In this document: in pieces, positions 1 to 64,000 of the stretch
Layout of the letters: every line of letters starts with the position of its first letter
Position numbering within the stretch: position 1 is the stretch's first letter
From: Methanovulcanius yangii
GTDB taxonomy: Archaea; Halobacteriota; Methanomicrobia; Methanomicrobiales; Methanomicrobiaceae
Assembly: GCF_018687785.1 (NCBI RefSeq)
Contig: NZ_LTBL01000001.1
Location: 2,037,780 to 2,101,779, forward strand
Direction of reading: 5' to 3'
DNA: 64,000 nt
Made by a program: the position numbers and the translations under genes
The notes under the pieces: generated by a model
Told to the model about the DNA's origin: nothing
Databases searched by the model: none
The model's input: only the letters and a program-made list of their open reading frames with translations

Positions 1-75
1 TCCGGCTTCACCGGACTCCTGGCGATTGCCGGGTTTGCCTGCGCAGTAGGAATTTGCCTCCGGTGCAGGGATTAG
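1..75 (+). CDS. C-terminal end of a surface-type protein (partial)
   Basis: The window opens inside an open frame that ends with TAG at 73-75. The 24 visible residues start with Ser-Gly-Phe, continue as a hydrophobic helix and end in a short basic tail (Arg-Cys-Arg-Asp). This resembles the archaeal PGF-CTERM sorting tail (short GF motif, transmembrane helix, basic end), which anchors S-layer and secreted proteins through archaeosortase. The usual Pro is Ser here, so the assignment is tentative. It could equally be the last helix of a membrane protein. The rest of the gene lies outside the window. Confidence 0.45.
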   Translation, partial: SGFTGLLAIAGFACAVGICLRCRD

Positions 76-306
76 ATCTCCATCTCTCTCATTTTTCTGG
101 CACATTAAACGATAACGAGAATCGGGATTGAAGAGAGTCTCGACGGCCTCTCCGTGGGCTAAATCAACAGAAATATATTAAAAAACAATGATGTATTGGT
201 GTGGCGGCGTGGAAAAAACACGATCGCCCGGTCCCCCCTCGAGGCACTTGGCCGGGAAATCTTATCATTAACCAGGGAAGGTCCCTGGAAAATAAGGAAG
301 GGGGGG

Positions 307-2673
307 TTAAATTCTATCCACGTTTCTCTCGCCCTGGATGATCTTTATCATGTGTGCCGGACTTGATCCTGCCGCCCATCCGTTTCCTGAGAAGTAATAG
401 ATATTGTCGGATATCTCGTTCAGTCCGCCGGCGTCGTCATTGCCGACGATGCAGGAAAAAATTCTCGCATCCTTGGTCTCCTTGAATTCTGTCCATCTGT
501 CCACGAGGGAGCGATCGGTCACACCTCCGAGGCCGTCTGTTATAAAGAGCAGGTCTGCCCCTTCATATTCCGGTTCCGAGAGGGAATCAAGGCCGGTTCT
601 GAGGGCTGTGTTGAAGTCCGTCCCCCCGCGGAATCCCTGCTGAATGAACTGCAGGAACGTGTCTGCCATTTTTCTACGCGAAGTCAGCTCGATCTCGGTA
701 TTGCATCCCGGCCCGGAGAAGAGAATGACCTTCACATCACGGCGGTCCTTGAGCATTCTCTTCGTTATCGCGAGGATGATTGCCTTTGCAAGCGTCTCCG
801 GGGCACCGCTCATCGAGCCGGAGGTATCCACCATCGCAACCACCGGCCCGCGCTTTCGCTTCTTCGGCGTCCCGTCTGCCCAGTGTTTTCCCCGGAGCTG
901 ATAGGACAGGAGCCGCCCCTCGGTGAGATCCGCATAGAATTTCTTTCTTAGTGTCGGGTGGTGGAGTTTTGAGGCCTCCATCGGGAGCATACGCGAAATG
1001 TCATTGGACAGGGTCACCGAATGCATCTCGGTCTTCCCAGAAGGGGAGATGGAGATCTTCCTGAGGCCATATTCGAGTTCGATGCGGCCGAACAACTCGA
1101 CCATTTTTTTCAGGTCATCGTTCTTCTGGACGATCGCCGCATATCTCTCGAGATTGTTGATGTAAGTTGCATGAACGGGCGACATCGAGAGGTCCATTCC
1201 CCTCCCCGGATAGAGTGCGGTCAAAAATTCAATCGTCTCAATGTGGGGTTTGATCGCTGAGATGTCATTTCCAAGAGGTTTTAAGATCTGTTGGGACACC
1301 TGTGCCTTTAAAAACGAAGATTTTGCGGTATTCGAGAGGAACCGGTCGATGTTATCATTGGGTTGGTTCAGCTGTTCAGAATCCTCTTTATTGGATTCCT
1401 GCTCGAGAATATCATCGATTGTCGCGGATAATTCTTCAATCTTCGATGCAGTACTGTCCGCATCATTCTTTGCCCCGTCAGCCGGTTCCGTATGAGATTG
1501 ATCACTTGCCGGCTCTCCCGTCTTTCCCGCTTCGGAGGTACCGTCGGTATCTGGCTGGGCCTGGGATGGTTCACCTTCTCCCTGCCTCGTCCCCCATTGA
1601 GAGCTCTCCTCCGGTGCACTTCCCTGATCATCACCATCCATTTCAGACGGGGTTCCATCATCTTCTCCACCACCTGGCTTCCCTTCTCCCTCCATTTCAG
1701 ACGGGGTTCCATCATCTTCTCCACCGCCTGGCTTCCCTTCTCCCTCCATTTCAGACGGGGTTCCATCATCTTCTCCACCGCCTGGCTTCCCTTCTCCCTC
1801 CATTTCAGTCGGGGTTCCATCATCTTCTCCACCGCCTGGCTTCCCCTCTCCCTCCATTTCAGTCGGGGTTCCATCATCTTCTCCACTGCCTGGCTTCCCT
1901 TCTCCCTCCATTTCAGACGGGGTTTCCTCATCTTCTCCGCCACCTGGCTTCCCTTCTCCCTCTTCATCAGGTTCGTCACCTTGAGTCGCATCCGGTGGGG
2001 TGGCGATTATTTCCTTCAGATTTTGAATTGCTTCGCTCAGATCAGAATTCTGTACGCTTTCCTTAAGATCATCTGGACCACTCCATGTGCTGAGTATCGA
2101 TGAGAGATGGTCAAGATCCGTAGAGAGTTCCGGTGAGTGAAGGTCCCCCAATTCTTTCAACTGCTCGAGAATTTCAGAAAGCTCGGCCAATGCATCGGAG
2201 TTGGTCTGGTTTGGATCTTGAGGTTCAATTTTGTCGGGAAAGTGCCGCCCCCACAGGTCCTGTGAGGATGCAAGCAGGTCCATGAATTCCATGAGGATGC
2301 TGCTCAGGGATTCATCGATATTGTCAGGGAGATTGGAAAAGCGGGACGGCGATGCAGCGAGAAAATCGAATACATTGTTGAGAAACTTCTGTACGATATC
2401 CCCTGCAACTTCCGGTGATTCGAGGGCGATTTCCTTGAGATGTTTCCATTCGTCGGAATGGTGGATGAGGTGGAAGATGGGATAAAAAATTCCGTATTTT
2501 TGGATGAAGAGATTGCGGTCCCGTATTTCGTAGCCGTTGTTGCCGGTGAGGTCGCTGATGAAGATTTCTGCAATCTCTTCCTTGGCTTTTGCAGGGAGAC
2601 TGTTACGCGAATTACGAGTTAGTTCAAGAGCCTTCTCGCTGCAGATATCCTTCACATTTCTATCATACGCCAT
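307..2673 (-). CDS. VWA-domain protein, ViaA-like partner of a MoxR ATPase
   Basis: This 788-residue protein has an alpha-helical N-terminal half, an acidic low-complexity segment at about residues 230-350 made of 18-residue repeats, a second helical region, and a C-terminal von Willebrand A domain from about residue 605. The metal-binding MIDAS motif DTSGSMS lies near residue 615, and a later Thr and Asp complete the site. The layout matches ViaA, the VWA partner of the RavA AAA+ ATPase, and the gene follows a RavA-like gene by 54 bases. ViaA-type proteins are thought to act with the ATPase as a chaperone on metal-containing or respiratory enzymes. The substrate here is unknown. It is larger than E. 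coli ViaA (about 480 residues), mainly because of the repeat insert. Confidence 0.85.
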   Translation of the reverse strand: MAYDRNVKDICSEKALELTRNSRNSLPAKAKEEIAEIFISDLTGNNGYEIRDRNLFIQKYGIFYPIFHLIHHSDEWKHLKEIALESPEVAGDIVQKFLNNVFDFLAASPSRFSNLPDNIDESLSSILMEFMDLLASSQDLWGRHFPDKIEPQDPNQTNSDALAELSEILEQLKELGDLHSPELSTDLDHLSSILSTWSGPDDLKESVQNSDLSEAIQNLKEIIATPPDATQGDEPDEEGEGKPGGGEDEETPSEMEGEGKPGSGEDDGTPTEMEGEGKPGGGEDDGTPTEMEGEGKPGGGEDDGTPSEMEGEGKPGGGEDDGTPSEMEGEGKPGGGEDDGTPSEMDGDDQGSAPEESSQWGTRQGEGEPSQAQPDTDGTSEAGKTGEPASDQSHTEPADGAKNDADSTASKIEELSATIDDILEQESNKEDSEQLNQPNDNIDRFLSNTAKSSFLKAQVSQQILKPLGNDISAIKPHIETIEFLTALYPGRGMDLSMSPVHATYINNLERYAAIVQKNDDLKKMVELFGRIELEYGLRKISISPSGKTEMHSVTLSNDISRMLPMEASKLHHPTLRKKFYADLTEGRLLSYQLRGKHWADGTPKKRKRGPVVAMVDTSGSMSGAPETLAKAIILAITKRMLKDRRDVKVILFSGPGCNTEIELTSRRKMADTFLQFIQQGFRGGTDFNTALRTGLDSLSEPEYEGADLLFITDGLGGVTDRSLVDRWTEFKETKDARIFSCIVGNDDAGGLNEISDNIYYFSGNGWAAGSSPAHMIKIIQGERNVDRI
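1640..1973 (-). repeat. 54-bp tandem repeat inside the VWA gene
   Basis: Six near-identical 54-base units start at 1640, 1694, 1748, 1802, 1856 and 1910, with a degenerate seventh unit up to about 1973. Each encodes 18 residues rich in Glu, Gly, Lys and Pro (core GEGKPGGGEDDGTP). Units differ by single substitutions such as Ser/Thr and Gly/Ser, so copies were probably added recently by slippage or recombination. The period is a multiple of three, so the reading frame is kept. It is probably a flexible acidic linker before the VWA half. Confidence 0.95.
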
Positions 2674-2727
2674 TGTGGATCAACCCATATTCGTATTATG
2701 GTGAAATCATGCAAATGCCGACCGGAA

Positions 2728-4197
2728 TCAATAACCGAACACGTTGTAATTTCTTTGATTCGTACGCTGGTCATCCTCATTTTTTTGTAAATCTTCAATT
2801 TTTTTAATTCTTTCAAGTTTTGAAATTTCTTTATCAAGGTGTTGTATCCGGGACAGCTCCTTCTGATGGTATACGACGACCTCGTCTACATCACGTGAAT
2901 TTGTCCAGATATTTTTTTCCAGGTCCCGTTTGAAGTGGTCAAAATATTTCGTATTGAATTTTTCCAACGCAAGGAATTCAAACCGTAATTTAGCCACTTC
3001 AGCAAGGTAACCAACGAAGCTGTCTTTCATCTCCAGTTTTGAATCAATTCCATATTCTATTCGAAGTGCCTCTATCAGTTCATCAAAGGAATAATATTTA
3101 TTTTGCATGCGGAAGGGACGTCCGTCATTATAGCCATTACCGCCTCTTCTACATACTTCCTTCACTTCCTCGAGAGTCGCTACGGTTGTATTATTCCTCG
3201 CTGAAGAAACATGAGTAACTGGTACAGGAAGGTGTATCTTTTTGTTCGAGTATTTTTTCGGGTCAAGGCCCTTAATTTTCTCTTCGAGATCATCGTAGCT
3301 TTGCCCGCCGGACATCGTCAATTCAATAACGATGCGCCTGATGGCGTTCTTCTGGTCCGGGTGGTCCCACAGCAAATGCTCGAGGAGCAGGAGCATGGAG
3401 CGGTTTACCTTCGTATGCCCCTGCGCCGCTGCCGCCACTTTCAGGACGTGTACAATCTTCTTCCAGCGGCGGTCAGAGATGTAGATCTGCGTCCCGCCGT
3501 CGCCGACCTTTGTCAGCTCTCTGCGTATGGCCATGAGGATGTCCATGGCATCTTCGTAAAATTCGACATCTTTTGCCTGCTCCCTGATGGCACGAATTTC
3601 ATCCACCGAGAGGTTTTTCGGCGGCAAGAAGGTCTCAGGACTTTCAAAGATCAGCTTCCTGAGGTTCTCCTCAAAAGAGATGGGTTTCACCTCATACCGG
3701 AAGAGGAACCGGTCATAGAGCGCCTCGAGATTCTCATCTTCCTCCGGAAGTTCGTTTGATGCGCCGAATATCGACAACAGTGGTGTGGAGACAACATTGG
3801 GTCCATTGTGGAATTTTCGCTCGTTGAGGAGAGTTAACAGGCTGTTGAGGATTGAACTGTTTGCCTTGAAGATCTCATCCAGAAATCCGATGTGGGAGGT
3901 TGGCAGGCACCCGTCAGTCTTTCTTCTGAACTCATCCTCCTCAAGCGCCTTCAGTGAAAGCGGCCCGAATATTTCTTCCGGGGTCGTAAAACGGGTCAAA
4001 AGGTAGTAAAAGAATTCGGCATCATCGATGCTGCTGCATATGTTCTGGGCGAGATAGGTCTTTGCCGTTCCCGGCGGGCCGAGGAAGAGGAGGTTTTCAT
4101 TGGCAAGTATTGCCAGAAATGCACCCTTGATCTCGTCTTCACGCTCAACAAAATGGCCTTGGTACGCTTCGATCAATGTTTCAAGTTTCTGCTTCAT
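2728..4197 (-). CDS. MoxR-family AAA+ ATPase, RavA-like
   Basis: The 489-residue product is an AAA+ ATPase of the MoxR group. Walker A is GPPGTAKT near residue 40. The RavA-typical stretch with TRFTTPEEIFGPLS follows, then Walker B FLDEIF, sensor 1 ASNELPEE, and the arginine-containing ALYDRFLFR segment. The SDRRWKK motif near residue 240 and the leucine-rich helix after it are also RavA-like. The C-terminal 150 residues are helical and rich in charged residues. It lies 17 bases after the NYN gene and before the VWA gene, so the three are probably one transcript. RavA hexamers work with ViaA in bacteria. The archaeal role is inferred from this pairing. Confidence 0.9.
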   Translation of the reverse strand: MKQKLETLIEAYQGHFVEREDEIKGAFLAILANENLLFLGPPGTAKTYLAQNICSSIDDAEFFYYLLTRFTTPEEIFGPLSLKALEEDEFRRKTDGCLPTSHIGFLDEIFKANSSILNSLLTLLNERKFHNGPNVVSTPLLSIFGASNELPEEDENLEALYDRFLFRYEVKPISFEENLRKLIFESPETFLPPKNLSVDEIRAIREQAKDVEFYEDAMDILMAIRRELTKVGDGGTQIYISDRRWKKIVHVLKVAAAAQGHTKVNRSMLLLLEHLLWDHPDQKNAIRRIVIELTMSGGQSYDDLEEKIKGLDPKKYSNKKIHLPVPVTHVSSARNNTTVATLEEVKEVCRRGGNGYNDGRPFRMQNKYYSFDELIEALRIEYGIDSKLEMKDSFVGYLAEVAKLRFEFLALEKFNTKYFDHFKRDLEKNIWTNSRDVDEVVVYHQKELSRIQHLDKEISKLERIKKIEDLQKNEDDQRTNQRNYNVFGY

Positions 4198-4214
4198 TTA
4201 TCCTTTCCTCTGCA

Positions 4215-4991
4215 TTACTTGTTCAACCGCTTATCCCGCACATAAACCACCTTCACCTGGGATGACGGGTTCTCCTTTTCTTCAATGTCGAAGAGCCCGA
4301 TTGCCCGAAATAGCCCGCTCAGTTTCTTGAATCCATAATTTCTCGCATCGAAATCGGGTGAGACATTCTGGATCGTCTGGCCAACATCCGCAAGATTCGC
4401 CCATCCATCCTCACCGGATGAGTCCTCAACGCTGTTGCGGAGGAGGTTTACGAGCTTGGTATCCCCCTTCAGGTCGTTGGCGGATTTCTGGGAGACAGGG
4501 GTCTTGGCTGGTTCATCAACTATCGCCTCTATTTCGGTTCGCAGAATCTCCGTATAGGTGAATTTGTCGCACGCCTCGACAAATGGCTTGGGTGTCTTCT
4601 TCTCGCCAAAGCCATATACTATCTTTCCGGATTCACGCAGGCGGCTGGCAAGCCGGGTGAAGTCGCTGTCGCTCGATACGATGCAGAACCCGTCCAGGTT
4701 CCCGGCATAGAGAAGGTCCATTGCATCGATGATCAAGGCACTGTCGGTTGAATTTTTTTTGGTAGTATAACCAAATTGCTGGATCGGTTGAATCGAATAT
4801 TTCAGAAGGGATTCCTTCCACCCGCTAAGATTTGAAGATGTCCAGTCGCCATAAATTCTCTTCACGGTTGCCGAACCATATTTTGCAATTTCCTGAAGCA
4901 GATTCTCGATTATTGCCGGTTGAGCGTTATCTGCATCAATTAAAACCGCTAAACGTTTTTGTTCAGTTATCGGGCGTGCGATATATTCCAT
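4215..4991 (-). CDS. NYN-domain nuclease-like protein with C-terminal OST-HTH/LOTUS domain
   Basis: The N-terminal 150 residues form a NYN (LabA/DUF88, PIN-like) domain, with acidic residues in LIDADN, in NSTDSALIIDAMDLLY and in SSDSDFTRLA, the pattern expected for metal-dependent RNA cleavage. After a linker the last 75 residues match an OST-HTH/LOTUS RNA-binding domain (DGWANL, DFDARNYGFKKLS). The ATG at 4991 is preferred over a GTG at 5012, because the AT-rich box at 5016-5023 lies about 28 bases upstream, which suggests a leaderless transcript. It is the first gene of the NYN-RavA-ViaA operon. Targets are unknown. Confidence 0.85.
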   Translation of the reverse strand: MEYIARPITEQKRLAVLIDADNAQPAIIENLLQEIAKYGSATVKRIYGDWTSSNLSGWKESLLKYSIQPIQQFGYTTKKNSTDSALIIDAMDLLYAGNLDGFCIVSSDSDFTRLASRLRESGKIVYGFGEKKTPKPFVEACDKFTYTEILRTEIEAIVDEPAKTPVSQKSANDLKGDTKLVNLLRNSVEDSSGEDGWANLADVGQTIQNVSPDFDARNYGFKKLSGLFRAIGLFDIEEKENPSSQVKVVYVRDKRLNK

Positions 4992-5015
4992 ATGGGGTGA
5001 TTGGCGGTACACACG

Positions 5016-5023
5016 ATATATTT
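5016..5023 (-). promoter_or_regulatory. TATA box of the NYN-RavA-ViaA operon
   Basis: The minus-strand octamer AAATATAT lies about 25-28 bases upstream of the ATG at 4991, the normal distance from an archaeal TATA box to the transcription start. This supports a leaderless mRNA. No Shine-Dalgarno sequence is visible before the ATG. Confidence 0.5.
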
Positions 5024-5257
5024 GACGTTGTGAATTGAATTTTGATTATAATGGTAATGTAATTCATATGGCCTTCTCAAACGGAGCTACCGCCTTGAAC
5101 ATCCCATCGTTCTTTCATGGTATACGCACACAAACCTCTCCCTCCTCAACATTTGCCACATCTCCTCCTCCTCCTCCTCAAAACCCCCCATACCTTTATC
5201 CCTCTATAAACCAGTTTCAAACTAATCATTTTTATAGAAATTACGCGGGTGAAAAAC

Positions 5258-5668
5258 ATGGGGTCATTCAAAATAAAGAAGCTTCCTCCGGGGCTCTTCA
5301 GGTGCCAGCTGCAGTTCTCTTGTGACGGCGTTCCTCCCGTCGCCTTCCAGATCAACGATGTCGACCTGCTGAAGATATCGGAGGGAGAGCTCCCGTCGGC
5401 GTTCGTGCGGAGCACCGCCGGGCATATCATCGGTGAGGTGACCGGCAGTCCGGGGGAGGACGCGTTTCTCGTCCGATTCGAGGAGAGTGAGTACCGGATA
5501 CCAAAGGACTCGGTCGCCTCCTATCTCCCGGCGAGCGTCCCCGCCCCGACCCTCGGGATCGTCGAAGAGCGGCCCGGGCCGCGGCGGGAGAAAACGAGAG
5601 TGTTTCCCCGCGGCCGGGAGGATGCGTCAGACGACGACCTGACGTCGCTGCGAAGCGGGATCTTCTGA
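5258..5668 (+). CDS. Hypothetical protein, 136 residues
   Basis: I do not recognise this small soluble protein. The first 90 residues look like a compact beta-rich domain (alternating hydrophobic strands, one Cys pair candidate). The last 45 residues are Pro, Arg and Asp rich and probably disordered. The start is placed at ATG 5258 because TTTTTATA at 5229-5236 lies about 25 bases upstream, consistent with a leaderless transcript. An in-frame GTG at 5249 is the alternative. It stands alone, divergent from the NYN operon. Confidence 0.65.
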   Translation: MGSFKIKKLPPGLFRCQLQFSCDGVPPVAFQINDVDLLKISEGELPSAFVRSTAGHIIGEVTGSPGEDAFLVRFEESEYRIPKDSVASYLPASVPAPTLGIVEERPGPRREKTRVFPRGREDASDDDLTSLRSGIF

Positions 5669-5883
5669 CCCCGGACCAATTTTCGCTCCTCGTCGCTTGT
5701 CCGCACTGCGATGTCCCCTCTCATCCGGCCCGCTGGGCGATGGCAATCCCTCCCTGAATAGATGGCGTCCACCGGTTCTCCCCCCGAATGACATCCCCTA
5801 TTCCTCCCCCCGAATAGATGCGGTATAGCCTCGCTTCGCACCCCCAACCCATTTATACCACATTCGCCAACTCCCCCGATCAC

Positions 5884-6441
5884 ATGACCGACATCACGAT
5901 CAAGGACATCCTCCCCCAGACCGTCCTCGGCCTGCGCCGCCGGGGCCGCTACCAGGAGCTGATCCCGCAGATGATCATGGAGATCTACGTCTACGTGGAG
6001 GCACACGGCATCGAAGGGGCCGGCATGCCGACCTTCCTCTGCCACGAGACCTCGCCCGAGGAGGTGATGCAGGCGATGGAGGCAGGGACCGCCGACGTCG
6101 AGGTCGTCGTCCCGATCGGTGTTCCGGAGCCGGGACCGGCCGCACCTGCATCCGCACCAGTACCAGTACCGGCACCAACACCCGCACCGCCGGCGGGCGT
6201 CCCTGTCTCGACGGAAGGGGGAGAGACGATCGCCTGCTACGAGCTCCCCGGCGGACCGATGGCGACGGCCGTGCACAAGGGGCCGTATGAAACGAGCGAA
6301 TCGACCTACAACGAGCTCTTCGCGTGGATCGAAGCACACGGCAGGATCATCACCGGCCCGATTCGCGAGGTCTACCTCAACGACCCGTCCGAGGTGGGGG
6401 AGGAGGAGATTTTGACGGAGATCTACGTGCCGGTCGGGTAA
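5884..6441 (+). CDS. GyrI-like / AraC effector-binding domain protein
   Basis: The product has about 185 residues. The C-terminal half has the hallmarks of a GyrI-like small-molecule-binding domain: GPMATAVHKGPYE, a conserved acidic helix (YNELFAWIEAHG), and a closing strand with YLNDPSEV and TEIYVPV. The N-terminal part looks like the other half of the same fold, and a Pro-Ala-Val repeat linker at about residues 82-102 separates the two. No DNA-binding domain is present, so this is a stand-alone binding protein, not a transcription factor. The start at 5884 lies about 27 bases after the TATA box TTTATACC (5852-5859) and is probably leaderless. A longer frame from 5818 is not supported by a ribosome-binding site. 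Confidence 0.75.
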   Translation: MTDITIKDILPQTVLGLRRRGRYQELIPQMIMEIYVYVEAHGIEGAGMPTFLCHETSPEEVMQAMEAGTADVEVVVPIGVPEPGPAAPASAPVPVPAPTPAPPAGVPVSTEGGETIACYELPGGPMATAVHKGPYETSESTYNELFAWIEAHGRIITGPIREVYLNDPSEVGEEEILTEIYVPVG

Positions 6442-6577
6442 CACATCTTTTTCCGGAGCCATTGAGCAACATTGTGAGCAGGTATCCCTGGCAACAACCG
6501 GGCATCCATCAGACCGCAGAACGTCAGGAGGAAGGAAAAAGTAAATGTTATAGGCCTCATCCGTGCCGGTGCGGCAG

Positions 6578-6587
6578 ATTTTATATT
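6578..6587 (+). promoter_or_regulatory. TATA box for hicBA
   Basis: ATTTTATATT lies about 40 bases before the hicB start. It would give a transcription start near 6609, a leader of about 15 bases, and the Shine-Dalgarno-like GGGAGA at 6615-6620. Confidence 0.5.
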
Positions 6588-6624
6588 CTATGGTTGAATT
6601 ATTACGTAGGAACCGGGAGAAAAT

Positions 6625-6861
6625 ATGACAAAAATGCGTCTGACCGTTTCAATATGGGAAGAAGACGGGGTATATGTATCCCGCTGTCAGGAACTGGAGG
6701 TAGCCAGTTGTGGCGATTCCCCGCAGGAAGCGCTTGATAATATTCAGGAGGCAATCGAATTATCCCTGGAAAATGCACGCGTTCTGGGTATCATTCAGGA
6801 CCTTGAACCATCCCTGACATCCCGTCATAAATTTACCTCGGTGATCGAGGTCGAGGGATGA
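6625..6861 (+). CDS. hicB: HicB-family antitoxin
   Basis: This 78-residue protein matches the HicB partial RNase H fold: a first strand with LTVSIWEEDGVYVSRC, the turn GDSPQEAL, and the helix DNIQEAIELSLEN. It has no C-terminal DNA-binding domain, so it is the short form of HicB. The stop codon overlaps the start of hicA by four bases (ATGA). The antitoxin-first order is the reverse of the classic hicAB locus but is common for this short family. Its role is to bind and neutralise the HicA toxin. Confidence 0.85.
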   Translation: MTKMRLTVSIWEEDGVYVSRCQELEVASCGDSPQEALDNIQEAIELSLENARVLGIIQDLEPSLTSRHKFTSVIEVEG

Positions 6862-7094
6862 CAAAACTCCCCCTTCTTTCATCGGATGTCATACAACAGA
6901 AACTCATAAAAGCCGGATTTGTAGTTGCACCCCGGCAGGGCAAGGGAAGTCATACGGCGCTCTATAAGGTGGACGATGCCGGTAAGAAACTCCTCGTAAT
7001 TATTCCCAAGCGGGATCCTGTACCCCGGGGAACACTCATCTCAATTCTGAAACAGGCACATCTCACAAAGGAAGAATTTATGGGCCTGAATTAA
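6858..7094 (+). CDS. hicA: HicA-family mRNA interferase toxin
   Basis: The product has 78 residues with a double-stranded-RNA-binding-like fold. The segment IQQKLIKAGF, the GKGSH motif carrying the catalytic histidine, and the strand LVIIPKRDPVPRGTL are all typical of HicA toxins, which cut mRNA in a translation-independent way. It is co-translated with hicB through a four-base overlap. No frameshift or loss of the histidine is seen, so the toxin is probably active. Confidence 0.88.
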   Translation: MTKLPLLSSDVIQQKLIKAGFVVAPRQGKGSHTALYKVDDAGKKLLVIIPKRDPVPRGTLISILKQAHLTKEEFMGLN

Positions 7095-7210
7095 GCGAAA
7101 CTGCTCCGGATCATTGATAGCTCTCATCATTGTTCATCTAAAGAAGGCATGCCGTATTATCGGCATCCGGAAATGCACTTTACTGGCCGGAGCGTCTCTT
7201 GTCGCCTCCT

Positions 7211-7930
7211 CTACACCCGGCTACCGGCAGCCTCGCCGCCAGTAAAGTCCGTCCACCCGCCGTGCTTTCCCACGTGCATCCTCACGTCCACGTAGGTCTT
7301 CAGCCCCAAAAAGAGGACGAGGATGAAGGGCGTTGCATCGAACCCGACGGCCCCGAGGACGAGGGACGCAAACCCGCCGACGATGATCGTGATGTGCATC
7401 GGGATGATCCGTGCGTAGGGGGCAACGAAGATCTCCTTGACGGTGTCTGCCGTGACGGGCACGTTCGGCCGCTGCACCCGGTAATAGAGGAAGGAGTAGA
7501 GGTGGTTTGCGAAGAAGACGCCGCAGGCGAGAAGAACGCCCGGCTGCGTCCACGGGGCCTCTCCGGCGGAGAACGCGAAGATATCGATGAACTCGAGGTA
7601 GCCGAAGTGAAAGAGGCCGTAGTGGAGGGCAAAAAAGCCCGCCAAAGCCCATGTGCCGTACCGGGCAAACCACGCGGGGACGGCGGCCGGGCCGGATGTG
7701 GCGGTCGTGGGCACCGCAACCCCACCGATGTCGAGGGAGAGGATCCGTGCGACCGTAAAGACCCCGATGATCACGCTCTGGGCCCAGTAGATGAAGATGA
7801 CCGTCGCAAGGCTCCAGCCCCCGGCGAGGGCGAGGACGATCGCAACGAGGTTGGCGGCGACAAGGGAGAGGACCGTCGTATCGACCGGGCGCATGCCAGC
7901 CAGGACTGCCGCCCCCTTCCTGCCGTTCAT
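7211..7930 (-). CDS. DUF6498-type integral membrane protein
   Basis: The 239-residue product has about five or six predicted membrane helices. The first two contain the pattern of DUF6498 proteins (ALAGGWSLATVIFIYWAQSVIIG). Later helices carry ALHYGLFHFGYLEF, with His residues inside the membrane region, and FFANHLYSF. The function of the family is unknown. The gene stands alone on the minus strand, and there is no clear Shine-Dalgarno sequence before ATG 7930. Confidence 0.75.
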   Translation of the reverse strand: MNGRKGAAVLAGMRPVDTTVLSLVAANLVAIVLALAGGWSLATVIFIYWAQSVIIGVFTVARILSLDIGGVAVPTTATSGPAAVPAWFARYGTWALAGFFALHYGLFHFGYLEFIDIFAFSAGEAPWTQPGVLLACGVFFANHLYSFLYYRVQRPNVPVTADTVKEIFVAPYARIIPMHITIIVGGFASLVLGAVGFDATPFILVLFLGLKTYVDVRMHVGKHGGWTDFTGGEAAGSRV

Positions 7931-8067
7931 AAAGAGGAGTATCGGTTGGGAGTGATAGAGCAGTCGGTTTTCCCGGGGGTGAATTCTAAAATAAAAATTT
8001 AATTTTTCATATTATTCAATATGAACGTCCACGATTGGATGAGGCGGATTATTTTCAAAAAAAGAAA

Positions 8068-8181
8068 TTATTTTTTTGATTTGGAGTTCGCCTTGTTGCC
8101 GGGCTTTGCCTGTGCGGCATTGCCTGCTTTGGTCGGGGCGGCGGTCGGGGTCTTTACGTCATTTTTCTGGTTCTTTGCCAA
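8068..8181 (-). CDS. 37-residue basic small protein
   Basis: A short minus-strand frame encodes a 37-residue Lys, Ala, Asn and Pro rich peptide that ends in SKSKK and a TAA stop. The proposed start is TTG at 8181, because AAAGGTGA lies five bases upstream, a strong match to the archaeal Shine-Dalgarno sequence. An in-frame GTG that overlaps that site is the alternative. An AT-rich box on the same strand lies near 8248-8260. The peptide has no hydrophobic segment and would be disordered and nucleic-acid-binding in character. The function is unknown. Evidence is ribosome site and composition only. Confidence 0.5.
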   Translation of the reverse strand: MAKNQKNDVKTPTAAPTKAGNAAQAKPGNKANSKSKK

Positions 8182-8533
8182 TATGGTCACCTTTTGATAG
8201 GATCTTGGGAATCTGTGAAAAATTCCAATTCAGTGGATATGCGATGGAATGGATATATATTTATCCCCGGCTGTCAACCATGTTTTGGACTGCTCTCTAC
8301 AATATCTTAGATAAAATACTTTAGTAATAATATTATTAAATATTTTGGCACATTCCCATGGATACTCACCTGGAAATGTAGTGTGCCGGCTCTTGAAGAA
8401 GGGCGGTCTTTTTCGAAAGCCGTACGCCCCGGCCTTCGCCGTGGGCCCGGCCTCACCCGCCCCCCCGCATTGCCACGGTGAAAACCCTTCTTACACTTCA
8501 GCACAAATACCATACCAACTTTCGGTGAACACC
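8182..8533 (+). other. Intergenic region and leader of thiM
   Basis: No gene is seen here. The left part holds the promoter of the small minus-strand gene. An AT-rich stretch at 8328-8345 could serve as the promoter for thiM-thiE. A GC-rich hairpin at 8401-8429 has a UUCG tetraloop closed by CTTT/AAAG and an outer GGGCG/CGCCC stem. I looked for TPP riboswitch core motifs and did not find them. Confidence 0.5.
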
Positions 8534-9358
8534 ATGGACACACCCACCATCGACCCCGCCACCATCGCACCCTATCTCACCGCCGTCCGCACCGCCCGAC
8601 CGCTCGTCCACCACATCACCAACGCCGTCACCATCAACGACTGCGCCAACATCACCCTCTGCGCAGGAGCAGCGCCCGTGATGGCGGCCGCCCCCGAGGA
8701 GGCGGCGGAGATGGCGGGCATCGCCTCCGTCCTCGTCCTCAACATCGGGACGCTCACGACGGGCCAGATTGCATCGATGCTCATCGCCGGAAAGGCCGCA
8801 AACGCCCGCGGCATCCCCGTCATCCTCGACCCGGTCGGGGCCGGGGCGACCGCGATGCGCACGGAGGCCGCGGAGCGCCTCCTCGCCGAGCTCGACATCG
8901 CGGTCCTGAAGGGCAACGCCGGAGAGATCGGCGTCCTTGCGAGAACCGGCGGGGAGGTCCGCGGCGTGGACTCGGCCGGGTGCGAGGGCGACCCGGCGGC
9001 GGTTGCGGCCGCCTGTGCAAGGCGCTTCGGCACCCTCGTCGTGATGACGGGCCCCGTCGACTACATCTCGGACGGCGAGCGCACGCTTGCCGCCGCAAAC
9101 GGCCACCCGATGATGGACCGCCTCTCGGGAACCGGGTGCATGACCGCCTCGGTCGTGGGCGCCTTTGCGGCCGCAGGGGACGATCTCCTCACCGCCTGCG
9201 CCGCCGCCTGCGCCGCCTTCGGCCGGGCCGGGGAACGGGCGGCCGAGGTCGCCCGCGGGCCCTACTCCTTTAGGACCGCCCTCTTCGACGAGATGGCAAC
9301 CCTCACCGAAGACGACCTCGCCCGCCACGCCGACGTGAGGGATGCGGATGCCCGCTGA
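8534..9358 (+). CDS. thiM: Hydroxyethylthiazole kinase
   Basis: The 274-residue product phosphorylates 4-methyl-5-(2-hydroxyethyl)thiazole, the salvage step that feeds thiamine phosphate synthesis. Family motifs are clear: [17 protein letters not shown] near the N terminus, [10 protein letters not shown] in the middle, LKGNAGEI, and the C-terminal SGTGCMT, whose Cys is the usual catalytic residue in ThiM. The start is ATG 8534, preceded by CGGTGAACACC. A longer frame from 8345 lies in non-conserved leader sequence. It overlaps thiE, which takes the product to thiamine phosphate, so the two form an operon. Confidence 0.95.
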
Positions 9359-10010
9359 CGGGACCGCCATTCCGGCCCTCTACGTCGTCACCGACCCCGC
9401 CCTGGGGAAAGGCCGCTCCCATGCCGAGCAGGCGGCCGCCGCCGTTGCGGGCGGTGCGGGCATCATCCAGCTCCGCGACAAGCACCTCGAAGGGGACGCC
9501 CTCCTCGCCGAGGCCCTCGCGGTGAGAGAGGCGCTTGCCGGCACGGACACCATATTTGTCGTGAACGACTCCCTCGATGCCGCCCTCGCCGCGGGCGCCC
9601 ACGGCGTCCACCTCGGGCAGGACGACGGCTCCGTTCCCGCCGCACGGGCGGCAGCGAAGGCCGCCGGACGAGCGGACTTTCTCATCGGCGTCTCGGTCGG
9701 CTCGGTCGTGGAGGCCTGCCGGGCGGTCGACGAGGGGGCGGACTACGTGGCCCTCGGTCCCGTCTTTCCCACCGGCTCGAAGGCGGACGCCGGTCCCGCC
9801 CGCGGGCTTGCCCTCCTTTCGGCAATACGGGGGGCTGTCCCCGTCCCGCTCGTCGCCATCGGCGGCATCACCACCGCAAATGTCGCCTCGGTCATCCGGG
9901 CGGGCGCCGACTCGGCGGCGGTGATCTCCGCGGTCATTGCAGCAGAGGATGTCACGGTCGCCGCCCGTGAGATGGCATCGGAGATCGAGGGGGCACGGGC
10001 GCTCCGCTGA
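9348..10010 (+). CDS. thiE: Thiamine-phosphate synthase
   Basis: The product (about 220 residues) is a TIM-barrel enzyme that joins HMP pyrophosphate and thiazole phosphate. Characteristic motifs are [51 protein letters not shown] and PLVAIGGI. The start at ATG 9348 has GTGAGG seven bases upstream and overlaps the 3' end of thiM. ATG 9342 is possible but sits too close to that site. The protein is a single domain, not fused to ThiD or ThiN as in many archaea. Confidence 0.94.
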
Positions 10011-10058
10011 GCGGGGTCCCGGCATACCTTAATTGTTGATGAGCGAGATGTTGTTCGG

Positions 10059-10883
10059 GTGGGGTGGAAGTCCGTGGTGAAGGGAGTGCGTATGGTAGTC
10101 GTGATTCTGGCACTCGTACTCATGGCTCTCGCCTGCGGCTGCACCGACGGCGGGACGGGCCCGGAGGTGACCGCCACCTTCGACGAGAAATACCGGGCCA
10201 ACGAGAAGACCGTCGTTTCCGTGGAGAATCCCACCGGGTCGGTCACGATTACCCGCGGGGATGTGCGGGACGTCGTCCTCCATGTCGTCAAGAGGAGCCG
10301 GGCAGGCGCGGAGGAGCTGGAGAAGGTGGAGATCTCCGCGACCAAAGGCGACCTCCTGAAGATCCGGGCGAAATGGACCTCCGTCCTCCCGCCACGGGTC
10401 ACGGTCGACATGGCGATCACCGTGCCCCCGTATGTCACCGTCGATGCCGTGACGGTGTCAAACGGCGATGTCCGGATCGAAGAGACCAAAGGGGACGTCT
10501 CCGTCTCCTGCTTCAACGGCGATGTGTTCATTCGGGATGTCGACGGCTCCGTGGTGGCGGCGGTCGAGAACGGTGACCTCGAGGTACGGGAGACGACGGG
10601 CATAGGCGACCTCTCGGTAAAGAACGGCGCAATCGAGGCGGAGGTCCGGGATATCGACAGGGATGTCGTCATTGAAGGGGAGGGCGGCGACATCGTCCTC
10701 GCGATGGGCCCCTCCCTCGACGCCATCCTCTCCGTCGCCACCAAAAACGGCGTCGTCTCGGTCGAGGGGCTCGACCTTGAGGTGGGGCCGACGGGGACGG
10801 ACGCCACAGGCGTCCTCGGGGCGGGCATCTACAGGCTCACCGTCGAGTGCACGAACGGCGACGTGAACCTCACCGCCCTCTGA
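10059..10883 (+). CDS. Predicted lipoprotein with DUF4097-like beta-repeat domain
   Basis: This protein of about 274 residues starts with a basic-hydrophobic signal sequence ending in ALACGC, a lipobox-like motif, so it is probably anchored outside the cell. The mature part has a repeated strand pattern (phrases such as VSNGDVRIEETKGDVSV, FNGDVFIRDVDGSV, VENGDLEVRETTG) typical of DUF4097-like right-handed beta-solenoids. The function of such domains is unknown. The GTG at 10059 lies about 27 bases after CTTAATTG and may be leaderless. A start at ATG 10092 would shorten the signal sequence. A nine-T run follows the stop. Confidence 0.7.
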   Translation: MGWKSVVKGVRMVVVILALVLMALACGCTDGGTGPEVTATFDEKYRANEKTVVSVENPTGSVTITRGDVRDVVLHVVKRSRAGAEELEKVEISATKGDLLKIRAKWTSVLPPRVTVDMAITVPPYVTVDAVTVSNGDVRIEETKGDVSVSCFNGDVFIRDVDGSVVAAVENGDLEVRETTGIGDLSVKNGAIEAEVRDIDRDVVIEGEGGDIVLAMGPSLDAILSVATKNGVVSVEGLDLEVGPTGTDATGVLGAGIYRLTVECTNGDVNLTAL

Positions 10884-10885
10884 TC

Positions 10886-10894
10886 TTTTTTTTT
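10886..10894 (+). terminator. Oligo-T terminator
   Basis: Nine consecutive T residues begin three bases after the stop codon of the lipoprotein gene. This is the usual archaeal intrinsic termination signal. Confidence 0.6.
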
Positions 10895-10964
10895 GCGTCC
10901 GTGACACCCCGGTTTTCGGGGTGCAAATGCATATGCGATCGTCTGCCAGAGACGTCTGTTAAGA

Positions 10965-11222
10965 ATGATCACCGTCCACTGCGCCGACTGCGGGGCGAAG
11001 CTCTTCCGGTACCAGAAGATCGGCAAGGGCCGCCTCCTCCACTGCTGGAAGACCCGTATCTCGAGCGACCATACCGTCCGGAGAGAGGAGGAGGGCGGCA
11101 CGGGCAGAGTGATGGGTGTCTGTTGCCCCGGCTGCGGCCGGCACGTCGGCGTCGTGGAAGCACAGTGGATCAATATGCACGGCGGGACGTTCACCGTGAA
11201 GGGGTCGGCGCTGAAGAAGTGA
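10965..11222 (+). CDS. Small zinc-ribbon-type protein
   Basis: This 85-residue protein has two cysteine pairs that suggest one zinc site or knuckle pair: CADCG at the N terminus and CCPGCGRHVG near residue 54, plus a HCWK segment between them. I do not recognise a named family. It may bind RNA or a protein partner, but this is only inferred from the fold type. It lies between the lipoprotein gene and the convergent cofH. Confidence 0.65.
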   Translation: MITVHCADCGAKLFRYQKIGKGRLLHCWKTRISSDHTVRREEEGGTGRVMGVCCPGCGRHVGVVEAQWINMHGGTFTVKGSALKK

Positions 11223-11249
11223 CCCTGCGGTGCGGGCAGAAAGGGGCCC

Positions 11250-12335
11250 TCAGGGAACCCCGTACTGCGTCGTCCGCTGCACGAGCGGCCGCCCGATATC
11301 GGATGCGATTCTTTCCATCTCGGCCGGGTCGAGGTAGTCGGTGTCCGTCGCCCCCGCCCCCTTGGAGATCGACTCCTCGAACATCGTCCCGCCGAGATCG
11401 TTTGCGCCCGCGAGGAGGGCGAGCTGGGCGAACTTGACGCCGTGCTTCACCCATGATACCTGGATGTTGTCGATGGTGTGGAGGTACAGGCGGGAGACGG
11501 CGTACATGAGGAGGTCCTCCCGTCCGGTCGCCCCCGCCCGTGCAACGCCCTGCCGGTAGAGGGGGGTGTTGGAGTGGACAAACGAGAGCGGCACGAACTC
11601 AGTGAAGCCCCCCGTCTCCTCCTGGATGTCCCGTATAATCTTCAGGTGGGCGACGATGTCCGCGGGCGTCTCCACGTGGCCGTACATGATGGTCGCCGTC
11701 GTCGGAATGCCGAGGCGGTGCGCCTCCTTGATGATCCGTATCCACGTCGCGGTATCGATCTTGCCGGGGCAGATCACCCGTCGCACCGGGTCCGCGAGGA
11801 TCTCCGCGGCCGTCCCGCAGAGGGTGCCGAGCCCCGCCGCCTGCATCCGCTCGAGCATCTCCACGGTGGAAATCCCGCTCTTCTGCGCCCCGTAGGCGAC
11901 CTCCATCGGGTTGGAGGCGTGGATGTGGACGTTTGGCGCCTCCTCGCGGATCAGCCGGAAGAGGTCCGTGTACGACTCCGCCGTAAAGTCCGGGTGCAGG
12001 CCGGAGACGGTGCAGATCTCGGTGACACCCCGCTCCCGTGCCTCCCGCACCTTATTCCGGATGACGTCCTCCCCAAAGAAGTAGCTGCCCGGATCACCGG
12101 GATTCCGGCGAAACCCGCAGAACCCGCAGGCGTTCACGCAGCAGTTGGTGACGTTGATGTTCTGGTTTCGCACGTACGTGACCGCATCGCCGCAGCGGTC
12201 GGCCCGCAGCATGTCGGCCGCCTCTGCGATGGCGAATATCCCGCGGTCCCTTGTTTCGAGGAGACCCTGCGCCTCCTCTTCCGAGAGGACGTGCCCTGAC
12301 AGGACGTCGTCCAGGATGCTCTGCCGGTTCGGCAT
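11250..12335 (-). CDS. cofH: FO synthase subunit 2 (radical SAM)
   Basis: CofH (361 residues) generates an aminouracil-tyrosine radical adduct that CofG completes to FO, the deazaflavin core of coenzyme F420. The radical SAM cluster motif reads CVNACGFC in the N-terminal third (Cys-x3-Cys-x2-Cys). Other family segments are ICTVSGLHP, HASNPMEVAYG, GTAAEIL, TIMYGHVE and EFVPLSFVHSNTPL. The start at ATG 12335 begins a typical CofH N terminus. A longer frame to 12479 is not conserved in character. cofG is not in this window. F420 is the electron acceptor of the Frh hydrogenase encoded at 29-33 kb. Confidence 0.94.
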   Translation of the reverse strand: MPNRQSILDDVLSGHVLSEEEAQGLLETRDRGIFAIAEAADMLRADRCGDAVTYVRNQNINVTNCCVNACGFCGFRRNPGDPGSYFFGEDVIRNKVREARERGVTEICTVSGLHPDFTAESYTDLFRLIREEAPNVHIHASNPMEVAYGAQKSGISTVEMLERMQAAGLGTLCGTAAEILADPVRRVICPGKIDTATWIRIIKEAHRLGIPTTATIMYGHVETPADIVAHLKIIRDIQEETGGFTEFVPLSFVHSNTPLYRQGVARAGATGREDLLMYAVSRLYLHTIDNIQVSWVKHGVKFAQLALLAGANDLGGTMFEESISKGAGATDTDYLDPAEMERIASDIGRPLVQRTTQYGVP

Positions 12336-12593
12336 ACTTTCATATGAACAGGCGGGGTGGTATAGCACTTTCCCGCACCACTCCCTAGAGCGGTCCTTCC
12401 GGTGGAACAATTTCTCCCGGTGCAGGAAACCGGCCGCGGGATCTTTACCCTTCTGTACCGGCGGCCCGTGAATGCGCATGAAGGCCGCTCCCCGTGAGCG
12501 TGCATTCCGGCCCCTCCCCGCGGGCGACCGGCGGGGGCCGGGGAAGGTATTTCTTCTTACGGAAAAAGAGAGTCATCCGGGAGGAGAGAGCGG

Positions 12594-13403
12594 GTGAAGA
12601 TCCTCGTTGTGATGGGAAGTCCCCGGAAGGGCAACACCTACCGGGCGGTGCAGCGGATTGAAGAACTGATGCGGGGGCGCCTTTCGCCGGGCGAGGAGCT
12701 CTCGTTTTCCTATTTGATGCTTGCAGACGCGGGGCTCGCCGAGTGCCGGGGGTGCTTCAACTGTTTTACGTGGGGAGAGGAGCGCTGCCCGATCAAAGAC
12801 GAGGCCGCGGCGATCGAGGCCCGGATGCACGAGGCCGACGGCGTCGTCTTTGCCTCGCCGGTCTACGGCATGAACGTCACCGGCCTCTTCAAGACCTTCG
12901 TCGACCGCTTCGCCTACATCTTCCACCGCCCGCGGTTCTTTGGCAAGACGGCGCTTCTCGTCACGACGACCGGGATGCTGGGGCATAAGGACGTGCTCAA
13001 GTACATGGACCTCGTCGCGACGGTCTGGGGGTTTACGGTCGCCCACCGGGCGGGGCTCACCACCCTCGCCGAACCCCTGCCGCCGTCACAGGCGGAGGCG
13101 AATGAGAGGAAACTTGCGGCCGCGGCGGACGCCTTCTTCGAGGCCCTCCGGCGGCCGGAACGCCCCTCCCCCTCGTTTCAGGATATCATGCTCTTCCACG
13201 GCCAGCGGGGCACCTTCGCCGAGATGGGGAAGACCTTCCCCGCCGATTACCGGTACTGGAAGGAGCGGGGCTGGCTGGAGAAGGGGACGAAGTACTTCGT
13301 CGAGGGCGTGCGGGTCAACCCGGTCTATCACATGGCAGGGACGGTCATGGAGTGGTCGGTGCGACGGAATGCGAGGAAGGTTGCGGAGGAGATGGGGGAG
13401 TGA
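12594..13403 (+). CDS. NADPH-dependent FMN reductase / iron-sulfur flavoprotein family
   Basis: The 269-residue product has a flavodoxin-like fold, with the FMN phosphate loop MGSPRKGNTY at the N terminus and the SPVYGMNVTGLFKTFVDR segment typical of the NADPH-dependent FMN reductase family. A compact cysteine motif (CRGCFNC, then a further Cys at about residue 64) is like that of archaeal iron-sulfur flavoproteins that bind a 4Fe-4S cluster. The start is GTG 12594 after a GGAGAGAG ribosome-binding sequence. These proteins serve redox or oxygen-detoxification roles in methanogens. The substrate cannot be told here. Confidence 0.82.
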   Translation: MKILVVMGSPRKGNTYRAVQRIEELMRGRLSPGEELSFSYLMLADAGLAECRGCFNCFTWGEERCPIKDEAAAIEARMHEADGVVFASPVYGMNVTGLFKTFVDRFAYIFHRPRFFGKTALLVTTTGMLGHKDVLKYMDLVATVWGFTVAHRAGLTTLAEPLPPSQAEANERKLAAAADAFFEALRRPERPSPSFQDIMLFHGQRGTFAEMGKTFPADYRYWKERGWLEKGTKYFVEGVRVNPVYHMAGTVMEWSVRRNARKVAEEMGE

Positions 13404-13460
13404 GGAGGGTTATTGGAACGAATTTGTGCCTCCCCGATTAATTTGGAATAAAAGTATATT

Positions 13461-14453
13461 ATGATACAAATCTACCGTAATTTGATGCAAATAAAATATA
13501 TTCTTATTTTTCTTCTAACTTTAGCGGTAATCCTAGTAGCTGTTTTGACATTGTCTGAGTGTAGAACAGCACATATTGGTGGTGAAAAAATAATTTCAGA
13601 TATTGTTGAGCAATCTTCCAATGAATCTAATAAAAAAGACAAAATTGAAAAAATTCTTGTATTTATTGTAGATGATTATTATCAGACATATAGTCAAAAA
13701 AATCACTATAATTTTATTATTTTCGATTATTATGGGAATATTTCGTTCAAAGAAACAAATCCTCGATTTAGATCAATAATATCTTCCTCAGATCCATACA
13801 GAGCGGTATATTATAATATTGGAGCTTGTTATGAATTGGCGTTAATATTCAACGAAACCGCTTCAAAAGCAGGGTTCACTTCAAGAATTGTATTCACAAA
13901 TTGCGAGGATCATTTTTGGAACGAAGTGTTTCTAAATGATTCTTGGATTCATGTGGATCCAACTCTGTTTTACCATTATTATCGTGATGGTGATGATTAT
14001 GAGAATTCTTGGTTTAATAACCCAGAAATATATAATGATCTATCTTGGTATAACGGATATTCACAAATTTTGGTTTACGGAAGTAATGAGGTAGTATCCC
14101 AAAATTATCTTAATCTGGGCAATCTTTCTGTTATTACTCCGGAAAATATCAATAAAATTGTTATCACTCCCAATAGCTCAAGGCGTGATATAGTCATACA
14201 TGCAAATACCTCAAATTATACCATAAGTCTTGGAGAAAAGGGGTATTTCGTTACTGCTGAGAAAAACAGCATGAATCCTTACATATTATACGAAGATACG
14301 GGATATGCCATAATTATTGGAAATGAATCAACAAGTCTCTATTTAGACCCCAGAACTCAGAAATTAAATGTTCTAAATATAGTCTTCACATTAATTACAA
14401 TTGTTGTATGTTTTGAATTTTATGTTATTTTTAAGAAAATTAAATCAAAATGA
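13461..14453 (+). CDS. AT-rich membrane protein with transglutaminase/PNGase-like domain
   Basis: The 330-residue protein has an N-terminal membrane helix, a large extracytoplasmic part and a second membrane helix close to the C terminus with a Lys-rich cytoplasmic tail. The central region shows the Cys-His-Asp order of the transglutaminase-like fold: Cys in GACYELA, His in CEDHFWNEV and Asp in WIHVDPT, spaced as in PNGase-type enzymes. Many NxS/T sequons (for example NETAS, NTSNYT, NLS) fit a surface glycoprotein. Its base composition is far more AT-rich than both neighbours, which points to recent transfer. The enzymatic activity (protease, amidase or cross-linking) is unknown. Confidence 0.75.
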   Translation: MIQIYRNLMQIKYILIFLLTLAVILVAVLTLSECRTAHIGGEKIISDIVEQSSNESNKKDKIEKILVFIVDDYYQTYSQKNHYNFIIFDYYGNISFKETNPRFRSIISSSDPYRAVYYNIGACYELALIFNETASKAGFTSRIVFTNCEDHFWNEVFLNDSWIHVDPTLFYHYYRDGDDYENSWFNNPEIYNDLSWYNGYSQILVYGSNEVVSQNYLNLGNLSVITPENINKIVITPNSSRRDIVIHANTSNYTISLGEKGYFVTAEKNSMNPYILYEDTGYAIIIGNESTSLYLDPRTQKLNVLNIVFTLITIVVCFEFYVIFKKIKSK

Positions 14454-14557
14454 TATAAAAATTTAATGATATATTTTGATAGAGTAAAAATTCAAAGATA
14501 GCTATTATCCCCTAATGTAAATCGGGGGCATGAACCGGATTACTCGCCACTCCGTTC

Positions 14558-15877
14558 CTATACAGCCCCTCTCTCCAACAAAAACACCCACCTCTTCCCG
14601 TCCCTGATCTTCCGCAGCTGCCCCATCTCCACCAGACCGAGGAGGTCGCTTCGGGCCGTCGGGAGCGATATTTTGTATTTCCCGGCGATCTCGCTGATCG
14701 TGTAGGGGCGGTCCGGGTGGCGGATGAAATCCTTGAGGATTTCCGCCTGCCGGAATGAGATCTCTGGCATCTCTTCGAGAAGCGTGATGGCGTTCCGCTG
14801 TTCCGCCCGCGTCTCCTCGATATACTGCCTAAGCTCCTCCATCGCCCGCGAGATGATGGTGATGTTGTAATCGATGAAGTAGGTCATGTCGTTCTCGTCG
14901 GTCTCCGTGTAGAGGTAGGCCTTCGTGTATTTTGCCGGAGCGGTGACGAAGATACGCGATATGGAGAGATACTCGAAGAGGCCGTATCCGTGTTTGAGCA
15001 CGTACCAGTAGAAGATCGCCCGTGCCGTCCTGCCGTTCCCGTCGTTGAAGGGGTGGATGTAGCCCACGAGGAAGTGCAGGATGATCCCCTTGACGATGGG
15101 GTGCACGAAGATCTCGTCGTCATTGGCAAGCCGGCAGAGATCATCGAGCATGGCGGGTATCTTCGTGCAATCGGGGGGGACGTGGTAGATTTTACCATAA
15201 TCCACCTTGTCCCGGACCAGGATATCGTTGGACGTCCTCAGATGCACCTCGTCCTCGCGGCTCTCCAGCGTCCCCTCGGTAATCATCCGGTGGATGGTGA
15301 GGATAAGCTCGGGAGTGAGCGGCTCCTCCTTCAGGTCCTTCAGGGTGCGGATCGTCTGGTAATTATTCAGGATCATCCGCTCAGAGGTATTCTTCGGGGC
15401 CGTCCCCTCCCGCAGGAACTTCTTGGCGACCTGCCGGGTCGTCGCCGCTCCCTCCAGTTGACTGGACGCGATCGCCTCCTCCATAATCGAGTTGGCGAGG
15501 TATTGCCGCTTGTTTGCCTCGCTCGGCCGCTCCCCGATCAGTGCATCGAGGGGGGCGGGCGATGCCTTGTCGATCAGGTGGAGCTCCCGCTGGAACTTTC
15601 CCAGCATCATGAATTTGAACGATTCGTCGCCGATGTCGATGGCTGCGGCGCCATAGTTGCGGATGTACTTCAGGAGCAGCCAGAAGAGTTTCGGCTCAAA
15701 GGGAAGCGGCTGCCGCTTTAGGTCGTCCCAGTGGATATACCGGGCTTCATTGTACCGCTTCACCGCCTCGGTGATCTCCTCGTCTCCGGTAGTGTATGCG
15801 AGGAAAAAATTCGAGAACTTCTCGCCGTAGTGTGCATACAGGGCGTTTGCATCCGGGGGCTTTTCGGGGGTTCGCAT
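14558..15877 (-). CDS. Fic-family protein with C-terminal winged helix
   Basis: The product (439 residues) has a Fic AMPylation domain with the active-site motif HPFNDGNGRTAR. An upstream inhibitory motif of the S/TxxxEG type is seen in ASSQLEGA, placed N-terminal to the Fic core (class II). The last 70 residues form a winged helix (YTISEIAGKYKISLPTARSDL) that could bind DNA. The start is ATG 15877 because TAGGAGATG lies just upstream. A longer frame to 16003 runs through the palindromic repeats and is rejected. Likely targets are cellular or phage proteins, and autoregulation through the winged helix and the upstream palindromes is plausible. Confidence 0.9.
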   Translation of the reverse strand: MRTPEKPPDANALYAHYGEKFSNFFLAYTTGDEEITEAVKRYNEARYIHWDDLKRQPLPFEPKLFWLLLKYIRNYGAAAIDIGDESFKFMMLGKFQRELHLIDKASPAPLDALIGERPSEANKRQYLANSIMEEAIASSQLEGAATTRQVAKKFLREGTAPKNTSERMILNNYQTIRTLKDLKEEPLTPELILTIHRMITEGTLESREDEVHLRTSNDILVRDKVDYGKIYHVPPDCTKIPAMLDDLCRLANDDEIFVHPIVKGIILHFLVGYIHPFNDGNGRTARAIFYWYVLKHGYGLFEYLSISRIFVTAPAKYTKAYLYTETDENDMTYFIDYNITIISRAMEELRQYIEETRAEQRNAITLLEEMPEISFRQAEILKDFIRHPDRPYTISEIAGKYKISLPTARSDLLGLVEMGQLRKIRDGKRWVFLLERGAV

Positions 15878-15895
15878 CGGTACATCTCCTAAAAA

Positions 15896-15920
15896 CTGTA
15901 AATTATTGTAAAATTTACAG
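15896..15920. promoter_or_regulatory. Palindromic operator-like repeat, copy 1
   Basis: This is an inverted repeat of CTGTAAATT and AATTTACAG with a seven-base centre. It sits just upstream of the fic ribosome-binding site. The flank TTGTTTACAGGTG contains a third half-site. A near-identical unit lies 67 bases further upstream of fic. Confidence 0.6.
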
Positions 15921-15962
15921 TTGTTTACAGGTGGTATTGATCGTGGGTGATAAAAAAAGTAT

Positions 15963-15987
15963 CTGTAAATTATTGTAAAATTTACAG
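15963..15987. promoter_or_regulatory. Palindromic operator-like repeat, copy 2
   Basis: Identical 25-base inverted repeat to that at 15896-15920, followed by TTGTTTGCAGGTG (one base different from copy 1). The 67-base periodicity (about 6.4 turns) places it in the promoter or upstream region of fic. Confidence 0.6.
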
Positions 15988-16024
15988 TTGTTTGCAGGTG
16001 CATATGATAGCGTGGGTGTTCAAG

Positions 16025-16044
16025 ATGTCAGGTCTACCTGACAT
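16025..16044. promoter_or_regulatory. Third palindrome upstream of fic
   Basis: A separate 20-base inverted repeat, ATGTCAGGT and ACCTGACAT with a two-base centre. Its sequence is unrelated to the CTGTAAATT repeats. Confidence 0.45.
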
Positions 16045-16067
16045 AGATGCCGATCACCGCGAGTAAG

Positions 16068-16242
16068 TCAAGTGGAGTTGACACTCTTGCACAAAAAAGA
16101 GGGTCCGCGTCCCCTCCCCCGCTTCACCTCATTATAAATAGACACGACCGAGAGGCTGATGATGTTCATCGTCGTCGCCGCATACCAGAGGTAGGCCTCA
16201 GTCGTCGTGAGGAGGACGATCCACCCCGACCAGAGCATCAGG
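16068..16242 (-). pseudogene. Truncated duplicate of the 16838-17383 membrane protein C terminus
   Basis: On the minus strand about 45 codons match the C-terminal end of the gene at 16838-17383, including LMLWSGWIVLLTTTEAYLW and YAATTMN. The frame stays open, differs at only a few residues, and runs on into about 12 unrelated residues before a stop at 16068. The upstream three quarters of the gene are missing, with no start codon. It is a remnant of a second copy. The small gene at 16368-16745 lies between the two copies. Confidence 0.8.
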
Positions 16243-16367
16243 ATTGATCTACCAATAATTGTATTCCTTCAGTGTAATGGGGTAATAGTTATCTTACGAT
16301 TGTGCAACTACCTTATCATACGGTAGGAAAATATTCAATAAATTCTACCACAGAGAGGTCGGTTAAA

Positions 16368-16745
16368 ATGACTATAAGAGATTTTTTTGAATTCGATCTG
16401 TGGAAGTTCGGTATCGGGGTAATTATTTGGCTTTTATTGATAACTCCCCTCTATTGGGCACCGTATATAAAATATGATCTCGGCAGCACTATTGATTACC
16501 TGTTTTTCATCCTTTATGTTATCCTCTATGAGATGTACTTGGCCGCTTGGGGCATCATCCTGTATCCTTTTGGGTGTTCGGTAATGGAAATCTACAGGGC
16601 ACGAAAAGCAGGGAGACCGATTGAAAATAAGATCCTTACCGCCCTCGGGATTCTCCTATTTCTTGGCATTGCCTATATCATGATTTTAGGGATATTGATT
16701 TCTTATTCGGATGTAACGCCTGTACCTGTCCCAATAATTGAATAA
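16368..16745 (+). CDS. Small membrane protein, 125 residues
   Basis: This protein has three strong hydrophobic segments (near residues 10-30, 40-70 and 85-115) and a basic loop RARKAGRP after the second, so it is an integral membrane protein. No family is recognised. The start ATG 16368 is preceded by GAGAGGTCGG. It is AT-rich relative to the genome and sits between the truncated copy and the full copy of another membrane protein gene, so it may have arrived as part of an insertion. Confidence 0.65.
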   Translation: MTIRDFFEFDLWKFGIGVIIWLLLITPLYWAPYIKYDLGSTIDYLFFILYVILYEMYLAAWGIILYPFGCSVMEIYRARKAGRPIENKILTALGILLFLGIAYIMILGILISYSDVTPVPVPIIE

Positions 16746-16837
16746 GTGAATGTATGCTTTGCGAAGAAGGATATGATTCGACCTGTGAAATTCTATCCTC
16801 ACGACCTCTTTACCGCCTGCTCAGCTGTTCTCCCCCC

Positions 16838-17383
16838 TCACCGTCCCCTCTTCACCTCAGTATAAATCGACACCACCGAGAGGCTGATCAGGTTCATCGT
16901 CGTCGCCGCATACCAGAGGTACGCCTCGGTCGTCGTGAGGAGGACAATCCACCCCGACCAGAGCATCAGGCAGATGATCGCAAAGGAGAGGAAGGTGTCG
17001 ATGGCGAGGAATGCGAGCGGCCGGCCCACGAGGCGTCCCGCCTGGGCAATCGTGCAGTACTCGAAGGGGGCGGGCCTTCCTGCAAGGTCGAGGGCGCTTC
17101 GGCCCGTGTTCATCGCGAGGTCCGCCGCTGCCCACGCGACGACGAGCCAGCCGAAGAGGGCGAGGGCCGGTGACGGTGACGGGCCGGCGGTGCTGACGAG
17201 CCCGGCGACGTCCGCCGCCCCCGTCCCGACCCGGACGGCGGTGAGGCCGAAGAGCAGCTTGAAGACGCAGAAGGGGATGCCGATCGTGGCGCTCAGGAAG
17301 AACGGGCGGCCGAAGAAGCGCTGGATGCGGTCGGCCTCCTGTGCACACCGGTCCTGTATCCTGCACTCGTCATCGTCACCCAT
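16838..17383 (-). CDS. Hypothetical integral membrane protein
   Basis: The 181-residue protein has four predicted membrane helices, with a short cytoplasmic N terminus rich in Asp, Glu, Gln and Arg (CRIQDRCAQEADRIQRF) and a basic C-terminal tail EVKRGR. I do not recognise a family. Its C-terminal quarter also exists as a truncated copy at 16068-16242. It is separated from the sensor gene at 17561 by about 177 bases with no gene. Confidence 0.7.
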   Translation of the reverse strand: MGDDDECRIQDRCAQEADRIQRFFGRPFFLSATIGIPFCVFKLLFGLTAVRVGTGAADVAGLVSTAGPSPSPALALFGWLVVAWAAADLAMNTGRSALDLAGRPAPFEYCTIAQAGRLVGRPLAFLAIDTFLSFAIICLMLWSGWIVLLTTTEAYLWYAATTMNLISLSVVSIYTEVKRGR

Positions 17384-17560
17384 GGCCGAAACTCCTCCGT
17401 ATGTACCAGCATTGGTCGTCCTGCAAGAAAAGATAGCATTGCCCGCGACGGGGGGATGTGCCGCCCCCCGCCCCGCAGGCGTTGCCTGAGAGAATGGAAG
17501 AATGAAAGAATGGTGGTGGAAAGCACCGGGCGGGCATCCCCCCGCCCGCCCCGGTCTTTT

Positions 17561-19552
17561 TTAGAGGTTCACCGACAGCTCCATGATATGCTCGCCGGGG
17601 GCCTCCTCGCCGAACCAGTAGACTTTGGTCGGATTGTCCTGGCCGGCGTTGGCCCGGTGGGCGAGCCATACCATGTTCTTCTTCGTCCCGTCGGTGCAGG
17701 TGACCGGCTTTGCCGAGATGCCGGCCTTGAGCGTGCCGTCGATCAACGTCTCGTGGAGGTCGGAGGCTCCCGCACCCCCGCTCCCTGCGACCAGTTCCCT
17801 AAACCAGTCGCGCCCGATGAGGTCGCCCTCGCCGGTGCCGATGATATCGCACGCGTTTTGGTTGATCTCGGTCACGATCCCGTCGCGCCCCAGGCCGACG
17901 ATGGCAAATCCCGAGATCGTCAGGCACTTTACGATGAACTCCGTCTGTTCAGAGAGTGCCCGGTCGAGGTAGCTGCGTTCGACATTGAGAATGTCGAGGA
18001 TTTCGTTCATGTGGACGAGGTCGCGCTCGTGCTCGACGAGCTTCTGCCGGAGGGTCGCGTTCGTCGCGGTCAGCTCCTCCTCGGCCGCCTGTCGCCGGAG
18101 GGCCACCGCCGCCTGGTCGCAGAACGCCTCCAGGAGCCGGAGGTTCTCCCCAAGAGCTTCCTCCGGCAGGCAGAAGACGACCATCCCAAAGAGCTCGCCG
18201 TCCACCACGAGCCCCTTTACATAGCATTGCATCGTGCCCGGGAGGGGATGTGCAAAGAGATGCTGGTCTTTCTGCACATCTTCTCCCGTCACCGGCCCGG
18301 TCATCTCCCCCGTCCCGAGCCGTACAAGCTGGTCGTCCGTCATCACAAGGGGTGTGCCTGATGCTACCGGCTCCACACCGGTGCTATCTCCGGCGAGGGC
18401 TGCGGTCTGCACCGCCCGGACGGTCCATGTCCCCCCGGCCGTCGTTGGCGATGCGGTGACCACGGCGGACCCGGCAGGAAGGGTCCGGCAGATGGTGCCG
18501 GTAATGTACGAAAACAGGTCGCATTCCGGGCCGAAGGATGCAATCTCGCTCGAGGTGGTCGCGAGAAACCCGAGGTCATGGATGTGCTGGCGCTGCTGTG
18601 CCGAGAGCTCCTGTTCGGTGGTGATGTCCCGGGCGATGGAGAGGATCACCTCCCTGCCGTCCATCGCAAGGAACCGGGTGTTGATCCGGAAGGGAACGGT
18701 CGCCCCCTTCCGCGTGCGCAGGTGTCGTTCGAAAGTAAAGGTCTTCCCCTCCTCGAAGGGGAAGCATTCCGGCCGTGTCCCGTCCTCTCCCTGCGAGTAG
18801 AGGTCGGCGATGCTCATACCAAGCATCTCGTTTCGGGAATAGCCGAATGCCCTGCATGCTGACTCGTTCACCTCGATAAATCTCCCCGGGATCTCCTCGG
18901 AGGCGGACGTGTGCAGAAAGATGGGCATGTGGACGCTTGCAAAGAGCGTCCGAAAGAGATCTTCGCTCTCCCTCAGGGCGATCTCCGCCCTGCGGTGTTC
19001 GGAGACATCCCGCAGGATGATGAGGGTGCCGTGGCCCCCTCCTTCGAGCACCGTCTGGATGCACCGGATGGCGAAGAAGAACTCCTCGCCGCCCTTCTCG
19101 ATGGTCACCTCAAGCGAGGCTTCCCTCCCCTCGAGGCCGCCCGTCAGAAAGGTGACCACATCGTTGGTGAGACCGGGGAGTTTGACCTCCCCTATCCGGT
19201 GTCCGATAACCTCTTCCTTGGCAAGACCTGCGAACCGGAGATACTGGTCGTTGATGAGAGCAATCGACCCCTTTGCGTCGAGAACAATGAGGTATTCCGA
19301 GAATGTGTTGATCATCGTCGCAATCGGCACCCGTGTCGCAGCCGAGTAGACCTTTGCGTTTCCGACCACCTTCATGTCAACCTGGCCCGCCACCTGGAGG
19401 ATCTCCATGTACTTTGCAACAGAGTTGCGGTTGACCTTCGTTTCCCGTGCCAAGTCCGAGATCGTCACTCCCTTGGGCCGGAATTTGATGATGGTCATCA
19501 GCCTGCCCGTAATGTCGGGATCGCGATCTCTCTCTCCTGTCTGTCCTGCCAT
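17561..19552 (-). CDS. Winged-helix PAS-PAS-GAF-PAS sensor regulator without kinase domain
   Basis: The 663-residue cytoplasmic protein begins with a winged helix (about residues 13-75; KGVTISDLARETKVNRNSVAKYM), followed by two PAS domains (about 80-190 and 200-330; the second links to the next domain through ILSIARDITTEQEL), a GAF domain (about 340-505), a coiled coil (about 505-545) and a final PAS domain (about 545-650). No histidine kinase or receiver domain is present. It probably acts as a one-component transcriptional regulator that reads redox, light or a small ligand. This is inferred from domain order. Such winged-helix-PAS chains are common in Methanomicrobiales. Confidence 0.85.
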   Translation of the reverse strand: MAGQTGERDRDPDITGRLMTIIKFRPKGVTISDLARETKVNRNSVAKYMEILQVAGQVDMKVVGNAKVYSAATRVPIATMINTFSEYLIVLDAKGSIALINDQYLRFAGLAKEEVIGHRIGEVKLPGLTNDVVTFLTGGLEGREASLEVTIEKGGEEFFFAIRCIQTVLEGGGHGTLIILRDVSEHRRAEIALRESEDLFRTLFASVHMPIFLHTSASEEIPGRFIEVNESACRAFGYSRNEMLGMSIADLYSQGEDGTRPECFPFEEGKTFTFERHLRTRKGATVPFRINTRFLAMDGREVILSIARDITTEQELSAQQRQHIHDLGFLATTSSEIASFGPECDLFSYITGTICRTLPAGSAVVTASPTTAGGTWTVRAVQTAALAGDSTGVEPVASGTPLVMTDDQLVRLGTGEMTGPVTGEDVQKDQHLFAHPLPGTMQCYVKGLVVDGELFGMVVFCLPEEALGENLRLLEAFCDQAAVALRRQAAEEELTATNATLRQKLVEHERDLVHMNEILDILNVERSYLDRALSEQTEFIVKCLTISGFAIVGLGRDGIVTEINQNACDIIGTGEGDLIGRDWFRELVAGSGGAGASDLHETLIDGTLKAGISAKPVTCTDGTKKNMVWLAHRANAGQDNPTKVYWFGEEAPGEHIMELSVNL

Positions 19553-19705
19553 TCAAACCCCCCCTGAATACAGGGTCTGCCGATGTCTCTTCGGCAAGTA
19601 AACGTGAATTGATATGATATATAAATCAATCCAAGATTTTGCGCAAAAATGGTCGAAATTTGCCAATTTTCGGGTAGTGCTACCTGAAGTGCCATGCAAA
19701 AGAGC

Positions 19706-20227
19706 CTAGCAATACCGCCTATCTCCCCGGAACCAACTGATCGTGGCAAGAGAACGGGCAAAATGCGCGTCATGCGCTCCCAGCGCCTCCTCGACGCAGG
19801 CGCATCCCGCCGGGTGGCCGATGGCACGGAGCGCCGATGCGGCGACGACGCGGTGGACCTCCTCCGGTGATTCGGCAAGAACGCCCGCAAGCGCCGCGAC
19901 CGAGCGTGCATCCCCGATCTTTCCGGCGGCCCACATGGCGGGCACGCTCCCCGGTGCAGCGCTGGAAAAGGTGGCGATGAGGCAGTCGAGGGCGGGCGTT
20001 CCCACCCGTACCAATGCCAGTGCCGCCCCCCAGCTGGCACTGGCATCGCCTTCGTTGAGCACTCTGTGGAGCGGCCCTATTGCAGGACTCCCGAGCGACC
20101 CTGCCCGGGAAATCGCCTCGAGCCTCCGGAGGATGTCTCCGGAGTGCAGGGCATGTACCAATTCGTGCACTTCCCCCGCCGGGTCTGGTCGTTCGGTGTC
20201 CGTGGCCGCTTTCCCCCCCAGGTGCAA
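19706..20227 (-). CDS. HEAT-repeat (PBS-lyase type) protein
   Basis: The 173-residue protein consists of about four or five helical HEAT-like repeats (each near 30 residues; for example WGAALALVRVGTPALDCLIATF and WAAGKIGDARSVAALAGVL). No catalytic motif is seen. Such proteins act as scaffolds or modulators. The context (behind the sensor gene, convergent with none) does not define a partner. Confidence 0.7.
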   Translation of the reverse strand: MHLGGKAATDTERPDPAGEVHELVHALHSGDILRRLEAISRAGSLGSPAIGPLHRVLNEGDASASWGAALALVRVGTPALDCLIATFSSAAPGSVPAMWAAGKIGDARSVAALAGVLAESPEEVHRVVAASALRAIGHPAGCACVEEALGAHDAHFARSLATISWFRGDRRYC

Positions 20228-20449
20228 TAGGTTCCTTATCCCCGATTATAAAAGCCAGTTTGCAAAGGAGAAGTGCATGGCACTTGAATTTCATGCCGGT
20301 GCATGATCACGCCTTTGATGCGAAAACGAGGGCCCTCCTGCATGCCGGGTGTCCCCCTCCGGCGGGAGTGCATGGCGCAGGCGTCCCCCGGGCCGCCCTT
20401 CCCCCGTCGCCGGGACGACCCTCCCTGCCGCCCGCCGCCCTCACCAATA

Positions 20450-20458
20450 CTTATATCC
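20450..20458 (+). promoter_or_regulatory. TATA box of rpoL
   Basis: CTTATATCC about 30 bases before the rpoL start codon would give a transcription start close to the ATG and a very short leader. Confidence 0.5.
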
Positions 20459-20486
20459 CATCCTTCCCCGTAGTTATAAGGTACCT

Positions 20487-20756
20487 ATGGAGATCAAGAT
20501 CATCGAGCTTGAGGCGGACAAGGTGCGCATATCCTTCGCCGGAGAGACGCACACCTACATGAACGCCCTCACCAATGAGATCCTCGCCGACCCGGCCGTC
20601 GATGTCGCGTCCTACGACTTCCGCTTCCACTTCGTCGACCCGACCCTCCTCGTCACCACGAAGGACGGCGCCGACCCGGTTGCAGCCATCATCCGGGCGG
20701 CAAAGACGATCGCCGCGGACTGCAACGACCTGATAGCACAGATAGAACAGCAGTAA
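20487..20756 (+). CDS. rpoL: DNA-directed RNA polymerase subunit L
   Basis: Archaeal RpoL (89 residues) is the Rpb11-like half of the RpoD-RpoL dimer that nucleates RNA polymerase assembly. The sequence shows the conserved HTYMNALTNEIL segment and the ASYDFRFHFVDP strand, then a helix that ends in the C-terminal coiled segment. Length matches the family. The ATG at 20487 is used. The 20349 extension is in non-coding GC-rich DNA. The gene is monocistronic, with a strong hairpin terminator after it. Confidence 0.95.
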   Translation: MEIKIIELEADKVRISFAGETHTYMNALTNEILADPAVDVASYDFRFHFVDPTLLVTTKDGADPVAAIIRAAKTIAADCNDLIAQIEQQ

Positions 20757-20760
20757 GTCC

Positions 20761-20795
20761 CCGCGGCAGCCGCCGCGGAGATGCCTCTTTTTTTT
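20761..20795 (+). terminator. Hairpin and T-tract terminator of rpoL
   Basis: CCGCGGC (20761-20767) pairs with GCCGCGG (20772-20778) around a four-base loop, and a run of eight T residues follows at 20788-20795. Confidence 0.75.
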
Positions 20796-21052
20796 ATCCG
20801 CGGGTTCGGAGCGCAAGCGCCATACGGGCCGGCACCGGGGGGCACGGGGCCCGGACACGCGGCAGGCCTGATGCCGGTGGTGGGAACCGGCCTCCATGCC
20901 TCCGGCCCGCCGGTGGGGAAAAACCCTCCTGCCCGCCCGTCCCGCGGCGAGGGAACGCTCCGCGTCCGGGCAGTGGGCGTCCGGTCCCCGGCCGGGGGAC
21001 AACGAGGGTCGGAAAAAAAAGTATGTTCGGGGAAAATCCCTGCGGATATCTC

Positions 21053-21667
21053 TTAATCGGCCCGTTCGGTGAAGGCGATGGAACCGGCGATACGGGTGAT
21101 CTTCACCTTGACCTTCTGGCCCGGCTTTGCCCCTGCCACGTACATCGTATACTTCCCTATCTTTGCGACCCCGTCGCCACGGCGTGAGAGGAACTCGATC
21201 TCGACGTCCATGATTTTGCCTTCCTCGAGCTGGCTCCCGACCGGTTCGCTTCTCACCCGGCGCTTGCGGATCGGCCGGTGGCTGCCGCAGGCATCGCAGC
21301 GGAGCAGCGTGATCCGCCCGTCCTTGACGAGCCGCGTGTCGGGCTTGCCGCACTCGGAGCAGATCACGTAGTCTTCGGTATACTTCTCGACGAGGGTGCG
21401 GATCTGTTCGATCTCGAACTTGCCGTTGAAGACCGCCCGGTTGCCGTCAATCTTGCCGGAGGTACCAAGTTCGCCGAGGAGGAACTTCATGAAGTGGTCC
21501 TGCTCACGGCGGAGCACGGAGGCGATGTCCGAGAAGTTCTCAAGGACGGTGGTTTTCCCTTCGATGAAGACCCGGGCCTGCGGGACGGTGAACCGCCCCT
21601 CGTCGCCCGAGGTCTCCGTAATATTTTCATATGCCTTGTTCAGCAACGCTTCGTACGGGTCGGTCAT
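21053..21667 (-). CDS. Translation initiation factor aIF2 subunit beta with TRAM domain
   Basis: The product (204 residues) has the aIF2-beta core with helices at the N terminus, the central alpha-beta domain ([24 protein letters not shown]) and a C4 zinc ribbon ([11 protein letters not shown] and CDACGS). The C-terminal 55 residues form a TRAM domain ([18 protein letters not shown]), which binds RNA. Fusion of the beta subunit with TRAM is known in methanogens. The ATG at 21667 starts MTDPYEALL. An upstream in-frame ATG at 21691 is possible. It is divergent from purL over a short promoter region. Confidence 0.93.
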
Positions 21668-21789
21668 GGCTGTACCATTGGTCGTGCACACTCTTAATAG
21701 TGCTTTTAAGAGAACGACCTCCCGGCACTATATAAACTCCCTCCCTGATGCGCACCCTTATTAGTGCACGGTACCAACCATTCTGCACC
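21668..21789. promoter_or_regulatory. Divergent promoter region between aIF2-beta and purL
   Basis: About 120 bases carry an AT box TATATAA at 21728-21734 (about 25 bases before a potential start near 21755 for purL) and two related elements that both hold GTGCAC next to TTA-rich sequence (near 21680-21700 and 21752-21770). They could act as common operators for the two genes. Confidence 0.45.
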
Positions 21790-23859
21790 ATGGTATCTGC
21801 CGGGGATCTTGCCTATCTCGAGGGTCAGCTGGGGCGCACCCTCACCGACCTCGAACTCGCCTGTTTTGACAACCTCTGGAGCGAACACTGCAGTTACCGC
21901 TCCACGAAGGCACTCTTAAAGACCCTCCCCACGACCGGGGAGAACGTGCTCCTCGGGCCCGGCGACGACGCTGCGATCGTCCGCTTCTCGGAGGGCATTG
22001 CCCTTGCCATCGGCATGGAGTCGCACAACCACCCGTCCTACGTGGACCCGTATGACGGCGCGGCGACCGGGGTGGGGGGCATCGTGCGCGACATCATCTC
22101 GATGGGCGCCCGGCCCATCGCCCTGATGGACCCCCTCTACTTCGGCCCGCTCGACGACGAGAAGAACCGCTACCTCTTCGAACACGTGGTGCAGGGCATC
22201 GGGGACTACGGCAACTGCATCGGCGTCCCCGTCGTCCGCGGCGAACTCGTCTTCGACGAGGACTATGGCGGCAACCCGCTCGTCAACGTCGTCTGCGTCG
22301 GCATCGTCGACCCCGACAGCTACCTCACCGCCCGCGTGAAGAAGCCCGGCAACCGCCTCATCCTCTACGGCGCCTCCACCGGCCGCGACGGGCTGGGCGG
22401 CGCCTCCTTCGCGTCCCGCGACCTCTCCGAGGACGCGGAGGCCGAGGACCGCCCCTGCGTCCAGGTGGGCGACCCCTATACCGAAAAACTCCTCATCGAG
22501 GCGACCTTGGAGATGAAGGCGACGGGAAAGATCGTCGCCTGCCGCGACCTCGGGGCCGCGGGCCTTGCGGGCGCCTCCTCCGAGATGTCCTCCACCTTCG
22601 GCGCGAGAATCGTCGCCGACCACGTCCACCTGCGCGAACAGCGGATGAACGAGGTCGAGATCCTGCTTGCCGAGTCGCAGGAACGCATGCTCATGGAGGT
22701 CGCCCCCGAAGACGTTTCGGCGCTCACGACGATCATCGAGAAGTACGACCTCAAGTGGAGCGACATCGGCGAAGTGATCCCCGAGAACCGCTACATCGTC
22801 ACCTTCAACGGCGCAACCGTCTGCGACCTCCCCATCGACCTCCTCGTGGAAGGCGCCCTCGCCGAGACGCGCGAGGTCAGCCCGTATGAGCGCGAAACTC
22901 CCTACACCGCCCCTGCGGCCGACCTGAAGGAGGTCTGCCTGCAGGTCCTCTCCCACCCCGACATCGCACGAAAGGACTGGGTCTCCCGGCAGTACGACCA
23001 CGACGTCCAGCTGCGCACGGTCGCCGTCGGCGGCGACGCCGGTCTGCTCCGGCTCGGGGACGAGGCGCTTGTCCTCTCCTGCGGCTGCTTCCCCCGACAG
23101 ATCGCGCTACGCCCCTACGAGGGGACGGCAAACTCGGTCTACGAGAACGCGGCGAACCTCGCCTGCCTCGGGGCCGACCCGCTCTGCATCGTCAACTGCC
23201 TCAACTTCGCAAGCCCCGTCCACCCGGAGGTCTACTGGCAGCTCTCCCGTGCTGTCGCCGGCATGGGCGACATGGCCCGGGCCCTCGCGACGCCGGTCGT
23301 CGGCGGGAACGTCTCCCTGTACAACGAGAGCGACGAGTTCGACACCCAGATCAAGCCGACCCCCTCCATCGGGATGGCCGGCAAGGGGCCGCTTGTCAGA
23401 CCCGCCGCCCCCGTCGTGGGGGACACCCTCGTCCTCATCGGCGAGGCCGAACCGGCCCTCGGCGGGAGCATCCTCGACGTCGTCACCGGCTGCGGCGGCA
23501 GTGCGCCCGCGATCGCGGACATCACGCTTCTCCCGCTCGTCCGTGACCTCGCCCGCTCGGGCGTCGCCGTCACCGACATCTCGGCGGGCGGTCTCCTCGC
23601 AACGCTTGCGGGCCTTGACGACGGCTGCATGGCAACGCTCGCGGGCGACCCGTGGGAGGTGCTCTTCTCCGAGGCGCCCGGCCGGTTCCTTGCGGCCGTC
23701 GCCGACCCCGATGACCTCGGGGATCTGCCGTACACCGTCATCGGCACCGTCGGCGGCGGGGATATGGCGATGGTCATCGGGGAGACGAGGCTGTGCATTT
23801 CCGCAGGCGAACGGGACGAAGCGCTTGATTCAATACGTAGCAGGATGATGTTTGAATAG
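21790..23859 (+). CDS. purL: Phosphoribosylformylglycinamidine synthase subunit PurL
   Basis: PurL (689 residues) is the ATP-dependent synthetase subunit of FGAM synthase in purine biosynthesis, working with separate PurQ (glutaminase) and PurS. Conserved parts include [32 protein letters not shown] (catalytic His), [15 protein letters not shown] and [11 protein letters not shown]. The length is that of the small PurL type. The ATG at 21790 gives a normal N terminus, upstream of which only short non-conserved residues are found. purS and purQ are not in the window. Confidence 0.96.
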
Positions 23860-23897
23860 AATGGGCGGATTTTCCCCGTTCCTGATGGTGGTGTGAC

Positions 23898-25217
23898 ATG
23901 ATTCGGATACTCCTGGCAGACGACGAGCCCTCCCTCCTCGAGGTGGGCAAGATCCTTCTCGAACATTCCGGGGACATCGAGGTGGTGACGGCCAAGAACG
24001 GCGACGAGGCGATGGACCTCCTCAGAAGCGAACACCTCGATGCGGTCATCTCCGACTACCAGATGCCGGGGATGGACGGCATCACGTTTCTCAAAAAGGT
24101 GCGTATCCGCTACCCGGACATGCCGTTTCTGATGTACACCGTCCTCGGCCAGGAGGACGTCGTGATAAGCGCCCTGAAAAACGGCGCCGACTATTACCTC
24201 CCCAAGGGCGACGACCCCGGCGCCGAGTTCAACGAACTCGCAACACAGGTCCGCCGGATGGTCAAGAACAACGCCCTCGAGCGTGCACTGCACGAGAGCG
24301 AGGAGCGCTACCGCTTCATCATCGAGAACTTCAACGGCATCGCCTTCGAGCGCAAGCCCGACCTCGCGGTGATCTTCGCCCACGGGGCACTCGAGCGGAT
24401 CACGGGCTACCCGGCCGAGGAGATCAATGGCAAGGAGATCTCCTGGGACATCCTCGTCCACCAGGAGGACCTCCCCCTCATCTACGATGCGATGAAGGAG
24501 GCGGAGCGCGACCCGACCCTCGCGACCGACATCGAGTACCGCATCGTCACCAAGGACGGCGAGGTGCGGTATGTGCAGGAGTTCGCCCACTACCTCCGCA
24601 AGAAGTCCGGCAAAATATACGCGGTGCAGGGCACCCTCTACGACATCACCGAGCGGCGCCAGATGACCGACCAGCTCATCGCCCAGCGCGACCTCGGCCT
24701 CGGGCTCGCCGCCGCACGGTCGCTCGGGGAGGCCCTCGACCTCTGCCTTACGACCGCCTGCAAGGTATCGGAGATGTCCTTCGGGGCCCTCTACCTCGAA
24801 AACCCGCGGACCGAGGAGTTCGAGATCGTCCGGCACACCGGCTTTTCCGACGCCTTCATCGCCTCCATCCGCTCGCTCGACAAGAGCACCCCCATCTGCC
24901 GGACCGTTGCAAAGGGCGAGTGCATCTACTCGTTCTTCGACGAGATGAAGGACTTTCTGGGCTGCGAGGTCTCCCACGCCCGCGTGCAGGTGGTCCTCGT
25001 CATCCCCATCGTCTACAACTCGTCCTCCATCGGGTTCCTTCTGCTCGGCTCCAACTACCCCGAGGAGATCTCCGACTCGTCGCTTATGTCCCTCGAGGTG
25101 ATCGCATTTCAGGCGGGCAACGCGATCGCCCGCATCTGGGTGGAGGAGATGCTCGCGGAGGGCGAGCGCAGCTCCGGCTGGGGCGACGAGATCCGCTCGA
25201 AGACGCAGGTCGACTGA
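23898..25217 (+). CDS. Response regulator with PAS and GAF domains
   Basis: The 439-residue protein has an N-terminal receiver domain: acidic pair ADDEPS near residue 8, phospho-acceptor Asp in ISDYQMPGMDG near residue 53, a Thr in MYTV and a Lys in YYLPKG. It is followed by a PAS domain (about 135-260) and a GAF domain (about 275-420). No output DNA-binding or kinase domain is present, so it may relay signals by protein contact. The cognate kinase is not obvious in the window. It starts 39 bases after purL but probably has its own function. Confidence 0.88.
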   Translation: MIRILLADDEPSLLEVGKILLEHSGDIEVVTAKNGDEAMDLLRSEHLDAVISDYQMPGMDGITFLKKVRIRYPDMPFLMYTVLGQEDVVISALKNGADYYLPKGDDPGAEFNELATQVRRMVKNNALERALHESEERYRFIIENFNGIAFERKPDLAVIFAHGALERITGYPAEEINGKEISWDILVHQEDLPLIYDAMKEAERDPTLATDIEYRIVTKDGEVRYVQEFAHYLRKKSGKIYAVQGTLYDITERRQMTDQLIAQRDLGLGLAAARSLGEALDLCLTTACKVSEMSFGALYLENPRTEEFEIVRHTGFSDAFIASIRSLDKSTPICRTVAKGECIYSFFDEMKDFLGCEVSHARVQVVLVIPIVYNSSSIGFLLLGSNYPEEISDSSLMSLEVIAFQAGNAIARIWVEEMLAEGERSSGWGDEIRSKTQVD

Positions 25218-25391
25218 TCGGGCGTCTCCCCCTTCCCGTTTTTACCGGTTCCGGTTCAAAAAGGGACGGTCTCATAGTGCCGGGCGATACCCCCGCCGGG
25301 CACTGCAATCGTTCTCTTCCGGTGGGGACGAAACCTCCGGGTGCGTCCTGCAACAGCACTTTTTATGGTCCCGACCCCCATAGGGAGGAGT

Positions 25392-26588
25392 ATGCAAGGA
25401 CGCGTCCCCCAATCCGAACTCCTCTCCCGGATGACCCGGTTCCGGACTGCGATGGACCGGGCAGACCCGGCATGGAAGCTCGCCGCCGTGGTGAGCAAGG
25501 TGAACCTCTACTACTTCACCGGGACGATGCAGGACGGGCTCCTCCTCATCCCCCGCGACGGCGGTGCCGTCTTCTGGGTCCGAAAGAGTCTCGAGCGGGC
25601 ACGAGCGGAGTCCCGGTTCGGCGACATCCGTCCGATGGGGAGCTTTCGCGATGCGGCGGCAGCAACATCCGTCCCCGCGACCGTCCACATGGAAACGGAG
25701 GTGGTCACCCTCGCCTTCCTGGACCGGTTCAAAAAGCACTTCCCCTGCACGAGCGTCCGCCCCGCCGACGGGGCGATCGCCGCCATCCGGGCGGTCAAGA
25801 GCGCCTACGAGCTCTCCCTCATGGAAGAGGCGGGCAGGATTCACCGGCACGTCCTCGAACGGCGGGTGCCGGAACTCCTCGTGGGGGGTATCAGCGAGGC
25901 GGCGTTTACGAGCTCCCTCTACCCCCTCCTCGTCGAGGAGGGCCACCACGGGACCGTCCGGTTCGGGATGTTCGACACCGAGATGCTCCTCGGGCAGGTG
26001 GGGTTCGGGGAGAGCTCCCTCTACCCGACCTGCTTCGACGGCCCCGGCGGGAGCTACGGGATGTGCGCCGCCGTCCCCCTCCTCGGGAGCCGCGAGCGGA
26101 CACTTCAGAAAGGCGATCTCGTCTTCGTCGACGTCGGCTGCGGGGTCGACGGCTACCACACGGACAAGACGATGACCTACGTCTACTGCGGCGAGCTTCC
26201 CGAGGAGGCGGTGGCGGCCCACGCCGCCTGCGTGGAGATACAGGACCAGATAGCGGCGATGCTTCGCCCCGGCATCAGCCCCGCGGAGATCTATGCAACC
26301 GTCATGGACGGCCTCGATACGGCGTTTCTCGAAAACTTCATGGGCTACGGGGGGCGGAGGGTGAAGTTCCTCGGCCACAGCATCGGGCTCCAGATCGACG
26401 AGCTCCCGGTGATCGCCCGCGGGTTTGCGGAGCCCCTGCAGGAGAACATGACCTTCGCCCTCGAGCCCAAGAAGGGCATCCCCGGCGTCGGGATGGTGGG
26501 CATCGAAAACACCTTCGTCGTCACCCCCCACGGCGGACGCTGCCTCACCGGCACCCATCCGGGCCTCATGCCGGTGTGCCGCGATTAG
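25392..26588 (+). CDS. M24-family Xaa-Pro aminopeptidase-like metallopeptidase
   Basis: The 398-residue protein has a creatinase-type N-terminal domain and a C-terminal pita-bread domain. Metal ligands are visible: Asp in FVDVGCGVD, Asp in YHTDKTMTY, His in FLGHSIGLQ, Glu in FALEPKKG and Glu in GIENTFVV. The full set suggests an active dinuclear metal peptidase. The start ATG 25392 is chosen because GGGAGGAG precedes it. A longer frame from 25341 is in the leader. It would act in the cytoplasm on peptides with Pro in position two. Confidence 0.93.
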   Translation: MQGRVPQSELLSRMTRFRTAMDRADPAWKLAAVVSKVNLYYFTGTMQDGLLLIPRDGGAVFWVRKSLERARAESRFGDIRPMGSFRDAAAATSVPATVHMETEVVTLAFLDRFKKHFPCTSVRPADGAIAAIRAVKSAYELSLMEEAGRIHRHVLERRVPELLVGGISEAAFTSSLYPLLVEEGHHGTVRFGMFDTEMLLGQVGFGESSLYPTCFDGPGGSYGMCAAVPLLGSRERTLQKGDLVFVDVGCGVDGYHTDKTMTYVYCGELPEEAVAAHAACVEIQDQIAAMLRPGISPAEIYATVMDGLDTAFLENFMGYGGRRVKFLGHSIGLQIDELPVIARGFAEPLQENMTFALEPKKGIPGVGMVGIENTFVVTPHGGRCLTGTHPGLMPVCRD

Positions 26589-26778
26589 GGGGAAGGCATC
26601 CGGAGGGGCCGTTTCCCGCTCTTCCTGCTCTTTTCGCTCTTTCCCCTGCACTCTTCATTCCGGTTTCTTTGATCCCACCGCCCCGATTCTTCCTTTCTCG
26701 TATCGCATGGCCTGCGAAGACCGTCCGGCACCTCCGGTCTGCCGGTGAATAATCTACAAAAAAGAAATGTGGTAAAAT

Positions 26779-27777
26779 TCAGTCGGCAAGGTCGCGGAAC
26801 TGCGGCATGAGCCCGCGGACCTCTTTTCCGACCTTCTCGATCTGGTGCTCCTCGCCCTGCCGCTTCAGGGAGGTGAAGACCGGGCGGCCCACCTGGTTCT
26901 CGAGCATCCACTCGCGGGTGAACTCCCCGTCCTGGATCTGCCGGAGCACTTCCTTCATCGCCACCTTCACCTCGGGGCCGATGACCTTCGGCCCGCGGGT
27001 GAGGTCGCCGAACTCCGCGGTATTGGAGATGGAGTCCCGCATCTTCGTAAACCCGCCCTCGTAGATGAGGTCGATGATGAGCTTGCACTCGTGCAGCACC
27101 TCGAGGTAGGCCATCTCAGGAGCGTACCCTGCCTCGACGAGCGTCTCGAACCCGGATTTGATGAGCGACGTCATGCCGCCGCAGAGGACCGCCTGCTCCC
27201 CGAAGAGGTCGGTCTCGGTCTCCTCCTTAAAGTCGGTCTCGAGGACGACCGCACGGGTGGCGCCGATGCCCATTGCATACGCAAGGGCGCGCGATCGTGC
27301 CTTGCCCGTGTGGTCCTGGTGGACGGCGATGAGGGCCGGGACGCCGCCGCCGTCCTCGAAGACCCTCCGCACCATGTGGCCCGGCCCCTTGGGGGCGACC
27401 ATGATCACGTCCACCGTGGGGGGGGGCACGATCTGTCCGAAGTGGATATTGAACCCGTGGGAGAACATCAGGCAGTCGTTCTCCTTCAGGTTGGGCAGGA
27501 TCGATGCCCGGTACACCGCCGCCTGTGTCTCGTCGGGGAGGAGGATCATTACTACATCCGCCATTTTAGCTGCGGTCTCGACATCGTAGACCTCGAAGCC
27601 GTCAGCGGAGGCCTTCTCCCAGGATTTCCCCGGCCGAAGACCAATGACCACGTCAAGACCCGAGTCGCGCAGGTTGAGGGCCTGGCCCCGGCCCTGTGAT
27701 CCGTAGCCGATGACAGCGATCTTGCAATCGGCAAGATCTCCAAGGTCTGCATCCGATTCGTAGTATTTCTGAATCAT
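26779..27777 (-). CDS. ilvC: Ketol-acid reductoisomerase
   Basis: IlvC (332 residues, class I) converts acetolactate and acetohydroxybutyrate in the isoleucine-valine pathway. The nucleotide-binding [11 protein letters not shown] motif near residue 25 and the loop [11 protein letters not shown], which sets NADPH or NADH preference, are visible. The magnesium-binding C-terminal domain shows [25 protein letters not shown]. An AAGGAAGTGA ribosome site precedes ATG 27777, and an AT-rich box is present near 27810-27820. It uses the same intermediate (acetolactate) as the decarboxylase at 52-53 kb, but they are not linked. Confidence 0.96.
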
Positions 27778-27920
27778 TTTTCACTTCCTTTAGCCAACAG
27801 GCGTCCTTCATAAATATTATAGCATAGGATAAAAAACCTAACACTACTCAAAGGAAACGGCATGATACTGGTTGAAATTTTTCCCGAAACGAACCGTTTC
27901 CCCGAAAACTGAGGTTAACA

Positions 27921-28859
27921 ATGGAACTCCCAGATACACAGTCTAACCTGCCGGAAGTGAGGATCAACCTCACCCGCGTCGGCGTAAAGAATGTTCAGAA
28001 ACTGGTGGAGGTTGCACGCCCGGGCAAACGTCCGGTCATCTTTATCTCCAAATTCAATGTCTATGTGGATCTTCCGAGCAGCCTGAAAGGGGCGAATCTC
28101 TCGAGGAACTTCGAGGTCATCGACGAAGTCCTGCAGGAGACGACCGAAGGCATGGTCAACGGCATCGAGGAGGTCTGTAATGCGGTTGCCCGAAAGCTCC
28201 TCGACCACCACGAGTACGCCGACCGCACCGAAGTCAATATGAAGAGCCTGTACATGGTGAAGCGGGAGACCCCGGTCTCGAAGACAGAGTGCGACGAGGT
28301 CGTCGAGGTGCACGCAAGCGCGATCGCCGACCGCAACAACGGCAAACCCATCGTACGGCGGATGATCGGCGCCGAGGTGACCGGGATTACGGCCTGCCCC
28401 TGTGCACAGAACATCATGAAGGAGCTCGCCTCGAACAAGCTCCGCGACCTCGACGTCGATGAGGAGAAGATCACTGCATTTCTCGATGCCATCCCCATGG
28501 CCTCCCACAACCAGCGGGGCAAGGGCTACCTGATGATCGAGACCGATGACGACCAGAGGGTCGAACTCGACGACATAATAAACGTCCTCAAGGACTCGAT
28601 GAGCGCACGGATCTTCGAGCTTTTGAAGCGGGGCGACGAGTCCCATGTGGTCTTCTCGGCCCACAAGAACGCCCGGTTCGTCGAGGACTGCGTTCGTGAA
28701 ATGGCGAAGCAGGTGGTCCAGAAATTCTCATATCTTCCCGGAGATTCGATAATTACCATCCAGCAGACGAATGAAGAGTCCATTCACCAGCATAACGCCT
28801 ATGCGGAGCGCAAGGCAACAATTGCGGAACTGAAGGCAGAGATTGGAAACGGGGACTAA
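27921..28859 (+). CDS. mptA: GTP cyclohydrolase MptA (methanopterin pathway)
   Basis: MptA (312 residues) is the archaeal Fe(II)-dependent GTP cyclohydrolase of the FolE2-like type that makes 7,8-dihydroneopterin 2',3'-cyclic phosphate, the first step in tetrahydromethanopterin synthesis. The central ITACPCAQ motif carries a key Cys. Conserved elements also include the N-terminal LTRVGVKNVQKLV, the HASAIADRNN strand, AMASHNQRG-like IPMASHNQRG and ESIHQHNAYAER. Length agrees with MptA. The gene is monocistronic and is followed by the frh promoter region. Confidence 0.95.
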   Translation: MELPDTQSNLPEVRINLTRVGVKNVQKLVEVARPGKRPVIFISKFNVYVDLPSSLKGANLSRNFEVIDEVLQETTEGMVNGIEEVCNAVARKLLDHHEYADRTEVNMKSLYMVKRETPVSKTECDEVVEVHASAIADRNNGKPIVRRMIGAEVTGITACPCAQNIMKELASNKLRDLDVDEEKITAFLDAIPMASHNQRGKGYLMIETDDDQRVELDDIINVLKDSMSARIFELLKRGDESHVVFSAHKNARFVEDCVREMAKQVVQKFSYLPGDSIITIQQTNEESIHQHNAYAERKATIAELKAEIGNGD

Positions 28860-29124
28860 TTCTCCGGTATTTTATTTTTTGAAAAGTTGCCTGTTTTTCA
28901 TGAACTTTGGGCAATTCTCCATGAAAAATCAGTATAAATTATTTAATTTTACACGATTATTCTGCGATCCAAGCGAAACTTATTTTAAAATAACTGTTTA
29001 GATACTCCTTACGTACTTCATGTGGGTACGTGTGTTGCAACACACTGTATGACATCCATATTGTGTGTGTTTTCGTTTGTAGCGCCAGATGAGTAAACAA
29101 ACACAATGTTTGAGGCGAAAATTT
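28860..29124 (+). promoter_or_regulatory. Promoter and structured leader region of frhADGB
   Basis: This 265-base AT-rich region includes a perfect 14-base palindrome TTATTTTAAAATAA (28980-28993) that may contain the TATA box, the inverted pair CGTAC/GTACG (29012-29030) and a perfect 16-base palindrome GTGTGTTGCAACACAC (29030-29045). If transcription starts about 25 bases after the AT palindrome, the frhA leader is about 115 bases. GAGGCG near 29112 may be the ribosome site. Confidence 0.6.
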
Positions 29125-30495
29125 ATGACAAAAGTTGTTGAGATTTCCCCAACTACAAGGCATGAGGGCCACACCAAGATCACGATGCAGGTCAATGACG
29201 CAGGCATCGTCGAGCGTGGTGACTGGCTCAGCCTGACGCCCGTCAGGGGTATTGAAAAACTCGCCATCGGTAAGTCGATGCACCAGGCACCCAAGATTTC
29301 TTCCCGTGTCTGTGGTATCTGTCCGATTGCCCACACCCTTGCCGGTATCGAAGCGATGGAGGCATCCATCGGTTGCGTCATCCCCGATGATGCATACCTT
29401 CTCCGTGTGATCCTCCAGTGCGCAAACAGGCTGCACAGCCACGCACTGCACAACATCCTCTCACTGCCGGACATGTACATCCCCGGAACGGACACCCATA
29501 TCAACCCGTTCACCTCCGAGGAACCTGTCCGCAGCGTCGCTCTTCGGATCCAGAAGCTCCGTGAGATCGGCCAGACGGTGGGCGAGATCGTCGGTGGCGA
29601 ACCTATCCACCCGTCCAACCCCCGTGTCGGCGGTATGTACAAGAACATCACCCCGCGTGCAAAATCCAAGCTCTATGATCTCGCCAAGGAGGCACTGCCC
29701 CTTGCCCGTGACCACATGGAGTTCATGATCACGGTCTTCAAGGACTGGGATGCACGCCCCATGGCATCCGTTGCAAACGGCAAGGAAGTCGAGAAGACCG
29801 AGAAGTTCGGATTCCACGACCAGGGCTACATGGCAACCGACCCGCTCTACGGCAGCTCCTCGCTCGATATCGAGCCGATGTGGTACCCCGAGCGCTGGAC
29901 CGAAGTCCGCCCGTGGGACTGGTACCAGGGTGAACTCGAAGTATCCCTCGAGGATGCAGAGTACCCGATTGGCGGCACGACCCCGGTCGGCACCAAGGTA
30001 TGGCCTGCAATGGAAGCCTGCACCGGTGTCCCCCTGTATGACGGCGCACCCGTCGAGGTCGGCCCCCGTGCACGTCTCGCGATGTTCCGCAACTACGACC
30101 GCAAGGGCGCAATGGGCCTGCAGATCGCACGCCAGATGGAATACATGGACTGCCTGTACAGCATGATCGAGGCGATCGATGCAGTTGACACGTCCGGCGC
30201 CGTCGTCGCAGACGAGATCCCGCAGGGTGACGGCTCACTCGGCTGGGCAGCAAACGAGGCACCCCGTGGAACCGATGTCCACCTGGCAAAGGTCAGGGAC
30301 GGCAAGGTTGAGTGGTACTCGCTCCTTGTGCCGACCACCTGGAACTTCCCGACTGTCAGCCGTGCCCTCGAGGGTGCACCGTGGCAGCTCACCGAAGTCA
30401 TCATGCGTGCCTACGACCCGTGTGTGTCCTGTGCGACCCACATGATGGTGGTCGACGACTCGAAGAAGGTAGTGGCCCAGAAGATGTTCCAGTGA
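29125..30495 (+). CDS. frhA: Coenzyme F420 hydrogenase subunit alpha
   Basis: FrhA (456 residues) is the NiFe catalytic subunit of F420-reducing hydrogenase, which reduces F420 with H2 for methanogenesis. The N-terminal nickel ligands are in RVCGICPIAHT and the C-terminal ones in DPCVSCATH, followed by a short tail that the FrhD protease removes. Cys, not selenocysteine, is used at the C-terminal site. The ATG 29125 is preferred. An upstream in-frame start at 29089 would add 12 non-typical residues. First gene of the frhADGB operon. Confidence 0.97.
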   Translation: MTKVVEISPTTRHEGHTKITMQVNDAGIVERGDWLSLTPVRGIEKLAIGKSMHQAPKISSRVCGICPIAHTLAGIEAMEASIGCVIPDDAYLLRVILQCANRLHSHALHNILSLPDMYIPGTDTHINPFTSEEPVRSVALRIQKLREIGQTVGEIVGGEPIHPSNPRVGGMYKNITPRAKSKLYDLAKEALPLARDHMEFMITVFKDWDARPMASVANGKEVEKTEKFGFHDQGYMATDPLYGSSSLDIEPMWYPERWTEVRPWDWYQGELEVSLEDAEYPIGGTTPVGTKVWPAMEACTGVPLYDGAPVEVGPRARLAMFRNYDRKGAMGLQIARQMEYMDCLYSMIEAIDAVDTSGAVVADEIPQGDGSLGWAANEAPRGTDVHLAKVRDGKVEWYSLLVPTTWNFPTVSRALEGAPWQLTEVIMRAYDPCVSCATHMMVVDDSKKVVAQKMFQ

Positions 30496-30505
30496 GAGCC
30501 TGACA

Positions 30506-31066
30506 ATGCTGGACTGGTACGCAAAGAAGATGATCGTCGGCATCGGCAACCCGCTCTATACGGATGACGGGTTCGGACCGGCGGTGATCGAGGAGCTCAA
30601 GAAGCTTGCCCTCCCCGGTGACCTCAAGGTCATCGATGCGGGGCTTGCAGGGCCGCATTTCCTCTTCACGCTCGTGGCGCAGGCCGAAACACCCGTCGAT
30701 ACAATGGTGATGATTGACATCCTCGACTTCGGCGGAGAGCCCGGCCAGCTGACGAGAGTGACACCGGACTTCCTGACGGAAGGCGCGAAGGAGCGGTACC
30801 TCGACCCCCATTCATGGGGTGGACTCAAGGAACCTCTTGAGGAGCTTTCGAAGCGGACGAAGGTCGTCATCATCGGCTGCCAGCCGGAGAGCATTGAGTT
30901 GTCGGATATCGGAAACGAGTCCGATGACGTCGGGTTCTGGCTCACTGAGAACGTGAAGAAGGCCATTCCGAAGGCGGTGCAGCGTGCACTCGCCGAAGTA
31001 GGGGTGGATTATGGGACTACTATCATATCTGAAGGAGATCTTCACGGGGAAGCAGGAAGCGCCTGA
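30506..31066 (+). CDS. frhD: F420 hydrogenase maturation protease FrhD
   Basis: FrhD (186 residues) cleaves the C-terminal tail of FrhA after nickel insertion. The fold and motifs of the HyaD/HycI family are seen: VGIGNPLYTDDGFGP at the N terminus with the metal-binding Asp, VIDAGLAGPHFLF, and IDILDFGGEPG. It begins 10 bases after frhA. Its 3' end overlaps the long form of frhG by 56 bases. Confidence 0.95.
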   Translation: MLDWYAKKMIVGIGNPLYTDDGFGPAVIEELKKLALPGDLKVIDAGLAGPHFLFTLVAQAETPVDTMVMIDILDFGGEPGQLTRVTPDFLTEGAKERYLDPHSWGGLKEPLEELSKRTKVVIIGCQPESIELSDIGNESDDVGFWLTENVKKAIPKAVQRALAEVGVDYGTTIISEGDLHGEAGSA

Positions 31067-31979
31067 GGCACCTGTCGCTCCTGCCGCACCCGCAGCACCG
31101 ACGAAAGTCGAGGTGCCGCAGCCGGCTGAAGCGAAGCCTGCTCAGACCCCCGCAGATGTGAAGGTTGAACAAAAACCTGAAGAAACAATAAAGGAGGAAT
31201 TGCCTGTGGCAGATAAAATTACGATTGGACACGTCCACATGTCCGGATGTACCGGATGTCTCGTGTCCCTCGCAGACAACTACGAAGGTCTGTTTGCGCT
31301 CCTGGACAACTACGCAGACCTTGTCTACTGCCTGACCCTCGCAGACGTTCGTGACATCCCGAAGATGGATGTTGCACTCGTCGAGGGTTCGGTCTGTATC
31401 AACGACCACCACTCGGTGGAAGACATCAAGAAAGCACGTGAGAACGCAACCATCGTCGTGGCACTCGGCGGCTGTGCGGCATACGGCAACATCACCCGGT
31501 TCGCCCGTGGCGGCCAGTGGAACCAGCCCCAGCACGAGAGCTACCTGCCGATCGGCGATCTCATCGACGTCGACCTGTATCTTCCTGCATGCCCGCCGTC
31601 CAAGGAGTCCATCAGGAATGTCGCAGTGATGGCATACCTGCTCCTGAAGGGAACCGACGAGCAGAAGGAGCTTGCAGCAGCTTACTTAAAGCCCCTCATG
31701 GACCTCGCCGCCCGCGGCACCGAGGCCTGTGGCTGCGACCTTATCTACGACGTGATCAACCAGGGCCTCTGCATGGGCTGTGGTACCTGTGCCGCATCCT
31801 GTCCGGTCCGTGCCGTTGAAATGGTATATGGCAAGCCCCAGGTCGACCGCGACCTCTGCATCAAATGTGGAGCATGCTATACCCAGTGTCCGCGCAGCTT
31901 CTTCAACTTCGACGTGATCAACCAGTTCGAGGCGATCGGCGAAGCAATTGACGCTGCAATGGGCAAGGGAGGTGAGTAA
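31011..31979 (+). CDS. frhG: F420 hydrogenase subunit gamma, with extra N terminus or second start
   Basis: FrhG carries electrons through iron-sulfur clusters from FrhA to FrhB. The core shows HMSGCTGCLVSLADNY for the proximal cluster and two ferredoxin-type motifs near the C terminus (CMGCGTCAASCP and CIKCGACYTQCP). The reading frame opens at ATG 31011 inside frhD and first encodes 65 residues rich in Pro, Ala, Glu and Lys. A strong ribosome site AAAGGAGG (31190-31197) lies eight bases before an in-frame GTG at 31206, which starts a protein of normal FrhG length (257 residues, starting VADKITIGHVH). Either start is possible. Confidence 0.93.
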   Translation: MGLLSYLKEIFTGKQEAPEAPVAPAAPAAPTKVEVPQPAEAKPAQTPADVKVEQKPEETIKEELPVADKITIGHVHMSGCTGCLVSLADNYEGLFALLDNYADLVYCLTLADVRDIPKMDVALVEGSVCINDHHSVEDIKKARENATIVVALGGCAAYGNITRFARGGQWNQPQHESYLPIGDLIDVDLYLPACPPSKESIRNVAVMAYLLLKGTDEQKELAAAYLKPLMDLAARGTEACGCDLIYDVINQGLCMGCGTCAASCPVRAVEMVYGKPQVDRDLCIKCGACYTQCPRSFFNFDVINQFEAIGEAIDAAMGKGGE

Positions 31980-31980
31980 C

Positions 31981-32845
31981 ATGGTTCTTGGTTCTTATAA
32001 GACAGCAATTTGCGCCCGCGCAGCAGACCCGGGCATCCTCGCAAAGTCGCAGGATGGCGGCATCGTCACGCAGCTCTTCGCGTTTGCACTCGAAGAGGGC
32101 ATCATCGACGGTGCAATTGTTGCAGGACAGGGCGAACAGCCGTTCCAGCCCGAGCCGATCGTCGCAACCACGGTGGACGAACTTCTCGAAGCCCGTGGAA
32201 CCCGCTACACGATCAGCCCGAACATGTCACTGATCAAGGAAGCAACCCGCTCCTACGGTCTTGACAAGGTCGGTATCGTCGGTACCCCCGTGCCAGATTC
32301 AGGCACTCAGAAAGGCACAGCTCTACCCGGTCGGCATGCGTGCCGTCCCCGACAAGATCGCGCTCGCACTCGGTATCTTCTGTATGGAGAACTTCCCGTA
32401 CCAGGGTCTTGAGACCATGGTCGAGGACCTCTGCAACGTGAAGATGGAGTCGGCAACGAAGATGGACATCGGCAAGGGCAAGTTCTCGGTCTACACCGAG
32501 CGCGGCGCCGTCTCGCAGATCCCGCTCAAGCTCACCCACAAGTTCGAGCAGGGCGGCTGCCACGTCTGTCTGGACTACGTTGCAAACCTCGCGGATGTCT
32601 CCACCGGCTCCGTCGGCACCCCCGACGGCTGGTCGACGGTCTTCGTCCGCACAAAGGTCGGAGAGGATGTCTGGAGCAAGGCAATCGCTGCAGGGTACTT
32701 CGAGACGAAGGACATTGCAGATGTGAAGCCGGGCCTGGATCTTGTGACCAAACTCGCAAACGAGAAGATCACAAAGAACCAGAAGACCCTCGAGGAACGT
32801 GCATCCTTTGGCGTGAACAAGGGACTGCGCAACCCGTACCTCTAA
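31981..32845 (+). CDS. frhB: F420 hydrogenase subunit beta, frameshifted
   Basis: FrhB binds FAD, a 4Fe-4S cluster and F420 and delivers electrons to F420. The gene is intact except for one extra base in a run of five C residues at 32285-32289. Upstream, the first frame reads [11 protein letters not shown]. Downstream, the second frame continues [17 protein letters not shown] without a gap. Removing one C restores a 287-residue protein of normal FrhB length. The two cysteine regions (TPCQIQ and GGCHVCLDY) are preserved. As an essential subunit, it is more likely misread in the homopolymer than truly broken. Last gene of the operon. Confidence 0.9.
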
Positions 32846-32850
32846 ATCCC

Positions 32851-32858
32851 TTTTTTTT
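32851..32858 (+). terminator. Oligo-T terminator of the frh operon
   Basis: Eight T residues begin six bases after the frhB stop codon. Confidence 0.6.
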
Positions 32859-33025
32859 CTTTGGCCCCATTTCTCAAAAGCAGACCGCGACAGCGAAGCG
32901 CATCCTTCAAACCGTCCGGCAACCCGGCACCCCCCCGGCCTGCACGGCTCCTATGAAACCCTTCCGGTGAAAACAGCAAATTATATCTCTGAATCCGGTT
33001 TTTTCTCTGTAAAGGGGCGTGGAAT

Positions 33026-36000
33026 ATGGTGCAGCCGGATTTTACGAGTGCAGAACGAAAATATCAGGAACTTCGCCGCAAACGCAGGGCAGGGAAGATC
33101 GGCGCGGCAGTCTACCGTGATCAGGTGAACGGGCTGCGGGTGCAGGACGAGAACGGGGTATGGTGGCAGCCGGACCCGGACCGGGAGGGGTGGCTCGCAT
33201 GGAACGGGACGGCGTGGGCTCCCTCCGTCCCGCCTGCCCTTTCTGCGGTGGCGAAGACGGCGCCGGCAGCGAAGCCTGCCGCCCCCCCGAAGACGGGCAA
33301 GGCCACAAAGACACCCGCCTCGCCGCCTGCGTCGAAGACGCCGAAGACGCCGAAGACCTCCCCCCGCCCTGCGGCAACGAAAGCGCCGGCGGCGAAGGCT
33401 CCGGCGAAGAAGCGGTCGCAGCAGTTCTGGGACCGCTTCGCCATCATGGGCGGGGTCGTGGCGGCCATCATCTGGTTCCTCTACTCGAGCATCCGGGGGG
33501 TCACGGTCGAGGGCATCGACTGGATCACGCCGATCATCATGATCGGGATGCCGGTCATGCTCGCGAAGTACCGCAAGGAGATCGATATCCGGCTTCTCCC
33601 ACTCCAGCCCCACCGGCAGAAGCTCTCGAAGCCTGCGATCTTCGTCCTCGGCATCGCGGCCCCGATCGTGGTCGCCTTCGTCCTCTACAACATCCTCGGG
33701 ATCGAGGAGTACACGCTCCTGCACCTGAATCTTATCGTAGGGCCCCTTCTCGCCTACGCGATCATGCGCACGCCGGTGGTGGATGAGGATCAGATGATGC
33801 AGAAGAAGGGCAACCGGGGCGTCGTGGTGGGGGCGATTGTCCTCGCCTGCCTCCTCTTCGTGGTGCCCGCCGTGGCCCACGACTGCCTGGACGACCCGCT
33901 CAACGCGAACGACTGCCTGAGAACCGACGGGACCGCACAGGTGATCTCCGGCGGGGCGTCGCTCATCCTCACCGTACTCATCAACGGCCCGATCTTCCTG
34001 CAGGGTCTCTCCGGCGGCGGGACGGCCGTTGGAGGCAGCGGTGGCGGAGCGGGCCCCGGTGCCGGGAGCGGGGGAGAGGTCATCCCCGGCGCATGGCACC
34101 CGGACGGCACGCCGTGGACCGAGGAGGACGAACGTGCCCTCGAGGCCGACCGGCAGCGGTGGTACGACGAGCGTGCCGATGAATGGCAGTCCGATCTCGA
34201 CCGACGGCGGCAGGAGGAGGGACTGGTCTATGACGAGCGGACGGACTCATGGTTCAGGCCGCCGATCAAGGTGGACCGCATCGACCACACCGCCCTCACC
34301 CTGCGGGACGCGGACTTCGACCCCGCGGAAGCGTGGTCGGCGACGCAGGACGGCAATGTGCCCCATGCCTTCGATGTGGAGATCGGGGGCTCGAAGTTCC
34401 AGCTCGACGGCGGGATGCTCACGATCGACGGGAACTACGCCGAGCCGTTCTCGGACCTCATCGCCAACATCGACTCCTACAATATCGAAAAGCACCGCCT
34501 GCAGGCGCTCGACCGCCTCTACGACGACCAGCTGGACCAGTACCGCAATCTCGACCGGCTCCTCGACGATGCGAAGTCCGACCCCACGAAGGAGCACCTG
34601 ATCAAATATCTCGAGGACCAGCGAAGTAATCTCAAGCACAATATCGCCGACATCCAGATCGCCCGCGACAACTCGTCGCAGAACCTCCAGATACAGGCGG
34701 ACCGGATCGTCTCCCGCGGCGTGAAGGCGACCCTGGAAGTGGGCGGTTCGGTGGGCCTGGACGCGGGCATCGGGAAAAACGTCGCGGATGCCGGGCGGAT
34801 GGGCAACAACCTGATACAGAACTACGACCAGGGCAACCTCCCCGGCCAGCGGGGCACGTTTAGGATGGACGCCCCGGACGCGGACGGCGCCCGCCACGTG
34901 CGCCCGACGGGGGATGTCGGCGGCGGCACCCCGCGGCCGGACGTGGATGTGGACGTCCCTGCGGGCGGCGGTAGGCCGTCCGTCGACCTCGATGCGGGCG
35001 CAGGCGGCTCGCCGGACGCCCCGGAGGCGCCGGATGGCGGCGTGCGGCCCGAGGCGGAGGGTGGCACGAGACCCGGCGAGGGTGATACGGGACGTGCCGG
35101 GGACGCCGACGCCGGTCGGCCCGATGCAGGGACATCGCCGGATGCGGACGGTGGACGACCGGATATGGATGGTACCCGGCCGGATGCCGATGCAGACGCG
35201 GGCAGGCCCGCCGGGGATGCCGATGGCGGCGGCGAAGGACGGGGCGGTGCCCCCGAGACCGACCGTGCCGGGGGAGCACCGGATGCCGAGAGCCGTCCGG
35301 ATGCAGACGGTACCCGGCCCGACGCCGCGGCGGACTCCGATGCCGGGCGCCCGTCGGCGGACGCCCCCGCCCCCGACGAGGGGTCGCGGCCCCTCGACTG
35401 GGAGGACGGCCAGCGGGGCGGGACGAACGACCTGCACCCCGAGGGCACCGACGAGGCGGCCCACCGGCAGTGGCAGCAGAACGTGGAGAACGGGCGCAAA
35501 ACGACCCGCGAGATGATGGACGCCGTCGAGAGCGGGGACCAGACGCGGATGCGGGACGGCGCAAAGGACGTGATGCAGGACTACCAGTCGAGAAACATCA
35601 TCAAGGAGGCGCCGCCCGACGTCCAGCGGCCGATCGTCGAGCAGATCGACGCCGTCAACCGCGACATCGACAACCAGTGGGTGAAGAACATGAACGACAA
35701 CGGCGTCCGGTGGGAGAACCCCGACGGGACGACCCGGCCGGTGACGACCGACGATGTGATGGACTTCCGCGGCACCTCGGACGACCCGAAGATCAACATC
35801 GACCGCGACGTGGGCTGGGACTCCTCCCGCGGGCGGCCCGTCGACCCCGACGGCCGGGCGCTCACCCCCGAGCGGGGGCAGGAGCTCTACAACCAGGCGG
35901 CGCAGTCGCAGGGCGTCGATGCGGAGCGGGCGCTGCACACCGTCACCGGCCCCTCGGAGGGGTCCCTGCAGGTGGAGGCCTACCGCGTCCGCGACGGGAT

Positions 36001-36373
36001 GGACGTCCCCGAGTATCTGGACCCCGACACCGTGCGGACATGGGACGGGGCCGAGGCCCGCCACGCCGCCGATATCGAGAGCGTCAAGGCGTCCGATGCG
36101 GTGAACCGCCTCGGCGACGTCGACGGCACGCAGGAGGCCTGCCGCGGGACGGTGAAGGGCTTCGACCGCTACCGCCCGATCTACGAGGAGGGCGGGGCGG
36201 CCCTTACCCCCCGGCAGGAGGACGTGCTCACGGTCGCAAACGAGGTGGGCAGCGGCCGGATGTCGCCCGCCGAGGCCGACGCCCTCCTGCAGAGCAACCA
36301 CAACATCAGCCTGAACGACGGCCTCAAGGAGATCAACCAGCTCCACGAGGCGGCGGGGGTCCTGAAGAAGTGA
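33026..36373 (+). CDS. Large multidomain membrane protein of unknown function
   Basis: This 1115-residue protein starts with a short conserved-looking module (YQELRRKRRAGKIG, then GVWWQPDPDREGWLAWNG at about residue 48). A Pro, Ala and Lys rich stretch follows, then about five membrane helices at about residues 135-330. After them lies a Trp/Arg/Glu-rich helical region (about 355-560), a long low-complexity segment of Asp, Gly, Arg and Pro (repeats such as RPDADG, about 610-800), and a C-terminal helical domain (about 815-1115). No catalytic motif is recognised. The N-terminal module resembles Trp-rich modules of bacterial zinc-ribbon proteins, though this is from memory only. A zinc-ribbon gene follows 24 bases later. 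Confidence 0.8.
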   Translation: MVQPDFTSAERKYQELRRKRRAGKIGAAVYRDQVNGLRVQDENGVWWQPDPDREGWLAWNGTAWAPSVPPALSAVAKTAPAAKPAAPPKTGKATKTPASPPASKTPKTPKTSPRPAATKAPAAKAPAKKRSQQFWDRFAIMGGVVAAIIWFLYSSIRGVTVEGIDWITPIIMIGMPVMLAKYRKEIDIRLLPLQPHRQKLSKPAIFVLGIAAPIVVAFVLYNILGIEEYTLLHLNLIVGPLLAYAIMRTPVVDEDQMMQKKGNRGVVVGAIVLACLLFVVPAVAHDCLDDPLNANDCLRTDGTAQVISGGASLILTVLINGPIFLQGLSGGGTAVGGSGGGAGPGAGSGGEVIPGAWHPDGTPWTEEDERALEADRQRWYDERADEWQSDLDRRRQEEGLVYDERTDSWFRPPIKVDRIDHTALTLRDADFDPAEAWSATQDGNVPHAFDVEIGGSKFQLDGGMLTIDGNYAEPFSDLIANIDSYNIEKHRLQALDRLYDDQLDQYRNLDRLLDDAKSDPTKEHLIKYLEDQRSNLKHNIADIQIARDNSSQNLQIQADRIVSRGVKATLEVGGSVGLDAGIGKNVADAGRMGNNLIQNYDQGNLPGQRGTFRMDAPDADGARHVRPTGDVGGGTPRPDVDVDVPAGGGRPSVDLDAGAGGSPDAPEAPDGGVRPEAEGGTRPGEGDTGRAGDADAGRPDAGTSPDADGGRPDMDGTRPDADADAGRPAGDADGGGEGRGGAPETDRAGGAPDAESRPDADGTRPDAAADSDAGRPSADAPAPDEGSRPLDWEDGQRGGTNDLHPEGTDEAAHRQWQQNVENGRKTTREMMDAVESGDQTRMRDGAKDVMQDYQSRNIIKEAPPDVQRPIVEQIDAVNRDIDNQWVKNMNDNGVRWENPDGTTRPVTTDDVMDFRGTSDDPKINIDRDVGWDSSRGRPVDPDGRALTPERGQELYNQAAQSQGVDAERALHTVTGPSEGSLQVEAYRVRDGMDVPEYLDPDTVRTWDGAEARHAADIESVKASDAVNRLGDVDGTQEACRGTVKGFDRYRPIYEEGGAALTPRQEDVLTVANEVGSGRMSPAEADALLQSNHNISLNDGLKEINQLHEAAGVLKK

Positions 36374-36397
36374 TCGCCGTGACAGGGAGGATGTGAA

Positions 36398-37207
36398 ATG
36401 GCGTTTTGCCCGAACTGCGGGAAGAAGGTCGGAGAGGATGCCCGCTTCTGCGAGCGGTGCGGAACGAACCTTCTGACCGGCGGGACGGAGGAGGCGGCCG
36501 CGGCAGCACCGGCCCCCCCTGCGTCCCCATCGACGTCTCCGCCTCCTCCTCCGCCCCCGCCACCCCCGCCGCTGGGTGGTGCGGGTGGGGCCAAAGGTTC
36601 CGGACCCGGCACCGGGCGGAGGGATGCAGCGAAGATAACTCCGTCATCCTCTTTAGCCCCACCACCTCCTCCGCCACCCCCGGCTCCCCCGGCGGAGGCG
36701 CCATCCGCAGGGGCACCGCCAAAGGACGGCAAAAAAACGGGGATGACCCGGATGGCGGCGGGTATCGTCTTTGTGCTCCTGACGGTCATCTTCGCCGTCA
36801 TGGGAATGGGCGGCCTGCCGTCCTATGGTTCCGGGGATGGCACCGGTGCGGGGGGAGAGGCCACCTGGTCCCCCACCGCCGTCCCGACCACCGCGGCGGC
36901 CTCCGCGGCCACGCCCGCCCCGGTCCGCTCGGACCTCGCCCGTCTCGACGTCACGGCGAATGTCGACAGTTTCGAGGTGGAGCTTTTGGGCGGCAGCAGG
37001 GCGGATGATATCGTGGCAATCGAGATCGCGGTGAGCGACAACTACGGGCGCCATGTCGTCTCGTGGCAGTACCCGTTCATCGGGGAACGGTTCTATCTCC
37101 CGCTGGAGATGTACGGCGGCAGCCTCTACGGCACCCGGTATCTCCGCTGCGAGGCGGTGTTTGGAAACGGCGACCGCGAGGTCGTCTTTGCCCAGTATTA
37201 TACGTAA
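36398..37207 (+). CDS. Zinc-ribbon, single-helix membrane protein with C-terminal ectodomain
   Basis: The 269-residue protein has an N-terminal double-CxxC zinc ribbon (FCPNCGKKV and FCERCGTNL), a long polyproline and Gly/Ala-rich cytoplasmic stretch, a membrane helix near residues 120-145, a Thr/Ala/Pro linker and a 90-residue ectodomain. The ectodomain (GGSRADDIVAI, SWQYPFIGERFYL, MYGGS and CEAVFGNGDREVV) is clearly homologous to that of the gene at 43103-44506. Polyproline runs of eleven and eight residues are notable. It follows the 1115-residue protein by 24 bases and is probably in the same operon. Confidence 0.8.
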   Translation: MAFCPNCGKKVGEDARFCERCGTNLLTGGTEEAAAAAPAPPASPSTSPPPPPPPPPPPLGGAGGAKGSGPGTGRRDAAKITPSSSLAPPPPPPPPAPPAEAPSAGAPPKDGKKTGMTRMAAGIVFVLLTVIFAVMGMGGLPSYGSGDGTGAGGEATWSPTAVPTTAAASAATPAPVRSDLARLDVTANVDSFEVELLGGSRADDIVAIEIAVSDNYGRHVVSWQYPFIGERFYLPLEMYGGSLYGTRYLRCEAVFGNGDREVVFAQYYT

Positions 37208-37285
37208 GGATTATTCGTCGGGACTGCTCTTTTTCGCCGGTGAAAAGATGGGGGGTCACCCTCTGAATTATTTTTATGTCGTCAT

Positions 37286-37894
37286 TCAGGAGCAGCCGAA
37301 GATGTTGCCGCAGGAATCGGTGTAGAGGAAATATTCATCCGCCGCCATCGCGAGTGCCGCCAGAATCATCCCGGCGCCGATGGCAATCGCGACCGCGGAG
37401 ACGAAGTAGAGAAAGATGCTGACCCAGCTGAAGTTCACGAAGCCGATCTCGCCCTTGTTCATCCGGGTCGCCGTGTGGTAGGCGTCCCAGATGGTATAGA
37501 GGTAGACGACGCCTGCGAGGAGGATGAAGGGGTAGCCCGGCAGGGAGAGGAGCGTTATCCCGAGGTAGAGAAGCACTCCCTTCAGGAGGGCGCCGTTGTA
37601 GGTCTGGCCGAGGCCGGGGAAGAGGATCGAGGCGATGATGGCCATTGCGACGCTCTTTTTCGGGGCGCCTCCGGCAGGAGTGGCAGGGGCGGCTGCAGGG
37701 GACGGGGGAACGGTGTCCGCCGCCGGGGGAATTTCCGGTTCGGCAGGGGCAGGTGTAGGTGCCCCCCTGGCGGGCGGAGCGGCGGCCTGCGGCCCCGGTG
37801 CGGGCGTATCCTCGTCCCCGAGGGAATAGCCGCAGAAGGAACAGTACTGTGCGGATTCGTCATTGAGGGTCTTGCATGCCGGGCATTTTTTCAT
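37286..37894 (-). CDS. Zinc-ribbon membrane protein (DUF5683/TM2-like)
   Basis: The 202-residue protein opens with a zinc ribbon (CPACKTLNDESAQYCSFCGYS), continues with a Pro/Ala linker, and has four predicted membrane helices starting near residue 90. The helix hairpin with FPGLGQTYNGALLKG is typical of TM2 or DUF5683-type domains. It ends with two Cys residues near the C terminus (DSCGNIFGCS). It is transcribed towards the gene at 36398. The function is unknown. Confidence 0.72.
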   Translation of the reverse strand: MKKCPACKTLNDESAQYCSFCGYSLGDEDTPAPGPQAAAPPARGAPTPAPAEPEIPPAADTVPPSPAAAPATPAGGAPKKSVAMAIIASILFPGLGQTYNGALLKGVLLYLGITLLSLPGYPFILLAGVVYLYTIWDAYHTATRMNKGEIGFVNFSWVSIFLYFVSAVAIAIGAGMILAALAMAADEYFLYTDSCGNIFGCS

Positions 37895-38042
37895 CCGATG
37901 CCTCCTTGCCCGTACATCGGCACCCAGTCGTGAAATACTTTCTTAAGATGGGTTTGGGGGGGGGATGGGGGCTGGGAAGGCATGTTCCCGCAGCATTTTG
38001 ATACCTTTATTAGCCTCTCCAAGAAAAATCCCCTTACTGTTC

Positions 38043-39074
38043 ATGAACTTGAAATTTTGGGGTCTCGTTGGAGTCATGGTTGTTGTCGTGCTGGGTGCGG
38101 CATGTGTCGATATGCCGGGAGAGGGCGCCCCGCAGGTCGTCGTCTACACCTCGGTCGATCAGGTCTACGCCGCACCGGTGCTCGCGGCCTTCGAGGAGCA
38201 GTCCGGCATCGATGTACTCCCGGTCTACGACGTCGAGGCGACAAAGACGACCGGTCTCGTCCAGCGGCTCATCGCCGAAAAAGAGTACCCGCAGGCGGAT
38301 GTGTTCTGGAACGGCGAGGTGATGCAGACGGTGCTCCTGAAAGAAGATGGGGTCCTTGCCCCGTACTCCTCCCCAGCGGCGGCGGACATACCGGCAGGAT
38401 TCGTGGATGCCGACGGGTACTTCACCGGCACCTGCGGTCGTGCACGGGTCATCCTCGTCAATACCGACCGCCTTGCACCGAAGGAGTACCCCACCTCGGT
38501 GATGGACCTTGTGAACCCGGATTATGAGGCAGACGATATCGGTCTTGCCGTCCCGGTCTTCGGAACCACCTCGACCCACGCCGCCGCCCTCTATGCCGCC
38601 CTCGGCGAGGAGGACGCCCGGGCCTATTACGAAGAGGTGGCAGACCGGCACGTCCGCATCGTCGACGGAAACTCGGTCGTCCGCGACCTCGTCGCGGCAG
38701 GTGACCTCGCCTGGGGCATGACCGACACCGACGATGCCTCCCGTGCCGTGGAGGACGGCCTGCCGGTCGCAATCATCGTCCCCGACCAGGAGGAGGGCGG
38801 GCTCGGCACCCTCGTCATCCCCACCACGGTCGCCCTCGTTGCCGGGGGGCCGAACCCGTCGGAGGGGCAGGTCCTCTATGACTATCTCGTCTCGGCGCAG
38901 ACCGAACAGATGCTCGCGGATATCGGCTGGTGCCAGATTGGCGCCCGGAGCGGCACCGTATTTCCCGAAGGGGAGGGATTTTCCGGTGTCCGGTGCATGA
39001 ACGTGACGGCGGATGCCATCTATGGGAACCTGAGCACCTCACGGGCGGACTGCACTGCTCTCTTTATCCGGTAG
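38043..39074 (+). CDS. ABC transporter substrate-binding lipoprotein, iron(III)-type
   Basis: The 343-residue protein starts with a signal peptide and a lipobox-like GAAC motif. Its mature part is a class of periplasmic-binding fold related to FbpA and other iron(III) or thiamine-type binding proteins: VVVYTSVDQVYAAPVL at the N terminus, QADVFWNGEV and GRARVILVNT in the middle. Several Tyr and Asp residues typical of iron binding are present but cannot be assigned safely. The start is ATG 38043. The gene begins a four-gene operon with permease, ATPase and a beta-propeller. The substrate (iron or another anion-bound metal) is inferred. Confidence 0.88.
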   Translation: MNLKFWGLVGVMVVVVLGAACVDMPGEGAPQVVVYTSVDQVYAAPVLAAFEEQSGIDVLPVYDVEATKTTGLVQRLIAEKEYPQADVFWNGEVMQTVLLKEDGVLAPYSSPAAADIPAGFVDADGYFTGTCGRARVILVNTDRLAPKEYPTSVMDLVNPDYEADDIGLAVPVFGTTSTHAAALYAALGEEDARAYYEEVADRHVRIVDGNSVVRDLVAAGDLAWGMTDTDDASRAVEDGLPVAIIVPDQEEGGLGTLVIPTTVALVAGGPNPSEGQVLYDYLVSAQTEQMLADIGWCQIGARSGTVFPEGEGFSGVRCMNVTADAIYGNLSTSRADCTALFIR

Positions 39075-39083
39075 GGTGGTAGG

Positions 39084-40718
39084 GTGGCGATGAGCGGCGG
39101 TGGAACACGACGAACGACGGCCTTTGCCGGCAGGGTGCTACCGGCGGCTCTCGTCGGGATATTTCTTCTCGTTGCCTACGGGCCCCTCGCCGCCGTTGCG
39201 GCGGACGCCTGTGGCCTCCTCTCCGGTTCAGGCGCTGCCGCCCTTCTGGCCATTCCCACGGGGCGTCACCTCACCCTCTTCCTCCAGTCGCTCCTTCTCG
39301 CGGTGGCGGTGGCGGTGGCGGGGACCGCAACAGGGTGGTGTGCGGCAACGCTCTTCTGGCGCTGGACAGAGGGCCCGCTCTCCCTCCTGCGCTGGTCGTT
39401 TCTGGCCTTTGTCCTCGTGCCTCCCTATCTCTGGGCGCAGGCATGGCTTGGTCTGGCCCTCGTGGCGGGCGACGCCGTCGGGGTGACCGGCATCGCATTT
39501 ACGTGGGGATGGCTCTTCTCGTTCTGGGTCCAGTACGCCTCTCTCCTCCCTCTTGCAACCGGCATCTGCCTTGTCGGCCTCTGTATCACGGACACCTCCG
39601 CCATCGAGGCGGCACGCCTCTTTCTCGGGGACAGGAGGGCGCGTGCCAGGGTCGTCCTTCCCCTGACGGCACCGGCCGCCGGGGCGTCGGCTGCCCTCCT
39701 CTTCCTCCTCTCCATCACCGATTACAGCGTTCCGTCGCTCTTCTCGGTGAATGTCTATGCCCTTGAGATCTTTGCCGAGTATGCGGCCACCAACAGCGCC
39801 GGGCGGGCCTTCCTCCTCGCCTGTCCCCTGATGGCCGTCACGGTGGCGGTGATGTACCTCCTGCAGGGGCGGCTTCGCCGCCTCGTCCATGCCGCCGATC
39901 CCGGGGCACGCAGTCTTGCCATTCCCCTCACCTGCTCCCGGGCGTTTTCGGGAGTGCAATGGGTATCCTGCGTGATGCTCGCAGGACAGTGCGCCGTCCT
40001 CATGGTGATGCTTGCATTCGGATGGGTGGCAGGTTCGCATGCCGGGGGGTTTGCCGGGTTTGCCCTCCCCGCCATGACGACGAGTGTGCTTCTCTCGTGT
40101 GCGGCGGCTCTCTGTGCCCTTCCCCTTGCCTACCCCCTTGCAGCCCGGATGAACACGGATCGTACGGGGGTCTGGTGGCTGGTGGTGTTGGGCCCTCTCG
40201 CGGTGCCCGCGGCCCTCGTGGGCGTCGGAACGATCGGACTTGCATCGGGCGCCGCCGGGGTGCTCTACGGCACGTGGGTGCTTCCCATCGCAGCCCTCCT
40301 GGCACGGTTCGTCCCCGTCGCCGCACTTCTCCTTCTCGTCCAGCTCCGCCGCGTGCCCCCGCTCCTCTTCGAGGCGGCGTCGGTCTTCGAACCCGGCCCC
40401 ATGGACGGCTGGGTCCGTGTCAGGCTCTTCCTCCTCGGCCCCGGCATCATTGCCGCGGGGATGGTGGTCTTTGCGCTCTGTGCCGGGGAGCTGGGGGCGA
40501 CCCTTCTCCTTCTTCCCCCGGGGGCGGAGACCGTCACCGTCCTGATGTACAACTATCTCCATTACGGATCTTCGGGGGATGTGGCGGTGCTGGGGGCGTG
40601 CATGCTTCTTTTCATGCTCGGTGCCGGAGCGGTGGCCCTTGCCATGATGCGGGGGAAAAATGGGGGGCACCACCGTGGAACCTTCGGGTCATGCCTGCGG
40701 GGTGGTGTCCGTGATTGA
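39084..40718 (+). CDS. ABC transporter permease, FbpB-like
   Basis: The 544-residue permease has about 12 membrane helices in two homologous halves, the layout of the fused iron(III) permease family. An EAA-like loop is present in each half: one contains AIEAARLFLGDRRAR and the other LFEAASVFEPGPMDG. It starts at GTG 39084 (ATG 39090 is an alternative), ten bases after the binding-protein gene. The 3' end overlaps the ATPase gene. Confidence 0.88.
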   Translation: MAMSGGGTRRTTAFAGRVLPAALVGIFLLVAYGPLAAVAADACGLLSGSGAAALLAIPTGRHLTLFLQSLLLAVAVAVAGTATGWCAATLFWRWTEGPLSLLRWSFLAFVLVPPYLWAQAWLGLALVAGDAVGVTGIAFTWGWLFSFWVQYASLLPLATGICLVGLCITDTSAIEAARLFLGDRRARARVVLPLTAPAAGASAALLFLLSITDYSVPSLFSVNVYALEIFAEYAATNSAGRAFLLACPLMAVTVAVMYLLQGRLRRLVHAADPGARSLAIPLTCSRAFSGVQWVSCVMLAGQCAVLMVMLAFGWVAGSHAGGFAGFALPAMTTSVLLSCAAALCALPLAYPLAARMNTDRTGVWWLVVLGPLAVPAALVGVGTIGLASGAAGVLYGTWVLPIAALLARFVPVAALLLLVQLRRVPPLLFEAASVFEPGPMDGWVRVRLFLLGPGIIAAGMVVFALCAGELGATLLLLPPGAETVTVLMYNYLHYGSSGDVAVLGACMLLFMLGAGAVALAMMRGKNGGHHRGTFGSCLRGGVRD

Positions 40719-41409
40719 GTGCCGGGGGCTTGCAAAGGCATACGGCTGCGTCCCGGCGGTGAAGGATGTAACGGTGACCTTTGCCGGGGACGCCGTCATC
40801 ATGGGCCCGTCGGGGAGCGGCAAGAGCAGTCTTCTCCGTCTGATTGCAGGCCTCGAGATTCCCGATACGGGCACGGTGGCCATAGGCGGCACCGTCATGA
40901 GCACGCCGGAACGGGTGGTGCCGGCCGGTGACCGGGGCATCGCCGTGGCCTTCCAGTCCCCGGCCCTCTGGCCCCATATGACGGTGGAGGAGCACCTCAG
41001 GTTCGCCGCAGGCCCGTGCCCCGAAGGGAAGGAGGCCAGGATACGGGACCTCCTGGAAAGGAGCGGCCTCTCTTCCCTTGCGGGCCGGAGACCCGGGGAG
41101 ATCTCCGGAGGGGAGGCCCGCCGGGTCGCCCTCTGCCGGGCGCTCGTCGCCGCCCGGCCCGTCCTCCTCCTCGACGAGCCGGTCCAGAACCTCCCCGGGG
41201 AGATGCGGGATGCGATGATCGGACTCGTCCGGGACTACGCCCGCCGGGACGAAAGCCAGCTCATCTGGGTGACCCATGACGCGGCCGAGGCCCGGTGCGT
41301 CGGGGCCCCGGTCTGGCGGATGGAGGACGGCAGGCTTGCCGCCCCGCCGGAGAACCCCGGCGGTGGGCAGTACACCGATCCTGACGGTGACGGGGGTGGC
41401 GACCGATGA
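40711..41409 (+). CDS. ABC transporter ATP-binding protein
   Basis: The 232-residue protein has Walker A (GPSGSGKSS), Q-loop (FQSPALW), signature (ISGGEARRVALCRAL), Walker B (VLLLDEPVQNLPG) and an H-loop (WVTHDAAEA). The start is placed at GTG 40711, which overlaps the permease stop codon and has GGGTGG five bases before it. A longer frame from 40660 is within the permease gene. Compared with typical FbpC it lacks the C-terminal regulatory domain. It couples to the permease in the same operon. Confidence 0.92.
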   Translation: MIECRGLAKAYGCVPAVKDVTVTFAGDAVIMGPSGSGKSSLLRLIAGLEIPDTGTVAIGGTVMSTPERVVPAGDRGIAVAFQSPALWPHMTVEEHLRFAAGPCPEGKEARIRDLLERSGLSSLAGRRPGEISGGEARRVALCRALVAARPVLLLDEPVQNLPGEMRDAMIGLVRDYARRDESQLIWVTHDAAEARCVGAPVWRMEDGRLAAPPENPGGGQYTDPDGDGGGDR

Positions 41410-42449
41410 ACGATTCGTCCGCCGACCGTTCAGGGACACGGCTCTCTCCCCTCCTGCAGGGAGCGGTCGCGCTTGCCGGCGTCGTCATGGTGATCGCCCT
41501 CATCATCGCGGTTCCCCTCATCATCCAGGAAGAGACCCTCCCGGAGGGGATTGTAATCCTCCGCCCACCCTCGGAGGTCTCCGCCCTGTACATCGGGGCG
41601 GACGCGGTCTGGACCGGCGGGGCCGACGGCCTCCTCCTCTTCGACCGGGCGACCACGGCCTCTCTCCCCCTCCCGGCGGGAGCGCCGGTATTCGGGCACG
41701 TACGTGCCATCACGGGTACCGGTGACGGCGGCGTCTTGATCGCCCACGACCGCGGCATCGCCCGGTACGCAGGCGGCGTGTGGGACGCCTCGCCGGACGA
41801 CCCGCCGTTCGGGCGTGCACTCGCGCTCGCCGCCGCCCCCGACGGGAGCATCCTTGCCGGCACGGCGGACGGCATCTGGCGGCACGAAACGGAGGCATGG
41901 GTCCGGGAGGCGGACCTCGGTGCCTTCGGGCTGCAGGACTGCGAGGTGCTGATGATCGACAGCCGCGGGTGGATATGGGCCGGGTGTGCAGACCCGACGG
42001 CGGGCGGCATCCTCGTCCGCCGCGACGGTGCATGGGAGCGGGCCGGAGCGGCCTCCCTCCCCCACCCGGTGGTCCGCGGTCTTGTCGAGGACGCCTCCGG
42101 TGAGGTCTGGGCGGCGACCGGGTTTGCGAGCCGCGGCGGTGCGGCGGTCTTTGACGGGACGACGGTCGCCGCGACCTACACGACGGAGGACGGACTTGCC
42201 GGGGGTGCCACCCGGACCGTCTTCGAAGACAGCGGGGGACGGATGTGGGTCGCCTCCGAGTACGACGGCGTCGCCGTCCTGCGCCCGGACGGCAGCTGGC
42301 AGTACCTCGATCGCGGCTGCGGGGTCGCGGGGGACGAGGTGAAGGCCATCGTCGAGGATGCGGACGGCAGGCTCTGGATCGGAACGGATCTTGGCCTTAC
42401 CGTCGCGGACGGGTTCGACCGCTTTCCGGTCCGCACGGTACAGCCGTGA
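41406..42449 (+). CDS. Membrane-anchored beta-propeller protein of the ABC operon
   Basis: The 347-residue protein has one N-terminal membrane helix (about residues 18-40) and a large ectodomain of repeated Trp/Gly-containing blades (for example VWTGGADGLLLFDR, ILAGTADGIWRHE, MWVASEYDGVAVLR and LWIGTDLGLTVAD). This pattern matches the two-component regulator propeller type (Reg_prop), a ligand-binding or surface beta-propeller. It overlaps the ATPase gene by four bases (ATGA), so it is probably co-expressed with the transporter. The function is unknown; it may be a surface receptor for the imported substrate or a sensor. Unlike bacterial proteins with this domain, it has no kinase. Confidence 0.82.
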   Translation: MNDSSADRSGTRLSPLLQGAVALAGVVMVIALIIAVPLIIQEETLPEGIVILRPPSEVSALYIGADAVWTGGADGLLLFDRATTASLPLPAGAPVFGHVRAITGTGDGGVLIAHDRGIARYAGGVWDASPDDPPFGRALALAAAPDGSILAGTADGIWRHETEAWVREADLGAFGLQDCEVLMIDSRGWIWAGCADPTAGGILVRRDGAWERAGAASLPHPVVRGLVEDASGEVWAATGFASRGGAAVFDGTTVAATYTTEDGLAGGATRTVFEDSGGRMWVASEYDGVAVLRPDGSWQYLDRGCGVAGDEVKAIVEDADGRLWIGTDLGLTVADGFDRFPVRTVQP

Positions 42450-42511
42450 GGCCTACCCCTGGAAAAAACGAAAAAATTTGCGAATACGGGGCTACACGGC
42501 CCTGTCTCTTT

Positions 42512-42934
42512 TCAGGCCTGGTGGTCCAGCTCGTACCCCTTGACTTCGCCAACAAGCTCCGCTGCGATGGCTCCGCCAATGACGGACGGAATGAGATAGA
42601 AGAGGAAGATCTCGCCGATGACGACCGCGGGGGAGACTCCCTCGAGGAAAGCCGGGTCTTTGAGGGATATGACCATGACGGCGGTAACGGTGGAGACGAC
42701 CGCGACCACGCTTCCCATGATGACGCCGACCTTCCCGAACCGGCGGAACCGTCCCCACGAGACGAGCCGGTGGTAGTAGTTCGTGAGCTCCGAACTCCCG
42801 ATGAGACCTCCCACAAATGCGGTCCCCAGCGGATAGAGGACGGCGACTGCTCCGGGGTCTACTGGTCCGAAGAGGAGGAGGCCGAGGTTGAGCGAACAGG
42901 TCACGATGATGCCGAGGATGATACGTCCTGCCAT
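42512..42934 (-). CDS. Small integral membrane protein
   Basis: The 140-residue protein has four predicted membrane helices and a short polar loop (SSELTNYYHRLVSWGRFRRFGKVG). I do not recognise a family. The start ATG 42934 is chosen because a TATA-like box (TTATAAAT, 42966-42973) lies about 30-35 bases upstream. A longer frame to 43408 on the same strand overlaps the neighbouring gene and is rejected. Confidence 0.65.
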   Translation of the reverse strand: MAGRIILGIIVTCSLNLGLLLFGPVDPGAVAVLYPLGTAFVGGLIGSSELTNYYHRLVSWGRFRRFGKVGVIMGSVVAVVSTVTAVMVISLKDPAFLEGVSPAVVIGEIFLFYLIPSVIGGAIAAELVGEVKGYELDHQA

Positions 42935-43102
42935 GGGATTCCTTAAATGAACTGAATCGGCGGGATTTATAATGGTTTTTGAATTGTGTGGGGAGAGTGC
43001 CGGAAAAGTCTCCGGGCCATGCATGCTGTTTTCGTTCCGGTGGTCATGCCCGGGGCGGCACTTATTTAGGAACCCGGCAAGAGTATATGGGAGCTGGTTC
43101 TT

Positions 43103-44506
43103 ATGTTGTGTCCGAAATGCGGAACGGAGGTTCCGAACGGCTCGTTTTTCTGCGCCGAGTGCGGGGCGGACATCGTCCCTGCGGGCGACGGGGATGCGGT
43201 AGAGGATGCCTGCCGGACGGTCTTTGAGCAGGATGCGTCCCGGCGCGATGATGCCGAATGGTCCGTGGTTGCGGGTGGTGATGAAGGTTACGAGGGCGGC
43301 GAATACGACGGCAGGAGCGATACAGCCGACCTGAACCACGACATGCTGCAGGAGGCGGATGGTGGCGAGGCCACGGCGGCCGCGGAGGCCGACTGGTGGG
43401 AGGCCCACTTCGGCGGCGGAGCCGTGGTGGAAGAGGAGAGGCCGCCGTACGATGCAGACGAAAGCGACGCCCCGGCCTCCTTCCCGTGGGATGAACCGGG
43501 GACGAGTGCCGGCGAGGGGGGCAGGGAGCGCTTCCCCCCCGACGATGGAACGCAGGATGAGGCGTATGATGCACAGGCCGCCGGCGTCGGCGCCGACCCC
43601 GACGAAGAGGACGCGTGCGATGGGGACGCGGGGGACATGGAACCGGTGGAAGCGCGGGAGAGCGAACCGGCGGACAAGCCCCTCCCCGCGGCGGAGGATG
43701 CGGGGGACGAGTGGTTCGATGAGGACTCCTCTCTCTTCGGGAGGGAACCCGGCGGCGATGTGCCGGAGCGGGATGATACCGGGGAGTCCGGGGATACGCC
43801 GGAAACCGCGGATACGACGGAAGAGGATGGGGCCTCCCTCTTTGCACCCGCTTCAAAGGACGACGGGAGGATACGTATCCACGAAGGGGGAATGAAGGGC
43901 CCCCGCCGCCGGGTCCCGATGCCCTACGACCCGATGGACGACCTCCTCGCCGATTCCGAATCCCCGGCGCACGAGGAGACCGCGGCAGCCGGGCGGCCGG
44001 CCCGGAGGGAGACGGGGCCTGCCACACCGCTCCCCCTTCCCCTCATCGCCGGGGTGGCGGCGGTCATCATCGTCGTCATCGCGGCGCTTCTCCTCCTCGG
44101 GGGAGGCATCGGCGGCGGGGACGCCGGTCCCGTGACGACGGACCTCCCGGCAGAGGCGGCCGCCGCCGCGGAGGCGCCGACCGCACAGGAGACGCCTGCC
44201 GAAGGAGTTGCTGCCCCGATGCCCGCCTTTACGGGCTCCATCGTCCTCCTCGTGACCCCGACCTTCGACGGGTACGAGGCGGTCGTCACCGGCGGGTCGC
44301 GTATCGGGGACGTTGAGATGATCACGGTCACGGTGGAGGACAAGGCCGGCGTCCACACGCTGGACTGGTACTACCCGTACAGGGGCGAGTCGTTCGTCCT
44401 GATGCGGGGGATGTACGGCGGCGCCCCTTCACAGGTCGAGCGGGTGACGGCCGAGGCCGTCTTTACGACCGGGGAAAAAGAGCTGATATGGGATGAGGAG
44501 TACTGA
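43103..44506 (+). CDS. Zinc-ribbon membrane protein, paralog of the 36398 gene
   Basis: The 467-residue protein opens with a zinc ribbon (LCPKCGTEVPNGSFFCAECGAD), followed by about 280 residues of very acidic low-complexity sequence (many EDAGD, DDEP type runs). A basic patch (KGPRRRVPM) precedes a membrane helix near residues 310-335. An Ala-rich linker and a 90-residue ectodomain follow. The ectodomain (GGSRIGDVEMI, DWYYPYRGESFVL, MYGGA and EAVFTTGEKEL) matches that of the gene at 36398. The acidic cytoplasmic part has no homologue in that gene. The function is unknown. Confidence 0.8.
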   Translation: MLCPKCGTEVPNGSFFCAECGADIVPAGDGDAVEDACRTVFEQDASRRDDAEWSVVAGGDEGYEGGEYDGRSDTADLNHDMLQEADGGEATAAAEADWWEAHFGGGAVVEEERPPYDADESDAPASFPWDEPGTSAGEGGRERFPPDDGTQDEAYDAQAAGVGADPDEEDACDGDAGDMEPVEARESEPADKPLPAAEDAGDEWFDEDSSLFGREPGGDVPERDDTGESGDTPETADTTEEDGASLFAPASKDDGRIRIHEGGMKGPRRRVPMPYDPMDDLLADSESPAHEETAAAGRPARRETGPATPLPLPLIAGVAAVIIVVIAALLLLGGGIGGGDAGPVTTDLPAEAAAAAEAPTAQETPAEGVAAPMPAFTGSIVLLVTPTFDGYEAVVTGGSRIGDVEMITVTVEDKAGVHTLDWYYPYRGESFVLMRGMYGGAPSQVERVTAEAVFTTGEKELIWDEEY

Positions 44507-44529
44507 GGGGCCGGGCCCCCGCACTCTCC

Positions 44530-45018
44530 TCATGCTTTTTTGTACACGTCGACCGGGTCTATCTGGGCGTTGATCATCAGATCGAAGTCGATCGTATCGG
44601 GCCATCCCGCCCGGTTGAACATGTCCATGAAGCAGATGCCGACCACCTTTGCATCGTAGCCGCCGATCACGCCCTGCACCATCTCGGCGCTGACGGGTTC
44701 GTTCGGCATCGCAAGCCCGCCCATGATGACGACGACCTTCGGGTCGAGGGGCTCGGGGCCGTCGGCGGTCACCTGCATGCCCACATGCGGGACTTCCCGT
44801 ACGATCTTCGCCTTCTCCTCGTCCAGTCGCGGGACGAAGACGTAGGTGAACGGCAGGTCGCGGGCGGCGTAGCAGAGGAGTTCGACGAAGGGCGTGCAGG
44901 TGCCGGGGCACCCGTAGAAGACGACCTGATCGGTGTCCATGATCCCCGACTGCACCATGAACTTCTTGAACGGCCGAAGAATGCCGGCAAGACTCTTGTC
45001 TGATTCAACCAGTTCCAT
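44530..45018 (-). CDS. DUF2124 family protein of methanogens
   Basis: The 162-residue protein resembles DUF2124, a methanogen-specific family of unknown function. It has an alpha-beta fold with a Cys-rich loop (YGCPGTCTPFVELLCY) and the motif VVVIMGGLAMPN. The two Cys in CPGTC could bind a metal or cluster. No partner is in the immediate context. It is convergent with the zinc-ribbon gene. Confidence 0.75.
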   Translation of the reverse strand: MELVESDKSLAGILRPFKKFMVQSGIMDTDQVVFYGCPGTCTPFVELLCYAARDLPFTYVFVPRLDEEKAKIVREVPHVGMQVTADGPEPLDPKVVVIMGGLAMPNEPVSAEMVQGVIGGYDAKVVGICFMDMFNRAGWPDTIDFDLMINAQIDPVDVYKKA

Positions 45019-45107
45019 AGGGGAAAGTGCACGCCGTCGACCTTAAAAATTCCCTTTGGCCCTGAGAAAGGAGATCCATTTTATTTTTGGGGGGCCAATC
45101 TTCAACC

Positions 45108-45722
45108 GTGACGGGGGAGAAGGCTGGGCGCAGGCTCTTCGGGGGAGCAGACCCCGGGGTGGAGGGATTCACCGGTCTCGAGGCGTCGATCATCCTGATA
45201 GCCTTCGTCATGGTTGCCGCGATCTTTGCGTTTACGGTCCTCGGAAGCGGCTATTTTTCGACGCAGAAGGCGCAGAAGACCGTCTATACGGGGGTCGAGC
45301 AGTCCACCTCCGCCCTCACGGTCGTGGGGGATGTCTACGGCATCGGTGAGGTGCGAGGAGAGATGACGAGGGTCCGCGTCACACTTGGTACCGCCGCGGG
45401 GGGGGAAGGGGTCGATCTGGAACGACTTTCAGTCACAGTGAACACGGAGGACTGGGTGGCGACCCTGCGGCAGGCCGACCCCCTCTCCACGCCCACGGCG
45501 GCGCCGGGTGAGTGGTGTGTCTGTGCCAAGACCGGGGACCCGGCACCACCGCTCTTCCTCTCGGCGGGCGATCAGGCGACCCTCATCGTCGTCCTCCCCG
45601 CCGGCGCAGGACTCTCCGGCGGCGAGCGCCTGACGATCGAGATCCTCTCCCCGGTGGGTGCACCGGTGACGATATCCCGGACGATCCCGCCCCTCGTCTC
45701 CACGGTCACGATCCTGACCTGA
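45108..45722 (+). CDS. Archaellin-like / type IV pilin-like protein
   Basis: The product (about 204 residues) has a short basic leader ending in Gly, then FTGLEASIILIAFVMVAA, the conserved start of archaellins, and a GSGYFSTQKAQKT segment as in FlaB/ArlB. The prepilin peptidase site is after Gly20, and the mature protein starts with the hydrophobic assembly helix. The rest is a beta-rich domain. The start GTG 45108 sits about 26 bases after a T-rich TATA box (45078-45086) and may be leaderless. No other archaellum genes are in the window, so it could be an orphan archaellin or a related pilin. Confidence 0.88.
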   Translation: MTGEKAGRRLFGGADPGVEGFTGLEASIILIAFVMVAAIFAFTVLGSGYFSTQKAQKTVYTGVEQSTSALTVVGDVYGIGEVRGEMTRVRVTLGTAAGGEGVDLERLSVTVNTEDWVATLRQADPLSTPTAAPGEWCVCAKTGDPAPPLFLSAGDQATLIVVLPAGAGLSGGERLTIEILSPVGAPVTISRTIPPLVSTVTILT

Positions 45723-45850
45723 GGGAGGCGCCGGGAGCGGGCGAACGGGATGCCCGATGCCGGTGATGAGGCGGTGCGGGGATTAGGGCATATCATACAA
45801 TAAAAGAGTGGGGAGTCTGCCGGGACTCCGGTCGGTGGCGGCCGGTCCTT

Positions 45851-46048
45851 TCAATACCACCGCTGCCCGAAGAGCGGCTCTTCATCAAACGGGACGATGC
45901 GCTTCGCCTCGACGCTGTAGGGGATATCCACGTGGGTGCGGATGGCATCCTCCATCCGCATCGATGCAGAGGAGATCGCCTCCTCGCGGGAATTGGCACC
46001 CCTGACCCGCATCTTGACGGTCATCGTCACCATCCATCCTTCATCCAT
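45851..46048 (-). CDS. Small conserved-looking protein, 65 residues
   Basis: The frame encodes 65 residues with an alternating charged and hydrophobic pattern (TVKMRVRGANSREEAISSASMRM) and a C-terminal DEEPLFGQRWY. The start ATG 46048 has GGTGAGGTGAC a few bases upstream. I do not recognise a family. The first strand and helix could form a small ferredoxin-like or dodecin-like fold, which is only a guess. Confidence 0.5.
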   Translation of the reverse strand: MDEGWMVTMTVKMRVRGANSREEAISSASMRMEDAIRTHVDIPYSVEAKRIVPFDEEPLFGQRWY

Positions 46049-46484
46049 TGGTTGTGTGTCACCTCACCAAAGGCGGTACGGCACCTAATGCCCGTCATCA
46101 CGGATAAAGGATACGGTCCCCCGCATGCCTGCCGGGGGGAGCGGTCCCGTATCCGGGCAGACGGGCCGTGGCGGCGGAAAAAGTGGCGTCTTCCTCCTCA
46201 CGGGACGAAGATGGAGAGCATCTGCGGGAATGGACGGGAACGTCCGCTCATACCGGCACTCCTCCAAAGAACCGGGGAAGAACCGGGGAGGGAAGTGGTG
46301 GGATGAAAGAAGATACGGGCCGTGCCGGGCCCGGATGAAAACCATGCCGCGGCGTGACCGTGGATGTACCCCTGCAGGGAAATGCGGAAGGGCCGGCAAA
46401 TTCGCATCCGCATGGCCGATATGGATTTTCTCCCCGGTGCTCCGGGGGAATGGTTTTATCCGATCGGGTGAGACTTCTTGTGCA
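46049..46484. other. Intergenic region without recognised gene
   Basis: No gene or RNA is recognised here. There are open frames in several phases, as expected for GC-rich DNA, but none has a ribosome site or recognisable product. A TATA-like GGTTTTATCC near 46451-46460 lies about 30 bases before the next gene, which fits a promoter with a very short leader. Confidence 0.5.
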
Positions 46485-47540
46485 ATGAGAGTACTCCCGG
46501 AGGGCCATGACCGGCTCCTGATCGCCGTGATTGCGGTACTCGTCCTTGTCGTCGGCATCGTCTTTTTCCCCCTCATCAACGTCCTCGTCATCGCGGCCGC
46601 CTTCGCCACCGTCCTCGTGCCCTACCACCGCGTCCTCTCCCGCCATATCGCCCCCGGCCTCTCCTCGTTCGTCATCACCGCGGCCGTGATCATCGCCCTT
46701 GCCGCCGTCCTCGCCGTCTCCTTCGGGACGATCGCAGCCAATATCGGGTATATCCAGTACCTCTTCGACACCATCTTCGACTGGATGCTGGGGGACAGCG
46801 AGCTTGCGCAGCAGCTCTTTGCCGCGATCGACATACCGGGGATGATCGATGAGATCATTGCCAATATCAGCAGCAACATCGCCGCCATCCTCGGCCGGAG
46901 CGCCTACTTTGCGATCATGGCGATGATCCTCTTCCTCTTCCAGTATCTCCTCACCGTCTACGGGGAGGAGGTCTACGGGCAGGTCTGGTCGCGTATTCCC
47001 CTCCGTTCGCGTGCGGGGCTCGGCACCATCCGGGATACGGTCGTCGACACGCTCTACTCCCTCTTCATCGTCCATGTGGCGATCGCGGTGATCGTCTTTG
47101 TCGCCGCCATCCCCTTCTTCACCCTCCTCGGCTACGGGCACGTGATGTTCTGGGCGGTGAGCTGCGCCATCTTCGCCCTCATCCCGGTCTTCGGGCCGGT
47201 GATCATCATCGCGTTTCTCGCGGTCTACACGATTGCCATCGGGGATGTCCGGGGGCTCGCCCTCGTCGTCGTCCTCGGGTGGCCGCTTCTCTGCGCCATC
47301 CCCGACTGGTACCTCCGCCCCGTCCTGATGGGGAAGCGGTCGAAGATGAATGCGGTCCTCACCTTCATCGCCTTCTTCGGCGGTATCGCCATCCTCGGCA
47401 TCCTCGGGTTCCTCTACGGCCCGCTCGCTCTTGCCGTGATCGTCGCCTCCTACCGGGTCCTGCTGGGGGAGTACCCCCCGGCGGCAGGAGGGGAGGAGAC
47501 GGCGGGCGCCCCGGGCGGCGGACCGGCACCGCCCCTCTGA
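46485..47540 (+). CDS. AI-2E family (PerM-type) membrane transporter
   Basis: The 351-residue protein has about eight membrane helices with the layout of the AI-2E/PerM exporter family: two N-terminal pairs, a large amphipathic region (DSELAQQLFAAIDIPGMIDEIIANIS), and C-terminal helices with LIPVFGPVIIIAFL, PDWYLRPVLMGK and the conserved GILGFLYGPLAL. Substrate specificity is not known for archaeal members. The start ATG 46485 is supported by a TATA-like box about 30 bases upstream. A longer frame from 46125 has no support. Confidence 0.85.
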   Translation: MRVLPEGHDRLLIAVIAVLVLVVGIVFFPLINVLVIAAAFATVLVPYHRVLSRHIAPGLSSFVITAAVIIALAAVLAVSFGTIAANIGYIQYLFDTIFDWMLGDSELAQQLFAAIDIPGMIDEIIANISSNIAAILGRSAYFAIMAMILFLFQYLLTVYGEEVYGQVWSRIPLRSRAGLGTIRDTVVDTLYSLFIVHVAIAVIVFVAAIPFFTLLGYGHVMFWAVSCAIFALIPVFGPVIIIAFLAVYTIAIGDVRGLALVVVLGWPLLCAIPDWYLRPVLMGKRSKMNAVLTFIAFFGGIAILGILGFLYGPLALAVIVASYRVLLGEYPPAAGGEETAGAPGGGPAPPL

Positions 47541-47683
47541 GGGCCATGGGGGCACCGCTTCCGCCTGCCCGGTGACGAGGTGATGCCAAAACGCCGGGCA
47601 GGCCCCGGCCTGCCTTTTTCCGTGCACCGGCAGGGGTTGCGCGGCCGGTTCGCACCCCGGATTTTTGTAAAAAAAAGAAATGT

Positions 47684-48079
47684 TCAGTGATGCCAGCGGG
47701 CCGTTTCGCCCGCGATATCCTTCTTCCAGATAGGAACGAACTCCTTGATGCGTTCGAGTATCCAGCGGCACCCCTCGAATCCCTCGGCGCGGTGGCCCGC
47801 TCCCACGACGATGACGACGATCGTCTCCCCGACCGGCAGAAGACCGGTGCGGTGGATGATGTCGACCGAGTGAAGGCCGAATGTCTCCGTCGCCCCGGCG
47901 GCGATCTCCTCGAGGTCCTTTGTGGCCATCTCGGCATGCGCCTCGAACTCGATGGCTTCGATGCCGTCGTCGCGAACCGTGCCAACGAAGACGACCTGCG
48001 CTCCCATGCTGTCCCTTCGTGATGCGGCTATCAATGCCGCGATGTCGATATCCTCTTCCTGTATGGCTATCATTCTCAT
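47684..48079 (-). CDS. moaE: Molybdopterin synthase catalytic subunit MoaE
   Basis: MoaE (131 residues) uses sulfur from the MoaD thiocarboxylate to convert cPMP into molybdopterin. Visible motifs: GAQVVFVGTVRD near the N terminus, LHSVDIIHRTGLLPVGE in the centre, the GHRAEGFEGCRWIL helix and the VPIWKKD end with its conserved lysines. It begins at ATG 48079, overlapping the moaD stop (TAATG), with GGGAGG upstream. Third gene of a moeB-moaD-moaE operon. The cofactor is probably for formate dehydrogenase or formylmethanofuran dehydrogenase (Mo or W). Confidence 0.95.
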   Translation of the reverse strand: MRMIAIQEEDIDIAALIAASRRDSMGAQVVFVGTVRDDGIEAIEFEAHAEMATKDLEEIAAGATETFGLHSVDIIHRTGLLPVGETIVVIVVGAGHRAEGFEGCRWILERIKEFVPIWKKDIAGETARWHH

Positions 48080-48354
48080 TATCCTCCCGAGACGGGCGGG
48101 TAGATGACGACCTCGTCGCCCTCGGCAAGAACGCATTCCGCCCGCTCCTCCGGTGTGAGGCGCCTGCCGCCCACCATGACGAGGACGAAGTCTTTGATGC
48201 CGCCGTCCTCCTCGAAGAGGGTGTCCGCATGCCCCTTGCGGGCGACGAGCTCCCTGAGTGCGGCGGGCAGCGTCGCCGCCTCCTCCACGGTAAGTTCGTT
48301 TCTCTCGCCGAAGTCTTCTCTGAACCGTGCAAAGGCACGGATGGTAATGTTCAT
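48079..48354 (-). CDS. moaD: Molybdopterin synthase sulfur carrier subunit MoaD
   Basis: The 91-residue ubiquitin-like protein ends in PPVSGG, the double glycine that is adenylated and thiocarboxylated. The beta-grasp fold is visible (MNITIRAFARFREDFG, LVMVGGRRL, GDEVVIYPPV). The start ATG 48354 overlaps the moeB stop by four bases (ATGA). It delivers sulfur to MoaE. Confidence 0.93.
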   Translation of the reverse strand: MNITIRAFARFREDFGERNELTVEEAATLPAALRELVARKGHADTLFEEDGGIKDFVLVMVGGRRLTPEERAECVLAEGDEVVIYPPVSGG

Positions 48355-49130
48355 TGACTGGTATCCTCCGTCGTATACAGGTGGCTGCAGACCGGGCAGG
48401 CCGGTTCGCGGGGGGCCGGGAGCAGGTCGCAGGTGGCGTCGGCCCCGTTCCAGAGGAGGAGCCGGTCGGTGAGCAGTGTGCCGGTGCCGGTGAGGTACTT
48501 GATCACCTCGCCCGCCTGAATGCTCCCGATGACGCCCGCGGTAGCCCCGAGGGCCGGGAAGGTCTCCGTCGGGGGGTGGGCGGGGAAGATGCAGCGCAGG
48601 CAGGCCGAGACGCCGGGGATGACGGTCGTCGCCTGGCCGTAGCACCCGGCGATGGCCCCGTGCATCAGGGGGATTCCTTTCCGTACCGCGGCGGTGTTGA
48701 GCACATCGCGGACGGCAAAGTTGTCGAGGGCATCGACGACGGCATCCGCCCCCTCAAGAAGGGTGGCGGCGTTCTCCGCCGTGATCCGTTCCGCGACCGG
48801 GATCACCTCGATATCGCCGTTCAGGGCCCGGAGGCGCCGTGCGGCGCTCTCCACCTTTGCGGTCCCGATATCCGCGTCCCCGTGGAGGAACTGGCGGTTC
48901 AGGTTGGAGAGGGAGACGGTGTCGCAGTCGATGACGACGAGCCTCCCGATGCCGGCTGTTGCAAGGTACGTCGCCGCCGGCGACCCGAGGCCGCCTGCTC
49001 CCACGACGACCACCGTCGCGGCGCCGAGTGCCTCCTGCTTTTTGGTGCCGAAGATCATCTCCTGGCGGGCGTAGCGCCCTTCGCTCACCTGTTCCCTGGT
49101 TCCGTTCCCGGCAGGCATGGTTGTTTCCAT
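48351..49130 (-). CDS. moeB: MoeB/ThiF-type sulfur carrier adenylyltransferase
   Basis: The 259-residue protein is an E1-like adenylyltransferase: VVVVGAGGLGSPAATYL nucleotide loop, ID-CD motif (VVIDCDTVSLSNLNRQ), a zinc site of two Cys pairs (CLRC and CPVC), and IAGCYGQ. It activates the C-terminal Gly-Gly of MoaD, encoded directly downstream. It could also serve ThiS-type carriers, but the operon argues for MoeB. The first ATG is used. A second at 49118 is possible. Confidence 0.92.
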   Translation of the reverse strand: METTMPAGNGTREQVSEGRYARQEMIFGTKKQEALGAATVVVVGAGGLGSPAATYLATAGIGRLVVIDCDTVSLSNLNRQFLHGDADIGTAKVESAARRLRALNGDIEVIPVAERITAENAATLLEGADAVVDALDNFAVRDVLNTAAVRKGIPLMHGAIAGCYGQATTVIPGVSACLRCIFPAHPPTETFPALGATAGVIGSIQAGEVIKYLTGTGTLLTDRLLLWNGADATCDLLPAPREPACPVCSHLYTTEDTSQ

Positions 49131-49193
49131 TTTCTGGTTTGCAGGGCAGGTGCAATGAAGGTATTGAAAGCTTCCCCCCGCCCGGCATACGAT

Positions 49194-49541
49194 TCAGATG
49201 AAGCAGTCGTCGGCCGTACGATAGGCCGTAAGAAGAGCCGCCGCCGCATCGTCGCCGAGGACGGCGGCTGTCATCCCGTAGAGCTCGGTGAAGTAGTCCT
49301 GACGGAGGCAGCAGAGGCTCTCCTCGCCGGCATCGATGAGGGCAAGGAGGTCTGCGAGCTCCTCTGCCGTCAGGCGCTCACACCGCCGGCGGAAATCGGC
49401 GGCGTCCGTCGCGTAGTGGTTGGCGACGGGGGGAAGAATCGAGCGGTAGGCCGTCCCCGATTCGCTGCAGTCCGCCCCTTCCCATTCGGGGGCGAGTTTT
49501 TTGAGAATGGTGATGTCCCGTGCGGATAGTGTTCGTGCCAT
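49194..49541 (-). CDS. Hypothetical helical protein, 115 residues
   Basis: This protein consists of five or six predicted helices with a Leu/Ala-rich core (LTAEELADLLALIDAGEES) and paired Cys in LCCLRQDYF. No family is recognised. It lies 63 bases upstream of moeB on the same strand and could be part of the same transcript. Molybdenum metabolism is possible, but nothing in the sequence shows it. Confidence 0.6.
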   Translation of the reverse strand: MARTLSARDITILKKLAPEWEGADCSESGTAYRSILPPVANHYATDAADFRRRCERLTAEELADLLALIDAGEESLCCLRQDYFTELYGMTAAVLGDDAAAALLTAYRTADDCFI

Positions 49542-49613
49542 CGTCGTCGGTCTCCTTGGTGCCGGGAAAAAAGAGGACAGGTGAGGATATATGCGTTGTG
49601 AGCCGGTCCGGAC

Positions 49614-50147
49614 CTAGGACTGCCCGGTGGCAGCCAAAAACGGCGCCGGATATTCGACGGTGCCGGCAACCCCGATGAGGGCGTGCGGCTCGAGGGCGAG
49701 GACCATGAAGGTGGCCTCGGGGGCATCGAAGGGCGCGGTGATGCCGTGGTCCTGTGCCGGGACGAACCGGAACCGCGGATAGTAGCCGGCGGGGCCGAGG
49801 ACGACGATGATCTTCTCGCCTTTCCTGTGGCAGCGGCGGATCCCCTCCTCGATGAGGGAGGTCCCGATGCCCTGCTTCTGGCGGTCGGGGAGCACTGCCA
49901 CGGGGGCGAGCGCGATGGCGGGTATGCGGTCCCCGTCGGAGGAGACGATGGCGATCCTCGAGAAGAGGACATGGCCGACGATCGCACCGTCCTCCTCGGC
50001 GACGATGGAGAGGTCCGGGTCGAACTCCGGCGTCTCCCGCATTCTCTCGATGAGCCGCGCTTCGTTCGTCTGTCCGAATGCCTCGGTGTTGACCCGGGCG
50101 ATGGCAGGGGCGTCGCCCGCCCCTTCTGATCGCAGGATGAGGTTCAT
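49614..50147 (-). CDS. GNAT-family N-acetyltransferase
   Basis: This 177-residue acetyltransferase shows the GNAT acetyl-CoA loop in PDRQKQGIGTSLIEEG, the preceding strand LAPVAVLP, and the YYPRFRF segment near the C terminus. The architecture resembles the YhbS-type subgroup, whose substrates are poorly known. There is no clear partner in the neighbourhood. Confidence 0.87.
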   Translation of the reverse strand: MNLILRSEGAGDAPAIARVNTEAFGQTNEARLIERMRETPEFDPDLSIVAEEDGAIVGHVLFSRIAIVSSDGDRIPAIALAPVAVLPDRQKQGIGTSLIEEGIRRCHRKGEKIIVVLGPAGYYPRFRFVPAQDHGITAPFDAPEATFMVLALEPHALIGVAGTVEYPAPFLAATGQS

Positions 50148-50205
50148 GGAAGCGTCACCATGCCGCGAATTGTCATGGCAGTATCTTGGCGAGGGTCACG
50201 AAAAC

Positions 50206-51360
50206 CTATTCGGTCGATGCCCCCGCCGCCTCCTCCATGCCGTCGCCGTTTCCTATCCGGCGGCCTTTGATGGTCTCGGTGCGGATATCCGTCGTCGCGT
50301 TCTCGATGGTGACGAGGGCCCGGCTGATCGTCTCGGTCCGCTTCTGGATGCGGGCGAGGATGGCGAGGAGGTCGAGGGCGACCTGCCGGTATTTTCCCGC
50401 CTCGCCCGCCTCCTTCGTGCGGATGTAGTCCTCCTGGAGGGTGTGGGCGACGGGGAAGATATCACGGTACGAACAGACGAAGACCCGTTCGCCCCGCCCG
50501 GCGGCGACGAGTTCGGGCGCGGCGTCGAGCACCCCTTCGGGAACCACGAGGATCGCATGGGCGGTGGTATTCGGGAGGTTCTGGTACTTCTGCACCCGGG
50601 CGATCTCCCGCTTCACCCGTGTTATGATCTCCTTTTTCAGCTGTTTCTGCCGGGCGGGGTCGTCCGTTTGTTCATACTCTTCGAGGACGTCCATCAGGTC
50701 GGGGAATTTCGAGTCGATGGGGATGTACCGGCCGTCCTCGAGGTTCCACGCAAACTCCACCTCGCCCGAGCCGGTCCGAAGCGGAGTTACCACGACGCCC
50801 GCCCGGATGCTCTCGGCAAGGGCCTGGCGCAGCCGCTCCTCGCCCATCGCCCCGCGGGTGGACGTGCCCGCCACCGCACGGGTGAACTGGCGGATCATCC
50901 GGTTCATGTCGGCGAGCTGGGCGTCGCGTTTCGACTCGATCTCCTCCCGTGCCTTCCCCTGCCCGGCGAGGAACTCCTCGTAGGAGGACTTCTGGGCCGT
51001 GTAGTAGTGGCGGGTCTCATCCATCCACTGCGACATCCGCTCCTCCCGCTCGGTATCGGATGTGCGGTGGCGGTCCTCCTGGCTGCCGAGGAGATCGCGT
51101 GTGTGGGTCAGGTGGTCCATGAGGCGGCGTTCCCGCTCCTCCTCGAACCGGGCCCGTTCCCGCTCGACCTCGCGGCGGGACGCCTCCATCGCTTCGAATC
51201 CTGCCCGGACCGCCGCGATCTCCGCTGCAAGGCTCCCGAAGGAGTCCCCTCCCCGCCAGGCCTGCCCGGCCCCGGCCCGTCTGCCGAGAAGATATCCGAG
51301 AACCACGCCTGCGGCGAGGGCGACGATGCCGGTCGCTGCAATGAGGAACAAATCTGCCAT
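50206..51360 (-). CDS. rmuC: RmuC-like DNA recombination protein
   Basis: The 384-residue protein begins with a membrane helix (residues 3-25), followed by a coiled coil of about 140 residues (REVERERARFEEERER), and a C-terminal domain with RmuC motifs: RGAMGEERL, YIPIDSKFP, and VPEGVLDAA. RmuC proteins are thought to limit DNA inversion and have a restriction-like nuclease fold. The Asp and Lys in PIDSKFP fit that fold. Start ATG 51360. Confidence 0.9.
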   Translation of the reverse strand: MADLFLIAATGIVALAAGVVLGYLLGRRAGAGQAWRGGDSFGSLAAEIAAVRAGFEAMEASRREVERERARFEEERERRLMDHLTHTRDLLGSQEDRHRTSDTEREERMSQWMDETRHYYTAQKSSYEEFLAGQGKAREEIESKRDAQLADMNRMIRQFTRAVAGTSTRGAMGEERLRQALAESIRAGVVVTPLRTGSGEVEFAWNLEDGRYIPIDSKFPDLMDVLEEYEQTDDPARQKQLKKEIITRVKREIARVQKYQNLPNTTAHAILVVPEGVLDAAPELVAAGRGERVFVCSYRDIFPVAHTLQEDYIRTKEAGEAGKYRQVALDLLAILARIQKRTETISRALVTIENATTDIRTETIKGRRIGNGDGMEEAAGASTE

Positions 51361-51471
51361 AGAGAGCGGTTTTTTGTTTCCCCTTCAAAAGGTTTCTGCG
51401 GGCGGGGAAAAAGTGGACGCTGTCCGGACGGGGGGAAAAGCTATACCTGAGTGTCGCCCCACAGGGGAGAT

Positions 51472-52170
51472 ATGTTGATCATCGGGCATCGCGGGGCACG
51501 CGCCCGCGAACCGGAGAACACGGTAAGAGGGGTACGGGCCGGCCTGCGTTGTGCGGACATGGCGGAGGTCGACGTCCGGCTGAGTGCCGACGGCGTTCCC
51601 GTCCTCATGCACGACCCGACGGTCGAACGGACCACCGGCGGGAGGGGGCATGTCCGGGCCCTCTCCTTTGCGGATCTCCGCACCCTCGACGCGGGCCGCG
51701 GGGAACGTGTCCCCACCCTCGATACGGTGCTTGCCGTTGCAGCCTCCTACCCGGGCAAGGGGCTTGTCATCGAGGTGAAGGAGCCCTGCGCCGTCCCTGC
51801 CGTCGCGGCGGCCCTCGGGCGGATACGGCCGGACCGCCTCATCGTCACCTCGTTTCATCCCCGGGCGCTCCGGCGTATCCGGCGGATTGCCCCGGACGCC
51901 CCCACCGGGCTCATCGTAAAGTCCGGGTACCGGGAGGCGTGCGAGGTCGCCGTCGAGGTGGGGGCGTCCGCCCTCTTTTACCTCGCCGGGGAGGACGACG
52001 GGGCCGTAGCCCTCGCCGCACGGGAGGCGGGGACGCCCCTCTTCTTCTGGACGGTGAACGACCCCGCCGGATGGGAACGTGCCGCCTCCCTCGGGGCCGC
52101 GGGCGTGGTGACCGACGATCCCTGCCCGGCGCACGAGTGGTTCGTGCGGTGGCAAATGAAGGTACTATAA
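51472..52170 (+). CDS. Glycerophosphodiester phosphodiesterase
   Basis: The 232-residue enzyme is a GDPD-family TIM barrel: N-terminal IIGHRGARAREPENT with the catalytic His-Arg and Glu, a second site DVRLSADGVPVLMHDPTVERTT, and the final WTVNDPAGW and GVVTDDP. It hydrolyses glycerophosphodiesters to glycerol phosphate and an alcohol. The start is ATG 51472 after GGGGAGAT. It is divergent from rmuC. Confidence 0.93.
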   Translation: MLIIGHRGARAREPENTVRGVRAGLRCADMAEVDVRLSADGVPVLMHDPTVERTTGGRGHVRALSFADLRTLDAGRGERVPTLDTVLAVAASYPGKGLVIEVKEPCAVPAVAAALGRIRPDRLIVTSFHPRALRRIRRIAPDAPTGLIVKSGYREACEVAVEVGASALFYLAGEDDGAVALAAREAGTPLFFWTVNDPAGWERAASLGAAGVVTDDPCPAHEWFVRWQMKVL

Positions 52171-52190
52171 AAAAAGAGGGCCTGTAAGGT

Positions 52191-53024
52191 TCAGCTGCCC
52201 TGTTCGACCAGTTCGAGGGCGTCCTCCGGGAGTTGGACGGCTTCATATGCTCCGCTTACGGCCGGCACCACGAGGGTGAATCCTTCGGTCTCGTCAAGGC
52301 CGACCGTGCCGTTCTCCATCACAAAGTCGAGGAGGTGACCGCCTGCCGTCCGGTCATCCGTGAGGAAGTGAAGATGGAAGCCCGGAACCGTGATACCGTC
52401 GCCGGTGTATGCAGGTGACCAGATGCCGACGACCGTCCCCGTCACATTATGGAGGATGAAGACCGACTGCTCCGCCACGACCTCCGTGAGCGGCCGGTAG
52501 GGAGGGTCCTGTGCGGGCACGCTGCGGGCGGTCACGGACGAGAAGGTGCCGTCCGCCCGTATCGCATAGAAATGCGAGGTGTCGGGGAGCTCGACGGCTG
52601 CGATATCCTCGAAGGTTGACATATTGACCGTATTCATGATCCGCCACGTCCGGTCGGGGGCATAGAAGGTGACCTCCGCAAGGGGTGTCGTCACGTTGCC
52701 GGGGATTACCCGCACGGAACCGTCCGATCGGACCTGGTAGAACGTCCCGTCCAGTGCAACCATCTCGCCGTCGAGGTGGTCGACGGTCCCGAGGCCGAAG
52801 TCCCCGTGGCGGGCGAGATCGCGAAACGTGATCGTTCCGTCATACGCCCCGGCGAGGAGGTCCTCGATGAGGGCCTGCTGGTAGAGGATCTCCGCTGCCG
52901 GTTCGGGTGATTCCGCAACGGGTGCACCGGTCTGGTCGGAGTATCCGGTGTTGACGCATCCTGCGATGCATACGATGAGGGCGCCGACCGCGAGGAGAAG
53001 CGCCGTCCTGCCGTAAAGATTCAT
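52191..53024 (-). CDS. budA: Acetolactate decarboxylase, exported lipoprotein
   Basis: The 277-residue protein begins with a signal sequence and lipobox (IAGC, Cys23). The mature part matches alpha-acetolactate decarboxylase: YQQALIEDLLAGAYDG, HGDFGLGTVDHLDGEM (with the conserved Glu), FYQVRSDG, and the zinc-binding histidines in GFHLHF and GGHLL (residues 217, 219, 230). It would convert acetolactate to acetoin. Fusion or extra domains are absent. The preceding track frame to 53594 is a frame artefact; ATG 53024 has a GTGAAGG ribosome-like site. Location outside the cytoplasm is unusual for acetoin metabolism. Confidence 0.9.
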   Translation of the reverse strand: MNLYGRTALLLAVGALIVCIAGCVNTGYSDQTGAPVAESPEPAAEILYQQALIEDLLAGAYDGTITFRDLARHGDFGLGTVDHLDGEMVALDGTFYQVRSDGSVRVIPGNVTTPLAEVTFYAPDRTWRIMNTVNMSTFEDIAAVELPDTSHFYAIRADGTFSSVTARSVPAQDPPYRPLTEVVAEQSVFILHNVTGTVVGIWSPAYTGDGITVPGFHLHFLTDDRTAGGHLLDFVMENGTVGLDETEGFTLVVPAVSGAYEAVQLPEDALELVEQGS

Positions 53025-53089
53025 TACCTTCACTTTGGTGCGTCCGGGATAAAAATGACGGTCACACCGGAAAAAGAAAAGGTGTTCTT

Positions 53090-53653
53090 CTACTTCCTGT
53101 TCATGATGCCGGTGAAGGTGATGATGATACCCCACGCCACGAGGAAGATGCCGAGGATGTAGACGACGGTGGCGGTTCCGTAGAGCGGGTTTGCAAGGAC
53201 GACGACGCCCAGCGCGATGGCGATCAGTCCTGCGATGACGAGGAGCACCTTGTACCACGTGTGGTCGTGGCCGGAGAATGCCTGGAAGATATTGGTAAAG
53301 CCGGTGAGAAACGCCCACAGTGCGATGGCCCAGGTGATCACGAGCCAGGCGGTCATCGCGGTCGAGAGGAAGACGTAGAGGCCGAGGAGGAAGGCGATCA
53401 CGCCGAGGATCACAAGGGCGACGGATTTCCCCACATCCTGGTGCGACCGGACTCCCTGGACGGCGAGCATGGCCCCGTGGATCATCACCACGGCACCGAT
53501 GAAGTAGCCCAGAAAGAGCACCACATAGCCGGTGAAGGTGATGCAGAGAACTCCGAAGATGACGGCAAGGATGCCGAGGAGGACGAAGGTCCACCAGACG
53601 GGCGTAAACCCTGCCGCCGATGCAATCGGATCAATCGATTCGTTGTCTGTCAT
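53090..53653 (-). CDS. HdeD/DUF308-type membrane protein
   Basis: The 187-residue protein has six predicted membrane helices with the repeating pattern of DUF308/HdeD proteins (FVLLGILAVIFGVLCI, GKSVALVILGVIAFLLG, IAGLIAIALGVVVLANP). In bacteria HdeD contributes to acid resistance, but its archaeal role is unknown. It lies 65 bases upstream of the acetolactate decarboxylase gene on the same strand and may be co-transcribed. Confidence 0.85.
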   Translation of the reverse strand: MTDNESIDPIASAAGFTPVWWTFVLLGILAVIFGVLCITFTGYVVLFLGYFIGAVVMIHGAMLAVQGVRSHQDVGKSVALVILGVIAFLLGLYVFLSTAMTAWLVITWAIALWAFLTGFTNIFQAFSGHDHTWYKVLLVIAGLIAIALGVVVLANPLYGTATVVYILGIFLVAWGIIITFTGIMNRK

Positions 53654-53885
53654 GATGGTTCACGCGTGTTCTTTCCCTCATCATCGGATATATAGTTGAT
53701 TGCCCCGGTTCCCCCGTCATACCGGCCGCAAAGGAGGCGACCACGCCCCGCATGGGAGTGAGTGAAGAATATTTCCCCGAAAGGGCATGACCACCATTTT
53801 TTTTGGTCTGCCGATGCAATGAAAGAAGTAGTAAGCAGACAGCCCGCCCAATTGTTCCGCCCGGACGGGCTATCAGGATGATCGC

Positions 53886-54659
53886 ATGACACGGACGGTT
53901 GTACTCTCGGAAGACCCGGAATTTCTCGCTGAACTCTCCGAGTACCTGGAGGTGCTGTCGAGCCCGACCCGCCTGAAGATTCTCCGGGCAATCGAACACC
54001 GGCCAATGGAGATCCGTGAGATTGCAGCGGAGATCGATACCAGTTACGAAAATACGAAGAAGCACCTGAACAAACTTGCGGCGGCGGGAGTGATCAAAAA
54101 GGAGGCGGGCCTCGGGCGCGAGACGGCAAAGGGGGTCCATCCGGTCTGGAAGTTCTCCCTTCAGCCGGGGGGCCTCGAGTCGGTGATCACGAGTCTCGGG
54201 GTCTTCTCGGGCAGTGCGGTCCCGGCGGGATACGGCGACGTGGCTTCCCGCATCCGCACCGTCAAGTCGCTCCTGACGGAGGACGAGGTCTCCCCAATGC
54301 TCCTGGTAACGCAGGGGGAGGAGGACGGGAGGATCTATCACCTCGCCGGGGCGACCGTCGCCCTCGGAAGGGAGGACCCCCCGAATGCTGCCCTCTATGA
54401 CCCCGAAACGGATGTCGTCCTTCCCACGTCGTATGCCGCCGTCTCCCGGGTGTCGAAGCCCCACGCCCGCCTGACCCGCACCGGCGGCCGGTGGCTGCTG
54501 GAGGACTGCGGCAGTACCGGGCAGACCTTTGTGAACGGCATCCCCCTCGGAAGGAATGCATCAAAACCCGTTTCGGAGGGGGACATCATCGACCTCGCAA
54601 GCGGTGCCGGAAGCGCCCGGTTCGTGGTGATCGGGGCAGAGGGCGACGGAGAGGAATGA
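53886..54659 (+). CDS. Winged-helix FHA-domain regulator
   Basis: This 257-residue protein has an ArsR-type winged helix in the first 95 residues (YLEVLSSPTRLKILRAIEHRPMEIREIAAEI) and a forkhead-associated domain at about residues 160-250. The phosphothreonine-binding signature is complete: Gly-Arg (ALGRED), Ser-x-x-His (VSKPHARL) and Asn-Gly (TFVNGIP). It probably binds a protein phosphorylated by the kinase of the next gene and switches DNA binding. The stop codon overlaps the kinase start. The regulon is unknown. Confidence 0.9.
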   Translation: MTRTVVLSEDPEFLAELSEYLEVLSSPTRLKILRAIEHRPMEIREIAAEIDTSYENTKKHLNKLAAAGVIKKEAGLGRETAKGVHPVWKFSLQPGGLESVITSLGVFSGSAVPAGYGDVASRIRTVKSLLTEDEVSPMLLVTQGEEDGRIYHLAGATVALGREDPPNAALYDPETDVVLPTSYAAVSRVSKPHARLTRTGGRWLLEDCGSTGQTFVNGIPLGRNASKPVSEGDIIDLASGAGSARFVVIGAEGDGEE

Positions 54660-56032
54660 CGATGAAGGTTCTCCACCGCTGGTTTAGCATCGCTCTCATT
54701 CTCTGCCTCCTGTTTGCGGTGCCGGCAATGGCAAAGTCGGATAACGCAAATTCGGACAAGACCCCCCCCGGTCAGGTGAAGCCCACCACTCCTGTCCCGA
54801 CACCGGAGCCCACGACCGCACCGACAGCGGAGGAAACACCGGCGGCAACGCCTGAGCCGACGACCACGGCGGTGGCCGCCGATGCGGCAGGCGATGAACC
54901 GACGAGCGTGCCGACGGAGAACGGCACGGGAACGGAGGGAACGTCCGGCGAGGAGGGGGTTGAGGGAGTGAACCCCCTCCTCGTCCTTCTCCCGGCCGCG
55001 GCGCTCCTTGCGGCGGGCGCCGTCATTGTCACCCGGCGGCGACCCCGGGCCGGAGCGGCGGTAGGTGGTGGTGAGGAGGTCGTACGCTCCGGGGTGGATG
55101 CTGATGATGAAGAGAGCGGAGGCCGTGGTGACGGTGCCGGGGCTGCGTCGGTCCGGACGGTGGTGCAGCGGTCGCCGGAGGCGGCACCTGCTCCCGCCGC
55201 CGCAACGGAGATGACCGGCTTTCCGGCCGCCCTTGCGCCCAAGTACCGGGGCGTCACCTACCTCGGGCAGGGGGGCATCGCCCGGGTGTACCGGGCGGAG
55301 CGGGTATCCGACGGGGCGGTGGTCGCGGTGAAGTGCCCGCTCGTCCCCGACGAGGAGACCGGTACCCACTTCATGCGGGAGATCCGGTTCTGGGAGCGGC
55401 TGCATCACCCGAACATCCTCGCCATCCATGCGGCAAACATCCTGCCGGTTCCCTATGTCGAGATGGAGTATGCCGACCACTCCCTGAAGGACTGCCTCCT
55501 TCCCCTCCCGCCGGAGGAGGCCGTGCGGGTCATCCGGGGGGTCGCCGCGGGGCTTGCCTTTGCCCACGATAACGGGGTCATTCACCGGGACATCAAACTG
55601 GAGAACATCCTCTGTGCGGCGGACGGGACCCCGAAGATCACCGACTGGGGGCTGGGGAGCGTCACCGACGGGGGGCACCGGACCCGGGTCGGCGGCTTCT
55701 CCCCCGGCTATGCGGCCCCCGAGCAGCTGCGGCCGTCGGTCCACGGTGCCGAGGATGCGAGGACCGACCTGTACCAGCTGGGCGTGCTCTTCTTCGAACT
55801 TCTCACCGGCACCCTCCCCTTCCCCGGCGAGGGGATGGGGGAGGTGACGCTCGCCATTCTCGGGGAGCCCGCCCCCGTCCCTTCGGCGGCCGGTGCCCCG
55901 ACGGACGCCTACGATGCGGTGGTCCTCCGCTGCCTTGCAAAGGAGAAGGAGGGGCGCTTCGCCTCTGTTGCCGACTTCTGTTCGGCCCTGCAGGAGGCCA
56001 CAGACGATGGCGGCCATCCCACGGGTGGATAA
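54656..56032 (+). CDS. Transmembrane Ser/Thr protein kinase (Hanks type)
   Basis: The 458-residue protein has a Sec signal peptide (cleavage after AMA near residue 28), an external Pro/Thr/Glu-rich stretch, one membrane helix near residues 105-125, and a cytoplasmic kinase domain from about 200 to 455. Catalytic features are present: GQGGIARVY glycine loop, AVKCP lysine, HRDIKLENIL catalytic loop, DWG in place of DFG, and APEQL. The topology is opposite to PknB types, with the sensor part N-terminal. It starts with ATG overlapping the FHA gene (ATGA). Confidence 0.93.
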   Translation: MTMKVLHRWFSIALILCLLFAVPAMAKSDNANSDKTPPGQVKPTTPVPTPEPTTAPTAEETPAATPEPTTTAVAADAAGDEPTSVPTENGTGTEGTSGEEGVEGVNPLLVLLPAAALLAAGAVIVTRRRPRAGAAVGGGEEVVRSGVDADDEESGGRGDGAGAASVRTVVQRSPEAAPAPAAATEMTGFPAALAPKYRGVTYLGQGGIARVYRAERVSDGAVVAVKCPLVPDEETGTHFMREIRFWERLHHPNILAIHAANILPVPYVEMEYADHSLKDCLLPLPPEEAVRVIRGVAAGLAFAHDNGVIHRDIKLENILCAADGTPKITDWGLGSVTDGGHRTRVGGFSPGYAAPEQLRPSVHGAEDARTDLYQLGVLFFELLTGTLPFPGEGMGEVTLAILGEPAPVPSAAGAPTDAYDAVVLRCLAKEKEGRFASVADFCSALQEATDDGGHPTGG

Positions 56033-56153
56033 GGGGAACCGCCCGGTTCCCCACAGGGAACGGATGTATTTTCTTAATATATATGCGAACCGTACCAACA
56101 GGAATGCAAGGGAACGACGAGGAACGCGTTCCCGCCAAAGGAGTATACCAGCA

Positions 56154-56996
56154 ATGAAACGAACCACACTGGTCATCGGATGCGTTCTCTGCCTCTGCCT
56201 CTGTGCGGTCGCAGTGGCACCGGCGATGGCAAAGAATGTGATCAGTCCCCAGGCGGACAAGCTCGTCGATCACAAGCTCGACAAGGGGATGTCCGGGAAT
56301 GGGGCGCTCAGGCAGGCCGACGGCCAGGTGATCAGCAATGCCAGTGCAGCGACGAACGAGTTCAGGATGCAGCAGTTCAACGACAGCGTCGCCTGGGGGG
56401 AGGCGCTGATCGGTGAAGTGAATGCCTTGGGATATGACACCTCGAAGGCCGAGGCGGTTCTTGCGCAGCTGACCGGACAGGAGGGCGCCCTCAGAAATGC
56501 GCTTGGATCCGGTAAGCAGGGGCAGATGACCTCCGTGATGGCAAAGAACAATGCGCTCACGAAGCAGCTTCGGATGTCCCTGAACAACTGCATCCGGGCA
56601 AACGGCACGGAAAACGGCACCATGGAGATGGACCGGCTCCGTGAGAACTGCACCGCCATCGATGCGGAGTATCTTGAACTCAGGTATGAGAACCGCCTGA
56701 TGTACGGGGAGGAGATCATCGACATCTTCAATGCATCAGGGTATGACACCACGACCGCAGGAGAACAGCTGGGCGTCATCGCGGCGAACAACGGCACCTT
56801 CATGAACGCGACGGCGAACGAAGACCGCCCGGCGATGAACAAGGTGATGAACGAGAACAAAAAGGCCTGGAACACGGGCAAGCGCTCGCTCTGGGACCAG
56901 CTCAGGTCCTTCTTCTTCGGCGGGGACGTGACCGAAGAGGAGAATGAAACGGCCGCTGATGAACCCGCACCGGACAACGAGACCGCAGCATCATAA
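56154..56996 (+). CDS. Secreted two-repeat protein of unknown function
   Basis: The 280-residue protein has a signal peptide ending in AMA and is predicted to be exported. Two related blocks (WGEALIGEVNALGYDTSKAEAVLAQL and YGEEIIDIFNASGYDTTTAGEQLGVI, about residues 67 and 180) suggest a duplicated helical domain. Several NxT/S sites (NGT, NAT, NCT) could be glycosylated. AAAGGAG lies before ATG 56154. It is downstream of the kinase gene and may be a surface partner of its external part, but this is inference. Confidence 0.75.
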   Translation: MKRTTLVIGCVLCLCLCAVAVAPAMAKNVISPQADKLVDHKLDKGMSGNGALRQADGQVISNASAATNEFRMQQFNDSVAWGEALIGEVNALGYDTSKAEAVLAQLTGQEGALRNALGSGKQGQMTSVMAKNNALTKQLRMSLNNCIRANGTENGTMEMDRLRENCTAIDAEYLELRYENRLMYGEEIIDIFNASGYDTTTAGEQLGVIAANNGTFMNATANEDRPAMNKVMNENKKAWNTGKRSLWDQLRSFFFGGDVTEEENETAADEPAPDNETAAS

Positions 56997-57133
56997 CACC
57001 ACATGAGACCACAGATTCAGGGAGAATCCAATCTGCATGAGGACACAGGGGAAGGTATGTCCTCCATACGACACCACAACCCTTTTTCCAATATTCAATA
57101 GTTTCAATTCTTTTTTCTGCACCACATTCGCCA

Positions 57134-58240
57134 TCAGGGCCCGGTGATTGGGCCCTGCAGAAAATCATCGATGCGGGTCTGCCCGCCCCCGTCCGGTTCA
57201 AGTGACGAGAGCGCCACCCCGACGAGGCGGACGGGCTGGCCGGTGAGGAGTTCCTCGAGAAGCGCCCGTGCAGTGACCCGGAGGATGGCGGCGTCGTGGG
57301 TCGGGTGGTCGAGGCTCTGTGCCCGGCTCTTTGTTACAAACCCGGTATAGCGCACCTTGACGGTGACGGTCCGGCAGAGGGCATGGTGCTCGCGAAGGCG
57401 GCGGACGGTGTCGTCAAGGAGCGAATCGAAGGTGGCTGCGATTGCCTCCCGGTCGGTCGTATCCCGGGCAAAGGTGCGTTCCCGCCCGATCGATTTCCGC
57501 TCCCCCCGCGGGGCGACCGGCCGGTCGTCGGCGCCATTCGCCCGTTCGTGCATGATGACGCCCCACTTGCCGAAGGCGGACCGGAGTGCCTGCACATCCG
57601 CTGCCGCGAGGTCGCCGATGGTTGCAATGCCCATCCGGGCGAGGCGGGGGATGCTCTTCGGCCCGACGCCCGGCATCGTCTTCACCGGCAGGGGGGCGAG
57701 GAATGCGAGGGCCTGCTCCGGGGGGATGACCGTCATGCCGTCCGGCTTGTCGGCGTCGGAGGCGATCTTGGCGATGGTCTTGTTCGGCCCGATGCCGACC
57801 GAACAGGTGATGCCTTCCCTGGTCCGGACCTCGTCCCGGATCGCCGCCCCGATCGCGGCCGCCTCTTCGTAGGTGCACCCGGTGCACGCGAGATAGGCCT
57901 CGTCGACGCTCACCTGCTGGAAGCCGCCCTTCGCGTACCGCCGGAGGATGGCCATCACCCGCTCCGAGACCTCCGTGTACCGCCGGTGACGGACGGGGAG
58001 ATAGACCGCATCGGGGCAGCGGACATATGCCTGGCTGATCGGCATCGCCGAGCGTATCCCGTACGCCCGTGCCTCATAGGAGCAGGTGCAGACCACTCCC
58101 CGTCCGGCCCCTCCCTTCGGGTCGGCGCCCACGACGACGGGCCGCCCGGCGAGCGACGGGTCGTCCCGCACCTCCACCGAGGCGAAGAAACTGTCCATGT
58201 CGACGTGGAGAACGATGTGCTGATGCCGTGCCGCTGTCAT
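57134..58240 (-). CDS. dinB: DNA polymerase IV (DinB/Y family)
   Basis: The 368-residue Y-family polymerase has the catalytic motif DMDSFFASVE near residue 14 and SVDEAYL in the palm, with YEARAYGIRSAMP between. The little-finger region and a C-terminal PIP-like QTRIDDFL, which binds the sliding clamp, complete the enzyme. It performs translesion synthesis. The start ATG 58240 gives a typical N terminus, and a longer frame to 59242 overlaps the next gene on the other strand and is rejected. Confidence 0.96.
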   Translation of the reverse strand: MTAARHQHIVLHVDMDSFFASVEVRDDPSLAGRPVVVGADPKGGAGRGVVCTCSYEARAYGIRSAMPISQAYVRCPDAVYLPVRHRRYTEVSERVMAILRRYAKGGFQQVSVDEAYLACTGCTYEEAAAIGAAIRDEVRTREGITCSVGIGPNKTIAKIASDADKPDGMTVIPPEQALAFLAPLPVKTMPGVGPKSIPRLARMGIATIGDLAAADVQALRSAFGKWGVIMHERANGADDRPVAPRGERKSIGRERTFARDTTDREAIAATFDSLLDDTVRRLREHHALCRTVTVKVRYTGFVTKSRAQSLDHPTHDAAILRVTARALLEELLTGQPVRLVGVALSSLEPDGGGQTRIDDFLQGPITGP

Positions 58241-58468
58241 GCCTGTATGGTTCAGGTCGCCCTTCCCGGTAAAAAAGGTCGCTGTACGGGGGCGAAGGTG
58301 ACCGGAGTCGTCCCGGAAGGCACAATCATGAGTGGCATTCGCACCATCCGGCAGGAGACTGCAATCGCGTCTGTCCCCCCCCCGCCCCCCGCTCCCGCTG
58401 CGGGTTGTGCGGCCGGCCTTTCCGCAACCGTCAATATATAAACGCCGGGGCGCCAATATCAGGTATCC

Positions 58469-60190
58469 ATGTCGCTCAAGACCCTGCTCGTGACCCCGGC
58501 AGGCAAGGAGAAAATATGGGATGTCCCCGGGAGAAACCCTCCCGACACTGTCCGTGCAGAAGACGCGTTCACGGGCCGGTTCGCCCGGCGCTGCGCCCAG
58601 TACGCCCGCATCCACTACCCGGAGGACTGGGTGATCCTCTCCCCCAACTACGGGTATCTCCTGCCTGACCAGGAGGTCAGAAACCACACCACCGATGAGT
58701 TCGGGGCCTACAGCCTCGAGTTCGATACCATCCGGGAGAACGCCGAGTATGACGGGCTCCTCGATTACGAGTGCGTCATCTTCCTCGGCAGCGAGGAGCG
58801 GTACGGCGGATTCATCGAGACGGTCAAGAAGACGTTCACGAAGAGCTGGGTGGAGTTTCCCCTGACCGACGCCCGGTCGGACGGGGAGATGCTGGGAATT
58901 CTGGTCGATTCCCTCACCCGCAATGCACCGCTGCGGCGAAACGTCATCCGCCTCGCCCGGGTGCGGGTGGACGGCCTCTTCGGGGCGCTCGACCACGACA
59001 TCCCGCTCTTTCCGGAGGACTCGCTCTCCATCATCACCGCTCCGAACGGGTACGGCAAGACGACGGTGCTGCGGATCCTGCGGGCCATATTCATGGGCAA
59101 CGTCGACGAACTCCGCGATCTCCCCTTCGAGGCGGTGCAGCTCGAGTTTCTCCGGGAGGAGGGGAGCGACGGCGGTGCACCCGACAGGCTCACGATCGCA
59201 AAGGAGCAGGTGACCCGCTATCCCCTCCGGGTGGACCTCCACTTCCGGTACACCGGGGCGGGTGGCGTCGACCGTACCTACACGCTCGAGGGCGGGGAGT
59301 ACCGGGAGGACGAGGTCTCGGCGGCGCTCTCCGCGATCATCCCGCCGGTTCCGGTGAAGTACATCTCGGCGCAGCGCCTCTGGTACGAGAAGGTGCCGGG
59401 TGCGGGGATGCCCGGCGACCTGCTGGGGTCGTTTCCGTCCGGTGAGGAGAGCTCCTACGCACCCACGGTCGTGGCTTATGCCGAGGACATCAAAAAGCGC
59501 ATCCGTGCCCTCCTCTCCGATTACGCCTCCATCGCCCAGGAACTCGACGCCACGTATCCTGCCCGCTATCTCACCTCACTCGCGGCGGGGGCGGGGGTCC
59601 TCCCGCCGGAGGATATCGGCCCCTCGCTTCTCGCCCTTCAGGAGGAGCGGAGGATGTTCGAGACTCTCGGCTTTCTGCCCTATACACGCCTCGAGGGGGA
59701 GGAGATGATCCGGACGGAGATGATCCCGGACAACCCGGCGGTGCAGCAGGCAATCGCCCTCTATATCGCCGACTCAAGGGAGAAATACCAGATCTTCGGG
59801 GCACTGAAGAAGAAGATCGATCTCCTCCAGCAGATCATAAACGACCTCTTCCTCAACATCACCCTCACGGTGGACGTGGAGAGCGGGTTTCTGCTCCGCT
59901 TCGGCGGCGTCACCCCCGTGCCTCCCATATCGCTCTCCTCCGGAGAGCAGAACCAGCTCGTGATGTACTACGATTTGATCTTCCAGACGGACCCCGGCAC
60001 CCTCGTCCTCATCGACGAGCCGGAGATCTCGCTCCATGTCGTCTGGCAGCGCCAGTTCCTCGAGTGCATCCGGGAGATCATCGGTATCGCCGACGCAGAC
60101 TTCATCCTCGCCACCCACTCCCCCCAGCTGATCCACACGAGCTGGGATCACACCATCGACCTCTCCGGGACCATGAACGATGAAGGGTAA
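58469..60190 (+). CDS. PARIS-like SMC-type ATPase with N-terminal DUF6884-like domain
   Basis: The 573-residue protein has an N-terminal domain (about residues 1-130) with LLVTPAGKEK, DWVILSPNYGYLLPDQEV and YECVIFLGS, similar in pattern to DUF6884 or YaaA-like proteins. The rest is an SMC-like ATPase: Walker A APNGYGKTT (residues 191-199), ABC signature LSSGEQ (489-494), Walker B VLIDEPE (Asp516, Glu517) and switch His in ATHSPQ (550). The next gene encodes a DUF4435/TOPRIM protein, overlapped by 11 bases. ATPase plus DUF4435 is the arrangement of the PARIS anti-phage system (AriA-AriB). The extra N-terminal domain is not part of the standard AriA that I know. Confidence 0.8.
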   Translation: MSLKTLLVTPAGKEKIWDVPGRNPPDTVRAEDAFTGRFARRCAQYARIHYPEDWVILSPNYGYLLPDQEVRNHTTDEFGAYSLEFDTIRENAEYDGLLDYECVIFLGSEERYGGFIETVKKTFTKSWVEFPLTDARSDGEMLGILVDSLTRNAPLRRNVIRLARVRVDGLFGALDHDIPLFPEDSLSIITAPNGYGKTTVLRILRAIFMGNVDELRDLPFEAVQLEFLREEGSDGGAPDRLTIAKEQVTRYPLRVDLHFRYTGAGGVDRTYTLEGGEYREDEVSAALSAIIPPVPVKYISAQRLWYEKVPGAGMPGDLLGSFPSGEESSYAPTVVAYAEDIKKRIRALLSDYASIAQELDATYPARYLTSLAAGAGVLPPEDIGPSLLALQEERRMFETLGFLPYTRLEGEEMIRTEMIPDNPAVQQAIALYIADSREKYQIFGALKKKIDLLQQIINDLFLNITLTVDVESGFLLRFGGVTPVPPISLSSGEQNQLVMYYDLIFQTDPGTLVLIDEPEISLHVVWQRQFLECIREIIGIADADFILATHSPQLIHTSWDHTIDLSGTMNDEG

Positions 60191-61235
60191 GAACCGCAGG
60201 TTTGCCGGCTACCGGCTGGAAGAGATCTGGGCGGACCCGGACGAGATCCGGGGGACGGTCGAGAAGATGGAGATGAACTATCCCGGCAACGGGGGCAAGG
60301 TCTTCGTCATCGTCGAAGGGCCGTATGACCTCGAGGTCTACGACCGGTGCTTCAACCGGGATTCAACCATCCTGCGGATCGCAAATTCCAAGGAGAACGT
60401 CCGCGACGTCGTCGCCGATATCCTCGCACAGAGCGGCGAGGGGGACGCCTCCCATATCATCGGGATCATCGACAGCGACTTCTCGCTCTTTACCGGGTCG
60501 GGCATCAAGGGCAAAAACCTCTTCATCACCGATACCCACGACCTCGAGACGATGCTCATCGCCTCGCCCGCCCTCGACCGGGTCATCGAGCATGTGGCGG
60601 CGGGCGCGATCCAACAGTCCTTTTCCCAGCGGGTGCAGGGGGATCTCCGGGGGGCCGACCTGCGCCACTCGCTCACGAAGGCGGCCCGGTACCTCGGCTT
60701 TGCCATCCTCGTCAACAACCGCCGCGGCCTCAACATCACCTTCAAGCACATCAACTGCAAGAAGCGGGACAACTTTGCCCGGTTCATCGACGCGGAGACG
60801 CTCGAGTGCAACCTCTCCTCCCTCGTCGGACTGATCGTCGAGAAGAACGGCGACCGCGGCGATGCATTCATCGAGGCGCTGCGCGAGGAGATGGGGGGGT
60901 CGGCGGGGTACTACTTTGAGTATCCGTGGCACATCTGCCGGGGTCACGACCTGATCTGCATCCTCCTGCGTGACCTCTCCTACCGCTATCCCCCGAGGTC
61001 CGGCGGAGAACTGCGGGGACGCGACCTCGAGGCCCTCCTGAGAAGCTATTACCGGGCGGAGTACTTCGCCCGCACCGACCTCTGCGACCGCATCCGTGCC
61101 TGGGAGGAGACGGTCTTCGGGAAGGGGGTCGAGGCGCTCTTTGTAAGGTCGGTCTACAATCAGGTGGGGAAGAAAAGCGGGAGAAAGGGCGGTCATTCCG
61201 GCGGGCGGCGGAGCGGGGGCGGGCCGTCGGTGTGA
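60180..61235 (+). CDS. DUF4435 (TOPRIM-like) protein, AriB-like effector
   Basis: The 351-residue protein carries a TOPRIM-like nuclease core: Glu46 in VFVIVEGPYDLEVYD, Asp98 and Asp100 in GIIDSDFSLF, and Asp/His/Glu in DTHDLETML (118-123). The pattern is that of DUF4435. In PARIS the AriB protein is released from AriA upon sensing a phage protein and cleaves host tRNA. The C-terminal region has a helical bundle and ends in a basic Gly/Arg/Ser tail. Co-translation with the ATPase gene is suggested by the 11-base overlap. The activation trigger in this archaeon is unknown. Confidence 0.85.
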   Translation: MKGKNRRFAGYRLEEIWADPDEIRGTVEKMEMNYPGNGGKVFVIVEGPYDLEVYDRCFNRDSTILRIANSKENVRDVVADILAQSGEGDASHIIGIIDSDFSLFTGSGIKGKNLFITDTHDLETMLIASPALDRVIEHVAAGAIQQSFSQRVQGDLRGADLRHSLTKAARYLGFAILVNNRRGLNITFKHINCKKRDNFARFIDAETLECNLSSLVGLIVEKNGDRGDAFIEALREEMGGSAGYYFEYPWHICRGHDLICILLRDLSYRYPPRSGGELRGRDLEALLRSYYRAEYFARTDLCDRIRAWEETVFGKGVEALFVRSVYNQVGKKSGRKGGHSGGRRSGGGPSV

Positions 61236-61380
61236 CCTGATTCTTTCATCCCGAATTGATTGATGATCTAACTTTTCTAATATTTTTTCATGGGAAACAC
61301 TTTCGGCACGCACACTCTATCATTCATATTCACTGGAAATTATCCAAAGAATATCAGATTTTCAGAGGTGCAAAACTCCC
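61236..61380 (+). promoter_or_regulatory. AT-rich region before cas3
   Basis: About 145 AT-rich bases separate the PARIS-like pair from cas3. TTTTCTAATATTTTTTC near 61273-61289 could be a promoter. The GAGGTG ribosome site at about 61365-61370 precedes the cas3 ATG. No CRISPR repeats are present here. Confidence 0.4.
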
Positions 61381-63570
61381 ATGTATTATGCGCACACATC
61401 CGAACATTCCGATAAAACCACCTGGCAGCCTCTGAAAGATCATCTGGAAAATGTTGCAGTTTTGGCATCACAATTTGCGGATGACTTTGAATCTTCTGCC
61501 TTCGGGTATGCCGGTGGGCTGTTGCATGATCTGGGCAAATATTCTCCTGAGTTTCAACGTCGTCTGGAAGGAGCGTCTGTCAGGGTAGATCATGCGACCG
61601 CCGGTGCAATCGAGGCAAGGGCTTCCTATCATCCGGCACAAAGCAGGATTCTTGAATACATCATCACCGGCCATCATGGCGGGATGGAGAATTTTGGCAA
61701 CCCTTCTTCTGGGCTGGAAAAACGCCTGAAGAAAAATTTTCTTGCGGACTATTCTGCATACCGAGACGAGATTGAAATTCCTTCCTTGGATGGCTTAAGT
61801 CCTCCCCTGACTCCATCTGACAGTGGGATGGGATTTCCCCTCTCGTTCTACATCCGAATGCTCTACTCATGCCTTGTCGATGCCGACTTCCTTGATACCG
61901 AACATTTTGTCGATCCTGCAAAGGCAACTCTCAGGGGAGAGTCGGAGTCCTTCGATGTTCTCATTAAGAAATTTGATACACACATGGAGGGTATTACGGC
62001 AAAAGCGGATGAGACTGCGATAAACGTACGTCGTCAGGAAATCTATCGGCAATGCAGGGAGAAGGCATACTTTCCCACCGGTTTTTTCACCCTCACTGTC
62101 CCGACGGGGGGCGGCAAGACGCTCTCCTCGATGGCATTTGCTCTCTCTCATCTGGAGCGGCACGATCTGAAGAGAATATTCTATGTGATACCTTACACGA
62201 GCATCATCGAACAAAACGCGGAAGTGTTCAGGAAGATCTTCGGGGCTGAGAATGTCCTCGAGCATCACAGCAATTTCGATCCAACGGGCGACCGGGCGGA
62301 CAAGGATCCGATTCCCGAAACCGTTGCGGAAACGCTTAGTCTCTCATCGGAAAACTGGGACATCCCGATTACCGTGACGACGAATGTCCAGTTTTTCGAG
62401 TCTCTCTTTTCGCACAAGCCTTCCCGCTGCCGCAAACTGCACAACCTCGCCAAGAGCGTGATCATTTTGGATGAGGCGCAGATGCTCCCGACCGGATACC
62501 TGAAGCCGTGCCTTGCAGCCCTGACCGAGCTGGTGGTAAACTACGGGGCGACGGTGGTCATCTGTACTGCGACCCAGCCGAAACTTGCTGATCTTCTGGA
62601 TGAGAACATCCGTCCTGTCGAGATCATGGACTCTCCTGATTCGCTCTATGAGGAGTTCAGACGAGTGTCGGTGAAGAGCGTCGGTTTGCTTGATGATGAT
62701 GACCTTTCTGCCAGGCTGATGGAGCAGAAGCAGGTTCTCTGCATCGTGAACACCCGCAGGCATGCTCAGGAGCTGTTCGACCGGATATCGGGGAGCGGGA
62801 ACTGCTATCATCTGAGCGCACGGATGTGCCCGGTGCATCGCCGAAAGCAACTCGATGCAATCAGACAATCGCTTTTGGCAGGACTGGACTGCAGGGTGGT
62901 ATCGACGCAGCTCATTGAGGCGGGAGTTGATATCGACTTTCCCGTGGTGTACCGGGCAATGACCGGGGCTGATTCGATATGTCAGGCGGCCGGACGATGT
63001 AACCGGGAAGGGAAACGAGAAATGGGGGAGGTATTCGTCTTTCAATCGTCCGAATCTTATGGAAAGGCGACTCCCTGGCAGAGGAGGGTGGCTGAGATCG
63101 GGGAGATGGTCTGCCGGGACTTTGAAGATCCGATGGCCCTGCCCGCCATTGGGGAATATTTCAGGAAGCTCTATTTTTACGAGGGTTCTGAGCTTGACAA
63201 GAAGAGGATTCTTCCCATGATTGAAGAGTTGGGTAGGAAAATGGAATTTCCATTTGAGGATGTCGGGACCTCGTTTTCGTTTATCGAGGATAATACGCGG
63301 GACGTAGTCATCCTCTATGATGCACAGGCACGGGACATCATCGAGCGGGTTCGTCGCGAAGGTTTTCCCGGAAGATTTGCCCGGAGACTTCAAGGATATT
63401 CGGTCAATGTCTATCCGAATGAGTTCAGGGAGATGGAGCGGGAAGGGGCGGTGGAACTGATCGCTGAGAAGTACTACGTGCTGAAGAATTGCATGGAATC
63501 GTATTCTGAGTCAGTTGGATTATTGAACAAAAAATATAACGATGCTGAAAATTTATTATTGATTATCTAG
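61381..63570 (+). CDS. cas3: CRISPR-associated helicase-nuclease Cas3 (type I-C)
   Basis: The 729-residue protein has an N-terminal HD nuclease domain (LLHDLGKYSPEF, ITGHHGG) and a superfamily 2 helicase with Walker A (VPTGGGKTLSSM), DEAQ box (ILDEAQML) and motif VI (QAAGRCNREG). Size and organisation fit the type I-C Cas3, followed by cas5. It degrades DNA bound by the Cascade complex. The gene is less GC-rich than most of the window, which suggests it came as a mobile defence cassette. No transposase is nearby. Confidence 0.95.
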   Translation: MYYAHTSEHSDKTTWQPLKDHLENVAVLASQFADDFESSAFGYAGGLLHDLGKYSPEFQRRLEGASVRVDHATAGAIEARASYHPAQSRILEYIITGHHGGMENFGNPSSGLEKRLKKNFLADYSAYRDEIEIPSLDGLSPPLTPSDSGMGFPLSFYIRMLYSCLVDADFLDTEHFVDPAKATLRGESESFDVLIKKFDTHMEGITAKADETAINVRRQEIYRQCREKAYFPTGFFTLTVPTGGGKTLSSMAFALSHLERHDLKRIFYVIPYTSIIEQNAEVFRKIFGAENVLEHHSNFDPTGDRADKDPIPETVAETLSLSSENWDIPITVTTNVQFFESLFSHKPSRCRKLHNLAKSVIILDEAQMLPTGYLKPCLAALTELVVNYGATVVICTATQPKLADLLDENIRPVEIMDSPDSLYEEFRRVSVKSVGLLDDDDLSARLMEQKQVLCIVNTRRHAQELFDRISGSGNCYHLSARMCPVHRRKQLDAIRQSLLAGLDCRVVSTQLIEAGVDIDFPVVYRAMTGADSICQAAGRCNREGKREMGEVFVFQSSESYGKATPWQRRVAEIGEMVCRDFEDPMALPAIGEYFRKLYFYEGSELDKKRILPMIEELGRKMEFPFEDVGTSFSFIEDNTRDVVILYDAQARDIIERVRREGFPGRFARRLQGYSVNVYPNEFREMEREGAVELIAEKYYVLKNCMESYSESVGLLNKKYNDAENLLLII

Positions 63571-63574
63571 GGAG

Positions 63575-64000
63575 GTGATTGCCATAGGTTTTGGAATTAG
63601 ATTGAAAGTATGGGGGGACTATGCCTGCTTTACCCGGCCCGAGATGAAGGTCGAGCGGGTCAGCTATGACGTCATGACCCCGTCGGCTGCACGGGGCATT
63701 CTTGAAGCGATATACTGGAAACCTGCCATTTCATGGAAAATTGACCGGATACATGTCCTGAATCCGATAAAATTTGATAATATCCGGAGAAACGAAGTCA
63801 ACAGCAAAATTCCCGCTTCAAATGTTAAGAGCGCGCTCAAAGGCGGGGAAGTGTCACTGCACCTTGACCCGAATGATGACCGGGTGCAGCGCGCATCCCT
63901 TGTCCTCCGCGATGTGTGCTACTGCATTGAGGCGCACTTTGAGATGACAAAGGAGGCGGGTCCCGACGACACTCCGGAGAAGCACTACAATGTCGCCCTT
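63575..64000 (+). CDS. cas5: Cas5 of type I-C (partial, cut by window end)
   Basis: The visible 142 codons match Cas5c/Cas5d: GIRLKVWGDYACFTRPEMKVERVSYD-type N terminus (given here only in part as LKVWGDYACFTRPEMK), MTPSAARGILEAIYWKP and RRNEVNSKIP. In type I-C this protein processes the crRNA precursor. The start is uncertain. GTG 63575 is the only common start codon, but it overlaps the ribosome-binding GGAGGTG at 63571-63577; ATT (63578) or ATA (63584) are rarer options at better spacing. The gene runs beyond the window. Confidence 0.9.
   Translation, partial: MIAIGFGIRLKVWGDYACFTRPEMKVERVSYDVMTPSAARGILEAIYWKPAISWKIDRIHVLNPIKFDNIRRNEVNSKIPASNVKSALKGGEVSLHLDPNDDRVQRASLVLRDVCYCIEAHFEMTKEAGPDDTPEKHYNVAL

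Follow-up and report, generated by a model that had tools for sequence, protein, structure and literature searches.

Pilin-head-like ectodomains on zinc-ribbon membrane proteins of Methanovulcanius yangii

Results

The window analyzed here is a 64-kb stretch of contig NZ_LTBL01000001.1 of Methanovulcanius yangii, and all coordinates are positions within it unless stated otherwise. It holds two genes, P0001 and P0002, whose products share the same order of parts (Table 1). A preliminary description had proposed two open reading frames (ORFs) with a zinc ribbon, a low-complexity linker, a single membrane segment, and a common C-terminal domain of about 90 residues, and all of these features were found where it had placed them.

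Table 1. Features of P0001, P0002, and related genes (window positions; the last row gives a genome position)
Feature	Position	Strand	Basis or remark
P0001, 269-aa zinc-ribbon single-pass membrane protein	36398..37207	+	ORF, Pfam, hydropathy
P0001 zinc ribbon (C4, C7, C18, C21), PF13240 residues 3-25	36404..36472	+	
P0001 Pro/Ala-rich linker, predicted cytoplasmic	36473..36751	+	
P0001 transmembrane segment, residues 119-137	36752..36808	+	hydropathy and charge only
P0001 Ala/Thr/Pro-rich outer stalk, 41 residues	36809..36931	+	
P0001 pilin-head-like ectodomain, residues 179-269	36932..37204	+	BLASTP, alignment, profiles, AF2 model
P0002, 467-aa zinc-ribbon single-pass membrane protein	43103..44506	+	ORF, Pfam, hydropathy
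P0002 zinc ribbon (C3, C6, C17, C20), PF13240 residues 3-23	43109..43171	+	
P0002 acidic low-complexity linker, predicted cytoplasmic	43172..44041	+	
P0002 transmembrane segment, residues 314-332	44042..44098	+	hydropathy and charge only
P0002 Ala/Pro/Thr-rich outer stalk, 46 residues	44099..44236	+	
P0002 pilin-head-like ectodomain, residues 379-467	44237..44503	+	alignment, profiles, hhalign, AF2 model
DUF2124 gene, convergent neighbor of P0002	44530..45018	-	6/6 family genomes with P0002
Archaellin gene (PF01917), beyond DUF2124	45087..45722	+	also beside DUF2124 where P0002 is absent
L095, third zinc-ribbon protein of this genome	part searched G000:C1:1685421-1685825		relatives L096-L101

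The ribbon model PF13240 scored 34.8 bits in P0001, above its cut-off, and 24.5 bits against a cut-off of 25 in P0002 in the Pfam scan; in the genome search both proteins lay above the cut-off (38.6 and 29.1 bits). Pfam and NCBIfam annotation of the two genes is otherwise limited to this ribbon. The Pfam scan gave no match to either ectodomain, and we found no enzymatic domain in either protein and no clear operon partner. A 1,115-aa ORF ends 24 bases upstream of P0001. Proline makes up 30 of the 88 linker residues counted in P0001, and Asp/Glu 81 of the 283 counted in P0002. Both proteins contain a single hydrophobic segment preceded by more Lys/Arg than follow it. The four cysteines and the single segment recur in all seven proteins compared (P0001 and six members of the P0002 family), as do an outer stalk of 42 to 54 residues and the charge difference across the segment, with 2 to 5 Lys/Arg in the 15 residues that precede the segment and 0 or 1 after it. 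Hydropathy and charge thus suggest an N-in/C-out topology for P0001 and P0002.

The common C-terminal domains of the two proteins are 37% identical in the alignment, and a single BLASTP comparison of P0001 with P0002 gave 38% identity over 110 aa (E 1e-18). The motifs GGSR, W-x-YP-x-x-GE, MYGG, and EAVF, put forward earlier as conserved, all occur in both window proteins but are kept only in parts over the seven-row alignment: the invariant positions are the second G of GG, H, W-x-YP, E-x-F, Y-x-G, and the A preceding the final strands, and the Methanogenium rows do not retain GGSR, MYGG, or EAVF in those exact forms. Structure prediction, which had been recommended as a check, yielded a confident seven-stranded AlphaFold model for each ectodomain (AF2 pLDDT 88.1 and 89.9). 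Seven strands fit an Ig- or FN3-type sandwich, and VIA gave Z scores up to 8.9 against sandwich domains, in the middling range of the tool's own scale; both observations speak to fold resemblance only. Foldseek returned generic FN3 and other sandwiches for both models, with no pilin among the best 50 matches listed for either, and we gave this search no weight in either direction because many sandwiches rank equally.

The preliminary description had also suspected a likeness to archaeal pilin-like proteins and had recommended a profile search of archaeal genomes. That search retrieved pilin heads, and profiles run in both directions agreed. Over 199 genomes of the order, the domain profile (A1) recovered the seven zinc-ribbon places that it had been built from and, more weakly, 10 others, each an ORF with a pilin N-terminus. 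In the reverse direction, a profile of 16 pilin heads placed P0002 (E 0.0014) and P0001 (E 0.1) at ranks 1 and 2 of the 659 window ORFs, with the third match at E 6.4. Among the ORFs of 27 loci, it reached the Methanogenium orthologues with E values between 3.4e-6 and 9.9e-5. These 16 heads came from pilins recognized by their N-terminus: 31 Pilin_N loci supplied distinct ORFs shorter than 160 aa that carry the helix signature of short pilins. Longer pilins were excluded, as was L051, and the short subtype was picked after the first profile had matched it. Among 3,496 ORFs from the window and the loci, the pilin-head profile gave 45 matches at E up to 1: 32 pilins or pilin-like proteins (25 recognized by the stem pattern and 7 by reading), 12 zinc-ribbon proteins, all from the P0001, P0002, and L095 families, and one locus-truncated P0002. 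In the frames examined, a weak phylum-wide match, L057, encoded no pilin and no zinc-ribbon protein.

Profile-profile comparison (hhalign) aligned the zinc-ribbon heads with the pilin heads at 96.3% (score 51.1, 81 columns), against best scores of 13.4 for 100 column shuffles and 13.9 for the reversed control; other zinc-ribbon ectodomains and archaellin heads stayed below 3%. The two groups share the majority residue in 13 columns, among them GG, A-x-F-x-x-G, and a V close to the C-terminus. It is possible to suppose instead that an independent Ig/FN3 domain merely came to resemble pilin heads without common descent, and the sandwiches listed by Foldseek would fit this, yet the full-length match with its controls, the reciprocal ranking of P0002 and P0001, and the 13 shared columns make it very improbable. 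We conclude that the ectodomain and the Ig-like C-terminal head of Methanomicrobiales type IV pilins are homologous. Sequence comparison supports this strongly for the P0002 family; for P0001, the support comes mainly from the match to P0002. P0001 by itself is weak against pilin heads (E 0.1 among the 659 window ORFs, 0.55 among the 3,496). The archaeal pilin head is a known Ig-like sandwich, as described in the retrieved portion of PMC7347861, and the domain can thus be called undescribed only in the sense that Pfam does not match it.

The likeness to archaeal type IV pilins (PF07790), which extends over nearly the full head of the short Methanomicrobiales subtype, ends at the head. The PF07790 model (Pilin_N), whose 78 positions cover the pilin N-terminus, has no match in P0001 or P0002 at E up to 1; a zinc ribbon stands at the N-terminus, followed by linker, membrane segment, and stalk. 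The zinc-ribbon heads moreover carry extra conserved residues (H, W-x-YP, E-x-F, Y-x-G), and the positions invariant only in them lie mostly within a stretch that is variable in pilins. Searched against solved structures, the domain profile gave one match up to E 10 (E 0.65, taken as chance), whereas whole pilins match solved pilins in the sequence search; solved archaeal pilin heads include 8fj5, 9myg, and 8gi2.

L095, encoded in the same genome, is a third zinc-ribbon protein and probably has a pilin-like head as well, judging from its family profile. Like P0001 and P0002, the L095 family combines one or more ribbons, one hydrophobic segment, and an ectodomain matching pilin heads; unlike the P0002 family, it has a short linker and other conserved residues. 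The profile-profile match to pilin heads, at 86.5% one way and 77.2% the other (score 34.6, compared with 15.7 for the best of 100 shuffles), is the sole clear support for this head. As a single sequence, L095 reached E 7 with the pilin-head profile; members of its family reached just E 0.057 to 0.96 among the 3,496 ORFs, the member from this genome not being among them. Against the P0002 family the match was weak (5.9% and 21.5%, the first direction beaten by 1 of 100 shuffles), and a profile of L095-L100, which left out L101, failed to single out either P0001 or P0002 from the ORFs of the window. Three other matches in the L095-family search (L102-L104) look unrelated.

An archaellin origin of the domain found no profile support. 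PF01917 has no match in P0001 or P0002 at E up to 1, and hhalign placed the ectodomain at 0.9 to 3.0% against eight local archaellin heads; the test is blind to a remote relation, as pilin heads reached only 0.3 to 0.5% against the same heads, although the retrieved text of PMC7347861 assigns archaellin and pilin heads a shared fold.

The layout itself has parallels. Staphylococcus aureus TcaA is predicted to have a zinc finger inside, one membrane span, and its bulk outside (PMC10328498, in the portion retrieved); P0001 matches the TcaA model NF053815 by its ribbon only (residues 1-28, 12.7 bits where the cut-off is 550), and P0002 does not match this NCBIfam model at E up to 1. Within the family, nine proteins (L122, L123, L128, L130, L138, L140, L141, L151, and L157), and also L163, have the same ribbon, linker, single hydrophobic segment, and C-terminal ectodomain, but unlike P0001 and P0002 their ectodomains do not match the pilin-head profiles; a profile of the nine gave 0.3 to 1.3% against both head groups. 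A census of zinc ribbons over the 28 family genomes gave 112 matches, of which 72 regions were examined after exclusion of second ribbons of one ORF, the own genome and known families, and most frames up to about 110 aa. A ribbon ORF was obtained by pattern from 71 of the 72 (frames were chosen automatically, and certain ORFs may be truncated); against four profiles their best E was 0.21, and no pilin head was seen.

P0002 orthologues are present in 6 of the 28 family genomes (Methanoculleus and Methanogenium), a culturable relative with P0002 being Methanogenium marinum DSM 15558 (L027), and P0001 was found in the Methanovulcanius yangii genome only, in searches that included the 199 genomes of the order. 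Pilin_N genes occur in 26 of the 28, and pilin heads were matched by profile in other families too. Pilins with such heads are widespread within the order and also occur outside it, but the zinc-ribbon form was found only in Methanoculleus and Methanogenium; the line of these two genera therefore probably acquired the head from pilins. A scan of viral contigs with P0002 found no relative. Literature searches combining zinc ribbon with pilin (Methanoculleus; archaea, ectodomain) found no report. Other listings brought up papers on Caulobacter Tad pili and, among 10 of 23 entries, one with the term zinc ribbon (PMC5847659). The retrieved part of PMC4858521 mentions a Zn finger twice, both times for TFIIB homologues, and does not use the word "zinc," and the text of PMC5898192 contains no ribbon or pilin term.

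Discussion

We lean toward the view that P0001 and P0002 are membrane-tethered, non-polymerizing pilin heads that act as transmembrane adaptors or sensors rather than as pilus subunits. The stalk, single membrane segment, and zinc ribbon take the place of the pilin N-terminal signal and assembly helix; lacking that stem, the proteins would be neither processed by prepilin peptidase nor polymerized and would therefore stay in the membrane with the head outside. There, the patch formed by H, W-x-YP, E-x-F, and Y-x-G, conserved here and not in pilins, may bind a surface partner such as the S-layer, a pilus, or another ligand, while the ribbon and linker may recruit a protein inside. The role in signaling or trafficking suggested earlier would be compatible with this topology. 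Against this view stand the absence of an enzymatic domain and of a clear operon partner, the location of the genome's two Pilin_N matches far from both genes, and the occurrence of the DUF2124-archaellin pair without P0002.

Another reading, which we regard as rather unlikely, is that these proteins are accessories of the pilus or archaellum whose tethered head, docked onto the heads of pilins or archaellins at the base of the filament, serves as a stator, cap, or assembly checkpoint. The single-pass proteins ArlF and ArlG are thought to work in a comparable way. The homology to pilin heads is in keeping with such docking, as are the Pilin_N matches (E up to 1e-6) in five of the six genomes with P0002, all but G107, and the archaellin gene that lies within about 1 kb on the far side of DUF2124 at five of the six P0002 loci. 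The archaellin is missing near P0002 in G079, however, and DUF2124 and archaellin are also adjacent in at least five loci without P0002; because the pair exists without P0002, we dropped this synteny as functional evidence. Further against an accessory role, profile comparison gives no match between archaellin heads and the domain, and the genome's best PF01917 matches elsewhere lie at 502-504 kb and its two Pilin_N matches at 591 kb, about 1.5 Mb from P0001 and P0002.

It is also conceivable, though unlikely, that the pilin scaffold was merely kept as a general Ig-like binding module that binds a ligand of an unrelated kind or ties the membrane to S-layer or glycans, with the ribbon as a structural tail without signaling. 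The tail does look like a generic anchor because unrelated ectodomains ride on the same ribbon-linker-segment type in other family genomes, and the residues conserved uniquely in these heads may form a new binding surface. Yet the six P0002-family proteins all retain the four cysteines as well as a long linker in which acidic residues outnumber basic ones, and this conservation suggests some function for the part inside the cell.

What is new here is the arrangement of parts already known; the head itself is not new. The archaeal pilin head is seen detached from the pilus stem and placed on another membrane anchor, and two genes otherwise annotated by their ribbon alone are now explained. More speculatively, and we hold this to be doubtful, the up to three zinc-ribbon proteins of this genome could be receptors whose tethered heads recognize the cell's own pilins or pili, or pili-binding agents (viruses, for example), and signal the state of the pili to the cytoplasm as a dedicated archaeal pilus-sensing system. 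Proteins of this kind are concrete candidates for possible sensors or regulators of methanogen pili.

Results

The layout proposed in the preliminary description for the two zinc-ribbon membrane proteins, P0001 and P0002, was borne out for both genes. In each, an N-terminal zinc ribbon (found by Pfam) is followed by an inner linker of low complexity, rich in Pro in P0001 and acidic in P0002, then by a single hydrophobic segment preceded by positive charges, and a common C-terminal domain (38% over 110 amino acids, E = 1e-18, BLASTP of the pair). All seven proteins compared (P0001, P0002, and the P0002 orthologues L003-L007) have four cysteines and one hydrophobic segment, two to five K/R in the 15 residues before that segment and zero or one after it, and a P/S/T/A-rich outer stalk of 42 to 54 residues. 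Outside the ribbon, Pfam and NCBIfam gave no credible match in either protein, and Pilin_N (PF07790, archaeal pilin N terminus) was absent from both at E up to 1.

Positions of the features discussed, in window coordinates
Feature	Position	Strand	Description
1115-aa ORF	33026-36373	+	hydrophobic segments, Asp/Gly-rich region
P0001	36398-37207		zinc-ribbon membrane protein
Intervening gene	37286-37894	-	zinc-ribbon membrane protein, weak DUF5683 match
P0002	43103-44506		zinc-ribbon membrane protein
DUF2124 and archaellin genes	44530-45722		recurrent divergent pair

A further ribbon gene lies between P0001 and P0002, making three ribbon membrane genes within about 8 kb. The 1115-amino-acid ORF, for which Pfam showed nothing at E up to 0.01, stops 24 bases upstream of P0001, and the two may share one transcript.

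Searched at E up to 10 with the P0002 domain alone, the 2.29-Mb genome that contains the window (at G000:C1:2037780-2101779) gave only the P0001 and P0002 places. Across the order Methanomicrobiales, the same single query found seven places in 6 of 199 genomes, all zinc-ribbon proteins. A profile built from these seven rows (A1) matched 17 places in 13 of the 199 genomes, namely its own rows and a further 10 with weaker scores (E from 7.6e-7 to 0.0095). Each of these 10 ORFs opens with a pilin stem (for example, [25 protein letters not shown]), the match falling in the C-terminal head; among them is a pilin at 591 kb of the same genome, found independently by Pilin_N. In 392 genomes of the phylum, seven of eight weaker places were pilins (L058-L060 being new), and the eighth, L057, was not.

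The reciprocal profile was made from 16 distinct short-subtype heads, extracted from pilins found with PF07790, which models their N-terminal part; longer pilins were excluded. Among the 659 window ORFs of at least 50 amino acids, P0002 ranked first (E = 0.0014), P0001 second (E = 0.1), and the next ORF had an E value of 6.4. Profile-profile alignment of A1 with the 16 heads gave 96.3% and a score of 51.1 over 81 columns (domain columns 4 to 88), against 13.4 for the best of 100 column-shuffled profiles and 13.9 for the reversed profile. Ectodomains from nine other zinc-ribbon membrane proteins gave no profile match (under 3%). Neither did eight local archaellin heads (under 3%), a control of specificity by sequence only, as the pilin heads did not match archaellin heads here either; archaellin and pilin heads have a common fold in solved structures, according to PMC7347861.

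A wider set, pilin-enriched through its collection, comprised 3,496 distinct ORFs drawn from the window together with all loci; at E up to 1, the pilin-head profile matched 45 of them. Of these, 32 are pilins or pilin-like (25 recognized by stem pattern and 7 by reading) and 12 are zinc-ribbon proteins, namely P0001, 6 members of the P0002 family, and 5 of the L095 family described below; the last is a truncated P0002 copy. P0001 was weak here (E = 0.55), and its assignment as a pilin head is made mainly because of its match to P0002.

When the 7 zinc-ribbon heads and the 16 pilin heads were aligned together, both groups shared their majority residue (in at least 5 of 7 and at least 9 of 16 sequences, respectively) at 13 columns, among them the GG in strand two and the A-x-F-x-x-G...V in the last strands. 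At mid-domain, H, the W and Y of W-x-YP, and E, F, Y, and G are present in 7/7 zinc-ribbon heads, whereas none of these residues is in the majority in pilins.

AlphaFold2 models, built from five sequences, have seven predicted strands in both domains (pLDDT 88.1 and 89.9; pTM 0.78 and 0.80). Among the matches listed by Foldseek and VIA were FN3 domains and sandwiches of similar type, with Z up to 8.9, and no pilin. Archaeal pilin heads are described as an Ig-like sandwich in PMC7347861; the predicted fold agrees with this, which alone is no proof of relation.

Discussion

The searches in both directions demonstrate homology of the heads to pilin heads, the domain order is likewise shown, and we regard the two-protein finding as real. 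The preliminary guess of a resemblance to archaeal pilin-like proteins was right. Its term "undescribed" holds only insofar as no Pfam family matches the ectodomain, but the domain was already known, as the pilin head; the ectodomain is a known domain in a new setting. The literature searches, which covered listings and passages of PMC4858521 and PMC5898192, yielded no report of this combination.

A third single-pass zinc-ribbon protein of the genome, L095 (G000:C1:1685421-1685825), has relatives (L096-L101) in the same-genus genome G095, the nearest relative searched, and in five genomes of genus g6. Profile-profile comparison of the L095 ectodomain with pilin heads gave 86.5%, at a score of 34.6 against 15.7 for the top one among 100 shuffles, and 77.2% with the direction reversed. 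Its match to the P0002 family was weak (5.9%, where 1 of 100 shuffles scored higher, and 21.5%). Single-sequence tests of L095 against pilin heads gave no significance. This pattern suggests that pilin heads were captured either twice or once, long ago, with later divergence.

P0001 was found in its own genome only (the G095 assembly is 82% complete). Of the 28 family genomes, 6 carry a P0002 orthologue (its own, G095, G037, G075, G079, and G107), always tail to tail with DUF2124, and in all but G079 an archaellin gene lies on the far side. This neighborhood would fit one main rival reading, in which these would be accessory proteins at the pilus or archaellum base. Archaellin also adjoins DUF2124, however, in at least five loci without P0002 (L062, L063, L066, L073, and L080); the neighborhood therefore gives no tie of P0002 to motility, and we dropped that connection. 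The divergent DUF2124-archaellin pair recurs across the family whether P0002 is present or absent. The strongest other archaellin (PF01917) matches of the genome are at 502 to 504 kb, far from the window. Separately, large pilin expansions are seen in genera g4 and g7 (at E up to 1e-6, 50 Pilin_N matches in G013, 49 in G060, and 44 in G043, whereas the window genome has 2).

The ribbon PF13240 has 112 matches in the 28 family genomes. A ribbon ORF was recovered in 71 of 72 regions fetched from these matches, and none of the 71 carries the pilin head (best E, 0.21). Several have the same order of ribbon, linker, membrane segment, and ectodomain with different ectodomains; the tail thus resembles an anchor that can be reused, the pilin head being one of several heads. 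Another ectodomain type occurs on such proteins at nine loci (L122, L123, L128, L130, L138, L140, L141, L151, and L157), many with a W-x-G-x-Y/F-x-x-N-G-like pattern and none matching the pilin-head profile. Staphylococcus aureus TcaA has the same predicted layout, according to PMC10328498, but beyond the ribbon no sequence relation to P0001 or P0002. A plain surface-binding or anchoring role is the other main rival.

We favor an adaptor or sensor. From the charge bias, the head would be outside and the ribbon inside, and because the pilin stem is missing, P0001 and P0002 are probably not filament subunits. The conserved extra patch of the head may bind a surface partner, and the ribbon and linker a cytoplasmic one; P0001 and P0002 would thereby serve as putative adaptors or sensors.

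Follow-up and report, generated by a model that had tools for sequence, protein, structure and literature searches.

A wHTH-FHA regulator and a transmembrane Ser/Thr kinase form a conserved gene pair in Methanomicrobiales, a possible Ser/Thr-phosphorylation counterpart of two-component systems

We analyzed a 64,000-nucleotide stretch of Methanovulcanius yangii DNA (hereafter the window), in which the gene for a fusion of a winged helix-turn-helix (wHTH) and an FHA domain adjoins a transmembrane Hanks-type Ser/Thr kinase gene. Judged by sequence comparison and record titles, this pair constitutes a signalling module that is widespread in Methanomicrobiales and confined to that order. It is fairly probable that the regulator and the kinase act as a Ser/Thr-phosphorylation counterpart of a two-component system, with a switch at Thr4 of the regulator, an operator, and a reset by a PP2C phosphatase. 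More tentatively, we propose an order-wide archaeal class of such Ser/Thr analogues of two-component systems, in which the factor's own FHA domain would capture phospho-Thr4, the Hanks kinase would be the writer, and a ATTGAACC-N4-GGTTCAAT-type operator would serve envelope and secreted genes. About 3 kb thus hold the kinase and the regulator together with one candidate phosphosite and candidates for the operator and the target. To our knowledge, archaeal signal paths from a Ser/Thr kinase to DNA are hardly known outside Sulfolobus, and literature searches, which covered few subscription papers, returned no earlier description of an archaeal wHTH-FHA/kinase pair.

The regulator, P0001 (257 aa; 53886..54659, plus strand), was defined by Pfam and an AF2 model. 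Matches above the Pfam cut-offs were obtained for HTH_20/HTH_5 (ArsR-type) at aa 24-72 and for FHA (2.5e-12) at aa 160-237, confirming the wHTH-FHA fusion that the original prediction had placed here. The AF2 model has a mean pLDDT of 82, with both the winged helix and the FHA domain well predicted. As judged from sequence columns and the model, the winged-HTH DNA-binding domain is encoded by 53916..54161 (plus strand). Its TSY-NTKKH recognition-helix region is invariant throughout the family, which fits a common operator. The FHA domain (54294..54635, plus strand) was delimited by Pfam, column counts, and Foldseek, where the FHA domains of DgcB, OdhI, and GarA were among the top fold matches. 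In 53 non-redundant homologues, the pocket residues Arg162, His193, and Asn217 were invariant and position 190 was Ser or Thr; the TNG turn of P0001 has Gly where Asn is usual. Sequence and model thus assign to P0001 the fold and the phosphothreonine pocket residues of an FHA domain.

The kinase, P0002 (458 aa; 54656..56032, plus strand; Pfam Pkinase 9e-38), begins with an ATG at 54656, and the regulator gene stops with a TGA at 54657-54659, so that the two genes overlap by 4 bp. P0002 carries the VAVK Lys, HRDIKLEN (HRD), DWG replacing DFG, and APE, and these motifs identify it as a Hanks-type Ser/Thr kinase when DWG is read as DFG-like. Hydropathy analysis placed hydrophobic segments close to aa 10 and aa 108. 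As the kinase domain starts from about aa 200, the N-terminal part is outside. Both the overlap and the N-terminal external part had been predicted, and both were borne out. The outside part is a T/P-rich stalk (54734..54976, plus strand) followed by a transmembrane helix assigned by hydropathy (54977..55036, plus strand). A Pfam scan of the stalk, about 80 aa of low complexity, returned no domain, and no ligand-binding domain was recognisable in it. The kinases of Methanoculleus-type relatives likewise have a short T/P-rich stalk and one transmembrane helix, whereas in those of other lineages an outside part of about 300 residues precedes a single transmembrane helix or several. A membrane kinase with such a lineage-variable outside part may sense the state of the cell surface; membrane strain or the state of a surface protein as the stimulus are guesses.

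Next, a profile built from the two wHTH-FHA proteins of the source genome was run on 150 genomes of the order. Matches were obtained in 98 genomes and in 29 of 35 genera, and the view that wHTH-FHA fusions are uncommon is therefore wrong inside Methanomicrobiales. A kinase profile matched in 100 of the 150 genomes. Among the matches listed, 126 of 146 regulator genes are followed within 3 kb by a kinase domain on the same strand, and 94 genomes hold both regulator and kinase, 4 the regulator only, 3 the kinase only, and 49 neither. Some of the 20 unpaired wHTH-FHA genes are orphan paralogues, and some lie on short contigs. Phylum-wide, 64 of 393 genomes matched, all in the one order, and the record titles of 80 named loci were nearly all Methanomicrobiales or unspecific Euryarchaeota. 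One contig titled Thermoplasmata (L067) carries a Methanoregula-like pair and is probably mis-binned. The pairing and co-occurrence, with these few exceptions, support the inner part of the predicted outside-to-DNA route, from kinase to phosphothreonine reader to DNA; the secreted or surface ligand at its outer end was not supported, as discussed below.

The source genome (2.29 Mb) has two FHA genes, both wHTH-FHA fusions and 45% identical, and its two top-scoring Pkinase domains are those adjoining them. The second locus lies on the minus strand of C1 at about 1.804-1.813 Mb (L003:1598-9505, about 1.8046-1.8125 Mb) and has the order PP2C phosphatase, wHTH-FHA, kinase, CARDB membrane protein, ABC ATPase (assigned by sequence), MacB/FtsX permease, and small secreted repeat protein. 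The PP2C gene shares a 4-bp overlap with the wHTH-FHA gene, and the kinase has a NosD-like beta-helix outside part and several transmembrane helices. The order regulator, kinase, CARDB, ABC is common to six genomes. We suppose that the PP2C phosphatase of this paralogous locus would reset the system. Elsewhere in the genome, a further kinase lies beside a different PP2C-like phosphatase with no FHA gene linked (L007:811-3079; G000:C1, about 1.180 Mb).

The proposed phosphorylation site and FHA self-ligand, Thr4 (codon 53895..53897, plus strand), emerged from the homologue columns and the AF2 model. As observed, this residue is Thr in 53 of 53 non-redundant homologues and lies in a tail (aa 1-8) with pLDDT below 50, which is predicted to be disordered. 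The following residues are hydrophobic at +1 (51/53), +2 (47/53), and +3 (45/53), an acidic residue occurs at +4 to +6 in all 53 homologues, and position -2 is mostly Ser or Ala. DgcB, GarA, and OdhI each carry, in a disordered N-terminal tail, a Thr with hydrophobic residues at +2/+3 that serves as the ligand for their own FHA domain (PMC6733907). P0001 resembles them in the conserved Thr of a disordered tail, the hydrophobic +2/+3 positions, and the FHA fold. However, their tails have Glu at -2 and Ser at +1, and that of P0001 has neither; moreover, the targets of those proteins are metabolic enzymes or a GGDEF domain, whereas the FHA domain of P0001 is attached to a winged helix. The resemblance is thus a lead, drawn from sequence and model, that Thr4 may be phosphorylated, and its invariance could have another reason. 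If the lead holds, the active kinase would phosphorylate Thr4, the FHA domain would capture the modified tail, either in cis or across a dimer, thereby altering the binding of the winged helix to a ATTGAACC-N4-GGTTCAAT-like operator. Separately, two loci (L012:13903-14721 and L112:10036-10854) hold a divergent second wHTH-FHA copy beside a kinase, in which the family N-terminal tail and the LSEYL motif are altered (CKTFELPEDMRDYL).

A similar Thr is present in the kinase. The juxtamembrane Thr168 (SVRTVVQ; codon 55157..55159, plus strand) resembles the regulator tail TRTVVL and is a possible FHA docking site, which the kinase may phosphorylate by itself and thereby dock the FHA domain. Juxtamembrane [RED]T[VIR][VIL] motifs were found in 29 of 85 kinases against 2.4 expected in shuffles, in a set of sequences related to each other. 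This enrichment fits a different mechanism without a self-switch, namely that the FHA domain docks in trans on the autophosphorylated juxtamembrane Thr, as in EmbR, while the kinase modifies the regulator elsewhere and Thr4 serves, for example, as a DNA contact. Phosphorylation of EmbR by PknH indeed requires the FHA domain of EmbR (PMC4601284). However, the juxtamembrane motif is variable in both sequence and position, unlike the invariant Thr4, and we consider docking of this kind alone doubtful. In the self-ligand model that we prefer, Thr168 may add a docking site to the Thr4 switch.

The third gene, P0003 (280 aa; 56154..56996, plus strand), encodes a secreted protein with two repeats, as had been predicted. 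The signal sequence was recognised by eye, and the local score of the repeats was 91 compared with 27.8 +/- 5.3 for shuffles (0/1000 as high). The AF2 model is all-helical with a mean pLDDT of 66; with this moderate model, no significant fold match was obtained, nor any Pfam or NCBIfam family, and naming P0003 by family or fold was rejected on these searches. P0003 was found in 5 close genomes (4 besides that of the window) plus one weak match, and it lies downstream of the kinase in 5/5; nearly all genomes with the regulator-kinase pair are without it. The prediction that the genes are not separated in relatives held for the regulator and kinase. Furthermore, the P0003 gene is served by a TATA promoter of its own, and the conserved palindrome in this promoter also occurs at the second kinase locus, making P0003 a likely output of the pathway. 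The earlier model took secreted P0003 as a ligand or sensor partner of the kinase, in keeping with its constant place downstream of the kinase in those relatives that have it. Its absence from nearly all pair-bearing genomes, its separate promoter with an operator candidate, and the low-complexity kinase stalk argue against a ligand, which we rejected as quite improbable. From the sequence comparisons, P0003 is probably a target of the regulator-kinase pair and not the signal sensed; as such, it might conceivably feed back on the kinase.

We then analyzed the 121-bp interval between the kinase and P0003 genes, which contains six GGAAC/GTTCC words, the densest such cluster in the window, and a footprint conserved in five genomes. 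The operator candidate defined by this footprint, GGGGAACC-GCCC-GGTTCCCC with a third half-site GGGAACG (56033..56062, plus strand), contains a perfect 9-bp inverted repeat. It lies upstream of a BRE/TATA-like element TATTTTCTTAATATATATG of the P0003 gene (56067..56085, plus strand), which is kept in relatives. In archaeal promoters, a site upstream of BRE/TATA favours activation, and activation of P0003 is therefore likelier than repression. A pattern GAAC-N6-GTTC-N6-GGGAAC, although unique in the genome, was rejected as the operator since it was too narrow; it was replaced by AACC-N4-GGTT from the comparison of the two loci. As found in that comparison, the second-locus promoter after the kinase shares AACC-N4-GGTT, TATTTT, and the TATA element with the window, and the spacing from palindrome to TATA region is 18 bp in both loci. 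The exact pattern AACCN4GGTT-N18-TATTTT has 2 copies genome-wide, located 1 and 5 bp past the stops of the two kinase genes, so that one lies upstream of the P0003 gene and one upstream of the CARDB-ABC-FtsX operon. Three one-mismatch matches were obtained; two of them are in the second locus, and one of these two precedes the small secreted protein there. When all mismatch classes were counted, the control pattern was as frequent as the real one (11 and 6 compared with 4 and 6), indicating that two-mismatch matches are chance. The operator argument thus rests on exact and one-mismatch matches and their places. The sites themselves are observed upstream of the TATA region of secreted or envelope genes, in the window P0003, where the regulator would bind.

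Similar sites were observed in relatives, upstream of small secreted repeat proteins and CARDB operons. In the loci of relatives, 39 matches were counted in 1.59 Mb of partly redundant sequence compared with 1-6 for scrambled patterns. AACCN4GGTT occurred in 12 of 48 regions upstream of the regulator and 10 of 44 downstream of the kinase compared with 56 of 2432 background regions, the promoters of relatives being non-independent samples; spacings of 3, 5, and 6 and the reversed order of AACC and GGTT gave 0-1 occurrences. Across 30 genomes, 10 of 38 sites with at most one mismatch lie within 1 kb of the pair loci, which account for 0.3% of the sequence (p 3e-17, assuming a genome total of about 76 Mb). 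Other families have the palindrome some 75-140 bp ahead of the regulator gene; its form is often TTGAACC-N4-GGTTCAAT, accompanied by a third half-site. There, the regulator may bind upstream of its own gene. In the source genome, the full palindrome was not found upstream of the window regulator gene or of the PP2C gene; the window regulator promoter has GGTTC half-sites only, at -230 and -180.

The palindrome might instead be read by another regulator, such as another ArsR-like protein, or be an RNA hairpin, with the wHTH-FHA protein acting elsewhere. Methanoculleus-like genomes (g12; L180-L189) have up to three exact TTGAACC-N4-GGTTCAA sites each, far from the pair and several of them before secreted-protein genes. 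One Methanoculleus-like genome, G063 (99% complete), has three exact sites and no wHTH-FHA, with only other ArsR-like proteins matching weakly, which points to a recent loss of the regulator or to a different reader of the palindromes in that genome. The distal single-mismatch sites of other genomes are for the most part no more frequent than expected by chance, with 13 in 24 regulator-less genomes other than G063. The window copy could also fold as a stem-loop. However, the site is linked to the pair in several families and keeps a constant 18-bp distance to the TATA region, and 2 of 5 P0003 promoters break one stem base pair while retaining the half-site pattern (AACT/GGTT, AACC/AGTT), which agrees better with a DNA site than with a hairpin. 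We therefore consider these readings unlikely and retain the palindrome as the candidate operator of the wHTH-FHA regulator.

Among known systems, mycobacterial EmbR-PknH is similar in combining a transmembrane Ser/Thr kinase, a DNA-binding protein that carries FHA at its C-terminus, and a Ser/Thr phosphatase; there, the kinase acts on the DNA-binding protein and the phosphatase MstP is the antagonist (PMC4601284). However, EmbR consists of an OmpR-type HTH, a BTA domain, and the C-terminal FHA domain (PMC4601284), whereas P0001 has an ArsR-type wHTH, an invariant Thr in its N-terminal tail, and an archaeal host. No Pfam match to an OmpR-type HTH or a BTA domain was obtained for P0001, and its membership in EmbR/SARP was rejected as only ArsR-type HTH_20/HTH_5 and FHA were found. 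By analogy, the conserved gene pairing suggests that the archaeal pair may work like EmbR-PknH. If so, the EmbR-PknH logic would have arisen separately in methanogens, joined with a tail switch of the GarA/OdhI/DgcB style.

Similarly, the Sulfolobus Arn network (FHA protein ArnA, vWA protein ArnB, kinases ArnC/ArnD) has an archaeal FHA protein under a Ser/Thr kinase that affects gene expression. Unlike P0001, however, ArnA contains a zinc finger and lacks a winged helix, and its partner is ArnB; for the Arn system, nothing hinting at direct DNA binding was found (PMC12852372). A zinc finger had no Pfam match in P0001 and no conserved vWA gene was recognised by eye beside the pair, and Arn membership was rejected for lack of the zinc finger-FHA and vWA partner features. 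Bacterial two-component systems likewise have a membrane kinase adjoining a DNA-binding regulator, in variable copies and with variable outside domains, but they use a histidine kinase and a receiver, whereas the archaeal pair would rely on Ser/Thr chemistry of the Hanks type and on reading by FHA. Neither a histidine kinase nor a receiver domain was returned when P0001 and P0002 were scanned with Pfam, and family membership was rejected accordingly.

Further along the window, an AAA_21/AAA_15 ATPase gene is followed, with a short overlap, by that of a DUF4435 protein (58469-61235), and this pair looks like a defence system. A Cas3-type HD nuclease-helicase with Cas3 HD and helicase domains is encoded at 61381-63570, where a CRISPR locus probably begins.
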